Positions 1-64,000 of a stretch of DNA of 64,000 bases are shown piece after piece. A program made the translations under genes and the position numbers. This stretch comes from Solibacillus sp. FSL H8-0523. Its GTDB lineage: Bacteria > Bacillota > Bacilli > Bacillales_A > Planococcaceae. The notes beneath the pieces are model-generated. The model was not told the DNA's origin and ran no database searches. It saw nothing but the letters and a program-made list of their open reading frames with translations. Numbering within the stretch: the first letter of the stretch is position 1; each line of letters begins with the position of its first letter. The DNA is taken from positions 1 through 64,000 of the forward strand of contig NZ_CP150291.1 in assembly GCF_038051985.1 (NCBI RefSeq), in the 5' to 3' direction.

Positions 1-1344
1 TTGGAACATTTAGAAACTCTATGGAACGCAGTACTTACCCAAGCTGAACAAAAAATTTCAAAACCGAGCTTCGATACATGGCTAAAATCGACAAAATTAC
101 TCGCACACAGCGGCACAAACGTAACGATTTCAGCACCTAACTCTTTTGCCCGTGATTGGCTTGAACAATACTACATTCATATGATTACAGGAATTTTAAA
201 CGAGTTAACCGGCGAAGATTTGGTCATTAAATTTGTCGTTCAGAAGGATCAAATCGCAGATGATTTCGAACTACCACCACCGATTACACAAGCAAAGTCA
301 AATGAAAACTCAGACATTTCACCAGGTATGCTGAACCCAAAGTATACATTTGATACGTTCGTTATTGGCTCTGGTAACCGCTTCGCACACGCAGCGAGCT
401 TGGCGGTCGCAGAAGCACCTGCAAAAGCATACAATCCCTTCTTCATCTACGGGGGCGTAGGTTTAGGCAAAACACACTTAATGCACGCAATTGGTCATTA
501 TGTAAAAGAACATAACCCAAAGGCGAATGTCGTGTATTTGTCATCCGAAAAATTTACAAATGAGTTTATTAACTCGATTCGTGACAACAAAGCAATTGAT
601 TTCCGCAATAAATACCGAAACGTCGACGTTTTACTAATTGATGATATTCAATTTTTAGCTGGGAAAGAATCAACACAAGAGGAATTTTTCCATACGTTTA
701 ATACGTTGCATGAAGAATCAAAGCAAATCGTCATTTCAAGTGACCGACCTCCTAAGGAAATTCCTACATTAGAGGATCGTTTACGTTCTCGCTTTGAGTG
801 GGGTTTAATTACAGACATCGCACCACCTGATTTAGAAACGCGTATTGCGATTTTACGCAAAAAGGCAAAAGCAGATGGACTAGATATTCCAAATGAAGTT
901 ATGCTCTATATCGCCAATCAAGTCGACACGAACATTCGTGAGTTAGAGGGCGCGTTAATTCGCGTTGTTGCTTACTCTTCTTTAGTAAACAAAGATGTAA
1001 CGCCGGAGCTCGCTGCTGAAGCATTAAAGGACATTATGCCAAACGCTAAACCGCGTAAAGTGTCCATTTTAGACATTCAAACAGCCACTGGAGAGCACTT
1101 TAGCATTCGTTTAGAGGACTTTTCAGCAAAACGTCGTACGAAGTCAATTGCATTCCCACGCCAAGTCGCGATGTACTTATCACGTGAGCTTACAGACTTT
1201 TCATTACCAAAAATCGGCGAAGAATTTGGTGGCCGTGACCATACAACAGTTATTCACGCACATGAAAAGATTTCTTCTTTACTGAAAATAGATCAACAAT
1301 TACAGCAAGATATTAAACAAATTCGTAGCATGTTAGGCAAATAA
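1..1344 (+). CDS. dnaA: Chromosomal replication initiator protein DnaA
   Basis: DnaA is the AAA+ ATPase that binds DnaA boxes and melts oriC. The 447 aa length is normal for Bacillales. Visible parts are an N-terminal helicase-loading/oligomerisation domain (about residues 1-85), a variable linker (about 86-112), the ATPase core with Walker [10 protein letters not shown] at 151-159 and Walker [10 protein letters not shown] near 210-218, and a C-terminal DNA-binding domain with the signature [15 protein letters not shown]. Translation starts at TTG on base 1, so the promoter and any upstream oriC boxes lie outside the window. oriC and dnaN follow directly, the standard arrangement. Autoregulation through DnaA boxes is known for the family but cannot be seen here. 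Confidence 0.99.
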
Positions 1345-1514
1345 ACCTGTGTATAAGTCGTTTAGTTTCTCACAGCATTGTTCACAACTTATCAACATGT
1401 GAATAACCTTGTGTTATCGTGCTAAACTATAGTTATCCACAAATCCACAGCCCCTACTACTATATCTATTAATATCTTTTAATAAATAATTAATTATATA
1501 AGAGAGGTAAAACC
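1345..1514. other. oriC: oriC: DnaA boxes, DnaA-trios and AT-rich unwinding element
   Basis: The dnaA-dnaN gap holds DnaA boxes TTATACACA (minus strand, 1348-1356), TTATCAACA (1389-1397), TTATTCACA (minus strand, 1398-1406) and TTATCCACA (1433-1441), plus the near matches TTGTTCACA (1378-1386) and AAATCCACA (1441-1449). The last two boxes abut a short C-rich stretch (1451-1454). From 1454 the top strand reads CTA CTA CTA TAT CTA TTA, whose complement read 3'-5' is a run of GAT-type DnaA-trios. An AT-only tract (about 1467-1500) follows. This matches the basal unwinding layout known from B. subtilis: box pair, GC-rich spacer, trios, AT tract. Confidence 0.93.
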
Positions 1515-2651
1515 ATGAAATTTGACATTTTACGAGATCGTTTATTAGACGGATTAAACGATGTAATGAAAGCAGTAAGTTCAAAAACAACGATTCCTAT
1601 TTTAACGGGGATTAAAATTGATGTAACAAACGAAGGTGTTAGCTTAACGGGTAGTGATGCAGATATTACAATCCAAACATTTATTCCTGTAGAAGAAAAT
1701 GGTCAGCAAATCATTAACATTACAGAAACCGGTTCAATTGTTTTACAAGCACGTATGTTCAACGAAATCATTCGTAAATTACCTACCAACGAAGTAGAAA
1801 TCGAAATTACAAACAATTTTGCAACAACAATTCGCTCAGGTAAATCAGAATTTAACTTAATCGGTTTAGATTCAACAGAATATCCACAGCTTCCAGAAGT
1901 CGCTGCTGATAAACAATTTGCGATTCCAGCGGATCTTTTAAAATCAATTATCCGTGAAACAGGATTTGCCGTAGCTACTTCAGAAAGTCGCCCCGTGTTG
2001 ACAGGTGTAAACTGGAAAGTAGAAGCGAATGAATTAATATGCGTTGCAACGGATAGTCACCGTCTTGCTCGACGCAAAGTAAATCTTGAAAACTTACCAA
2101 CTGATGTGACTTCCGTTGTGATTCCAGGAAAAAGTTTAAATGAATTAAGCAAAATTCTAGATGATACAAATAACCCAGTTCAAATTGTATTAACAAATCA
2201 ACAAGTGTTATTTAAAACAGACGATGTTTTATTCTTCTCTCGTTTACTAGAGGGCAACTATCCAGATACCTCTCGTTTAATTCCAGATGATTTTAAAACA
2301 AGCATCACGATTAACGGCAAATCGTTACTTCAGGCAATTGACCGTGCATCACTTTTAGCACGTGAAGATCGTAATAACGTTGTACGTTTTGAAACATTAG
2401 AAGACCAAACAATTGAAGTATCTTCAAACTCACCTGAAATCGGTAAAGTAGAAGAGCAAATTCAAGTTGAAAACCTTGAAGGTGAATCACTTAAGATTTC
2501 ATTTAGTGCGAAATACATGATGGAAGCATTAAAAGCAATAGATGGACAAGATGTTGTCATTGAATTTACTGGTGCAATGCGCCCGTTCATCTTACGTTCA
2601 GCTTTAGACGATGCAATTTTACAATTAATTTTACCGGTACGTACGTATTAA
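1515..2651 (+). CDS. dnaN: DNA polymerase III sliding clamp (beta subunit)
   Basis: DnaN is the ring-shaped processivity clamp that tethers PolC/DnaE to DNA and recruits repair proteins and YabA. The 378 aa length equals the Bacillus protein. The sequence begins MKFDILRDRLLDGLNDVMKAV and ends LPVRTY, the usual C-terminal tail. Three repeated clamp folds of about 120 residues are expected from the family. The ATG is preceded by an AGAGAGG ribosome site at the edge of oriC. A strong terminator follows the stop, so dnaA-dnaN forms a closed unit. Confidence 0.99.
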   Translation: MKFDILRDRLLDGLNDVMKAVSSKTTIPILTGIKIDVTNEGVSLTGSDADITIQTFIPVEENGQQIINITETGSIVLQARMFNEIIRKLPTNEVEIEITNNFATTIRSGKSEFNLIGLDSTEYPQLPEVAADKQFAIPADLLKSIIRETGFAVATSESRPVLTGVNWKVEANELICVATDSHRLARRKVNLENLPTDVTSVVIPGKSLNELSKILDDTNNPVQIVLTNQQVLFKTDDVLFFSRLLEGNYPDTSRLIPDDFKTSITINGKSLLQAIDRASLLAREDRNNVVRFETLEDQTIEVSSNSPEIGKVEEQIQVENLEGESLKISFSAKYMMEALKAIDGQDVVIEFTGAMRPFILRSALDDAILQLILPVRTY

Positions 2652-2667
2652 TTTCATACGAAAATAG

Positions 2668-2710
2668 AAAGGAACGGTCTTGAACTTGTTAATGAGACCG
2701 TTCCTTTTTT
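2668..2710 (+). terminator. Intrinsic terminator after dnaN
   Basis: AAAGGAACGGTCT pairs with AGACCGTTCCTTT across a 13-nt loop and runs into T residues. It separates dnaN from yaaA-recF. Confidence 0.9.
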
Positions 2711-2776
2711 ACTTATGAGCAAATTTTAGGTATGATAGAATGATAAGACTTTATATAAAGCGGAGGATGAATTACA

Positions 2777-3013
2777 TTGAACGAATTAAAAATTAATAGA
2801 GAATATATTACGCTAGGTCAAGCGTTAAAAATGACAGATACAATTAGCTCTGGTGGTATGGCCAAATGGTTTTTAAGTGAACATGAGGTATTTGTGAACG
2901 GTGAAGCCGAGAATCGTCGTGGGAAAAAATTACGTCATGATGATGTCATTAACATTCCAGGTGTGGGTCGTTTCAAAATTGTTGATGAATTTATTGTAAA
3001 CGGAGAAATGTAA
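2777..3013 (+). CDS. yaaA: S4-domain RNA-binding protein YaaA
   Basis: A 78 aa single-domain S4-like protein, the normal size for the YaaA family found between dnaN and recF. The S4 fold is recognisable from GGMAKWFLSEHEVFVNGEAENRRGKKLRHDDVI-type sequence (residues about 27-59), which in the family binds structured RNA; a ribosome-related role has been proposed. The start is TTG, preceded by GGAGG with a 10-nt gap. The gene ends 3 bp before recF, so the two are very likely co-transcribed and translationally coupled. A TATGAT-like -10 lies at 2731-2736, with no clear -35. Confidence 0.93.
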   Translation: MNELKINREYITLGQALKMTDTISSGGMAKWFLSEHEVFVNGEAENRRGKKLRHDDVINIPGVGRFKIVDEFIVNGEM

Positions 3014-3016
3014 TTC

Positions 3017-4132
3017 ATGAATATCGAGCGCTTGCAGCTAACGAATTATCGTAATTATGAATCGCTCACATTGGATTTTTCAGACAAAATTAATGTTTTT
3101 ATTGGGGAAAATGCTCAAGGAAAAACAAATGTTATGGAATCGATTTATGTATTAGCGATGGCCAAGTCTCACCGTACTGCGAACGATAAAGAATTGATAC
3201 GTTGGGATGCGGATTATGGTAAAATAGAAGGTGTAATTAATAAGCGTTACGGTAGTATACCGATTGAATTAACGATTTCCAAAAAGGGCAAAAAAGGCAA
3301 AATCAATCATCTCGAACAAACAAAGCTAAGTAACTATATTGGTCAGATGAATGTTGTGATGTTTGCACCGGAGGATTTAAATATCGTCAAAGGAAGTCCG
3401 CAAATTCGCCGTCGATTTATCGATATGGAAATCGGGCAAATTTCGCCTGTTTACTTACATGATTTACTAACCTTTCAAAAGATATTAAAACAACGTAATC
3501 ATTTATTAAAAAGTAATCATGGAAAAGCAGCACTCGCAAGCGACGTGATGTTTGAAATTTATACGGAACAATATATAAGTGCAGCGGTAAAAATTATCCG
3601 TAAACGATTTCAGTTTATGGAGCTACTGCAAGCATGGGCAGAACCAATTCATGAAGGCATTTCGCGCGGATTAGAAAAGCTTGTGATTAAATATCGTCCG
3701 GTTAGTGGGATCGATGCAAGCTTGAGCGAAGAAGAAATGCGTAACTATTTAAAGCAAAAGCTTGATGAAGTGAAAATGCGTGAAATTGATCGTGGTGTCA
3801 CGTTAATCGGCCCACATCGTGATGATTTGCAGTTTTTTGTGAATGACTACGATGTGCAAGTATATGGTTCACAAGGGCAACAGCGTACAACAGCACTGTC
3901 ACTGAAGCTCGCTGAAATTGAGCTTATTAAACAAGAAACTAAAGAAACACCGATATTATTATTAGACGATGTATTATCAGAGCTTGATGATCATCGCCAA
4001 TCGCATTTATTAAACACCATTCAAGGTGAAGTGCAAACATTCGTTACCACAACAAGCGTGGATGGAATTAACCATGAAACTATTAGGCATGCTAAATTAT
4101 TCCACGTAAAACAAGGTACAATTGAACAATAG
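3017..4132 (+). CDS. recF: DNA replication and repair protein RecF
   Basis: RecF is an ABC-type ATPase that helps load RecA at single-strand gaps through the RecFOR pathway. The 371 aa length is typical. It begins [21 protein letters not shown] and carries Walker [10 protein letters not shown] (about residues 35-43). The ABC signature region is [19 protein letters not shown] and Walker B is [12 protein letters not shown]. It sits 3 bp after yaaA. In B. subtilis remB (yaaB) lies between recF and gyrB; here only 71 bp separate them and no such gene is present. Confidence 0.99.
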
Positions 4133-4139
4133 ATACGCA

Positions 4140-4159
4140 TATTTTTATGCATAAAAATA
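4140..4159. repeat. Perfect 20-bp AT-rich palindrome in the recF-gyrB gap
   Basis: TATTTTTATG is followed immediately by its reverse complement CATAAAAATA. It begins 8 bp after the recF stop. It could be a weak hairpin on both strands or a protein-binding site. It lacks the GC stem of an intrinsic terminator. Confidence 0.6.
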
Positions 4160-4197
4160 GAAAAGAAGCCCAATGATCGTTATGAAGGAGTAGGTGA

Positions 4198-6129
<1,932 letters not shown>

Positions 6130-6188
6130 TTTTCTTGAAGTGCGTAGTAAAATACACGCTACAAAGAAATGACAGCCAAATTCGGATG

Positions 6189-6210
6189 CAATTATGCCTC
6201 GGCATAATTG
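6189..6210. repeat. Perfect inverted repeat in the gyrB-gyrA gap
   Basis: CAATTATGCC and GGCATAATTG face each other with two bases between, giving a roughly 9-bp RNA stem closed by a tetraloop. There is no T-run after it, so it is not a normal terminator. It sits about 35 bp before the gyrA start. Confidence 0.6.
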
Positions 6211-6243
6211 ATCAGTTAGTGCAATTGGAAGGGGGCCCTTATT

Positions 6244-8724
6244 TTGTCTGACATTGAACACGGACATATTGAATCAAGAAATATTACAACCGAAATTAAA
6301 ACATCCTTCTTAAGCTATGCGATGAGTGTAATCGTTTCACGTGCATTACCAGATGTACGTGATGGGCTTAAACCTGTACATCGCCGTATTTTGTACGGTA
6401 TGCAGGAGCTAGGAAATACTTCGGATAAACCATATAAAAAGAGTGCGCGTATTGTCGGGGACGTAATGGGTAAATACCACCCACATGGTGACTCGTCAAT
6501 TTATGACGCGATGGTGCGTATGGCGCAAGATTTCAGCTACCGTTACATGCTGGTAGACGGACACGGTAACTTCGGTTCTGTCGATGGTGATGGCGCGGCT
6601 GCAATGCGTTATACAGAATCACGTATGTCAAAAATAGCAATGGAAATGCTACGTGATATTAACAAAGATACAATTGATTACCAACCGAACTATGATGGTA
6701 GTGAAAACGAGCCAAAAGTATTACCAGCACGTTACCCGAACTTATTAGTAAACGGAGCTTCAGGGATCGCAGTTGGTATGGCGACAAACATTCCACCCCA
6801 TCAGCTTGCTGAAACAATCGACGGGGTATTAGCAATTGCGGATAACCCTAGCATTACAACAGAAGAGCTAATGGAAATTATTCCAGGACCAGACTTCCCA
6901 ACAGGTGGTATAATTCTAGGTCGCTCAGGTATTCGCCGTGCATATGAAACAGGGCGCGGTTCGTTAACAATTCGTGCAAAAGTAGAAATTGAGCAGGCTG
7001 CAAACGGTAGAGAAACAATTTTAGTTCATGAATTGCCGTACCAAGTGAATAAAGCAAAATTAATCGAAAAAATTGCCGAATTAGTACGCGACAAAAAAAT
7101 CGATGGTATTACAAAGCTTCAAGATGAATCAGACCGTAACGGGATGCGTATCGTCATTGAAGTACGTCGTGATGCGAATGCCAATGTTGTATTAAACAAT
7201 TTATATAAACAAACAGCGATGCAGTCGAGCTTCGGCGTTAACATGCTTGCTTTAGTTAACGGTCAACCGAAAGTTTTAAGCTTAAAAGAAGTGCTTTATC
7301 ATTACTTAGAACATCAAAAAGTAGTTATTAAACGCCGTACTGCATTCGAACTTCGAAAAGCAGAAGAGCGCGCACATATTTTAGAAGGCTTACGTATTGC
7401 ACTTGATCATATCGATGAAATCATTTCAATTATCCGTGGCTCTCGTAGCGGAGAAGAAGCAAGACCTCAATTAATGGAACGCTTCAACTTATCTGAACGT
7501 CAGGCACAAGCCATTTTAGATATGCGCCTTGTTCGTTTAAGCGGGTTAGAGCGTGAAAAGATTGAAGCTGAATACCAAGAGTTATTAAAACTAATCGATG
7601 AGTTAAAAGCTGTATTAGCGGATGAAGCGAAAGTAATTGAAATTATTCGTACAGAAATGACAGAAATTAAAGAGCGTTATAACAATCCACGCCGTACGGA
7701 GATTACAGCTGGTGGCTTAGAAATGATCGAAGATGAGGATTTAATTCCTCGTGAAAATTCTGTTTTAACCTTAACGCATAACGGCTACATTAAACGTTTA
7801 GCAGCGAACACATATCGCTCACAAAAACGCGGTGGTCGTGGTGTACAAGGTATGGGTACAAATGAAGATGACTTCGTAGAACACCTACTATTCACATCAA
7901 CGCATGATACGATCCTATTCTTCACATCTAAGGGGAAAGTATTCCGTGCCAAAGGGTATGAAATTCCAGAGTTCGGTCGTCAAGCGAAAGGATTACCAAT
8001 CGTTAACTTATTGAATATTGATAAGGGCGAAAAAGTTACAGCGATGATTCGTGTAGCTGAATTCAAAGAGGATGCGTACTTTATCTTTACAACAAAAACA
8101 GGTGTAACAAAACGTACACCAGTGGATCAATTCGCAAATATCCGTACAAATGGTCTAATCGCCATTACATTACGTGAAGATGATGATTTAATTTCAGTAC
8201 ATTTAACAGATGGTACGAAGGAAATTATTATTGGTACACGTGAAGGAATGCTTGTACGTTTCAAAGAGGACGATATCCGTTCAATGGGACGTACAGCAGC
8301 TGGGGTACGTGGTATTAAATTACGTGAAGGTGACCATGTCGTAGGTATGGAAATACTGGAGCCAGGTCAAGAAATTTTAGTTGTCACAGAAAAAGGTTAC
8401 GGAAAACGTACACCTGAAGAAGAGTATCGTCTGCAAAGTCGCGGTGGTCTTGGTCTAAAAACAATGCAAATTACTGAGAAGAACGGTAAAATGTGTGCAG
8501 TAAAAGCGGTAGATGGCACAGAGGACATTATGTTAATTACAATTAACGGTATGTTAATTCGTATGGACGTTAAGGATATCTCGGTAATCGGTCGTAGTAC
8601 ACAAGGTGTTCGCTTAATTCGTCTTTCAGATGAAGAGATTGTAGCGACAGTAGCACGTGTAAAAAAAGACGAAGATGTTATTGATGACGAAGAGCTAGAA
8701 GAAACAGAACAAACAGAACAATAA
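6244..8724 (+). CDS. gyrA: DNA gyrase subunit A
   Basis: GyrA is the DNA breakage-reunion subunit. At 826 aa it is full length, with an N-terminal winged-helix/tower domain and a C-terminal six-bladed beta-pinwheel. The catalytic tyrosine lies in [13 protein letters not shown]. The quinolone-resistance region reads [17 protein letters not shown], with serine and aspartate at the positions equivalent to E. coli 83 and 87, which looks wild type. The GyrA box is RGGRGVQGM. The acidic tail ([15 protein letters not shown]) is usual. Translation starts at TTG after a GGAAGGGGG ribosome site. A terminator follows. Confidence 0.99.
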
Positions 8725-8729
8725 AATTC

Positions 8730-8772
8730 AAAAGCAATCTAGGTGGATTTCCCCACATAGGTTGCTTTTTTT
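8730..8772 (+). terminator. Intrinsic terminator after gyrA
   Basis: AAAGCAATCTA pairs with TAGGTTGCTTT (one G-U pair), reinforced by GGTGG/CCCCAC within the loop, then a T-run. Confidence 0.9.
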
Positions 8773-8932
8773 AATTGTAATTTATGAGAATTAAGTTAAG
8801 ATAGTATAAAATACACTCAATTCGTAGGTATAAAGATCTTCTTAGAATCGTTAGTTTAAAAATGATTTTCTTCTCAATGGTTTAAATATTCGTTACAATT
8901 GAATTAACTAATAAATGTAAGGAGTTGTGGAT

Positions 8933-10027
8933 TTGGAAGCAGTATTTATGAGGGTAGAGGAATTACAATTAGGTAAAGTCATCGCAGAAGACGTATTTGC
9001 AAATACACAATATCCAATTATTCATAAAGACACAAAAATAAAACCAGAGCATTTACGTGTATTTGAATTGTTTAATTTAAAAATGATTTTAGTTTATAAA
9101 GGTGAAAGTATAGAGGAACTAAGTGAAAATTGCTTAGAAAACCAAGTAACCTCCGTTTCAATACCAAAATATATAGCATTCGAAACATATTATAATGATG
9201 CAGTGAATCAATTGAAAAAGGAATTTTCAAATTGGGGAGCTGGAGGGAAAATAGATATTACAAAAGTTCGTGGAATGATTATCCCTTTAATAGAGAAGGT
9301 TTTAGAAGATCGTTCTTATATATTTGATTTAAACGCTTACTCAAATCCAAAAGATTATTTATATCATCATTGTATTGCAACTGGAGTAATTGCATCGGTG
9401 ATGGCAAAAAAATTAGGATTTGAGCGTGGAATTACCATCCAGATGGCAATTGCCGGCATGTTAGCAGATAGCGGAATGGCTCGTATCTCTAATCGCATCC
9501 GAGAAAAGAAAGTCCAGTTAACGAAGGAAGAATTTGAAGAAGTAAAAAATCATCCTTATTATAGCTTTATGCTTGTAAAGAATTTGCCTGCTCTAAAAGA
9601 GGTTATGAAAGAAGCAATCTACCAACATCACGAGCGTTTAGACGGAAGTGGTTACCCAAAAGGAGATCGAATTGGTTCCATTTCGAATTTTGCTCAAATT
9701 ATTGCGGTAGCTGATGTATTTCATGCAATGACAAGTGAACGGTTGTATCGTACTAAGCAATCGCCATTTAAAGTCATGGAAATGATTAAAGAAGAAGAGT
9801 TCGGTAAGTTTGATATAAAAGTAGTTCAAGCATTAGTAGACATTGTTGTTGATTTACCAATCGGTACAAAAATTGAGTTATCAAATTTAGAACTAGGTGA
9901 AGTAATGTATATTAATAAGTATGCACCAACACGCCCTCTTGTTAAGTTAATTAGAACAGGTGAAATTATTGATCTTTCTTTAAATCGAGGCCTCTACATT
10001 TCACGTGTTATTACCAAAAATATTTAA
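8933..10027 (+). CDS. HD-GYP-like domain protein with altered HD motif
   Basis: Start chosen at TTG 8933, eight bases after GGAG; the in-frame GTG at 8927 is too close to it. The first 110 or so residues are an uncharacterised N-terminal region. About residues 140-290 form an HD-GYP module, the family that hydrolyses cyclic di-GMP. Counting from the GTG at 8927, HHERLDGSGYPKG is intact at 234-246 and VADVFHAMTSERLYR at 261-275. The usual LLHDIGK motif instead reads MLADSGM, so the HD pair is Ala180-Asp181. A metal-ligand histidine is therefore missing and activity may be lost or changed. It may act as a cyclic-dinucleotide sensor; that is inference. The gene stands alone between two terminators. 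Confidence 0.85.
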   Translation: MEAVFMRVEELQLGKVIAEDVFANTQYPIIHKDTKIKPEHLRVFELFNLKMILVYKGESIEELSENCLENQVTSVSIPKYIAFETYYNDAVNQLKKEFSNWGAGGKIDITKVRGMIIPLIEKVLEDRSYIFDLNAYSNPKDYLYHHCIATGVIASVMAKKLGFERGITIQMAIAGMLADSGMARISNRIREKKVQLTKEEFEEVKNHPYYSFMLVKNLPALKEVMKEAIYQHHERLDGSGYPKGDRIGSISNFAQIIAVADVFHAMTSERLYRTKQSPFKVMEMIKEEEFGKFDIKVVQALVDIVVDLPIGTKIELSNLELGEVMYINKYAPTRPLVKLIRTGEIIDLSLNRGLYISRVITKNI

Positions 10028-10039
10028 CACCCAAAGTAA

Positions 10040-10086
10040 AATGGAGCCCACAGTTAACCTATGATTAACTAGGGCTCTATTTTATT
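10040..10086 (+). terminator. Intrinsic terminator after the HD-GYP gene
   Basis: GAGCCC and GTTAA pair with TTAAC and GGGCTC around a short loop, followed by a T-rich stretch. Confidence 0.85.
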
Positions 10087-10107
10087 TTATTTATTTACGA
10101 AAAAGTA

Positions 10108-10293
10108 TTGACGTTAACGAAATGAATTGGTATTATATTAATTGTCCTTAACAAACAAACGAAAATTCAAATGCAACGAAATGAATTTGGTTTTATATTT
10201 ACAGGGCAATAAATTTTATAACCTGATTCCATCGATTGAATGAAAAAACCTTTTAAATAAAGTGTTGACAAACAAACGAATGGATGATAAGAT
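10108..10293 (+). promoter_or_regulatory. rrn1 tandem promoters P1 and P2
   Basis: P1 is TTGACG (10108-10113), 17 bp, TATTAT (10131-10136). P2 is TTGACA (10265-10270), 17 bp, TAAGAT (10288-10293). A leader hairpin GTTGTC/GACAAC follows P2, then a GAAAACTGAAC stretch resembling rrn antitermination leader sequence. Tandem P1/P2 promoters are the norm for Bacillus rrn operons. Confidence 0.85.
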
Positions 10294-10445
10294 ATAAAAG
10301 TTGTCACAAACGACAACAACATGAACCTTGAAAACTGAACAAGCAACGTTAATGAAAAACAAGTTTCTTAAATGAAACAAACAATAGATTACAACTTTAA
10401 TTAGTTGGATCGCTAGCAAAGCAAATGAGCTTTCAAACTAACTAT

Positions 10446-12004
<1,559 letters not shown>

Positions 12005-12217
12005 ATTATTTCGGAAATCTTTCCATGGGAAAGATACTCATTAACGTTTGCTGTTCAGTTTTGAAGGTTCATTCTTAATTGAATGAGATACTTCAAAACA
12101 TTGTTCTTTGAAAACTGGATAAAACGACATTGATAAGTAATAAACAAACAATAGATCAAGAAATTGGTCGTGCAATATCCTTAAAATCTTAAATCTTTTG
12201 ATTTAAGTTTAACTTTT

Positions 12218-15144
<2,927 letters not shown>

Positions 15145-15204
15145 CAATTTATGAACATCAATGAACCGTTTATCCAGTTTTGAAAGAATAATTCTTTCAA
15201 ATAA

Positions 15205-15320
<116 letters not shown>

Positions 15321-15327
15321 AATCGTA

Positions 15328-15356
15328 AAACCACTGAGAAATCAGTGGTTTTTTTG
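15328..15356 (+). terminator. rrn1 terminator
   Basis: AAACCACTGA pairs with TCAGTGGTTT, then a T-run. The same hairpin ends all three rrn operons. Confidence 0.93.
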
Positions 15357-15519
15357 TGTTTTCTATATAAGGGAAAGGGCACTTCAATATGAACCGCAAC
15401 GAACGGCCATGTGACAAGCAAAGGATAAATTGTATGAACGTTCAGACCGCCTTTTTATATTTCGATGGTAAGACGAATGTTGAAATTGGTGGGATTATCA
15501 AGCAGAACACCTATTGATG

Positions 15520-16035
15520 TAGGATTTGAACCGTATCCAAATTAGACATTTGCTCTGCTCGTTTGGTTAATTAAACGTGAATGGACTGCTTTTTATTTAA
15601 TGCGTGGGCCTGTCCAAACTATTTGAACACATGGGACTTAATAATACACACCTTACGTCGCTAGCTAAAGCTAACCGAGAAAAAACAAAAGACATTCAAA
15701 GAGGAAGGGTTGCCTGCTTTTAAATAAGCTCTTTAATAAAGAAATTGATCATACTCTGTTTCAAGATGAGTCTCTTCTTTGAGATTATTAGGCGATTCGG
15801 AAGACGTGGTTCCAAAAGCTAAGCAGCGTCAAATCCCTACATATCGCAAGTATCAAAGTGTAAAAAAACGATTGCAGCTTGTCTTTTTACCGCCACACAG
15901 CCCTCAACTGATTTTAATCCAATACTTTTGGAAATAGTGAAAGACAGCGTAATTAATAATGTCTTTTTTCAAGTACACTACAAATTAAGCTGGTTCTCCG
16001 TTTCAATTTGTGCACCTTCAAAACGTATATAAACA
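15520..16035 (+). pseudogene. Decayed IS630-family transposase remnant
   Basis: No open frame survives, but successive frames on the plus strand give transposase-like pieces: TFALLVWLIKREW, KLFEHMGLNNTHLTSLAKANRE, TFKEEGLPAFK, KLFNKEIDHTLFQDESLL, AIRKTWF, PKAKQRQIPTYRKYQSVK, LVFLPPHSPQL and FNPILLEIVKDSVINNVFF. Their order matches IS630-type DDE transposases (winged-helix end, FQDES catalytic segment, LPPxSPxLNPIE segment). At least three frameshifts and several stops are present. A large internal deletion joins the SVK segment to the LPPHSP segment at about 15870. The last catalytic glutamate region reads NPIL. I could not define terminal inverted repeats. The family call is by pattern memory, not a search. 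Confidence 0.7.
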
Positions 16036-16754
16036 AGGGGTAATTAACCGTCTTTGTCTACGGTTTTAAAGTTCAATTTATATAGTTAAAAAGTTAAGGT
16101 AGAGATGACAAGATAATGTTAAATAAATTCGTGTTTTTATCAACCCTATTTTACTTTACTACTGGGGGAAGCTCTTTCATTTTGAAGCTTTCAAACAAAA
16201 ATAGTCGAGTATTTATTTACCTAGGAAAACTACAATTAAATAAACATTTATTACTTAAAAAATGGACCAAAGAAAATTCGTTGTAGATGCTAAGTTACCG
16301 AAAGGAAACATATTTGATGAATCTAAAAAAGATAAAGATGCTGGAAAGATAACACTAATTGTTATAGATGCAAAAGTATAAGAAATCATTATATATTATT
16401 AGACTATCAAAAAGAAACGAACAAGAATTAATGTGAACTATATGATAGAGAGACAAGCCAAGATTATGAGTTGCAGTAAAAAGATTGGATAAGCAGATCA
16501 TTATTATAATTCTTATTAAAACAGTAAAGATAATTGTTTGATTTTTAAATTGATCGAACGTAACTTTTATTTATTCATAATTCCTTTATTGTACTTACTA
16601 AATTATTTTATCTAGCGATGTATTTATATAGATAAAACTGAACAAGATTAACTAGTGAATAGCTATTTGAAATAGAAGCTAGCCGATTTTTTATTGAAAT
16701 AATCGATATAGGTAAGGGTTTTTACAATTAAAATAAAAATATTAATAAAAACTA
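16036..16754. other. AT-rich inter-rrn spacer with two short frame fragments
   Basis: Two overlapping short frames lie here on the plus strand. One of 56 codons is at 16116-16286 (MLNKFVFLSTLFYFTTGG...). One of 39 codons is at 16262-16381 (MDQRKFVVDAKLPKG...KITLIVIDAKV). Read across a frameshift near 16280 they could be one short, once-secreted or membrane protein, now broken. I do not recognise it and see no good ribosome site. From 16382 to 16754 I see nothing beyond AT-rich sequence. Confidence 0.35.
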
Positions 16755-16866
16755 TTGCCAAGATAATAATATCGTGATATATTATTATAAGTCGCAAGCG
16801 CGACAAACACTATCGAAAAAATCATTAAAATAAAGTGTTGACATAACATTTTAAAAATGATAAGAT
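16755..16866 (+). promoter_or_regulatory. rrn2 tandem promoters P1 and P2
   Basis: P1 is TTGCCA (16755-16760), 17 bp, TATATT (16778-16783). P2 is TTGACA (16838-16843), 17 bp, TAAGAT (16861-16866). Between them GTCGCaagcGCGAC can form a small hairpin. The sequence from about 16785 into the 16S is nearly the same as upstream of rrn3, whereas rrn1 differs upstream of its P2. Confidence 0.87.
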
Positions 16867-17019
16867 ATAAAAGTTGTCACAAACGACAACAACATGAACC
16901 TTGAAAACTGAACAAGCAACGTTAATGAAAAAACAAGTTTCTTAAATGAAACAAACAATAGATTTCAACTTTAATTAGTTGGATCGCTAGCAAAGCAAAT
17001 GAGCTTTCAAACTAACTAT

Positions 17020-18578
<1,559 letters not shown>

Positions 18579-18791
18579 ATTATTTCGGAAATCTTTCCAT
18601 GGGAAAGATACTCATTAACGTTTGCTGTTCAGTTTTGAAGGTTCATTCTTAATTGAATGAGATACTTCAAAACATTGTTCTTTGAAAACTGGATAAAACG
18701 ACATTGATAAGTAATAAACAAACAATAGATCAAGAAATTGGTCGTGCAATATCCTTAAAATCTTAAATCTTCTGATTTAAGTTTAACTTTT

Positions 18792-21718
<2,927 letters not shown>

Positions 21719-21778
21719 CAATTTATGAACATCAATGAACCGTTTATCCAGTTTTGAAAGAATAATTCTTTCAAATAA

Positions 21779-21894
<116 letters not shown>

Positions 21895-21901
21895 AATCGT
21901 A

Positions 21902-21930
21902 AAACCACTGAGAAATCAGTGGTTTTTTTG
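21902..21930 (+). terminator. rrn2 terminator
   Basis: Same AAACCACTGA/TCAGTGGTTT hairpin and T-run as the other rrn operons. Confidence 0.93.
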
Positions 21931-23737
<1,807 letters not shown>

Positions 23738-23757
23738 TAATTATAAAATGAACCTTT

Positions 23758-23802
23758 CAAACGCTACTTTCGTCATAACTTGATGAGAGTAGCGTTTTTT
23801 TA
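23758..23802 (+). terminator. Intrinsic terminator after guaB
   Basis: AAACGCTACT and TCAT pair with ATGA and AGTAGCGTTT around a short loop, then a T-run. Confidence 0.9.
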
Positions 23803-23881
23803 TTAATAACAGGGCACATTCGTCTATATATGTATGATAAAATGACGTAGACAAGAGATTAAAAAATTTGGAGGTAGCTTT

Positions 23882-25216
23882 GTGAAAAAGGTAAATAAAC
23901 AAACAATGTTAAGCTTTATGTTGATTCCTGTATTACTTTTAAGCATGTTGACGTTAGCACCTGCTAAGGCAAATGCAGCGGGTGATTTAGGCTTAACGGT
24001 AGACGCAGCAATATTAATAGATGCTGACACAGGAAAAATTTTATATGAGCAAAATGCAGAAACAGCTTTAGGTATTGCAAGTATGACGAAAATGATGACG
24101 GAGTACTTATTATTAGATGCTATTAAAGAAGGTTCAATTACGTGGGAGCAACAATATAATGTAAACGAATATACACATAAACTTTCTCATAATCGTTTAT
24201 TAAGTAATGTTCCACTACGTGCAGACGGTACATATTCGATTAAAGAATTATATGAAGCAATGGCCATCTATTCTGCCAATGCAGCAACAATCGCAATCGC
24301 CGAGACAATCGCAGGAACAGAAGCTGAATTTTTAAAGTTAATGAATAAAAAAGCAGAAGAGCTTGGTTTAGAAAACTATAAATTCGTTAACACAACAGGA
24401 TTAAATAACTCAGATTTAATGGGTATGCACCCAGCAGGTACAGGGGAAAATGATGAAAATGTGATGCCCGCGAAATCGGTGGCGAAATTAGCATATAATT
24501 TATTAAAAGATCACCCTGAAATGTTAGAAACGGCGAAAATCCCAAAAAAGGTTTTCCGTGAAGGTACAGAAGATGCAATTAACATGTCAAACTGGAACTT
24601 CATGTTACCAGGTCTTGTCTATGAATACGAAGGTGTAGATGGATTAAAAACAGGTACAACTGATTTTGCCGGTCACACGTTCACAGGTACGGCGAAACGT
24701 GGCGATACGCGCTTAATCGCAGTTGTCATGAAAGCGGTAGATTCAAAAGGTGTAGGCTCTTACAAAGCGCGTTTTGATGCAACAGCAAAATTATTTGACT
24801 ACGGTTTTGGTCAATTTTCAAAACAAGAAATTATTCCAGCAAACTATACATTTGAAGAGCAAAAAACGCTTACTGTAACAAAAGGGAAAGCAGACGACGT
24901 AAAAATCGCTGTGAAAGAACCGATTACAGTGATGGTAAAAACCACGGATAAAGATGCGTACTCACCATCATTAGTATTAAATACAGAAGAGCTTGAAGCT
25001 GGAGTTGAAAAGGATCAAGTTGTTGGTCAAGTCATCGTTGAACGTACAGAGGGCACAGATTACGGCTATATTGATGGTTCTGAAATTACAGCAGATGTTG
25101 TCACAACAGAAGCAGTTGAGCGCGCAGGCAAGCTCTCACTGTTCTTCCAAGGAATCGGTAACTTCTTCAGTAATTTATGGAACGGTGTCTTTGGTTTTGC
25201 AAACCCAACTTTATAA
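23882..25216 (+). CDS. dacA: D-alanyl-D-alanine carboxypeptidase (PBP5-type)
   Basis: DacA trims the terminal D-Ala from peptidoglycan stem pentapeptides outside the membrane. The 444 aa precursor has a signal peptide (basic start, hydrophobic core at about 9-27, likely cut after ANA near 32). Active-site motifs of the S11 family are all present: SxxK as SMTK (67-70), SxN as SAN (131-133) and KTG (256-258). A C-terminal beta-rich PBP5 domain follows. The end (LFFQGIGNFFSNLWNGVFGF) looks like the amphipathic membrane anchor. GTG start after GGAGG. A terminator follows, so it is monocistronic. Confidence 0.97.
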   Translation: MKKVNKQTMLSFMLIPVLLLSMLTLAPAKANAAGDLGLTVDAAILIDADTGKILYEQNAETALGIASMTKMMTEYLLLDAIKEGSITWEQQYNVNEYTHKLSHNRLLSNVPLRADGTYSIKELYEAMAIYSANAATIAIAETIAGTEAEFLKLMNKKAEELGLENYKFVNTTGLNNSDLMGMHPAGTGENDENVMPAKSVAKLAYNLLKDHPEMLETAKIPKKVFREGTEDAINMSNWNFMLPGLVYEYEGVDGLKTGTTDFAGHTFTGTAKRGDTRLIAVVMKAVDSKGVGSYKARFDATAKLFDYGFGQFSKQEIIPANYTFEEQKTLTVTKGKADDVKIAVKEPITVMVKTTDKDAYSPSLVLNTEELEAGVEKDQVVGQVIVERTEGTDYGYIDGSEITADVVTTEAVERAGKLSLFFQGIGNFFSNLWNGVFGFANPTL

Positions 25217-25222
25217 TTTAGT

Positions 25223-25268
25223 AAGAGTGTTTTTATAAGTGAGCTACTTATAAAAATGCTCTTTTTTT
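25223..25268 (+). terminator. Intrinsic terminator after dacA
   Basis: GAGTGTTTTTATAAGT pairs with ACTTATAAAAATGCTC around a 5-nt loop, then seven T residues. Confidence 0.92.
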
Positions 25269-25327
25269 GTTGGACAAATTTTAGTCTAAGCTCTGAACTC
25301 ATATAGTGTTGTTATGGAGGGATGAGC

Positions 25328-27148
25328 ATGTGTGGTATTGCCGGAATTATTGATTTTACCAAGGATATATCCGAGCAACGGCTTATTAATAAAATGACAG
25401 AAACATTAGCACATCGGGGCCCAGATAGTGAGGGTTATTTTGCTTCAAAACATGCGTTACTTGGGCATAAGCGGCTAGCTATTATTGATTTAGTAACCGG
25501 TTCACAGCCGATGACCAAAGGTGTGTATACAATTGTTTATAATGGAGAAGTTTATAATGCAGCCGAGCTTCGTAAGCAGTTAGAAGAGAAGGGGTATCAT
25601 TTTTTTTCTACATCGGATACAGAAGTAATAGTAACAGCGTATATTGAGTGGAAAGAACACTGCGTTGACTATTTAAATGGGATTTATGCGTTTGCCATAT
25701 GGGATGCCGACCTAGAACAACTGTTTTTATGTCGTGACCGCTTAGGTGTGAAGCCACTTTTTTATGTGGAAGATCGTACAGGGGTGCTATTTGCTTCGGA
25801 AATTAAGGCGCTTCTTGCACACCCATCTGTAAAAGCAGAAGTAGACGAGGATGGGCTTGCAGCACTCTTGAGTTTAGGACCTTCACGAATTACGGGTCAT
25901 GCCATATTTAAGGGCATTCATGAATTGAAGCCTGCACATATAATGGTGGTTAGGCGTGACAAGGTGACCCGTCAACGTTATTGGGATATTGAAAGTAGAG
26001 AACATAAAGACAATGAACAGCAAACGATAGAAAAAGTACATCAATTAGTTTCTGATGCGGTATGTCGTCAGTTAATTAGTGATGTTCCCATTTGCACAAT
26101 GTTATCAGGTGGTCTAGATTCGAGTATTTTAACTGCTATTGCAGCAAAACAACTTTCTTATACTGATAAAACTTTAGCAACATACTCGGTAGCTTATGAA
26201 GAGAATAACGAGCATTTCCAAACGAATGCGTTTCAAACGACACAGGATGAATTTTGGATTGGAAAAATGCAAAAACGGTATGGTACAAAGCATACACAAA
26301 TTGAATTACAGCAACAAAGTCTTGTCGACGCCTTAACAGAGGCGATACAATTTAAAGATATGCCAAGTATGGCGGATATTGATAGTTCCCTTTATTTATT
26401 TTGTAAGGAAATAAAAAAGACGCATTCGGTAGCGTTGTCGGGGGAATGTGCAGATGAGGTATTTGGTGGGTATCCATGGTTTTATTCACAAAAGCAAACT
26501 GCATTTCCTTGGCTACGTGCAACAAGTGAACGTGAAGGCTTACTGAGTGAGCATTGGCAAAAGAAATTGCGGTTAACGGACTATTTAGAGAACACATACA
26601 ACGAAGCGCTCGCACAAATGCCTGAATTTCTAGGCGACCAAGTAGAGCGTGAGCGCCAGCAATTATTTTATTTAAATAATCAATTCTTTATGCAAACCTT
26701 GTTAGAGCGTAACGACCGGATGTCGATGGGGGCAGGTGTGGAGGTGCGAGTGCCGTTTGCTGATCATACAATCATTGACTATGTGTGGAATATTCCATGG
26801 GAAATGAAAAATAGTGGTGCGATGGAGAAAGGAATTTTACGTCAGGCCTTTCGTGCAGAGTTACCAATAGAAGTGGTAGAGCGCAAGAAAAACCCATATC
26901 CTAAAACGTATCATCCACTGTATACAAAGCTTGTCTCGCAGCGGTTAGCAGCAATCTTGCAACAGAAAGACTCTGTGCTGCATGAGTTGTTCGATCGTGC
27001 GCAACTAGAACAATTAATTGCCAGTGGTGGAAAGTCATTTCAGGTGCCCTGGTTTGGCCAGCTGATGGCAGGTCCGCAGTTACTAGCGTATTTAATGCAA
27101 GTGCATGAATGGGTGGAGCATTACCGAATTAATATTATTTCAACATAA
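25328..27148 (+). CDS. asnB: Asparagine synthase (glutamine-hydrolysing)
   Basis: Makes asparagine from aspartate, ATP and glutamine. Start chosen at ATG 25328: it has seven bases to GGAGG and gives MCGIAG, leaving the catalytic cysteine N-terminal after Met removal. The ATG at 25322 abuts the ribosome site. The protein is 606 aa. The N-terminal class II glutaminase domain (about 2-190) has RGPDSEG, YNGEVYN and CRDRLGVKPL. The C-terminal synthetase domain has the pyrophosphate loop LSGGLDSS. Among B. subtilis paralogues (AsnB, AsnH, AsnO) I cannot say which is closest. It occupies the site between dacA and serS where B. subtilis has pdxST. Confidence 0.93.
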   Translation: MCGIAGIIDFTKDISEQRLINKMTETLAHRGPDSEGYFASKHALLGHKRLAIIDLVTGSQPMTKGVYTIVYNGEVYNAAELRKQLEEKGYHFFSTSDTEVIVTAYIEWKEHCVDYLNGIYAFAIWDADLEQLFLCRDRLGVKPLFYVEDRTGVLFASEIKALLAHPSVKAEVDEDGLAALLSLGPSRITGHAIFKGIHELKPAHIMVVRRDKVTRQRYWDIESREHKDNEQQTIEKVHQLVSDAVCRQLISDVPICTMLSGGLDSSILTAIAAKQLSYTDKTLATYSVAYEENNEHFQTNAFQTTQDEFWIGKMQKRYGTKHTQIELQQQSLVDALTEAIQFKDMPSMADIDSSLYLFCKEIKKTHSVALSGECADEVFGGYPWFYSQKQTAFPWLRATSEREGLLSEHWQKKLRLTDYLENTYNEALAQMPEFLGDQVERERQQLFYLNNQFFMQTLLERNDRMSMGAGVEVRVPFADHTIIDYVWNIPWEMKNSGAMEKGILRQAFRAELPIEVVERKKNPYPKTYHPLYTKLVSQRLAAILQQKDSVLHELFDRAQLEQLIASGGKSFQVPWFGQLMAGPQLLAYLMQVHEWVEHYRINIIST

Positions 27149-27154
27149 AGCACC

Positions 27155-27178
27155 ATCTATTGTTAAATAACAATAGAT
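27155..27178. repeat. Hairpin between convergent asnB and MocR-type gene
   Basis: ATCTATTGTT and AACAATAGAT flank a 4-nt loop in the 44-bp gap between the two stop codons. There is no T-run on either strand, so it is at best an imperfect bidirectional terminator. Confidence 0.5.
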
Positions 27179-27192
27179 AGTGTAATAAGAAG

Positions 27193-28587
27193 TTACTTTT
27201 TTAAGATGCTCCAAATCTGCATTAAATCATGTAATTTTGTTTCGATTGCCTCAAGAGGTAAATAGCCGAATCCTAATAAAAAGGAACGTTTAGAAGGTAT
27301 TTTAGCCGTTAAATAGTAATTGGATAAGGGCAAAATGTAAATGTCATGTTCATGCGCGATTGTTTGTAATTCAAGTTCTGATCGCTCATGTTCAAATGAA
27401 ATTAACATATTGGTACCCGCAGCATCGCCTGAAATCGTTATTTGCGGATAGTAGGTTGTGAATAGATCAATGCATTTATCATGCTTTTTGCGATACGTTT
27501 TGCGCATGCGATTTAAATGCTTCGCAAAGTGTCCGTCTTTCATAAAGTTCGCTAAAATATGTTGCTCAAAGCGTGGTACGGTCGATGAATAATAATTAAA
27601 CTGCTCTTGATAACGAGACACAAGCGTTGGTGGTAACACAAAATAAGCAACGCGCAGTGACGGCATCAGTGATTTTGTAAAGGTACTTAAATAAATAACA
27701 CGGTCATGTTGATCTAAACCTTGCAGCGCAGGAATTGGTTTTCCTATATAACGAAACTCGCTGTCATAGTCATCTTCAATAATATAGCGATCGGGTTCTT
27801 TTGCGGCCCATTTTAATAACTGTGTACGGCGATTCGCAGATAGAACAGCGCCGGTTGGAAATTGGTGTGATGGTGTCACGTAAACAACATTGGCGTTTGT
27901 TTGTTGGAGTTGTTCAATAATAAGCCCATCTTGATCAACATCAATTGGAATTGCTAATTGTGCGAGCTGTGTTCTTGGAATCGGTGAATAGCCTGGGTTT
28001 TCAAGTGCTAATAACACATCCACTTCAAGTAGCTTTAAAATCATCGGTAACAGTTGCTCGGTACCGGAACCGATAACAATTTGCTCTGGTTGACACTGGA
28101 TTCCACGAGATTGATGAAGATAGTTCGCAATTTCAATGCGTAGGGCGAGTTCTCCCTGGCGTTCACCCGTTTGTAGTAAATGCTTGAAGGGCATGTCGAG
28201 TACATCCTTTGCGTACTTACGCCAAATCGTAAATGGAAAAGCATCCTCATCAATTTTTGCCGTTGAAAAATCGGTTGTAAAAGTCGTTTGCTGCAACGTT
28301 TGCTGAAGTGGTAAAATGGGCGCTGCTTCGCGGTAAGGTAAACTATCCACTTCCTCCACGAAATAGCCAATACGAGGCTTGGACATAATATAACCTTCTG
28401 CCTGTAACTGCGCATAGGCAAGTTCGACGGTCGTTTGACTAATCGTAAAAAATTCGGCTAATTCTCGTTTTGATGGTAAGCGTGTGCCTACGTCTAATTG
28501 ATTATTGGTGATGGCGTTTTTTATACCGATATAAAGTTGTTCGTATAATGGAATTGTTTGTTCTTTATTGAGCTGGAAAAATAACAT
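27193..28587 (-). CDS. MocR-family transcriptional regulator (GntR HTH plus aminotransferase-like domain)
   Basis: Start set at the ATG at 28587, five bases after GAGGAGGG; the upstream TTG overlaps that site. The protein is 464 aa. Residues about 5-75 form a GntR winged helix (PLYEQLYIGIKNAI, LPSKRELAEFFTISQTTVELAYAQL). About 100-460 form a fold-type I aminotransferase-like domain with IIEDDYDSEFRY and the PLP-lysine region STFTKSLMPSLRVAY. PdxR, the vitamin B6 regulator, belongs to this family. In many Firmicutes it sits beside pdxST, which belong at this locus in B. subtilis but are not here. Calling it PdxR would be inference; the target is unknown. Confidence 0.88.
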   Translation of the reverse strand: MLFFQLNKEQTIPLYEQLYIGIKNAITNNQLDVGTRLPSKRELAEFFTISQTTVELAYAQLQAEGYIMSKPRIGYFVEEVDSLPYREAAPILPLQQTLQQTTFTTDFSTAKIDEDAFPFTIWRKYAKDVLDMPFKHLLQTGERQGELALRIEIANYLHQSRGIQCQPEQIVIGSGTEQLLPMILKLLEVDVLLALENPGYSPIPRTQLAQLAIPIDVDQDGLIIEQLQQTNANVVYVTPSHQFPTGAVLSANRRTQLLKWAAKEPDRYIIEDDYDSEFRYIGKPIPALQGLDQHDRVIYLSTFTKSLMPSLRVAYFVLPPTLVSRYQEQFNYYSSTVPRFEQHILANFMKDGHFAKHLNRMRKTYRKKHDKCIDLFTTYYPQITISGDAAGTNMLISFEHERSELELQTIAHEHDIYILPLSNYYLTAKIPSKRSFLLGFGYLPLEAIETKLHDLMQIWSILKK

Positions 28588-28696
28588 AAAAACCCTCCTC
28601 AACTGACTTGCTTAAAATGTTAATTTTAATCATAATGAACAATGCTAGGGAAGTATAGCTTATTTTTGTGAAATCCTTGAATACTTTAGCGGTAAC

Positions 28697-28725
28697 TTGC
28701 AATAACGTATGGTTTATAGTACAGT
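28697..28725 (+). promoter_or_regulatory. serS promoter
   Basis: TTGCAA (28697-28702), 17 bp, TACAGT (28720-28725), placed just before the T-box leader. Confidence 0.7.
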
Positions 28726-28744
28726 AAGTGTAAATTTATAAATG

Positions 28745-28980
28745 AATTCGATGATAGGAAGTAGTAGCAAGCGCGTTTTTTCAAAGAGAGTCAGCGGGTG
28801 GTGGAAGCTGATAAAAACACTTGTGAATCCGTCCTTGAGATGCCTTTTTCGAAACGTTAGTAGATTAAGGCCGGCTGACCAAAGTCGTTATGATTTAAGT
28901 GGAATAGAATGTTTTCTATTCAATTAGGGTGGCAACGCGGGTAGCTCTCGTCCCTTTTATAGGGATTGAGGGCTTTTTTG
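28745..28980 (+). promoter_or_regulatory. T-box riboswitch (serine) of serS
   Basis: This leader senses uncharged tRNA-Ser and controls terminator versus antiterminator folding. Stem I landmarks are GATAGGAAGTAGTAGC and the distal GAGAGTCAGCGGGTGGTGGA. A GTGAATCCGTC segment places a UCC serine specifier at about 28828-28830. The T-box AGGGTGGCAACGCGGG is at 28926-28941. The terminator follows: AGCTCTCGTCCCT pairs with AGGGATTGAGGGCT, then Ts. The specifier call rests on pattern and on serS downstream; I did not fold it. Confidence 0.93.
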
Positions 28981-28995
28981 TGTTCAATTCGCTAA

Positions 28996-30348
<1,353 letters not shown>

Positions 30349-30356
30349 TCATATTT

Positions 30357-30394
30357 ACACCAGCTTACTTTTTCCAGTAGGTTGGTGTTTTTTG
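30357..30394 (+). terminator. Intrinsic terminator after serS
   Basis: ACACCAGCTTACT pairs with AGTAGGTTGGTGT (G-U pair and small mismatch), followed by Ts. Confidence 0.85.
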
Positions 30395-30484
30395 TTTGGC
30401 TATTCATTTACGTGCACAGTGAAATTTGTTATATTCTAGGAAATTAATGTATTTTCAAATGAATTTAAGCGAGGGGTGTTTTGT

Positions 30485-31336
30485 GTGCAGTTTCCAAAGC
30501 AAGTAGAAATTATTGAAGTTGGTCCGCGTGATGGTTTGCAAAACGAAAAAAAATTTGTTGAAACAGAACAAAAAAAGCAACTCGTTGAACGATTAGCACA
30601 AGCAGGCTTTTCACGGATTGAAACCGCTTCTTTTGTCCACCCAAAAGCGGTACCACAAATGAAGGATGCACTAGAACTAGCAAACTTCAGTCGCGAGCTG
30701 GATATAACATTTTTAGCATTAACGCCAAATCAAAAGGCATTATCGCGTGCAATTGAAGTAGGCGTTCCCCAAATTGCTGTTTTTGTCGGTGCGAGTGAAA
30801 CCTTTAATGAAAAAAATATTAATCGTTCGATCGCAGATTCCTTAGCAGAATGTGCAGAGGTATTTAAAAAAGCGAAACAGCACAATCTCTTCATTCGTGG
30901 CTATGTGTCGATGTGTTTTGGTTGTCCATATGAGGGGGCGGTATCTTACGAGCAGGTGAAGCGGGTGGTTAGCCATTTTGCGGAGCACGGGGTTGATGAA
31001 ATTTCGATTGGGGATACAAATGGGCAGGCCAACCCTAAAATCGTTTTTGAGCGTTTTTCACAATTGACAGGAGATTTTCCAGGAATGACGTTTGTCGCGC
31101 ATTTTCATGATACCAATGGTTTTGCTTATGCCAATATCCTAGCCGCACTACAAGCCGGGGTGACAAAGTTTGATAGTTCCGTTGCAGGTCTTGGTGGTTG
31201 TCCATTTTCTCCTGGTGCAACAGGCAATGTCGCAACGGAGAAAGTCGTACAGCTCTTTTCTGAAATGGGTATTGAAACCGGAATTGATGAAGTGAAATTA
31301 AAAGAAGCCGTTTTGTATGCGAAAATGCTTAAATAA
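30485..31336 (+). CDS. Hydroxymethylglutaryl-CoA lyase family protein
   Basis: Start set at GTG 30485, eight bases after GAGGGG; the GTG at 30476 overlaps that site. The 283 aa protein starts MQFPKQVEIIEVGPRDGLQNE, the metal-binding first strand of the DRE-TIM barrel. It ends with SVAGLGGCPFSPGATGNVATE, the HMG-CoA lyase signature with the catalytic cysteine. The family cleaves HMG-CoA to acetoacetate and acetyl-CoA in leucine breakdown; B. subtilis YngG is the nearest named type. Here it stands alone, with no acyl-CoA dehydrogenase or carboxylase genes nearby, so its exact substrate is open. Confidence 0.88.
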   Translation: MQFPKQVEIIEVGPRDGLQNEKKFVETEQKKQLVERLAQAGFSRIETASFVHPKAVPQMKDALELANFSRELDITFLALTPNQKALSRAIEVGVPQIAVFVGASETFNEKNINRSIADSLAECAEVFKKAKQHNLFIRGYVSMCFGCPYEGAVSYEQVKRVVSHFAEHGVDEISIGDTNGQANPKIVFERFSQLTGDFPGMTFVAHFHDTNGFAYANILAALQAGVTKFDSSVAGLGGCPFSPGATGNVATEKVVQLFSEMGIETGIDEVKLKEAVLYAKMLK

Positions 31337-31338
31337 AG

Positions 31339-31371
31339 ACAAAAAGTAGCTAGAAGATTAGCTACTTTTTT
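31339..31371. terminator. Bidirectional terminator overlapping the YwaF-like stop
   Basis: AAAAAGTAGCTA and TAGCTACTTTTT flank a 6-nt loop, giving a T-run on both strands. It ends the plus-strand lyase gene and, in reverse, encodes the last residues and stop of the minus-strand gene. Confidence 0.85.
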
Positions 31372-32044
31372 TCATGGTTTTCAGTGTATAAAGCACAATC
31401 CAAATGATAAAAATCACGCCTGTTAAACTCACTAAATACCCCGAGGCACCAAATGCATCATAAAGCCATTGTAGCGGTGTATTTTTTACAGGCTTATTTA
31501 AAAACATAAAGTTCGTGTTGAATCTTGCGTTATAAGCATAAATAATCGGGATGGTGACTAGTAAAAAGAGTACGGCTCGCCAACAGTCGCGAAACTGAGT
31601 TTTCAGCTGCTGTTCTTTCACGAGTACTAACACAAACACAATGAGTAACGCATGAAATACGAAGCTATGAATATGTAAAAAGCTCCAAACCGCATCAGCT
31701 GCCCAACCAGGGAACAAAAGCGCAATCGCGGCACCTGGTAACGTTAATGTAAAGAGTAAAGTCGCCGTTGTCCGGTTCGGGAAATAACTATGCCAGCCAA
31801 TGATAAAAATACCAAGCCCACATAAATGCAGTGGTGGGCTCCAATACGAATATTGGTCGGTAATGACTAAGTAAAGTTGCTTTGTGATTTCCAAAAACAG
31901 CAACAGCCAAAAAATGATTTTTTGAAAAAACTGTTGCTGTTTAGTGGAAAAATAATGATAGCTATATAGTGCGATAATAAAAAACAAACTGATACCGATA
32001 AGCCATGTTAGATGAACTGAATCAAAAATCGTAAATCCGTTCAT
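31358..32044 (-). CDS. YwaF-type (TIGR02206-like) multi-pass membrane protein
   Basis: A 228 aa protein with about six hydrophobic segments (for example HLTWLIGISLFFIIALYSYHY, IIFWLLLFLEI, ATLLFTLTLPGAAIALLFP, LVSLTGVIFIIWIVLYTL). Conserved-looking features of the YwaF family are PPLHLCGLGIFIIGWH near the second/third helix and SFLHIHSFVFHALL. The function of the family is not established. The stop codon lies inside the terminator stem shared with the convergent lyase gene. It begins 10 bp after tadA on the same strand, so the two are probably one transcript. Confidence 0.75.
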   Translation of the reverse strand: MNGFTIFDSVHLTWLIGISLFFIIALYSYHYFSTKQQQFFQKIIFWLLLFLEITKQLYLVITDQYSYWSPPLHLCGLGIFIIGWHSYFPNRTTATLLFTLTLPGAAIALLFPGWAADAVWSFLHIHSFVFHALLIVFVLVLVKEQQLKTQFRDCWRAVLFLLVTIPIIYAYNARFNTNFMFLNKPVKNTPLQWLYDAFGASGYLVSLTGVIFIIWIVLYTLKTMKKSS

Positions 32045-32054
32045 TCCTGATCAC

Positions 32055-32552
32055 CTACTCTTCACGTTGTTTTCGCATTAATTTCTCCTGTTTTTTTCGT
32101 TCGCGTAAGGCGCGGAAAAAGTCCGTTAAAATTTGTCCGCATTCATCCGCTAATAAACCTTCTGTAACGATGCATTCATGATTAAAGCGCGGGTCGTTTA
32201 AAAGTCGGTAAAGCGAATCCACACAGCCCGCTTTTAGATCGCGTGCACCGTAAACAACGCGAGGCACACGTGATTGTAAAATGGCACCGGCACACATCGG
32301 ACACGGTTCTAATGTGACGTAGAGCGTTGTTTCTTCTAATCGCCAGCTGCCAATTTTTTCACAAGCTTCTTGAATGACCATGCTTTCTGCGTGTGTTAGC
32401 GCATTTTGGGTCGTTTCACGTAAATTATGGGCCCGTGCAATAATTTCGTCTTTGTATACAAGTACAGCGCCGATAGGGACTTCGCCAAGTACTGCAGCTT
32501 TTTGAGCTTCTTCTAATGCTTGTTGCATGTAATAATGATCTTTTGTGAGCAT
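32055..32552 (-). CDS. tadA: tRNA-adenosine(34) deaminase
   Basis: TadA deaminates A34 of tRNA-Arg(ACG) to inosine so that it reads CGU/CGC/CGA. The 165 aa sequence has the zinc deaminase motifs HAE (54-56, with the proton-shuttling Glu56) and PCPMC (83-87). The C-terminus is a basic/acidic helix (RALRERKKQEKLMRKQREE). In B. subtilis tadA (yaaJ) lies just before scr-dnaX on the plus strand. Here it is on the minus strand with a YwaF-like gene downstream and about 7.8 kb from scr, so the segment has been rearranged. Confidence 0.97.
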   Translation of the reverse strand: MLTKDHYYMQQALEEAQKAAVLGEVPIGAVLVYKDEIIARAHNLRETTQNALTHAESMVIQEACEKIGSWRLEETTLYVTLEPCPMCAGAILQSRVPRVVYGARDLKAGCVDSLYRLLNDPRFNHECIVTEGLLADECGQILTDFFRALRERKKQEKLMRKQREE

Positions 32553-32657
32553 TCATCTATCACTCCTTATTGGTAGTGTAGCATGATTCGAAATGTGCGC
32601 GCGACATTTGAATGAATCATGCTATGATGAAAGAAAATGTTTGAAGGGGTAAGAACG

Positions 32658-33470
32658 ATGAAGGCATTTCAAACAATTGAAGAAGTAAATGACTATTATG
32701 AACAGCAACTAGAAGCACTAGAGCTTGAGTATGAAAAAAAGCAGCAAACGATTGATAAAAACGAGCAGCAAATTCGTGCGGCATTAGAAGTGCAATACGA
32801 ACAGCAGTTAAAAGTACTAGAGGAACAGCAAAATAATGAAAAGTCTACACTAAATAATAATCGTACAGAAGCAATTGAAAAAATAAAAAAATTATTTCAA
32901 CATAAAAAAGAAGTTATATTAAAAAAATACGAAGCCGAATTTAATGAACATTTCCAAGACTATCAGGTAACGAAAATTGAAATTTTGGAACAACAACAAG
33001 CAGAAGAACGCGCGAAGTTTAAAGCCTACCAAAAGCGACAAAAGGAATTGTTAACACAAGTCGAAGTTACTCGTGAACTCATGGCGGACTTTGAACAGGA
33101 ACTGGACACACTGCACGCGGAGTTAATGGATGTCTTAACAAAGTTTGAGCAGCGGTTTGTTCAACTAGAAGAACAGTACGAAGAAACATGTGAACAGCTT
33201 GAACAACAGCGCGATGAAGCGATTGAAAAGCTAGGAGATAGTGAGGAAGCATCACAAACTCAGCTCGATGATCAATTATTTGAGGCGCTCCAAGATTTAG
33301 ATGAAAAGATGGACCAACAGCAGGAAAAATTTCAGCAAGGATTTTCAGAAAAGGAACAATCTCTAGAAGACATGGTACGCACACAACAGGAAAAAATTGA
33401 AGCCGAATATGAACAGAAACACACGCGGATTTTTGATGAACAAGAAAAGGTGCTTTCCCAATTTGACTAA
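32658..33470 (+). CDS. Hypothetical coiled-coil protein, Glu/Gln-rich
   Basis: Start set at ATG 32658, eight bases after GAAGGGG; the ATG at 32637 has no site. The 270 aa product is almost wholly predicted coiled coil: long heptad-like runs rich in E, Q, K and L with no proline-rich or globular part and no signal peptide. Composition resembles cytosolic filament or scaffold proteins, but I do not recognise a family. It lies alone between divergent tadA and the dgk-dck pair. Base composition is like its neighbours. No function is assigned. Confidence 0.7.
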   Translation: MKAFQTIEEVNDYYEQQLEALELEYEKKQQTIDKNEQQIRAALEVQYEQQLKVLEEQQNNEKSTLNNNRTEAIEKIKKLFQHKKEVILKKYEAEFNEHFQDYQVTKIEILEQQQAEERAKFKAYQKRQKELLTQVEVTRELMADFEQELDTLHAELMDVLTKFEQRFVQLEEQYEETCEQLEQQRDEAIEKLGDSEEASQTQLDDQLFEALQDLDEKMDQQQEKFQQGFSEKEQSLEDMVRTQQEKIEAEYEQKHTRIFDEQEKVLSQFD

Positions 33471-33594
33471 ATAATTCTAATTAAATGAGCGTTCTCACAC
33501 GAATTCAGTAAAATGGAATTGTTTGTTTTGTTGTCTATAGAGCGTTGTGATAAAATGTAAAGCATTGACTATAAAGAGAGAAGGAGTACTTCTA

Positions 33595-34230
33595 ATGTCT
33601 GTGCCATTTATAACAGTAGAAGGTCCAATAGGTGTTGGGAAGACCTCATTATCTAAGGCCGTATCACAAACGTTTAATTATCACTTATTAAAAGAGATTG
33701 TAGATGAAAATCCATTTCTAGGTAAGTTCTATGAAAATATTGATGAGTGGAGCTTTCAAACAGAAATGTTTTTCCTGTGCAATCGTTATAAGCAACTGTC
33801 TGACATTCATCGGACTTTAGATGAGCAACATTCAGTTGTGGCCGATTATCATATTTTTAAAAATTTAATTTTTGCGAAGCGTACGTTAAAAACTGCGGAG
33901 TATGAAAAGTACGAAGCCATCTATAAAATTTTAACAGCCGACATGCCAAAACCGAATATGGTCATTTATTTACATGCAAGCTTAGATACGTTAATGCAGC
34001 GAATTGCGATGCGAGGTCGTGAATTTGAGAAAAACATTACACGTGAATATATGGAACAACTAGCAAGTGACTATCATGAATTTATTGGTCATTTCGAAAA
34101 GATGCATCCTGAAATTCCGGTAATTCAGCTAAATGGTGACGAGCTTGATTTCGTGAAAAGCGAAGAGGATTTACAGTATGTTTTACGACTAGTAGAACAA
34201 AAGTTACAACAAAGGAGTTCGCATCAATAA
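33595..34230 (+). CDS. dgk: Deoxynucleoside kinase, deoxyguanosine kinase type
   Basis: Salvages deoxypurine nucleosides by phosphorylation to dNMP. Start chosen at ATG 33595 after GAAGGAG; the longer frame from 33547 has no ribosome site. The protein is 211 aa. Visible are the P-loop EGPIGVGKTS, the DENPFLGKFYENIDEWSFQTEMFFLCNRYKQL substrate region, the catalytic segment VADYHIFKN (in place of DRS), and the lid RGREFE. Its stop overlaps the dck ATG by one base (TAATG), so the two are coupled. The dgk/dck split follows B. subtilis order and is inference. Confidence 0.9.
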   Translation: MSVPFITVEGPIGVGKTSLSKAVSQTFNYHLLKEIVDENPFLGKFYENIDEWSFQTEMFFLCNRYKQLSDIHRTLDEQHSVVADYHIFKNLIFAKRTLKTAEYEKYEAIYKILTADMPKPNMVIYLHASLDTLMQRIAMRGREFEKNITREYMEQLASDYHEFIGHFEKMHPEIPVIQLNGDELDFVKSEEDLQYVLRLVEQKLQQRSSHQ

Positions 34231-34898
34231 TGAATTTACGAGAAAAATACAATATTCCTGCTAATGCGGTCATTACGATTGCAGGGACAGTTGGTGTTGG
34301 AAAGTCAACAATGACCAAGGCACTAGCGGACGCATTAAAATTCCGCACATCTTATGAGAAGGTTGATACAAACCCTTATTTAGATAAATTTTATGACGAC
34401 TTTGAAAAATGGAGCTTCCATTTACAAGTCTACTTTTTAGCAGAGCGTTTTAAGGAACAAAAACGCATTTTTGAATATGGTGGCGGCTTTATTCAAGACC
34501 GTTCAATTTATGAAGATACAGGTATTTTTGCGAAAATGCATTTCGATAAAGGTACAATGACACCAACTGATTACGAAACGTATACAAATCTTTTTGATGC
34601 CATGGTGATGACACCGTACTTCCCACACCCAGACTTACTTGTCTACCTAGAAGGTCCGATTGATGATGTAATTGGCCGTATTCAAGAGCGCGGACGTGAG
34701 ATGGAACAGCAAACACCACATACGTACTGGGAAGAGATGCACGGTCGTTACGAAGAATGGATTAACAACTTCAACGCGTGCCCAGTGTTACGTATTGATA
34801 TTAACGATTACGATCTAATGAAAAACCCAGATCAAGTAGAAGATGTTGTCGCACGCATCGCCTATATGCTCGAGCAAACAAGTCATTTACGTAAATAA
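34230..34898 (+). CDS. dck: Deoxynucleoside kinase, deoxyadenosine/deoxycytidine kinase type
   Basis: The 222 aa partner of the kinase just upstream, which phosphorylates dA and dC in the family. The P-loop is AGTVGVGKST, followed by VDTNPYLDKFYDDFEKWSFHLQVYFLAERFKEQ. The catalytic DRS motif is IQDRSIYEDTGIFA, and the lid is RGREMEQQT. The ATG shares its first base with the dgk stop. A strong terminator follows, closing the two-gene operon. Confidence 0.93.
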   Translation: MNLREKYNIPANAVITIAGTVGVGKSTMTKALADALKFRTSYEKVDTNPYLDKFYDDFEKWSFHLQVYFLAERFKEQKRIFEYGGGFIQDRSIYEDTGIFAKMHFDKGTMTPTDYETYTNLFDAMVMTPYFPHPDLLVYLEGPIDDVIGRIQERGREMEQQTPHTYWEEMHGRYEEWINNFNACPVLRIDINDYDLMKNPDQVEDVVARIAYMLEQTSHLRK

Positions 34899-34906
34899 TA
34901 TTGATG

Positions 34907-34948
34907 CCCCGGTTCTATGACGCAAAATCATAGAATCGGGTCTTTTTT
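34907..34948 (+). terminator. Intrinsic terminator after dck
   Basis: CCCGGTTCTATG pairs with CATAGAATCGGG around a 9-nt loop, then TCTTTTTTT. Confidence 0.93.
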
Positions 34949-34974
34949 TAAAATTTTTTGACGTTATAGTAGTG

Positions 34975-35072
34975 TCTAGGAAAGCCTCTCAGGCATTTCG
35001 AACCCTCCTGCAAAAGTGATAGAGTCGGCTCCTCCAGTGCCTGTCGGGGTTTAAAGGGCGCTTTAACGCTTT
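34975..35072. repeat. Partial dispersed Bacillaceae-type repeat
   Basis: Starts like GTGTCTAGGAAAG and ends CCTGTCGGGG-TTTAAAGGGCGCTTTAACGCTTTC. The right half matches the end of the element at 39833-39955 (AAAGGGCGCTTTAGCGCTTT). This resembles the GTCTAGCTCCAGCGCC...TGTCGGGC...GCGCTT family of short intergenic repeats seen in Bacillaceae genomes, recognised from memory. Confidence 0.5.
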
Positions 35073-35073
35073 C

Positions 35074-35451
35074 TTACTTCAGCCAGACAACAAAAAATAC
35101 AGGAATGAGCACAAGTAAAAACACAAAGAAACTCCACAAAATTTGTTTGCCTGTCGACATGTTTTTGGGCTTGATGCTAATGGATTCATAGAGGGCATTT
35201 ACCGCGCGCTGTTCTTTTTGATACAGCATCGACTGAAATGCGGCGTAGTTTTCAATATAGTCAGCTGGGCTTTCATAATGAAAACGAATGGCGCGAATGT
35301 CGTCCGTTACATCCTTTTCACCGTGCATATAGGTAATGGTTGGGGCGATTCCACCAGTTAAGCGTGCAACAACATCAATGTCCATTGTTTTCATTTGATA
35401 AATGGTTTGGCCCGCATCATTGGTCGTTTGTTCAATGAGTGGATTGTTCAT
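35074..35451 (-). CDS. Hypothetical tail-anchored membrane protein
   Basis: A 125 aa protein that I do not recognise. Residues 1-100 are soluble and mixed in charge. Residues about 103-124 form one strongly hydrophobic C-terminal helix (ILWSFFVFLLVLIPVFFVVWL) ending in Lys, so it is likely tail-anchored with the N-terminal domain in the cytosol. A GGGGG ribosome site precedes the ATG. A dispersed repeat lies directly after its stop, and the next gene is divergent. Confidence 0.65.
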   Translation of the reverse strand: MNNPLIEQTTNDAGQTIYQMKTMDIDVVARLTGGIAPTITYMHGEKDVTDDIRAIRFHYESPADYIENYAAFQSMLYQKEQRAVNALYESISIKPKNMSTGKQILWSFFVFLLVLIPVFFVVWLK

Positions 35452-35598
35452 CGTTATTCCCCCCTTTTATTAGTTAAAAGTATGATTCCCTTTATGGATA
35501 AATTTGTAACACAAAACTATTGCGGAGAAAAAGTTATTTCGCGTATGCTAAAACTGTCTCGTATTTTACGAACAGTATAGTCAAAAGGGGATGGGATT

Positions 35599-36222
35599 AT
35601 GACTTTAAAAACAGTAGAACAGCGCTTACTTGCACTACCAACAACAGCGATATCTGATGCAACTGGTGGACATACAAACGTTGCAGCGAATATTCGCCCA
35701 CTCGCAGATCACTTTAAAATCGCAGGGCGTGCATTAACGGTACGCTTACCAGACGGGGAAAATGGCGCGGTACTAGAAGCGATTAGTCGGGCAAGTAAAG
35801 GGGATATTTTAGTCATTGATGCAAAGGGCAATACGAATCGTGCAGTGGCAGGAGACTTTGTCATGCAGCTTGCACAAGGTGTGGGTGTACAAGGCTTTGT
35901 TGTAGACGGAGTGATTCGCGATTTAGCCGCGGCCCGTACGATTGATTTTCCTGTATTTTCATTAGGAACAACGGTAGCTGCTGGTAGTAAAAACGGTGGT
36001 GGGACTGTTGATGTACCCATTGCAGTTGGGGGTGTGGTTGTACAATCAGGAGATTACGTAATCGGTGATATCGACGGGGTCATTATTGTGCCACAAGCTG
36101 ATATTGAAAAGGTAATGGAAGCATCAGAGCTAAAAGTACAAAAAGACGCAGCACGCGAAAAAGAAGCCTTACATAATGGTGAGGAATCGATTCGTGCTTA
36201 CTTAGCGAAAGTAGTAAAATAA
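35599..36222 (+). CDS. RraA-family protein (possible HMG/CHA aldolase)
   Basis: A 207 aa single-domain RraA-like fold. Landmarks are LPTTAISDATGG at the start, GDILVIDAKGNTNRAVAGD (metal/substrate loop), FVVDGVIRD (the conserved D-G-x-R-D segment) and GDYVIGDIDGVIIVP. Members include 4-hydroxy-4-methyl-2-oxoglutarate aldolase and the RNase E regulator RraA. As Bacillales lack RNase E, an aldolase/oxaloacetate decarboxylase role is likelier, which is inference. Promoter candidate TTGCGG (35520-35525), 18 bp, TATGCT (35544-35549). It converges on the symporter gene through a shared terminator. Confidence 0.82.
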   Translation: MTLKTVEQRLLALPTTAISDATGGHTNVAANIRPLADHFKIAGRALTVRLPDGENGAVLEAISRASKGDILVIDAKGNTNRAVAGDFVMQLAQGVGVQGFVVDGVIRDLAAARTIDFPVFSLGTTVAAGSKNGGGTVDVPIAVGGVVVQSGDYVIGDIDGVIIVPQADIEKVMEASELKVQKDAAREKEALHNGEESIRAYLAKVVK

Positions 36223-36225
36223 CAA

Positions 36226-36268
36226 AAGCCGCGTGTAGAGGCCTCACCCTCATACACGCGGCTTTTTA
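36226..36268. terminator. Bidirectional terminator between RraA-like gene and symporter
   Basis: AAAAGCCGCGTGTA and TACACGCGGCTTTTT form a long perfect stem, with A-rich and T-rich sides, between convergent genes. Confidence 0.93.
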
Positions 36269-36272
36269 TGAA

Positions 36273-37538
36273 TTATTTTAAGTTAGCAGCTTGATACGCA
36301 GCAAACTTTTTGTCGTCGAAACGCTTTTCCCATTTCGCGATAACAAGTGTTGCTAATGTGTTACCTACTACGTTTACAGCTGTACGCGCCATATCTAAGA
36401 TACGGTCAATACCTGCAATGAACGCTAAACCTTCAAGTGGAATACCTACAGAGCCTAATGTTGCAAGAAGTACAACGAATGATACCCCTGGAACACCAGC
36501 AATCCCTTTAGATGTCACCATTAATACAAGCATTAATGTGATTTGTTCCATGATTGACAGATCAATACCGTACATTTGCGCAATGAAGAGTGCCGCAATT
36601 GCTTGGTAAAGTGTCGAACCATCGAGGTTGAATGAGTAACCTGTCGGAATAACGAATGATACGATATCCTTTGGCGCACCCATTTGTTCTGTTTTTAACA
36701 TAATACGAGGTAATACCGTCTCAGATGAAGAAGTAGAGAACGCTAATAATAACTCGTCTTTAATCATACGGATTAAATTGAAGATGTTAATACCGAAGAT
36801 TCTTGCAGTGATACCTAGTACTACGATTACGAAGAAGAACATCGCCGCATAGACTAAAATCGCTAGTTTCCCTAATGGTATTAGGGAGGATACACCAAAC
36901 TTGGAAACGGTTACACCGATCAGTGCAAATACCCCAATTGGTGCGAACTTCATTACTAAGTTCGTTACCCAGAACATGGCGTCCGCCGTTCCTTGGAAGA
37001 AGGCCAGTACTGGTTTTCCTCGTTCACCAATGGCCGCAACACCTAAACCAAAAATAACCGAGAAGAAGATAATCGCAAGCATATCGCCTTCAGCCATCGC
37101 ATTGATAATGTTTTTTGGAACAATATCTACGATAATTTGGAATGTGCTCTTTGCTTCTTCTTGTTCAGATGTTTCTACATAAGAAGAAATATCTGTTTGT
37201 TGCAGCTCGTTCATATTGATTCCAGCACCTGGCTGAACGACATTTGCTGCTAATAAACCAACAACAATCGCAACTGTTGTAATAACCTCAAAATAAATAA
37301 GTGTCTTACCACCAAGACGACCTAATTGTTTCATGTCACCAGTTCCGGCAACACCAACGATTAATGTCGAAATAATAATCGGTACAACGATCATCTTAAT
37401 TAAATTTAAGAAGATATCGCCAAAAGGTTGTAAGTATCCTTGTACGTCTGTGTTACCATAGAACACAGCACCTACAATAACACCTAGAACTAAACCAATT
37501 AAAATTTGCATGGCTAAGCTAATTTTAAACTTTTTCAA
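36273..37538 (-). CDS. Dicarboxylate/amino acid:cation symporter (DAACS)
   Basis: A 421 aa glutamate/aspartate or C4-dicarboxylate transporter of the GltP/GltT/DctA type. Family motifs are visible: the serine-rich re-entrant loop AFSTSSSETVLPRIM, the second hairpin GYSFNLDGSTLYQ, and TSKGIAGVPG. Eight hydrophobic segments plus two hairpins are expected. The exact substrate cannot be read by eye. An AGGAGG site precedes the ATG. It lies 82 bp downstream of a GlnL-like response regulator on the same strand, with a TTTTGT direct repeat in that gap, so control by that system is likely. Confidence 0.92.
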   Translation of the reverse strand: MKKFKISLAMQILIGLVLGVIVGAVFYGNTDVQGYLQPFGDIFLNLIKMIVVPIIISTLIVGVAGTGDMKQLGRLGGKTLIYFEVITTVAIVVGLLAANVVQPGAGINMNELQQTDISSYVETSEQEEAKSTFQIIVDIVPKNIINAMAEGDMLAIIFFSVIFGLGVAAIGERGKPVLAFFQGTADAMFWVTNLVMKFAPIGVFALIGVTVSKFGVSSLIPLGKLAILVYAAMFFFVIVVLGITARIFGINIFNLIRMIKDELLLAFSTSSSETVLPRIMLKTEQMGAPKDIVSFVIPTGYSFNLDGSTLYQAIAALFIAQMYGIDLSIMEQITLMLVLMVTSKGIAGVPGVSFVVLLATLGSVGIPLEGLAFIAGIDRILDMARTAVNVVGNTLATLVIAKWEKRFDDKKFAAYQAANLK

Positions 37539-37585
37539 AAGTAGTTCCTCCTAAAAAATGATATTCAGGGCAAGCCTAAATTAAG

Positions 37586-37615
37586 TGTATAGGATGGTTA
37601 CAAAATCCGACAAAA
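37586..37615 (-). promoter_or_regulatory. Symporter promoter with TTTTGT-N4-TTTTGT direct repeat
   Basis: Read on the minus strand, TTTTGT CGGA TTTTGT occupies 37615-37600, just past the response-regulator stop. It overlaps a plausible -35 (TTGTCG) placed 16 bp before -10 TATACA (37591-37586). From memory, the B. subtilis GlnL target is a direct repeat of this form and spacing. Confidence 0.6.
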
Positions 37616-37620
37616 TCCGA

Positions 37621-38499
37621 CTAGTTTACCTTGCTAATAATTTCTGAATATAAGACTTGAATGAATTTTTTAATATTTACCTTTGCTTTGCGTTGCTCAT
37701 TATTTTCGATTTGTTGCATTAAATAACGAATATCCGTTAAGTCAAAATAGCGTGGTGTGTAGTATTCAAATTCTGCATTTGTATAATCAACAATACCGAG
37801 ATTGGCTAAGTTAATCATCGCTGCCAAAATCGTTCGTCGTACACGTTGCTCGATTGCTTTAATTTCCTTTGCAATATCATCAGGTGTTGTTTTTGTTAAC
37901 ATCGCCACGCGCTCGTATACCTCTTTTAAAGGAGGTAGTGGGGCGATTTTATGCTTTTCAATTAATAGTTGCTCCGTAATTTTAATAATATCTTCACTGC
38001 CAATCTCTGCAATAATACCCATATCATTTAAAATCGTTTGAATATGATCACGCGTCGTCTTTTTTGTATGTTTAATTTCAGGAACCTCGAAATTACTCAG
38101 TGATTGGCGAATCGCTTGTAATGAATTTTTTAAACGATATTGTTCTGTGGTACGCTGCAAGACCATTTGCACCTCAATTTTATTAATTGGCTTATGAATG
38201 AAAAATTCAATGCCTTTTGAATAGCCTTCCGCCACCATTTCTTTATTGACGACCTGTGAAATCATAATAAAGTGCCCCTCAAAGCCACTCTTTTGTAAGC
38301 GTTCAATTGTTTCTATACCGTCTAAGTTTGGCATTAGTAAATCGATGAGCACAAATTCAGGCTGCATCATTAAGATTTGCGGGATGGCATCTATACCGTC
38401 CTTTGCTTCGCCAATCACTGTGCCAAGCTCGCAGTCGTTAATAATCGCACTAAGCATCACACGGCTAGCACGATCATCATCTACGATAAAATAACGCAT
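37621..38499 (-). CDS. Response regulator, GlnL (YcbB)-like
   Basis: Start chosen at ATG 38499 after AAAGGAG, giving MRYFIVDDDRASR; the upstream extension overlaps the kinase gene. The protein is 292 aa. Residues 1-120 form the receiver domain, with the acidic pocket DDD, the phospho-acceptor in VLIDLLMPNLDG and lysine in FFIHKPI. About 150-290 match the YcbB-type output domain of GlnL (HIQTILNDMGIIAEIGSEDI, IKAIEQRVRRTILAAMINLANLG). In B. subtilis GlnK/GlnL induces glutamine uptake and glutaminase genes. The ATG lies one base past the kinase stop, so they are coupled. Confidence 0.83.
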   Translation of the reverse strand: MRYFIVDDDRASRVMLSAIINDCELGTVIGEAKDGIDAIPQILMMQPEFVLIDLLMPNLDGIETIERLQKSGFEGHFIMISQVVNKEMVAEGYSKGIEFFIHKPINKIEVQMVLQRTTEQYRLKNSLQAIRQSLSNFEVPEIKHTKKTTRDHIQTILNDMGIIAEIGSEDIIKITEQLLIEKHKIAPLPPLKEVYERVAMLTKTTPDDIAKEIKAIEQRVRRTILAAMINLANLGIVDYTNAEFEYYTPRYFDLTDIRYLMQQIENNEQRKAKVNIKKFIQVLYSEIISKVN

Positions 38500-38500
38500 A

Positions 38501-39760
38501 TTAAAGCTCCTTTCGTAAGTTCCTCGTAGGAATATGGACGACAAAGCACGTTGTCGTATCACTTGATACGGTAATTGTTCCCTGTAAGTTATCAATTATT
38601 GATTTTGTATGGGATAAGCCAATCCCCGTAGAAGCTTGGCCTAAATTATTGAATTTTGATGTATAGCCAACATCGAAAATAATCGGAAGCAGGGCTGGTT
38701 CAATTCCGACACCGTTATCTTCTATAATGAAGGTTGTCTTATTTTGTTGAATTGATACACTCAGTGTAATGAATCCCCGTGTTGAAATCGCTTCGACGGC
38801 ATTCGCCATTAAATTATTAAGTATCGCAAGTAGCGCAATATGCTCCTTTGTTTTAAAGTCTTCAGGGCAAATCAGAGTAAATGCAATGTCCTTTTTTAAG
38901 TGCAGCGCATAGTTTTCATTCGCCTCAACGATAAAGCTAAGTAAATCCGACAAATAAAAAGTTGTTTTATATTCGGTATTCGTAATTTTAGAGAGTCCAG
39001 CATAAATGCGTTCATGGTCTTTTTTGATTTCATGCATTTCCTGTGCAATTGTCAGTGCCTCTTTACTAAGTAGTGTATCAAGCGGTTTTATTTTTTTGTA
39101 CAGTTGGTAGCTATTCGCGGTTAGCTGTTCGACTTGGTTCATTGATTTTTGAAGATACATCGCTTCGACATAGAGCTCCGAATGAATTGCCATCAGTTGT
39201 TGCAGCTGTTTTTTTTGTTCAGTGAGTGTAATGATGCTATATACACCAACAACAAAGAAGCTACGTAGCAAGCCAACCACAATAAAAATTAAAAAGGAAG
39301 AAAACGTTTCCTGCTCGGCGGATAGAAGGAGTTCCGTTGTGACATGCTCGTTTGTATTTGAAATAATCTCAAAAGCGGTCCCACATAACCCGAGTAGTAG
39401 CGGCTGCTTTTTGAGATCCTCTAATCGAATGAGTTTAAAGCACAGTGCATAGGTTAAATAAAACACACCCGCTGGAAGATGTTCGATTAATTGAGGAACA
39501 AATGAATCATTATAGAATAGGGTATCTAATAGCGAACGTTCAATGACTACGAATACACCTGTTAATATGCCAGTCCAAACAATAGGTAATGGACGGATTA
39601 ATAAAGCAAAGAAGAAGATGATGCTACCTAATCCGAAGCGAAACGGGACATCTTCAAACGGCATGATTTTAATTTCGCCAAAAAGCGCGGTCATTAAGGC
39701 GATAAGCAGCATAAAAAAGAGTGATTTCGTAGTTTTTATGCGCGGTTGTGTTGTTTCCAA
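38501..39760 (-). CDS. Membrane sensor histidine kinase, GlnK (YcbA)-like
   Basis: Start set at TTG 39760, eight bases after AAAAGGTGG. The 419 aa protein has about six N-terminal membrane segments (residues roughly 10-185) with little extracytoplasmic sequence. A coiled linker follows, then the phospho-acceptor region MHEIKKDHERIYAGL. The GHKL ATPase shows N box LAILNNLMANAVEAI, G1 box DNGVGIE and G2 box STGIGLSHTKSI. It has no PAS or HAMP domain that I can see. It heads a likely kinase-regulator-symporter operon. The ligand is unknown; glutamine or a dicarboxylate/acidic amino acid is a fair guess from context. Confidence 0.83.
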   Translation of the reverse strand: METTQPRIKTTKSLFFMLLIALMTALFGEIKIMPFEDVPFRFGLGSIIFFFALLIRPLPIVWTGILTGVFVVIERSLLDTLFYNDSFVPQLIEHLPAGVFYLTYALCFKLIRLEDLKKQPLLLGLCGTAFEIISNTNEHVTTELLLSAEQETFSSFLIFIVVGLLRSFFVVGVYSIITLTEQKKQLQQLMAIHSELYVEAMYLQKSMNQVEQLTANSYQLYKKIKPLDTLLSKEALTIAQEMHEIKKDHERIYAGLSKITNTEYKTTFYLSDLLSFIVEANENYALHLKKDIAFTLICPEDFKTKEHIALLAILNNLMANAVEAISTRGFITLSVSIQQNKTTFIIEDNGVGIEPALLPIIFDVGYTSKFNNLGQASTGIGLSHTKSIIDNLQGTITVSSDTTTCFVVHIPTRNLRKEL

Positions 39761-39832
39761 ACAAATAACCACCTTTTGAAAGATAAGAAGTACAATTCGC
39801 ACAAAGGAAACTTTGTAATGAAATGTGTCTTA

Positions 39833-39955
39833 CGTCTAAGCTAAAGCGCCAGCTGCTCGAGTCCGCTTCAAAATACTCTACGCGTGGCAAGCACGTTAGG
39901 AGTCTTTCTCCATCGCTTGTCGCAGCTAAAAGGGCGCTTTAGCGCTTTTCTCATT
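39833..39955. repeat. Dispersed Bacillaceae-type repeat (fuller copy)
   Basis: Begins GTCTAAGCTAAAGCGCCAGC, has CTCGAGTCCGCTT, and ends CTTGTCGCAGC-TAAAAGGGCGCTTTAGCGCTTTTCT. Its overall form (GTCTAGCT-like left end, CTCGAG, TTGTCG, right-end GCGCTTTAGCGCTTTTC) fits the family noted at 34975. It lies between the kinase start and the tRNA terminators. No open frame is seen in 39761-39997. Confidence 0.55.
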
Positions 39956-39997
39956 AACTGAATAATTAATTGTACAAGAAAAGCATATAGAAATACA

Positions 39998-40036
39998 AAA
40001 AAGTACTATTTCTAAAGCAAAGAAATAGTACTTTTT
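39998..40036. terminator. Perfect bidirectional hairpin terminator
   Basis: AAAAAGTACTATTTCT and AGAAATAGTACTTTTT form a 16-bp perfect stem around a 7-nt loop. It is the second hairpin downstream of tRNA-Ser on the minus strand. Confidence 0.85.
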
Positions 40037-40050
40037 CTGGTATAAGATAT

Positions 40051-40077
40051 AAAAAAACCGTTACACAGTTGTAACGG
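40051..40077 (-). terminator. tRNA-Ser terminator
   Basis: CCGTTAC/GTAACGG stem (40058-40077) followed on the minus strand by a run of seven T (40057-40051). Confidence 0.9.
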
Positions 40078-40090
40078 ATAAGTTCAAAAA

Positions 40091-40183
40091 TGGAGGAGGT
40101 AGAGGGATTCGAACCCCCGCGCGGTGTTACCCGCCTGTCGGTTTTCAAGACCGATCCCTTCAGCCGAACTTGGGTATACCTCC
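40091..40183 (-). tRNA. tRNA-Ser (anticodon UGA)
   Basis: A 93-nt class II tRNA with a long variable arm. On the minus strand it starts GGAGGTATACCCAAG and ends TACCTCCTCCA, giving a 7-bp acceptor stem and an encoded CCA. The anticodon loop is CTTGAAA with anticodon TGA at 40147-40145. The T-arm is GGGGGTTCGAATCCCTC. With a 7-bp acceptor the discriminator base is U. B. subtilis also has a tRNA-Ser in this region. Confidence 0.96.
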
Positions 40184-40213
40184 AAAGTATTAGATGTCTT
40201 TTCGACAAGACTT

Positions 40214-40242
40214 AATTTATCATGAAATAAATCGAGCGTCAA
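40214..40242 (-). promoter_or_regulatory. tRNA-Ser promoter
   Basis: On the minus strand TTGACG (40242-40237), 17 bp, TAAATT (40219-40214), about 30 bp before the tRNA 5' end. Confidence 0.75.
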
Positions 40243-40354
40243 TATTATTTTTAAATTTTTTTAGTATATCTATATAGTGAAAATACGAGATAATAATCTT
40301 TTTTCCATAATCAACCTTAAATTTGACAAACAAAAAAATTATTGGGACATTTCG

Positions 40355-40383
40355 TTGCTTTTTATTGATACGCTTAGTATACT
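40355..40383 (+). promoter_or_regulatory. SRP RNA promoter
   Basis: TTGCTT (40355-40360), 17 bp, TATACT (40378-40383), ending 7 bp before the RNA. Confidence 0.75.
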
Positions 40384-40390
40384 AATACTT

Positions 40391-40660
40391 GCCGTGCTAG
40401 ATGGGGAGGTAGCGGTGCCCTGTAACTTGCAATCCGCTCTAGCAAGATTGAATTCCTTTTCTGAGGCTGTCCGTATTGTTTGGTCTGCCTTCTGCACGTA
40501 GTGTTGACGGTTGGGTCCTGCGCAATGGGCACCCATGAACCATGTCAGGTCCGGAAGGAAGCAGCATTAAGTGGTCCCGCTCATGTGCCGCGGGGTAGCC
40601 TAACCAGAGCTGTCGACAGGAGTAACGCTTATGTGCGGCAGTCGAAGAAAGGTGCACGGC
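40391..40660 (+). ncRNA. scr: Signal recognition particle RNA (large, Bacillus-type scRNA)
   Basis: The RNA core of the SRP with Ffh, of the roughly 270-nt Bacillus type that has an Alu-like domain. Its ends GCCGTGC and GCACGGC pair. The Alu region GGGGAGGTAGCGGTGCCCTGTA is near the 5' end (shown here in part). The universally conserved helix 8 reads GTCAGGTCCGGAAGGAAGCAG. It sits directly before dnaX as in B. subtilis. Confidence 0.97.
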
Positions 40661-40677
40661 ATGAATTTGCCAAGCTA

Positions 40678-40716
40678 CACGCATTCACTAAATTAGTGGA
40701 TGCGTTTTTTCTTTTT
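40678..40716 (+). terminator. SRP RNA terminator
   Basis: ACGCATTCACT pairs with AGTGGATGCGT, then a T-rich tail. Confidence 0.92.
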
Positions 40717-40717
40717 T

Positions 40718-40763
40718 GAGAGTGATTTCGCCTGATTTTAATCGTGGCGAAATCACTCTTTTT
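40718..40763. terminator. Second hairpin after SRP RNA
   Basis: GAGTGATTTCGCC and GGCGAAATCACTC flank a loop of about 14 nt, followed by five T. It backs up the scr terminator 2 bp upstream. Confidence 0.8.
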
Positions 40764-40852
40764 AATTTGTGCTTGTCCGTTTTATTCAAAGAGTTTCATA
40801 TTACTTTATGCTATACTGATGGTATGAATTTTTAACGAAGGGAGAGGGAATA

Positions 40853-42592
40853 TTGACATATCAAGCGTTTTATCGTGTTTATCGTCCACAGTCATTTCGT
40901 GAAATGTCGGGGCAAACACATGTAAAGAGAACCCTTCAAAATGCCCTCCTTGCTAGCAAAACTACGCATGCTTATTTATTCTCTGGCCCACGCGGTACCG
41001 GGAAAACGAGTACAGCGAAAATTTTTGCTAAAGCACTAAACTGCGAAAATGCCCCAGCGAAAGAACCGTGTAATGAATGCACGACATGCTTAAGCATTAC
41101 TGAGGGCTCACATACAGATGTTATCGAATTTGACGCGGCATCAAATTCACGTGTAGAAGAAATGCGTGATATTATTGAAAAAGTTCGCTTCGCACCAGCT
41201 GATGCACGCTTTAAAGTGTATATTATCGATGAGGTGCATATGCTTTCTACAAGCGCCTTTAACGCGCTATTAAAAACGTTAGAGGAGCCACCTGAGCACG
41301 CGGTGTTCATTTTAGCAACAACCGAGCCACATAAGCTCCCAGCAACGATTATTTCGCGCTGCCAACGTTTTGATTTTAAACGACTTTCTTCTATAGATAT
41401 TGTCGAACGTATGAAGGTCGTTTTAGAAGATATTAGCATGGGTTATGACGAGCAAGCATTAAAAGCGATCGCGCAAGCTTCCGCAGGCGGTATGCGTGAT
41501 GCGTTAAGCTTACTTGATCAAGTTGTATCATTTAGTAACGAATCGGTGCAACTAGAAGATGTCCTACTTGTTACAGGCTCAGTCAGTCAAGATGCCTTTT
41601 ATGACATTGCTATCTCACTTCAGCAAAAGGGAGTGGCACAAGTATTAAGTCGTGTAGAGGGATTGATTTCGGATGGGAAGGAACCCCTGCGCTTAGCGGA
41701 GGATTTTATTACATTTTTCCGTGACTTACTCCTATTAAAAACGGATGGTACGTTAGAGGACTTATTAGAGTTTATTTCACCAGAAGAAAAGTTTTTACAG
41801 TTAGCGCAAGACTTTGATGCCGATACATTATACGGATTTATCGATATTTTGGCGAAAACGCAACAAGAAATGCGCTTTTCACATCACACGAAAATTTATT
41901 TAGAAACCGCGTTATTAAAAATGGCGCAGTATAAAGCGAGCCCAAGCGCGGGTGTAGCAATGGATCCTGCATTAGAAGGAAAAGTCGCTTCACTTGAAAA
42001 CCGTCTAGGCCAGCTTTCGCAACAACTTCAAAATGGCGGTGGTGTCACACAAGTAAAAGAACAGCCTCGCCAGCGCGTACGTCCACAAGGCAATCAATAC
42101 AATGCACCAACTGGTCGTATTCAAGAAGTATTAAAAACCGCAACAAAAACGGATTTACAAAAAATCAAATCAACTTGGGCGCTTGGCTTATCAAGCTTAC
42201 AAAAGTCACAATCTGCGTTACTTGCAGATGCAGAACCTGTAGCGGCAAATGCGAGTGCTTTTGTGGTAAAATTCAAGTATGATATACATTGTCAAATGGT
42301 AGCAGATAACAATGCGCTTGTCGCGTCATTTACAGGGCGTATCGCTTCAGAAGCAGGTGTGCAGTATGAACTGCTCTGCATTCCAGAAAAAGCGTGGGGA
42401 ACCTTGCGTGAAAACTTCATTCGCGAAAACGGCCTAGATCATAAAAATCCAACACAAAATGCTCCGGCAGATGGATTAGTAGAAGAGCCTGCATTTTTGG
42501 ATGAAGCACAAGTTTTAGCGATGCAAGATCCACTCGTGGTAGAGGCTGAAAAGCGATTTGGAAAAGACTTTGTTGATGTTGTCGAAGAATAA
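40853..42592 (+). CDS. dnaX: DNA polymerase III subunit tau/gamma
   Basis: Clamp-loader ATPase that loads DnaN and holds the replisome together. The 579 aa protein begins MTYQAFYRVYRPQSF at a TTG start. The P-loop GPRGTGKTS is at 45-53. Zinc cysteines C64, C73, C76 and C79 follow, then Walker B IIDEVHMLS and sensor segment SRCQRFDF. The C-terminal third is a variable tau tail. I did not find an obvious frameshift signal for a gamma form. It starts the dnaX-ebfC-recR cluster. Confidence 0.98.
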   Translation: MTYQAFYRVYRPQSFREMSGQTHVKRTLQNALLASKTTHAYLFSGPRGTGKTSTAKIFAKALNCENAPAKEPCNECTTCLSITEGSHTDVIEFDAASNSRVEEMRDIIEKVRFAPADARFKVYIIDEVHMLSTSAFNALLKTLEEPPEHAVFILATTEPHKLPATIISRCQRFDFKRLSSIDIVERMKVVLEDISMGYDEQALKAIAQASAGGMRDALSLLDQVVSFSNESVQLEDVLLVTGSVSQDAFYDIAISLQQKGVAQVLSRVEGLISDGKEPLRLAEDFITFFRDLLLLKTDGTLEDLLEFISPEEKFLQLAQDFDADTLYGFIDILAKTQQEMRFSHHTKIYLETALLKMAQYKASPSAGVAMDPALEGKVASLENRLGQLSQQLQNGGGVTQVKEQPRQRVRPQGNQYNAPTGRIQEVLKTATKTDLQKIKSTWALGLSSLQKSQSALLADAEPVAANASAFVVKFKYDIHCQMVADNNALVASFTGRIASEAGVQYELLCIPEKAWGTLRENFIRENGLDHKNPTQNAPADGLVEEPAFLDEAQVLAMQDPLVVEAEKRFGKDFVDVVEE

Positions 42593-42619
42593 TTACACAT
42601 TTTAAGGAGGAATTTTAAT

Positions 42620-42934
42620 ATGCGTGGTATGGGTAATATGCAAGGCATGATGAAAAAAATGCAAAAAATGCAAAAAGAGATGGTTGAAGCACAAGATGCT
42701 TTAAACGCTCAACAATTTGAAGGTACTGCTGGTGGCGGTATGGTGAAAGTTGTTATGAATGGCCAACGTCAAATGTTAGAAATCAACTTAGATGAATCTG
42801 TAGTAGATCCAGAAGATATCGAAATGTTACAAGACTTAGTCGTAATCGCAACAAACGAAGCGCTTAAAAAAGTTGAAGAAACAACAAATGCAACGATGGG
42901 CAAATTCACACAAGGAATGAACCTTCCTTTCTAA
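42620..42934 (+). CDS. ebfC: YbaB/EbfC-family nucleoid-associated protein
   Basis: A 104 aa DNA-binding protein of the YaaK/EbfC family. It begins [21 protein letters not shown], a methionine-rich helix, then the conserved core [24 protein letters not shown] and helix [14 protein letters not shown]. It binds DNA as a dimer in the family. GGAGG site before the ATG, 27 bp after dnaX. A terminator hairpin follows before recR. Confidence 0.96.
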
Positions 42935-42955
42935 TTTGAATCATGTAACAACCAA

Positions 42956-42987
42956 CGCACATCTCAAAACTTTGGGATGTGCCTTTT
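42956..42987 (+). terminator. Terminator-like hairpin between ebfC and recR
   Basis: GCACATCTC and GGGATGTGC flank an 8-nt loop, followed by CTTTTT. It ends only a few bases before the recR ribosome site AAAGGAGGG. Confidence 0.8.
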
Positions 42988-43003
42988 TAAAGGAGGGAAT
43001 ACG

Positions 43004-43600
43004 ATGCACTATCCAGAGCCAATATCAAGATTGATCGATAGCTTTATGAAATTACCGGGTATCGGGCCAAAAACGGCAGCTCGCTTAGCTTTCCACGTAT
43101 TAACGATGAAGGAAGATACGGTGACAACATTCGCAAAAGCACTAGTTGATGCAAAGCGTAACTTAATGTACTGCTCACAATGTGGTCACATTACGGATAT
43201 TGATCCATGTCATATTTGTTCAGACAAACAGCGTGATGTCTCAACAATTTGTGTAGTCCAAGATCCAAAAGATGTCATTGCAATGGAGAAAATGCGTGAT
43301 TACCATGGTTTATATCATGTACTGCACGGTGCGATTTCACCAATGGACGGTGTAGGTCCTGAAGACATCAATGTTGCTTCATTACTAGGGCGCTTGCATG
43401 ATGAGCGTGTCCAAGAATTGATTTTAGCAACAAACCCGACGATTGAAGGGGAAGCAACGGCTATGTATATATCACGTCTCGTGAAACCATCTGGCATTCG
43501 CACGACACGTATTGCACACGGTTTACCAGTGGGCGGGGACTTAGAATACGCAGACGAAGTAACGCTGTCAAAAGCATTAGAAGGCCGTCGCGAATTATAA
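43004..43600 (+). CDS. recR: Recombination protein RecR
   Basis: RecR clamps DNA with RecO/RecF to help RecA loading. Start chosen at ATG 43004 after AAAGGAGGG ([21 protein letters not shown]); upstream codons fall in the terminator. The protein is 198 aa, the standard size. Visible are the helix-hairpin-helix ([16 protein letters not shown]), the zinc finger [16 protein letters not shown], the TOPRIM domain ([15 protein letters not shown]) and the C-terminal [14 protein letters not shown]-like [18 protein letters not shown]. Confidence 0.98.
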
Positions 43601-43612
43601 TCAGGAGGCTAC

Positions 43613-43831
43613 ATGATGTTTTTTTCACGTAAAGGAAAACTCAAAAAAGAATTCGATGAAAAATTAGTTTCTTCTATTAAAGAGACAAAAGAAACTTTAC
43701 AAAGTGCGAAAGTAATTGAAGGATTAACGGACGATTACAGTTTAGAACTTATTGCTGAACGAAAAAAAGCCGAAAGCATTCATTTTTACTTATATAAAGA
43801 AGCACGTATACGCCGTGTGTTAATTAAATAA
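43613..43831 (+). CDS. yaaL: YaaL family protein (DUF2508)
   Basis: A 72 aa, highly charged protein beginning MMFFSRKGKLKKEFDEKLV, with a conserved LIAERKKAESIHFYLYKEARIRRVLIK C-terminal half. The family sits between recR and bofA across Bacillales and has no established function. AGGAGG site before the ATG; 12 bp after recR, so co-transcribed. Confidence 0.88.
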   Translation: MMFFSRKGKLKKEFDEKLVSSIKETKETLQSAKVIEGLTDDYSLELIAERKKAESIHFYLYKEARIRRVLIK

Positions 43832-43892
43832 ACGGTTGTAGAAATAAGAAACAATGAAGCCGCATAAGCTACCAGTAAAAAAGGATGGTGTT

Positions 43893-44165
43893 ATGCAATA
43901 CATAGTCATCGCTATGGGTTTTATTTTCTTATTTCTTTTTTTATTGAATAAAAAGACGCGCGGTATTGTTTTTGAATATTTAGCGTGGTTTTGGTTTAAA
44001 TTTGCAGTAGTGATTATTCTTTTATTTGCGATCAATGCAATCTTTAGTTTTGTGAAGTGGGGGTTTCACATCCCGATTAATTTGTTTTCTATCGCTACAA
44101 TCACGATTTTGGGGCTACCAGGTATGATTTGTATAAGTTTTTTAATGATAATGAAAAAAATTTAA
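43893..44165 (+). CDS. bofA: BofA-family protein (sigma-K processing inhibitor)
   Basis: BofA holds SpoIVFB inactive in the forespore outer membrane during sporulation. Start chosen at ATG 43893 after AAGGATGG, giving 90 aa, close to the 87 aa of B. subtilis; the ATG at 43854 has no clear site. Two hydrophobic segments (about 1-20 and 30-50) precede the family tail HIPINLFSIATITILGLPGMICI. Position after yaaL and before an rrn operon is as in B. subtilis. Only 9 bp separate its stop from the rrn3 P1 -35. Confidence 0.85.
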   Translation: MQYIVIAMGFIFLFLFLLNKKTRGIVFEYLAWFWFKFAVVIILLFAINAIFSFVKWGFHIPINLFSIATITILGLPGMICISFLMIMKKI

Positions 44166-44174
44166 CAAAAATGC

Positions 44175-44286
44175 TTGCGGTAATAAATAATACATGGTAT
44201 ATTATTTTAAGTCGCAAGCGCGACAAACACTATCGAAAAAATCATTAAAATAAAGTGTTGACATAACATTTTAAAAATGATAAGAT
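44175..44286 (+). promoter_or_regulatory. rrn3 tandem promoters P1 and P2
   Basis: P1 is TTGCGG (44175-44180), 17 bp, TATATT (44198-44203). P2 is TTGACA (44258-44263), 17 bp, TAAGAT (44281-44286). The same GTCGCaagcGCGAC hairpin as in rrn2 lies between. No terminator separates bofA from P1. Confidence 0.87.
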
Positions 44287-44438
44287 ATAAAAGTTGTCAC
44301 AAACGACAACGACATGAACCTTGAAAACTGAACAAGCAACGTTAATGAAAAACAAGTTTCTTAAATGAAACAAACAATAGATTACAACTTTAATTAGTTG
44401 GATCGCTAGCAAAGCAAATGAGCTTTCAAACTAACTAT

Positions 44439-45997
<1,559 letters not shown>

Positions 45998-46210
45998 ATT
46001 ATTTCGGAAATCTTTCCATGGGAAAGATACTCATTAACGTTTGCTGTTCAGTTTTGAAGGTTCATTCTTAATTGAATGAGATACTTCAAAACATTGTTCT
46101 TTGAAAACTGGATAAAACGACATTGATAAGTAATAAACAAACAATAGATCAAGAAATTGGTCGTGCAATATCCTTAAAATCTTAAATCTTCTGATTTAAG
46201 TTTAACTTTT

Positions 46211-49137
<2,927 letters not shown>

Positions 49138-49197
49138 CAATTTATGAACATCAATGAAACGTTTATCCAGTTTTGAAAGAATAATTCTTTCAAATAA

Positions 49198-49313
<116 letters not shown>

Positions 49314-49320
49314 AATCGTA

Positions 49321-49349
49321 AAACCACTGAGAAATCAGTGGTTTTTTTG
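49321..49349 (+). terminator. rrn3 terminator
   Basis: AAACCACTGA/TCAGTGGTTT hairpin and T-run, identical to the other rrn operons. Confidence 0.93.
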
Positions 49350-49540
49350 TGTTCTTTTTTAATTTTATGAAAGAATAAGCTTAAGTTGTGCGCTCAGGGA
49401 TGGTTAAATTTGAAATTGAAGGTACGGAGTGAAGATGGACTTGTATTTGACTAGTCTTTTTTTGATATACATGGATTATCTATAGTCTAAAAAATGGTGA
49501 CATCTTATAATAGAAGTACAATCACAAAGAGGTGAGGCAA

Positions 49541-50959
49541 ATGAAAAATGATCGACCAATCGTTCAAGCATTAAAAAAGTTTGTAGCAAACGAACCATTA
49601 TCCCTTCATGTGCCCGGTCATAAAAATGGTCTACTTTCACAATTACCAACTGATATAAAGCGCGCGTTGATCTACGATGTGACAGAATTAACAGGTCTTG
49701 ATGATTTCCATCACCCGGAAGAGGTGATTTTAGAAGCGGAGCAGCTGTTAGCCAAAACGTACGGTGCGAATCGTAGTTTCTTCCTAGTAAATGGCTCTAC
49801 GGTGGGGAACTTAGCAATGATTTATGCTACATGTAAGCAAGGTGATACGGTACTTGTACAGCGTAACGCGCATAAATCAATTTTTCATGCCTTGCAGCTT
49901 GTTGGGGTAAAGCCTGTCTATATTGCACCCAAATGGCATGAACAAAGTGAGACAGCAGGCTGTATTGAACTAGCAACTTTAAAACAAGCAGTAGCACGTT
50001 ATTCGCACGCAAAGGCAGCCATTTTTACATATCCATCATATTACGGTGTGACGGCACAAGACTTTCAACAGCAAATTGCCATTTGTCATGAGGCAAATAT
50101 TCCGGTACTCGTCGACGAAGCTCACGGCGCGCATTTAACGGTGACTGAGCAGCTCCCAGCATCTGCGTTAGATTTGGGCGCAGATGTTGTTGTACAATCG
50201 GCACATAAAACATTACCAGCAATGACGATGGCTTCGTTTATGCATGTAAAATCACAGCGTGTAAGTGCGGATATGCTGAATCATTATTTGCGTATGCTAC
50301 AATCAAGTAGCCCGTCGTATTTATTACTCGCGTCACTCGATGATGCGCGTGATTATGTGGCGAATTATACAGAGAGTGATTTTGTCTATTTAATGGATAA
50401 ACGTAAACAGTTTATCGAATCATTAACTGCATCGACACAGCTACAAGTTGTTGAGGTAGATGACAATCTAAAATTATTAGTCCGGGCTCCAGGCTATACG
50501 GGCTTTGAATTAAAGGGTGCACTTGAAAAGATGCATGTTTATGTGGAATTAGCAGATGCCAAACAAGTGTTATTGATTTTACCGCTCTTAAAGCACGGAG
50601 ACAGTTATCCGTTTGCTGATTTACGTATTCGTATGAAAGAAGCAATGATTCATTTAAAGGATCAACCAAGTAAAGAGCTTGAGCAACGTACGAATTTTGA
50701 AATGATGTCAATCACAACACCAGAATATTCGTTTGCTGAAATAGAAGCTGCAACTAAAGAATGGGTGCCCTATATGCGCGCGATCGGTCGCGTTGCCGCA
50801 TCAACAATTATTCCATATCCTCCAGGAATTCCATTATTTGTACCTGGCGAGAAAATTACAGTGGCAAAGTTAAGTCAGCTAGAAGAACTATTAGCAATCG
50901 GGGCAACCTTCCAAGGCGAGCACCGATTACTTGAAAAATTAATATATGTCATAAAATAA
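49541..50959 (+). CDS. Orn/Lys/Arg decarboxylase family protein (YaaO-like)
   Basis: PLP-dependent fold-type I decarboxylase. Start chosen at ATG 49541 (MKNDRPIVQALKKF); the GTG at 49532 lies in the GAGGTGAGG ribosome site. The protein is 472 aa. It shows the N-terminal SLHVPGHKNG motif, LTGLDDFHHPEEVI, and VDEAHGAHL plus VVQSAHKTLPAMTMASFMH, which carries the PLP-binding lysine. The short C-terminal domain has GRVAASTIIPYPPGIPLFVPGE. The family decarboxylates lysine, ornithine or arginine; which one is not visible. B. subtilis yaaO holds this same position before tmk. A TATAAT at 49506-49511 may be its -10. Confidence 0.9.
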   Translation: MKNDRPIVQALKKFVANEPLSLHVPGHKNGLLSQLPTDIKRALIYDVTELTGLDDFHHPEEVILEAEQLLAKTYGANRSFFLVNGSTVGNLAMIYATCKQGDTVLVQRNAHKSIFHALQLVGVKPVYIAPKWHEQSETAGCIELATLKQAVARYSHAKAAIFTYPSYYGVTAQDFQQQIAICHEANIPVLVDEAHGAHLTVTEQLPASALDLGADVVVQSAHKTLPAMTMASFMHVKSQRVSADMLNHYLRMLQSSSPSYLLLASLDDARDYVANYTESDFVYLMDKRKQFIESLTASTQLQVVEVDDNLKLLVRAPGYTGFELKGALEKMHVYVELADAKQVLLILPLLKHGDSYPFADLRIRMKEAMIHLKDQPSKELEQRTNFEMMSITTPEYSFAEIEAATKEWVPYMRAIGRVAASTIIPYPPGIPLFVPGEKITVAKLSQLEELLAIGATFQGEHRLLEKLIYVIK

Positions 50960-50978
50960 ATGCTAGGAGAATAAATAT

Positions 50979-51608
50979 ATGCAAAGAAGTTTTTTTATAA
51001 CGTTTGAAGGCGGCGAGGGTGCTGGTAAAACGAGTGTGTTAAAGGCCATTGGTGAACGTCTGCAAGAAAAACAGCAAAACATCCTATTAACACGTGAGCC
51101 AGGAGGGATTGAAATTGCTGAAAAAATCCGTTCGGTCATTTTAGATCCAGCTCATACAGAAATGCATGAGCGTACGGAGGCACTCCTTTACGCAGCAGCA
51201 CGTTCACAACACTTTTATGAAAAGGTGCTACCGGCACTCGAAAACGGACAACATGTGTTATGTGACCGCTTTATTGACTCCTCGTTAGCCTACCAGGGAC
51301 ATGCTCGGGGGATTGGCATTGATGATGTGTTAGCAATCAATGAATTTGCAATCGGTAAGCGTATGCCGGATGTAACGATTTTCTTTGATATTACACCGGA
51401 AAAAGGGTTAGCGCGTATTCAAGCAACACGTGCTGATGAAATTAACCGTTTAGATATTGAAGGGTTAGCATTCCACAAAAAAGTGTATGAAGGCTATGAA
51501 ATCGTCATGAATCGTTATCCAGAGCGTTTTAAAGTAGTGAATGCAGATCAGTCATTAGAGCAAGTGATTGAAGAGGTCTGGATGATTTTAAATCCAATAT
51601 TAGGGTAA
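50979..51608 (+). CDS. tmk: Thymidylate kinase
   Basis: Phosphorylates dTMP to dTDP for DNA synthesis. The 209 aa protein has the P-loop [10 protein letters not shown] (about 10-19), the DRx motif [13 protein letters not shown] and the LID region near [16 protein letters not shown] site before the ATG, 19 bp after the yaaO-like gene, so probably co-transcribed. The operon continues towards darA. Confidence 0.98.
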
Positions 51609-51671
51609 AAGTAAATGAAGTGTTGCTTTTATTTATGATATAATAGAGGCACCAATTCAATGAAGGGGTGA

Positions 51672-52007
<336 letters not shown>

Positions 52008-52092
52008 TTTCTTTCGTACAGAAAGAAATTAAGTCTTTAGCGAGTGAAACAATTACGCGGAGATAGATTTGATTTTTGGAGGCGAGAGGTAA

Positions 52093-52530
52093 ATGAAAAT
52101 TAATCAAGATCTCCGTATGAATTTAAATACGAATACGAGTATACGTCAAAACAACCAAGCGAACAATCGCTTCGGTGATATGGTCGTCAAACAAGGTTCG
52201 AAAATGCAAACGGAGCAATTAACGAGATTATTGGGTGATATTTCAGCGGCAGGTGATCGCGTCGCACGTTCGCGTAACTTACGCGAATTAGCACGCTTTA
52301 AAATGCTTGTGAAGCGCTTTTTACAAGAGGCTGTTGATTATGGTCTTGAAATGAAGCAATCCCATACATGGAATCGTTTTGGTGAAGGACGACGCTTAAA
52401 AATTGTCGAAACAATTGATGAGCATTTAGTCGAACTAGCCGAAGATTTACTAAATGAAGAAAAAGAGTCTATTGAATTGTTAGCCAAAATTGGTGAGATT
52501 AAGGGACTTTTAATTAATCTGTATATGTAA
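52093..52530 (+). CDS. yaaR: YaaR family protein (DUF327)
   Basis: A 145 aa helical protein, with a polar, Asn-rich start (MKINQDLRMNLNTNTSIRQ) and a conserved core LARFKMLVKRFLQEAVDYGLEMKQ followed by RFGEGRRLKIVETIDEHLVEL. The function is not established. It has a GGAGG-type site and 85 bp after darA, in which TTTCTTTC/GAAAGAAA forms a small hairpin. A strong terminator follows it. Confidence 0.92.
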   Translation: MKINQDLRMNLNTNTSIRQNNQANNRFGDMVVKQGSKMQTEQLTRLLGDISAAGDRVARSRNLRELARFKMLVKRFLQEAVDYGLEMKQSHTWNRFGEGRRLKIVETIDEHLVELAEDLLNEEKESIELLAKIGEIKGLLINLYM

Positions 52531-52535
52531 AATGC

Positions 52536-52575
52536 GCCCGTGTCTTTGTTGTGCACTAGACACGGGCTTTTTTCT
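52536..52575 (+). terminator. Intrinsic terminator after yaaR
   Basis: GCCCGTGTCT pairs with AGACACGGGC around a 12-nt loop, then six T. Confidence 0.94.
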
Positions 52576-52641
52576 AGCAGAGAATATTGTTTGAATTGTA
52601 CATAGTACTTTTTAAATATTTAGCAAGAAAAGGTGAAGAAA

Positions 52642-53646
52642 GTGACACGAACAATAGAACAGCTAACGAAGCTACAGCCTGTAGTAATGAAGCAGCTACA
52701 AACGATTACCTTCAAAAATCGATTAGCGCATGCCTATATTTTTGAAGGCGAAAAAGGCACGGGTAAACGCGATGTTGTCTCATTTTTTATGAAACTTCTC
52801 CTTTGTGAAAATTTGTCAAAAAATGTTCCATGTGAAACATGTCGAAATTGCAGAAGAATTGATTCGGGAAATCATCCTAATATTAAGCAAATCGAGCCAG
52901 ACGGACAATTTATTAAAATTGACCAAGTGCGCGATTTAGTTGCGGAATTGAAGATGACGGGTGTCGAAGAAGGCAAGAAAATTTATGTGTTGCATCATGC
53001 AGACAAATTAAATGCCTCTTCAGCGAATATGCTGTTAAAGTTTTTAGAAGAGCCAGATGGACAAGTTGTAGCGATTTTATTAACAGAGCAAATTCAGTCG
53101 ATTTTGCCAACAATTCGCTCGCGCTGCCAGCAAATCAAATTTGCAAAAGCACCGCGCGAAGCATTAATTGAAGATCTTATAAATCAAGAGGTTAGTGCTT
53201 CGATGGCAGCAACATTAAGCATGGTAACGAATGATATAGATACAGCGCTAGAGCTTGCAACAGATGAGCAGTTTTTACTTGCAAGAAAAACAGTGTTAAA
53301 ATTAGTAGAGATTGTTCATCAAAATGTTCATGAAGCATTATTATTTGTACATGACGAATGGCTGCCTCTTTTTAAAGAAAAAGAGGAGATGGAACAGGCA
53401 CTCGATTTGTTATTGTTTGCGTATCGTGATATGGTAGCGATTAAAGCAAACCAAAATTCGACGTGCACGTATCCTGATATGTATCAACGCTTTAATGACA
53501 TTGGGCTGACGTTAACGTACGATAAATTATCACGTCAAATGCAATCAATATTGCAAGCGCGTGCGAATTTAAACCGTAATATGAATCGTACGTTGTTGAT
53601 GGAACAGCTAATGCTGAATCTTCAGGAGGGGTATACATTTGTATAA
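52642..53646 (+). CDS. holB: DNA polymerase III subunit delta'
   Basis: Clamp-loader subunit with DnaX and HolA. Start chosen at GTG 52642, eight bases from AAAAGG; the GTG at 52633 overlaps that site. The protein is 334 aa. Visible are EGEKGTGKRD (P-loop-like), the zinc cysteines in CENLSKNVPCETCRNC, KIYVLHHADKLN (Walker B-like), and RSRCQQIKF. Its end overlaps the yaaT start by 8 bp, so the two are translationally coupled. Confidence 0.96.
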   Translation: MTRTIEQLTKLQPVVMKQLQTITFKNRLAHAYIFEGEKGTGKRDVVSFFMKLLLCENLSKNVPCETCRNCRRIDSGNHPNIKQIEPDGQFIKIDQVRDLVAELKMTGVEEGKKIYVLHHADKLNASSANMLLKFLEEPDGQVVAILLTEQIQSILPTIRSRCQQIKFAKAPREALIEDLINQEVSASMAATLSMVTNDIDTALELATDEQFLLARKTVLKLVEIVHQNVHEALLFVHDEWLPLFKEKEEMEQALDLLLFAYRDMVAIKANQNSTCTYPDMYQRFNDIGLTLTYDKLSRQMQSILQARANLNRNMNRTLLMEQLMLNLQEGYTFV

Positions 53647-54454
53647 TGTAGTCGGAGTTCGCTTTAAAAAAGCGGGTAAAATATATTATTTTGATCCAGC
53701 GGCTTATATTTTAGAAGTTGGAGAATATGTCATCGTAGAAACTGCACGCGGAATTGAATATGGCAAAGTAGTTGTGCCAATGCGTCAAGTCGGAGAAAAT
53801 GACGTTGTTTTACCATTAAAGCAAGTTGTTCGCCCTGCCGATGAGCGCGATCGTTTTCAAGTAGAAGAAAATGCAATTGAGTCGAAACGTGCATTTGAAT
53901 TAGCAAGTACAAAAATTATCGAGCATTCGTTGGACATGAAACTTGTCGACGTTGAATATACATTTGATCGTAATAAAATTATCTTCTATTTTACAGCAGA
54001 AGGACGTGTCGATTTCCGTGAGCTTGTAAAAGATTTAGCGAGTGTATTCCGCACACGTATCGAACTGCGTCAAATTGGCGTACGTGACGAAGCGAAGTTA
54101 CTTGGCGGTATTGGTCCTTGTGGCAGAATGCTCTGCTGTTCGACATTTTTAGGGGATTTTGATCCGGTATCGATTAAAATGGCGAAGGACCAAAACTTAT
54201 CACTAAATCCTACGAAAATTTCAGGTTTATGTGGCCGTTTAATGTGCTGCTTAAAATATGAAAACGATGATTACGAAATCGCCAAAGAAGGTATGCCAGA
54301 TGTTGGCGAAAAGACAATGACACCAGAAGGCGAAGGAAAAGTTGTCGGATTAAATGTATTAGAACGAGTAATTCAAGTATATTTAACGAAGCATGAGCGT
54401 ATGGTTGAATATACGCTTGAAGAGTTATTAGAATGTGAGAAAAATCTTATATAG
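53639..54454 (+). CDS. yaaT: PSP1-domain protein YaaT/RicT
   Basis: Member of the YaaT-YlbF-YmcA (RicTFA) complex, which in B. subtilis carries iron-sulfur clusters and helps RNase Y cleavage and entry into sporulation and biofilm states. TTG start at 53639 after AGGAGGGG. The 271 aa protein has a PSP1 core and the cysteine set GPCGRMLCCSTFLGDF and GLCGRLMCCLKYE, which are the cluster ligands. It overlaps holB by 8 bp and is followed by yabA. Confidence 0.96.
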   Translation: MYNVVGVRFKKAGKIYYFDPAAYILEVGEYVIVETARGIEYGKVVVPMRQVGENDVVLPLKQVVRPADERDRFQVEENAIESKRAFELASTKIIEHSLDMKLVDVEYTFDRNKIIFYFTAEGRVDFRELVKDLASVFRTRIELRQIGVRDEAKLLGGIGPCGRMLCCSTFLGDFDPVSIKMAKDQNLSLNPTKISGLCGRLMCCLKYENDDYEIAKEGMPDVGEKTMTPEGEGKVVGLNVLERVIQVYLTKHERMVEYTLEELLECEKNLI

Positions 54455-54478
54455 ATAGAAATTAATGGGGTGGCTTGC

Positions 54479-54838
54479 GTGAAGGACCGTAATTTTTTGG
54501 ATACTGTTATGGAGTTCGAACAACAGCTTGAGTCAATGCAGCAACAGTTCAATGCTTTAAAGCAATTTGTTGCGCATATGATGGAGGAGCATCAGACGCT
54601 TCAAACAGAAAACCTCCACCTGCGTACACGTTTAGAAGAGCTATTAGCAAAAGAAGTAACTGTGGATCCACGAAAGACGGAGCAGAAAAAAGAGCCCGTA
54701 GATATTGGTGAAGGCTACGATAATTTAGCAAGGCTTTATAACGAAGGCTTCCACGTATGTCATGTACATTTTGGCGGCTCACGTAAAGGTGAAGATTGTT
54801 TGTTCTGTCTATCATTTTTAAATAAACAAAATGGTTAA
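54479..54838 (+). CDS. yabA: Replication initiation control protein YabA
   Basis: Negative regulator of replication initiation that bridges DnaA and DnaN. Start chosen at GTG 54479, giving 119 aa like B. subtilis; the GTG at 54470 lies within the GGGGTGG ribosome site. The N-terminal leucine-zipper coiled coil (about 1-55) leads to the zinc-binding C-terminal domain [19 protein letters not shown] with cysteines and histidines in HVCHVHFGG and [10 protein letters not shown]. Confidence 0.96.
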
Positions 54839-54842
54839 ACGA

Positions 54843-54967
54843 AGGGGGTGTCCGAGAAGTATTTCTGGGACACCTCCTTTGCGCCGAGGATAGGGCAATG
54901 CATTTGCAGAATGGTTACTTCTAAATGGCACCTTTTGCAGTTGATTAATAAATTGGGGGACGTCCCC
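54843..54967. repeat. Hairpin-rich spacer after yabA (terminator or small mobile remnant)
   Basis: AGGGGGTGTCC pairs with GGGACACCTCC (about 54844-54879), and a 12-bp palindrome GGGGACGTCCCC follows at 54956-54967, then five T. Either hairpin could end the yabA transcript. GC-rich ends framing 125 bp without a gene also fit a degraded miniature element. Confidence 0.5.
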
Positions 54968-55002
54968 TTTTTAATAGTAGATTTATTTTGGAGGATATAA
55001 AA

Positions 55003-55749
55003 GTGGAACTATTAAAAGATGATGAGCGCTTAGATTATTTACTTGCGGAAAACTTACGTATTATTCAAAGCCCATCCGTTTTTTCCTTTTCATTAGATGC
55101 CGTGTTATTAGCACGCTTTGTACAAATCCCAAAAAGTAAAGGTCATATTATCGATCTTTGCTCAGGGAATGGCGTGATTCCGCTATTTTTAAGCGCACGA
55201 ACAAAAGCAAAAATTACGGGTGTTGAATTACAGCCACGCTTACATGATATGGCGACGCGTAGTATTGCCTATAATAAGCTAGAGGCGCAAATTGATATGC
55301 AGTTAGGCGATGTAAATGATGCTCCAAAGACATTGGGCATTGAAAAATACGATGCGGTAACATGTAATCCACCGTATTTTTTAGCGAATGAATTAAGCGA
55401 ACAAAATGCCAATGAGCATTATGCAATAGCGCGTCATGAAATTCATTTAACATTAGAGCAAGCCATCGAAGCGTCGAGTCGTTTACTCAAACAAGGTGGT
55501 AAGGCGGCGTTTGTACATCGTCCTGGTCGTTTGCTTGATATTGTAACCGCGATGCGCGCAAACCGCCTCGAGCCGAAGCGCATTCAATTTGTTCATCCGA
55601 AGCGAGGAAAAGAAGCAAATACGCTGCTGATCGAAGCGATTAAAGATGGCAAACCGGATTTAAAAATTTTACCGCCGCTCTATGTGTATGAGGATAATAA
55701 CGAATACACAAAAGAAGTGAGGGCGTTATTATATGGAGAACAGCAGTAA
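55003..55749 (+). CDS. yabB: tRNA1(Val) (adenine(37)-N6)-methyltransferase family protein
   Basis: Start chosen at GTG 55003, eight bases after GGAGG; the TTG at 54988 overlaps that site. The 248 aa protein has the SAM-binding motif [16 protein letters not shown] and the N6-methyltransferase motif VTCNPPYF. It matches YabB/TrmN6, which methylates A37 in tRNA. It overlaps yazA by 17 bp, so coupling is likely. Confidence 0.93.
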
Positions 55750-56011
55750 GCATTATTTTTATGTGCTAGAATGCAGGGACACAACTCTATACGCAGGCTA
55801 TACGAATGATTTAGACAAGCGTATCGCTGTGCATAATGCGGGTAAGGGTGCGAAGTATACAAGAGCACGCGGCCCAGTAAAATGCGTGTACTATGAAATA
55901 TTCGATACGAAGCAGCAGGCTATGTCGGCAGAATATGCATTTAAACAATTAACACGAAAAAAAAAGTTCGAATATATGAGGAGGGCGCATGATGAAATCA
56001 CAGAAAAGTAG
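55733..56011 (+). CDS. yazA: GIY-YIG nuclease superfamily protein YazA
   Basis: A 92 aa single GIY-YIG domain: [28 protein letters not shown], with Arg and Glu of the active site in KR and SAEYAFK. The motif here is YVL...YAG. The biological role of this small family (UPF0213) is not settled. It overlaps both yabB (17 bp) and rsmI (23 bp). Confidence 0.94.
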
Positions 56012-56864
56012 CCAGCATGAACACGGTAGTTGCCTTTATTTAGTCGCAACGCCGATTGGCAATTTAGAAGACATGACGATGCGAGCACTACGCATTTTAA
56101 AAGAAGTTGATGTTATCGCAGCAGAAGATACGCGTAATACGAAAAAGCTATGTAATTATTTTGAGATTCAAACACCACTTATTAGCTATCATGAGCATAA
56201 TTTAGAAGTAGGCGGCGAGAAATTATTAGCCTATTTACGTGAAGGGAAGTCTGTAGCGCTAGTAAGTGACGCCGGTTTACCGTGTATTTCTGATCCAGGC
56301 GCGGACATTGCAGCAAAAGCTATTGCAGAAGATTTTGCAGTTGTACCGATTCCGGGTGCAAACGCAGCATTAACAGCATTGATTGCATCAGGCATTACAC
56401 CGCAGCCATTTTATTTCTTCGGTTTTTTAAACCGTAATAAAAAGGAGCGTCGTGAGCAGCTTGAAAAATTAAGTAAACGTGAAGAAACACTTTTATTTTA
56501 TGAGGCACCGCACCGCATTAAAGACACATTAAAAGATTTACAGCTCGTATTAGGCAATCGCCGAATTACATTAGCGCGTGAACTAACAAAGAAATTTGAA
56601 GAATTTTTACGTGGTTCAATCGATGAAGCGATTAGTTGGGCAAACGAAAACGAAATTCGTGGTGAGTTTTGTGTCGTTGTCGAGGGGAATACGTCAGGGG
56701 AAGTTGAAGAAGAAGACAACTACTGGACAGAGATGACTCTGGAAGAGCATGTAAATTATTTAATAGAAGAAACTGAGATTTCATCAAAAGAAGCAATCAA
56801 GGAAGTTGCGAAATTACGCAATTTACCGAAGCGTGATGTGTATCAAGCTTATCATCAATTATAA
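55989..56864 (+). CDS. rsmI: 16S rRNA (cytidine(1402)-2'-O)-methyltransferase
   Basis: RsmI methylates C1402 of 16S rRNA with SAM. The 291 aa protein shows the tetrapyrrole-methylase-like fold: [56 protein letters not shown] and [14 protein letters not shown]. Start ATG 55989 or 55992 behind GAGGAGGG inside yazA. A strong terminator closes the yabA-rsmI block. Confidence 0.97.
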
Positions 56865-56915
56865 AGTAGAAAAGTGTAAAGCGCCGGTAGACTGGCATTT
56901 TAGCCTAGATATAAA

Positions 56916-56957
56916 GAAAAAGCGTTGAAAAGTCAAAATCCTTTTCAACGCTTTTTT
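56916..56957 (+). terminator. Terminator between rsmI and abrB (convergent)
   Basis: AAAAAGCGTTGAAAAG pairs with CTTTTCAACGCTTTTTT across a short loop. A-rich and T-rich sides let it work on both strands. Confidence 0.92.
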
Positions 56958-57040
56958 AATTTAGTACAATAGTACTTAAGTGTGTTAAATAAAGGAAAGA
57001 ATAGTTCTCCAGATACTAGACCTTCTATTAAATTACAGCA

Positions 57041-57319
57041 TTATTTTTTTAAGTTTGATTGAATCTCTTTTACTAATGTTTCTGCACCTTCAGCAGATAA
57101 AATTAATTTACCGCCTACTAAACGCATATTGTCGTCAGAAACTTCACCAGTTACTGCACAAGTCATATTAGGCATATATTTTTTTAAGATGATTTTGTCG
57201 TCATCTACATAAATTTCTAACGCGTCTTTTTCTGCAATACCTAATGTGCGGCGTAATTCGATTGGAATAACTACGCGTCCTAATTCGTCTACTTTACGTA
57301 CGATACCTGTTGATTTCAT
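57041..57319 (-). CDS. abrB: Transition-state regulator AbrB
   Basis: AbrB is a DNA-binding repressor of stationary-phase genes. The 92 aa protein has the swapped-hairpin AbrB domain: MKSTGIVRKVDELGRVVIPIELRRTLGI and KDALEIYVDDDKIILKKY. The C-terminal half contains MTCAVTGEVSDDNMRLVGGKLILS. An AGGAGG site precedes the ATG. The promoter carries two Spo0A-type boxes, fitting repression by Spo0A~P as in B. subtilis. It lies between rsmI and metG on the opposite strand, the conserved place. Confidence 0.97.
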   Translation of the reverse strand: MKSTGIVRKVDELGRVVIPIELRRTLGIAEKDALEIYVDDDKIILKKYMPNMTCAVTGEVSDDNMRLVGGKLILSAEGAETLVKEIQSNLKK

Positions 57320-57356
57320 ATTAATATTTCCTCCTATATTTTAAATGTTGTTTAAA

Positions 57357-57423
57357 TTCGTCAAAATTCGACATAAATTCCTCGTCTAAAAAGAATCATA
57401 CCAACTAATGACATAAACGTCAA
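57357..57423 (-). promoter_or_regulatory. abrB promoter with tandem Spo0A boxes
   Basis: On the minus strand: TTGACG (57423-57418), 17 bp, TATGAT (57400-57395), then TGTCGAA (57373-57367) and TGACGAA (57363-57357), spaced one helical turn apart downstream of the start point. Both fit the TGNCGAA 0A-box form. Confidence 0.85.
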
Positions 57424-57649
57424 TTAATTAGCATTAGAATTCCCTTTAATTTAGAAAGAAATTTGTTATATTTGCACTTTATGGTATTGATTTTAAAGAT
57501 TTTTATCATAAATAATAATTTGTGGGCTTTAAGTTTCAGATAATTCCCAAAACTTTGCAACGATTTTTCGACAAATATTATTTACAATAAACTTTGATTG
57601 AAACAAATTTCGTACTTCGTTAGAATAAAGATTATACTTTAGCAAGTAA

Positions 57650-59623
<1,974 letters not shown>

Positions 59624-59631
59624 TTTTTGGG

Positions 59632-59665
59632 AGTCTGTTGAACACAATTGTTCGACAGACTTTTC
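59632..59665 (+). terminator. Intrinsic terminator after metG
   Basis: AGTCTGT and GAAC pair with GTTC and ACAGACT across a short loop, followed by a T-rich tail. Confidence 0.85.
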
Positions 59666-59861
59666 ATTATTCATACAATAGTATTTAAAAAAAGATATTC
59701 TACAATAATATTATTAGCGGTTAAATTAGGTATTTAATCCTAATTTAGAATTATCGAATCATTCAAATGACACGAAATAAGAAATTTGTAATGTTTTTGT
59801 AATGAATCTGAAAACTAAGAAATATTACGGGTGAGTACAATACACGATAGGAGAATCGAAT

Positions 59862-60638
59862 ATGAGCACATATATTGATACACATGTCCATTTAAATGCA
59901 GACCAATACGATGAAGATTTACAGGAAGTAATTGACCGAGCGCTTGCAGCCAAACTAGAAAAAATGGTGGTAATCGGCTTTGATGAAAAGACCATTAAAC
60001 GCGCAATCCAATTAGCCGATGACTATGAATTCATTTATGCGGTAATTGGTTGGCACCCAGTTGATGCGATTGATTGTACAGATGCGTATTTAGCATGGAT
60101 TGAAGAGCTTGCTAAACATCCAAAAGTAGTTGGGATTGGGGAAACTGGACTAGATTATTATTGGGATAAGTCACCAAAAGACGTGCAACAATATTGGTTC
60201 CGTAAACAAATTCACTTAGCGCAAAAATTAAATTTACCGATCATCATTCATAATCGTGATGCAACAGCCGATGTTGTGCGTATTTTGAAAGAGGAAAACG
60301 CCGCTTCTGTTGGCGGGATTATGCATTGTTTCGGTGGGAGTGTTGAAACAGCGCGTGAATGCATCAAGATGAATTTTATGATTAGTCTTGGAGGACCCGT
60401 CACATTTAAAAATGCGCGTCAGCCAAAAGAGGTGGCGACAGAAATTCCGTTAGAGCATTTATTAATTGAAACAGATGCGCCTTATTTAGCACCACATCCA
60501 TACCGAGGCAAACGTAATGAGCCTGCACACGTTGTTTTAGTTGCAGAAGAAATTGCGCGCTTAAAAGAAATTTCGGTAGAAGAAGTGGCACAAAAAACGA
60601 CGGAAAACGCCAAACGCTTTTTTAACATTAATGAATAA
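59862..60638 (+). CDS. tatD: TatD-family metal-dependent DNase/hydrolase
   Basis: A 258 aa TIM-barrel hydrolase (B. subtilis YabD). Metal ligands are in DTHVHLN at the start, GETGLDYYWD, IIHNRDA, MHCFGG and ETDAPYLAPHPYRG. The family shows DNase activity and may help DNA repair. AGGAG site before the ATG. The 238 bp upstream have a TACAAT near 59836 but no clear gene. It precedes yabE as in B. subtilis. Confidence 0.95.
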   Translation: MSTYIDTHVHLNADQYDEDLQEVIDRALAAKLEKMVVIGFDEKTIKRAIQLADDYEFIYAVIGWHPVDAIDCTDAYLAWIEELAKHPKVVGIGETGLDYYWDKSPKDVQQYWFRKQIHLAQKLNLPIIIHNRDATADVVRILKEENAASVGGIMHCFGGSVETARECIKMNFMISLGGPVTFKNARQPKEVATEIPLEHLLIETDAPYLAPHPYRGKRNEPAHVVLVAEEIARLKEISVEEVAQKTTENAKRFFNINE

Positions 60639-60825
60639 AAAATAGCTAACTGAAATAAACTATAATTTACCATTTAATTTCATTTAAAATAGCAAATATT
60701 TTTAATGCTAATCCGGTTTTCTAGCTTAAATATTGTTGTAAATGTTTAAAATTTTAAAACGCCTCCAATACTAGTTGTAGCATGAGTTTGAGCAAAATGT
60801 GGATTTTTGGAGAAATTCATTTCGG

Positions 60826-60854
60826 TTGACAGCTTTAACACTTGTCCGTATAAT
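60826..60854 (+). promoter_or_regulatory. yabE promoter, full consensus
   Basis: TTGACA (60826-60831), 17 bp, TATAAT (60849-60854), an exact sigma-A consensus about 30 bp before the yabE ATG. The stretch 60639-60825 is AT-rich with nothing else seen. Confidence 0.85.
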
Positions 60855-60884
60855 CCAACTTTGTATTAAGGAGGCGTTATTTTC

Positions 60885-62084
60885 ATGTCAAAGCAAACCA
60901 TGAAAAGCCAGTTCTTAGGATCATTGAGGAGTAAGCAAACAGGTGTTAGGATTTTTAGTCTTGTCCTGTTTGTTTCAGTAATTGCATTCGTTCTTTATCA
61001 GGGAACGAAAACTCCCGTTACGTTAGAAGCGAACGGTGAGTCAACGAAGTTTTATACACACGCAACTACGGTTGAAGAGTTATTAGAGACTCAAGATTAT
61101 GATATATCGCAATATGATAAAGTCACCCCCTCACTGAGTACCAAGATTGACAGTGGAATGTCGATCACTTGGGAACAGGCTAAAGAAGTAGTAATTTCAG
61201 TTGATGGAAATCAGTCAAAAGTTTGGACAACTGAAAAATTTGTGAAGAACATTTTGGAAGAAGCAAATATCGAAGTAACAAAGCATGATTTAGTATCACA
61301 AAGCTTAGATACAGAAGTAGGAGCAGATAACAAAATCGATATTCAAAAGGCGTTTCAGTTAACGCTTGTCGATGGCTTAGAAGAGAGACAAGTATGGTCC
61401 ACTTCGACTACGGTCGCTAACTTTTTAAAACAACAAGAGATTCAATTAGCTGAATCTGATCGTGTCGACAAAGATTTGGAGTATGTTATCACTCCAGATG
61501 ATAAAATCGCAGTTGTTCGCGTAGAAAAGGTTACCGATGTAGTGGAAGAATCAGTAGATTTCGCAGTTGAAAAGAAAAATGATTCTTCTTTATTGAAGGG
61601 CGAAGAAAAGATTGTTACAGAAGGTAAAAAAGGTAAAGTAGAACGCACGTACAACGTCGTGAAAGAAAACGGTGAAGTCGTGTCAAAAAAAGTTGCTGTA
61701 GAAAAGGTGCTAGAAGAGCCAACGACAAAAGTTGTCGCAGTTGGTACAAAGGTTGTTACAGCGAGTGTATCTCGTTCTAGTGAACCCGCTTCAGGTAAAG
61801 AGTTTTACGTTCAAGCAACAGCATATACACCTTATTGTGCAGGCTGCTCAGGTATTTCAGCGGCTGGTGTTGACTTGCGCGGAAAGCCAGGTTTAAAACT
61901 AATTGCAGTGGACCCTCGCGTCATTCCGCTAGGCTCAAAAGTATGGGTTGAAGGTTACGGCCATGCGGTTGCTGGAGACACAGGCGGCGCAATTAAAGGA
62001 AATAAAATCGATATTTTAGTGCATTCAAAAGCCGAAGCGTATAGCTGGGGCCGTAAGAAAGTACGCATTAAAGTATTAAATTAA
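60885..62084 (+). CDS. yabE: YabE-like cell-wall protein (DUF348 repeats, G5, 3D domain)
   Basis: A 399 aa exported protein related to the resuscitation-promoting-factor/Sps group. An N-terminal membrane segment (about 22-41) anchors it outside the cell. Three DUF348-type repeats follow (about 45-90, 102-147, 158-205), then a G5-like region (about 235-285). The C-terminal 3D domain carries its three aspartates in AVDPRVIPLGS, AGDTGGAIKG and NKIDIL. The 3D domain is found in lytic transglycosylases. The B. subtilis homologue is controlled by an antisense RNA; none is evident here. Confidence 0.93.
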   Translation: MSKQTMKSQFLGSLRSKQTGVRIFSLVLFVSVIAFVLYQGTKTPVTLEANGESTKFYTHATTVEELLETQDYDISQYDKVTPSLSTKIDSGMSITWEQAKEVVISVDGNQSKVWTTEKFVKNILEEANIEVTKHDLVSQSLDTEVGADNKIDIQKAFQLTLVDGLEERQVWSTSTTVANFLKQQEIQLAESDRVDKDLEYVITPDDKIAVVRVEKVTDVVEESVDFAVEKKNDSSLLKGEEKIVTEGKKGKVERTYNVVKENGEVVSKKVAVEKVLEEPTTKVVAVGTKVVTASVSRSSEPASGKEFYVQATAYTPYCAGCSGISAAGVDLRGKPGLKLIAVDPRVIPLGSKVWVEGYGHAVAGDTGGAIKGNKIDILVHSKAEAYSWGRKKVRIKVLN

Positions 62085-62125
62085 TCGGGTTGTTTTAAGT
62101 AACAACACCTTCCAAAATGTATAGT

Positions 62126-62167
62126 AGCTTTCTCGCTTTTTGACTGATAGCGGGAAAGCTTTTTTTC
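62126..62167 (+). terminator. Intrinsic terminator after yabE
   Basis: AGCTTTCTCGCT pairs with AGCGGGAAAGCT (one G-U pair) around an 11-nt loop, then T-run. Confidence 0.93.
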
Positions 62168-62248
62168 GTTCCAAATCACGCACGCAAGTAACAAAACACA
62201 ATCTATGGTAAAATAGCGAAAGACTATGTTAGAAAAGAGGAGCATTTC

Positions 62249-63692
<1,444 letters not shown>

Positions 63693-63737
63693 TATGTAAA
63701 ATGAACTAAAAAAAATAATGAAAAATTAATAAAAAAG

Positions 63738-63806
63738 TTGACGGTTATGTAACGCGGTGATAAAATAATATATTTTGTTGACGGTTTTGGCAATTTATGA
63801 TACACT
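63738..63806 (+). promoter_or_regulatory. Tandem veg promoters
   Basis: First: TTGACG (63738-63743), 17 bp, TAAAAT (63761-63766). Second: TTGACG (63778-63783), 17 bp, TACACT (63801-63806). Both begin GTTGACGGTT, 40 bp apart. Confidence 0.85.
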
Positions 63807-63831
63807 AGTTTACAGTGAGGTGTATGCAAAA

Positions 63832-64000
63832 ATGCCAAAAACGTTAGCAGACATTAAAAAGTCGTTAGATGCTCATTTGGGCAAACGTTTGCAATTAAAA
63901 GCAAACGGTGGTCGCAAGAAAACAGTTGAATGCGAAGGTGTTTTAAGTGATACTTACCATGCCGTTTTCGTTATTGAACTAAAAGAGAAAGATAATGCGT
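63832..64000 (+). CDS. veg: Veg protein (partial, runs off the window)
   Basis: The first 56 codons of a Veg protein: [20 protein letters not shown] and [17 protein letters not shown] match the strongly conserved family start. The B. subtilis protein is 86 aa and is reported to affect biofilm formation through SinR. GAGGTG ribosome site; driven by two strong promoters just upstream. The 3' part lies beyond base 64000. Confidence 0.95.

Follow-up and report, generated by a model that had tools for sequence, protein, structure and literature searches.

A GlnK/GlnL-family system predicted to switch on a GltP-like symporter through tandem boxes that resemble 0A boxes

We analysed the first 64,000 nucleotides of contig NZ_CP150291.1 (the window) from Solibacillus sp. 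FSL H8-0523, and found a kinase, a regulator and a symporter that probably form a GlnK/GlnL-family switch for the uptake of acidic amino acids, in which an effector of the Spo0A kind would read tandem boxes and activate a GltP-like symporter. This reading draws on the gene order, the domains, the site and its conservation, its 10-bp phase, its spacing to the -10 element, its co-occurrence with the regulator and the residues of the carrier, all of which can be seen in the sequences.

Results

The locus and its proteins

The original prediction placed the three genes in one direction, and the ORF listing of the window and the domain matches agree, with all of them on the minus strand (Table 1). 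For all three genes we verified the start and stop codons as well as the ribosome sites; the kinase's TTG start at 39760 was preferred over the first start of its ORF, at 39802, because of its ribosome site. The host is a soil bacterium. The kinase has a hydrophobic N-terminal region, the conserved residues E29, K31, P34, R41, R75 and R166, a putative phospho-acceptor (H243, within HEIKKD) and a HATPase_c domain. The regulator matches PF00072 (65.6 bits, cut-off 30.2) and PF08664 (130.3 bits, cut-off 27.4; 6.9e-38), which confirms the GlnL-type output domain that had been supposed.

Table 1. Genes and promoter elements of the locus (window coordinates)
Feature	Position	Strand	Remarks
Membrane histidine kinase (GlnK-like)	38501..39760	-	419 aa, TTG start after AAAGGTGG
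Response regulator, REC + YcbB (GlnL-type) effector	37621..38499	-	292 aa, ATG start
SDF/DAACS symporter, GltP-like	36273..37538	-	TTG start after AGGAGG
Box 1, GTCGGATT	37614..37621	-	starts on the final base of the regulator's stop codon
Box 2, GTCGGATT	37604..37611	-	occupies the -35 place
Partial third unit, GTAACC	37596..37601	-	again 10 bp on; its T and A are conserved
Likely -10, TACACT	37584..37589	-	inferred place, from 116 aligned spacers

A tandem box in place of a -35 element

Between the regulator and the symporter lies TTTTGTCGGATTTTGT, at 37600-37615(-), the sole zero-mismatch match in the window to the direct repeat TTTTGT-N4-TTTTGT, which we take to be the B. subtilis GlnL target site as published. 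Judged from the aligned sequences, a better description of the site is a 10-bp tandem, GTCGGATT-NN-GTCGGATT, in which GTCGGATT recurs every 10 bp. The repeat had been proposed to overlap the -35, and the aligned spacers agree, putting the -10 at 37589-37584, 17 bases after the TGTCGG at 37612-37607, although TACACT is a poor match to TATAAT. The symporter's promoter is absent from the output of a generic promoter scan, whose finds are as numerous as in shuffled sequence, and a search for Rfam RNAs and riboswitches near the site and upstream of gltS returned no match at the gathering threshold in four stretches.

With two mismatches allowed, TTTTGTN4TTTTGT occurs 31 times in the window against 26.6 expected, which is no excess over chance; the evidence for the site is therefore its conservation and not its rarity. 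The genome-wide scan that the original prediction called for gave six exact matches: the one at this locus, four within called ORFs and one between convergent gene ends.

We quantified conservation by aligning the spacers of 168 loci from two overlapping genome sets, of which 163 were usable and 120 had distinct regulator-symporter spacers. The tandem is present in 116 of these 120 spacers, against 0.54 expected from shuffles, and missing from four; the distance between boxes is exactly 10 in 116/120, and the flanks are far less conserved. Across the alignment, the sixth base of the box is nearly always G, box 2 sits at the -35 position and a TATAAT-like -10 follows 17 bp from it. All 16 genomes of the genus carry the repeat (with at most one mismatch) in the same place, five bases past the regulator's stop codon, so that the expected conservation in orthologous loci is found at both scales. 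Among 151 genomes of the family, the tandem (at most one mismatch) occurs in 68 of the 88 with a YcbB match, 62 of them at the locus, and in 4 of the 63 without one (Fisher 1e-19, not corrected for kinship), while the reversed pattern, used as a control, occurs in 3/151. The strict tandem is missing in 20 of the 88 YcbB genomes, some of which have GTAGGATT variants. Given this conservation and co-occurrence with YcbB, we rejected a chance match as the source of the site.

Sites away from the locus

In 16 genus genomes, listed matches with up to two mismatches are, this locus aside, no commoner than those of the reversed pattern, and we rejected a larger regulon in these genomes. Because the tandem site occurs at this operon only in most genus genomes, the system looks, from sequence, like a one-target switch. 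The family genomes hold 21 tandem matches off the locus, and 13 of these were examined: four lie ahead of a gene for a paralogue of this symporter, three precede gltS, five precede a LysM-NlpC/P60 gene and one lies inside a gene. The five sites at a cell-wall gene are a misfit with an uptake role and count against our preferred explanation.

The gltS sites belong to three Psychrobacillus genomes, where the box lies upstream of a gene whose product scores above the TIGR00210 cut-off. In two of the three, the regulator-adjacent symporter is reduced to fragments, and in one genome the start of the lost symporter can still be read between the box and gltS, a clear remnant in that one genome only. 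A box before gltS together with a decayed symporter points to glutamate.

The symporter and its likely substrate

The symporter keeps D394, R397, T398 and N401 (GltPh numbers) in 94/94 sequences, and the proton-type replacements T92I/V, S279E, M311L and D405N are likewise present in 94/94; serine stands at the GltPh T314 position. According to the available text of PMC12668577, D394 and R397 make such a carrier prefer amino acids to dicarboxylates and acidic side chains to neutral ones, and replacement of T92, S279, M311 and D405 marks the proton-coupled type. In its SDF domain, its R397, D394 and N401 and its four replaced residues, the carrier resembles the GltP/GltT proton-glutamate symporters, but it scores 629.2 bits against the NCBIfam GltP equivalog, under the cut-off of 638. 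Its residues fit a predicted proton-coupled glutamate/aspartate carrier, not a C4-dicarboxylate carrier. The proposal of a DAACS target thus stands, with glutamate or aspartate as the likely substrate by carrier residues.

The predicted effector fold

When the regulator was modelled at full length, receiver domains swamped the structure comparison, and the effector (residues about 147-292) was therefore folded alone. The predicted model (pLDDT 94.7, pTM 0.89) aligns with Spo0A chain 1lq1 at Z 11.9 (rmsd 2.8, 108/112 residues) and with Spo0A 1fc3 at Z 11.2, against 3.8 for the next, best unrelated chain; the comparison tool cautions that Z below 13 may arise by chance for helical bundles. Foldseek gave no match below E 1 for the effector model, and Spo0A is not among the 50 matches listed. 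Sequence comparisons lend weak support to kinship with the Spo0A DNA-binding domain. The Spo0A_C model scores 15.3 bits on the regulator, short of the gathering score of 25 that Pfam membership takes; it matches 5/30 regulators, all under cut-off, and a spectrin model outscores it on the window's protein. An hhalign comparison of YcbB with Spo0A gives a probability of 14%, and in a profile comparison the best E-value equals the best of the shuffled decoys, with E 1 passed by 24/146 against 5/2920. Taken with the predicted fold, these results suggest a remote kinship between the YcbB effector and the DNA-binding part of Spo0A, the master regulator of sporulation.

The available text of PMC4395418 terms the YcbB/GlnL effector a novel helix-turn-helix, and in the openly accessible literature to which our search extended we found nothing that ties YcbB/GlnL to Spo0A or to 0A boxes. 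The predicted match between these domains is the newest point of the present analysis.

Discussion

Relation to known systems

Like B. subtilis GlnK-GlnL (YcbA-YcbB), the present system pairs a membrane kinase with a REC-YcbB regulator and has a transporter as its target. It differs in that GlnK-GlnL controls glsA-glnT, whereas here the target is an SDF carrier, the box is extended to GTCGGATT, the kinase has R166 instead of H and the regulator belongs to a separate clade: in a tree that left out B. subtilis itself, it falls within a 29-row clade linked to SDF genes (support 99/79) and separate from the rows of glsA-glnT loci, and does not group with the glsA-glnT regulators as a strict GlnK-GlnL orthologue would. 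Its neighbour is an SDF gene and not glsA-glnT, and SDF linkage is the rule, found at 29/30 family loci and at 79/80 loci in named genomes. The original prediction spoke of a rewired output; its SDF/DAACS target holds, but the word 'rewired' needs changing because the clade is old and separate and SDF linkage is so general. On this sequence evidence the regulator is a member of an old SDF-linked subfamily, not a local rewiring of GlnL. A look-up of glsA and glnT, also called for at the outset, found glutaminase matches at 1.81 and 1.91 Mb and AGCS matches at 2.30 and 3.19 Mb of the genome, present but not side by side. We rejected these genes as extra targets, since the fetched stretches hold no exact site upstream of them and only scattered two-mismatch matches.

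The pairing itself is already known from B. cereus: in 2008, a GlnKL-like pair, BC1742-BC1743, was described beside a proton/sodium-aspartate symporter, and its authors raised aspartate sensing as a question (PMC2358912, available text). There, BC1739-1741 encode the aspartate symporter, an aspartate ammonia lyase and a malic enzyme, a catabolic operon with a CRE site, and the available text describes no operator. In a relative (locus L127), symporter, aspartase-like lyase, kinase and regulator are consecutive.

Alternative explanations

The locus could be a plain GlnK/GlnL system, with a kinase that senses glutamine and a symporter that is one more member of the glutamine regulon. It shares its domains and its type of box with glsA-glnT loci, TTTTGTN4TTTTGT (at most two mismatches) occurs in 8/9 glsA-glnT spacers, most conserved residues of the kinase's sensor region are common to glutamine kinases, and the B. 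subtilis pair responds to glutamine (PMC2743287 and PMC7060608, available text). Yet the regulator's separate SDF-linked clade, the carrier's apparent suitability for acidic amino acids and the swap to gltS in Psychrobacillus all speak against it, as does kinase position 166, which is R in 97/97 SDF-type rows and H in 7/7 glsA-glnT kinases (weak evidence, as the seven probably share one origin). We therefore regard this explanation as unlikely. A switch for C4-dicarboxylates, in which a DctA carrier would be paired with a sensor that responds to malate, succinate or fumarate, is the least probable of those considered: DctA does lie within the SDF family and its models score second best, but at 458.6 and 413 bits they fall under their cut-offs of 513 and 570, and D394 and R397 are both kept. 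The malate and succinate option of the original prediction is unsupported for these two reasons, the retained residues being those that bind the amino group and the acidic side chain.

A third possibility is that Spo0A itself uses these sites as 0A boxes and that the adjoining regulator is incidental. Both the window and the consensus have TGTCGGA, which departs from the 0A core TGTCGAA at a single base and is not an exact core, and the positions contacted by Spo0A (G2, C4 and G5; PMC3485338, available text) are kept; moreover, Spo0A_C is present in 54/61 genomes of the class, including the window's own. This reading is nevertheless quite improbable, because the tandem, with the family genomes grouped by YcbB match, appears to track the YcbB gene and not Spo0A (4 of the 63 genomes without a match have it), and because the sixth base is almost invariably G.

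The preferred reading, a YcbB-family switch for acidic amino acids, would work as follows. The membrane kinase would sense glutamate and/or aspartate, probably via its membrane region, and phosphorylate the regulator at D53. The regulator would then bind the tandem GTCGGATT boxes head-to-tail, with box 2 in the -35 place, and activate a promoter that itself lacks a good -35, leading to production of the GltP-like proton symporter; the regulator's effector, of the Spo0A DNA-binding kind, would read a box one base from the 0A box. We infer DNA binding, activation, phosphorylation and the ligand from the features described above.

We lean, with some reserve, toward a broader proposal that joins these observations: that the YcbB/GlnL effector branched off from the DNA-binding domain of Spo0A; that the whole family reads 10-bp tandem 0A-like arrays (TGTMGRNTT) at promoters that lack a -35 and serve operons for amino-acid uptake (SDF, GlsA-GlnT, polar amino-acid ABC and GltS); that one module for reading DNA is common to the sporulation regulator and these nutrient switches; and that arginine or histidine at kinase position 166 separates acidic-amino-acid from glutamine sensing. 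The predicted effector fold, the TGTCG core and the repeated boxes resemble Spo0A and its 0A boxes, whereas the Pfam score below cut-off, the sixth base (G, not A) and a short uptake regulon in place of sporulation do not.

A widespread, unstudied regulator subfamily is thereby tied to a clear target, a box and a likely ligand, and the YcbB output domain gains a predicted origin. The Psychrobacillus genomes, in which the box now stands ahead of another glutamate carrier, provide a natural experiment on the purpose of the switch. If the link to Spo0A is true, what is known of Spo0A (the bases it reads, the replacement of the -35 and the filling of tandem boxes) would become directly transferable to a family of amino-acid switches, and possible cross-talk between the control of sporulation and the uptake of amino acids would become testable.

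Layout and conservation of the locus

The kinase, regulator and symporter were predicted to lie in one direction with a direct repeat between the last two genes. All three occupy the minus strand, the kinase stop and the regulator start are one base apart, and TTTTGTCGGATTTTGT lies in the regulator–symporter spacer. The original prediction is confirmed as an observation and partly supported as an interpretation. The surrounding order, dnaX, kinase, regulator, symporter, an RraA-like gene and two adjacent tandem genes that resemble deoxynucleoside kinases, was found again in related genera.

Features of the locus and its neighbourhood
Feature	Coordinates	Strand
Membrane histidine kinase	39760-38501	minus
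Response regulator, receiver and YcbB domains	38499-37621	minus
TTTTGTCGGATTTTGT, regulator–symporter spacer	37600-37615	
SDF/DAACS symporter	37538-36273	minus
Two deoxynucleoside-kinase-like genes	33547-34898	

The loose repeat is not rare in this AT-rich DNA: allowing two mismatches, the window contains 31 matches against 26.6 expected. The proposed genome scan for TTTTGTN4TTTTGT recovered the locus together with five more exact matches, within genes or between convergent gene ends. The weight of the repeat consequently comes from its conservation. All 16 genus genomes searched contain the YcbB regulator, followed by the symporter (85–100% identical), with the repeat in the same place at no more than one mismatch. 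The symporter is present at 29 of 30 further family loci, the exception (L023) having an amino-acid ABC transporter nearby in its place, and lies downstream in 79 of 80 named loci, the remaining one (L269) running to the contig end.

The repeat unit and its promoter

We aligned spacers from 168 loci, of which 163 had a regulator–symporter gap of 40–900 bp, yielding 120 distinct spacers; loci of other types (L125-L151, L154-L174 and L192-L194) were left out. Tandems of GTCGGATT scoring at least 12/16 occur in 116 of the 120, compared with 0.54 per 120 in single-base shuffles of the same spacers. Box spacing is 10 bp in 116/120, and any other spacing occurs in at most three. The consensus, TTTGTCGGATTTTGTCGGATTTTATAAGTCCCCCGTATAAT, has two full boxes, a partial third box 10 bp on and then the -10. 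The predicted TTTTGT-N4-TTTTGT pattern is present, but the conserved letters extend into its spacer; its predicted overlap with the likely -35 holds, as box 2 occupies that place, a layout in which an activator may stand in for an absent -35. Outside the genus, 39 of 102 distinct spacers have a CcpA cre-like site behind the promoter; within Solibacillus none of 14 does, so that carbon control there was apparently lost or had never existed.

The box also tracks the regulator. In a family sample of 151 genomes, YcbB matches occur in 88 (87 of them above the cut-off) and are lacking in 63; GTCGGATT-NN-GTCGGATT, allowing up to one mismatch, was found in 68/88 versus 4/63 (Fisher p ~1e-19, treating genomes as independent despite kinship), and the reversed control pattern in 3/151. 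The tandem stands at the locus proper in 62 of the 88, and many of the remaining YcbB genomes have GTAGGATT variants.

The predicted effector fold resembles that of Spo0A

Folded alone from 66 sequences, the effector domain gave a confident model (pLDDT 94.7, pTM 0.89). VIA-align, which carries a tool caution on helical bundles, ranked Spo0A on DNA first (1lq1; Z 11.9, rmsd 2.8, 108/112 residues, 17% identity) and Spo0A 1fc3 next (Z 11.2), with all other chains at Z 3.8 or less; Foldseek alone returned no match under E 1 for this model. Sequence support is weak. Spo0A_C scores below its cut-off in all five of the 30 regulators that it matches; on the window's regulator it reaches E 0.021, and a spectrin model scores better there; a genomic Spo0A_C match, also under the cut-off (E 1.6e-4), coincides exactly with the YcbB regulator in genome G025. 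The hhalign probability between the YcbB and Spo0A profiles is 14%, and profile hits number 24/146 real versus 5/2920 shuffled, with equal best E. PMC3485338 gives the 0A core as TGTCGAA, contacted at G2, C4 and G5, whereas the YcbB box here reads TGTCGGA. The gap in Z, the near-full coverage and the DNA likeness suggest an unexpected kinship between the two DNA-binding domains. No statement of this link was found in the literature searched; the YcbB motif is called a novel helix-turn-helix in PMC4395418.

Carrier, sensor and candidate signal

The predicted DAACS target is upheld by an SDF/DAACS symporter adjoining the regulator. Aligned to solved relatives and then over 94 symporters, the equivalents of GltPh D394, R397, T398 and N401 are kept in 94/94. 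PMC12668577 ties D394 and R397 to the choice of amino acids over dicarboxylates and of acidic side chains over neutral ones. According to the same paper, proton-coupled carriers are marked by T92 to A/L/I/V/M/F, M311L and D405N, with S279E a putative proton site; all 94 symporters have I/V, L, N and E at these positions. Position T314 is S. The carrier scores just under the GltP cut-off and far under that of DctA. Taken together, these residues and scores point to a likely proton-coupled glutamate/aspartate symporter and make a dicarboxylate carrier unlikely.

Kinase residues 1–180 form a hydrophobic region in which a simple hydropathy scan marks at least three clear membrane stretches; the charged positions E29, K31, R41 and R75 are kept across the family. 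Position 166, in the last membrane stretch, is R in 97/97 SDF-type rows (counting the window twice), H in 7/7 glsA–glnT kinases and 3/15 ABC-linked ones, and R in the other types compared. The H166 rows are probably of one origin, so that R166 is a hint, rather than proof, that this residue may meet the acidic side chain.

We examined 13 of 21 off-locus tandem matches. Four, in Lysinibacillus, lie upstream of a paralogue of this symporter that shares 79–80% identity with the window's copy. In Psychrobacillus, three (L344, L346 and L348) are followed ~480 bp further on by gltS (TIGR00210, 368.8 bits against a cut-off of 310.75). In two of these three genomes the regulator-side symporter survives as fragments only (L345, residues 194–312; L347, residues 151–206), and L349, the third, retains an intact copy. 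Between box and gltS, L346 still shows a decayed symporter gene, recognisable over its first 24 codons (E 8e-5), L344 has only an 8-residue piece and L348 no symporter remnant; the ~480-bp leader had no Rfam match in the stretch searched. Read most simply, the promoter of the symporter would have come to drive gltS. Five more matches (L335, L336, L341, L342 and L343, in five Lysinibacillus genomes) are near copies of the tandem, flanked by a gene for a branched-chain amino-acid carrier on one side and a LysM-NlpC/P60 gene on the other, and one (L350) is within a gene.

An old output within a wider family

The original prediction read the symporter as a rewired GlnL output. A tree built from 80 regulators of the class places the window's regulator in a clade of 29 rows, all of them SDF-linked (support 99/79); the nine glsA/glnT-linked rows fall outside it. 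Linkage to an SDF gene is seen on the GlnL side too, in L150, L172 and L174, divergently in L151 and L157, and with an aspartase-like lyase in L127, and genomes G273 and G417 each contain both the glsA–glnT and SDF types. The SDF output is therefore old and repeatedly chosen, which argues against local rewiring. The claim is also less new, since PMC2358912 describes in B. cereus a GlnKL-like pair adjoining an aspartate symporter–aspartase–malic enzyme operon and asks if it senses aspartate; both systems place such a pair beside a symporter, and the B. cereus operon adds aspartase and malic enzyme.

At glsA/glnT loci, TTTTGTN4TTTTGT with at most two mismatches is found in 8 of 9 spacers. The suggested search of the window's own genome for glsA/glnT did return a second glutaminase-like match (L316, G000:C1:1807769-1808464), but with one in-frame stop, so this gene is apparently broken. 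Twelve polar amino-acid ABC operons ending in a YcbB two-component pair (L322-L333) have three-unit GTAGATT-type sites in 10-bp phase; the best-scoring site is just before the ATPase gene in 10/12 and tied best in L328, and in L329 an ambiguous ATPase start left it unplaced. Since we fixed the scoring rule with the other types already known, this counts as support and not an independent test. In L129, L130, L132 and L161, YcbB pairs have carrier genes of the TAXI-TRAP type (NMT1_3, DUF1850 and DctM families) nearby.

Because both the symporter and GltS can take glutamate, glutamate is our best guess for the signal. The locus represents a known system in a conserved variant form, with glutamate as its likely output.
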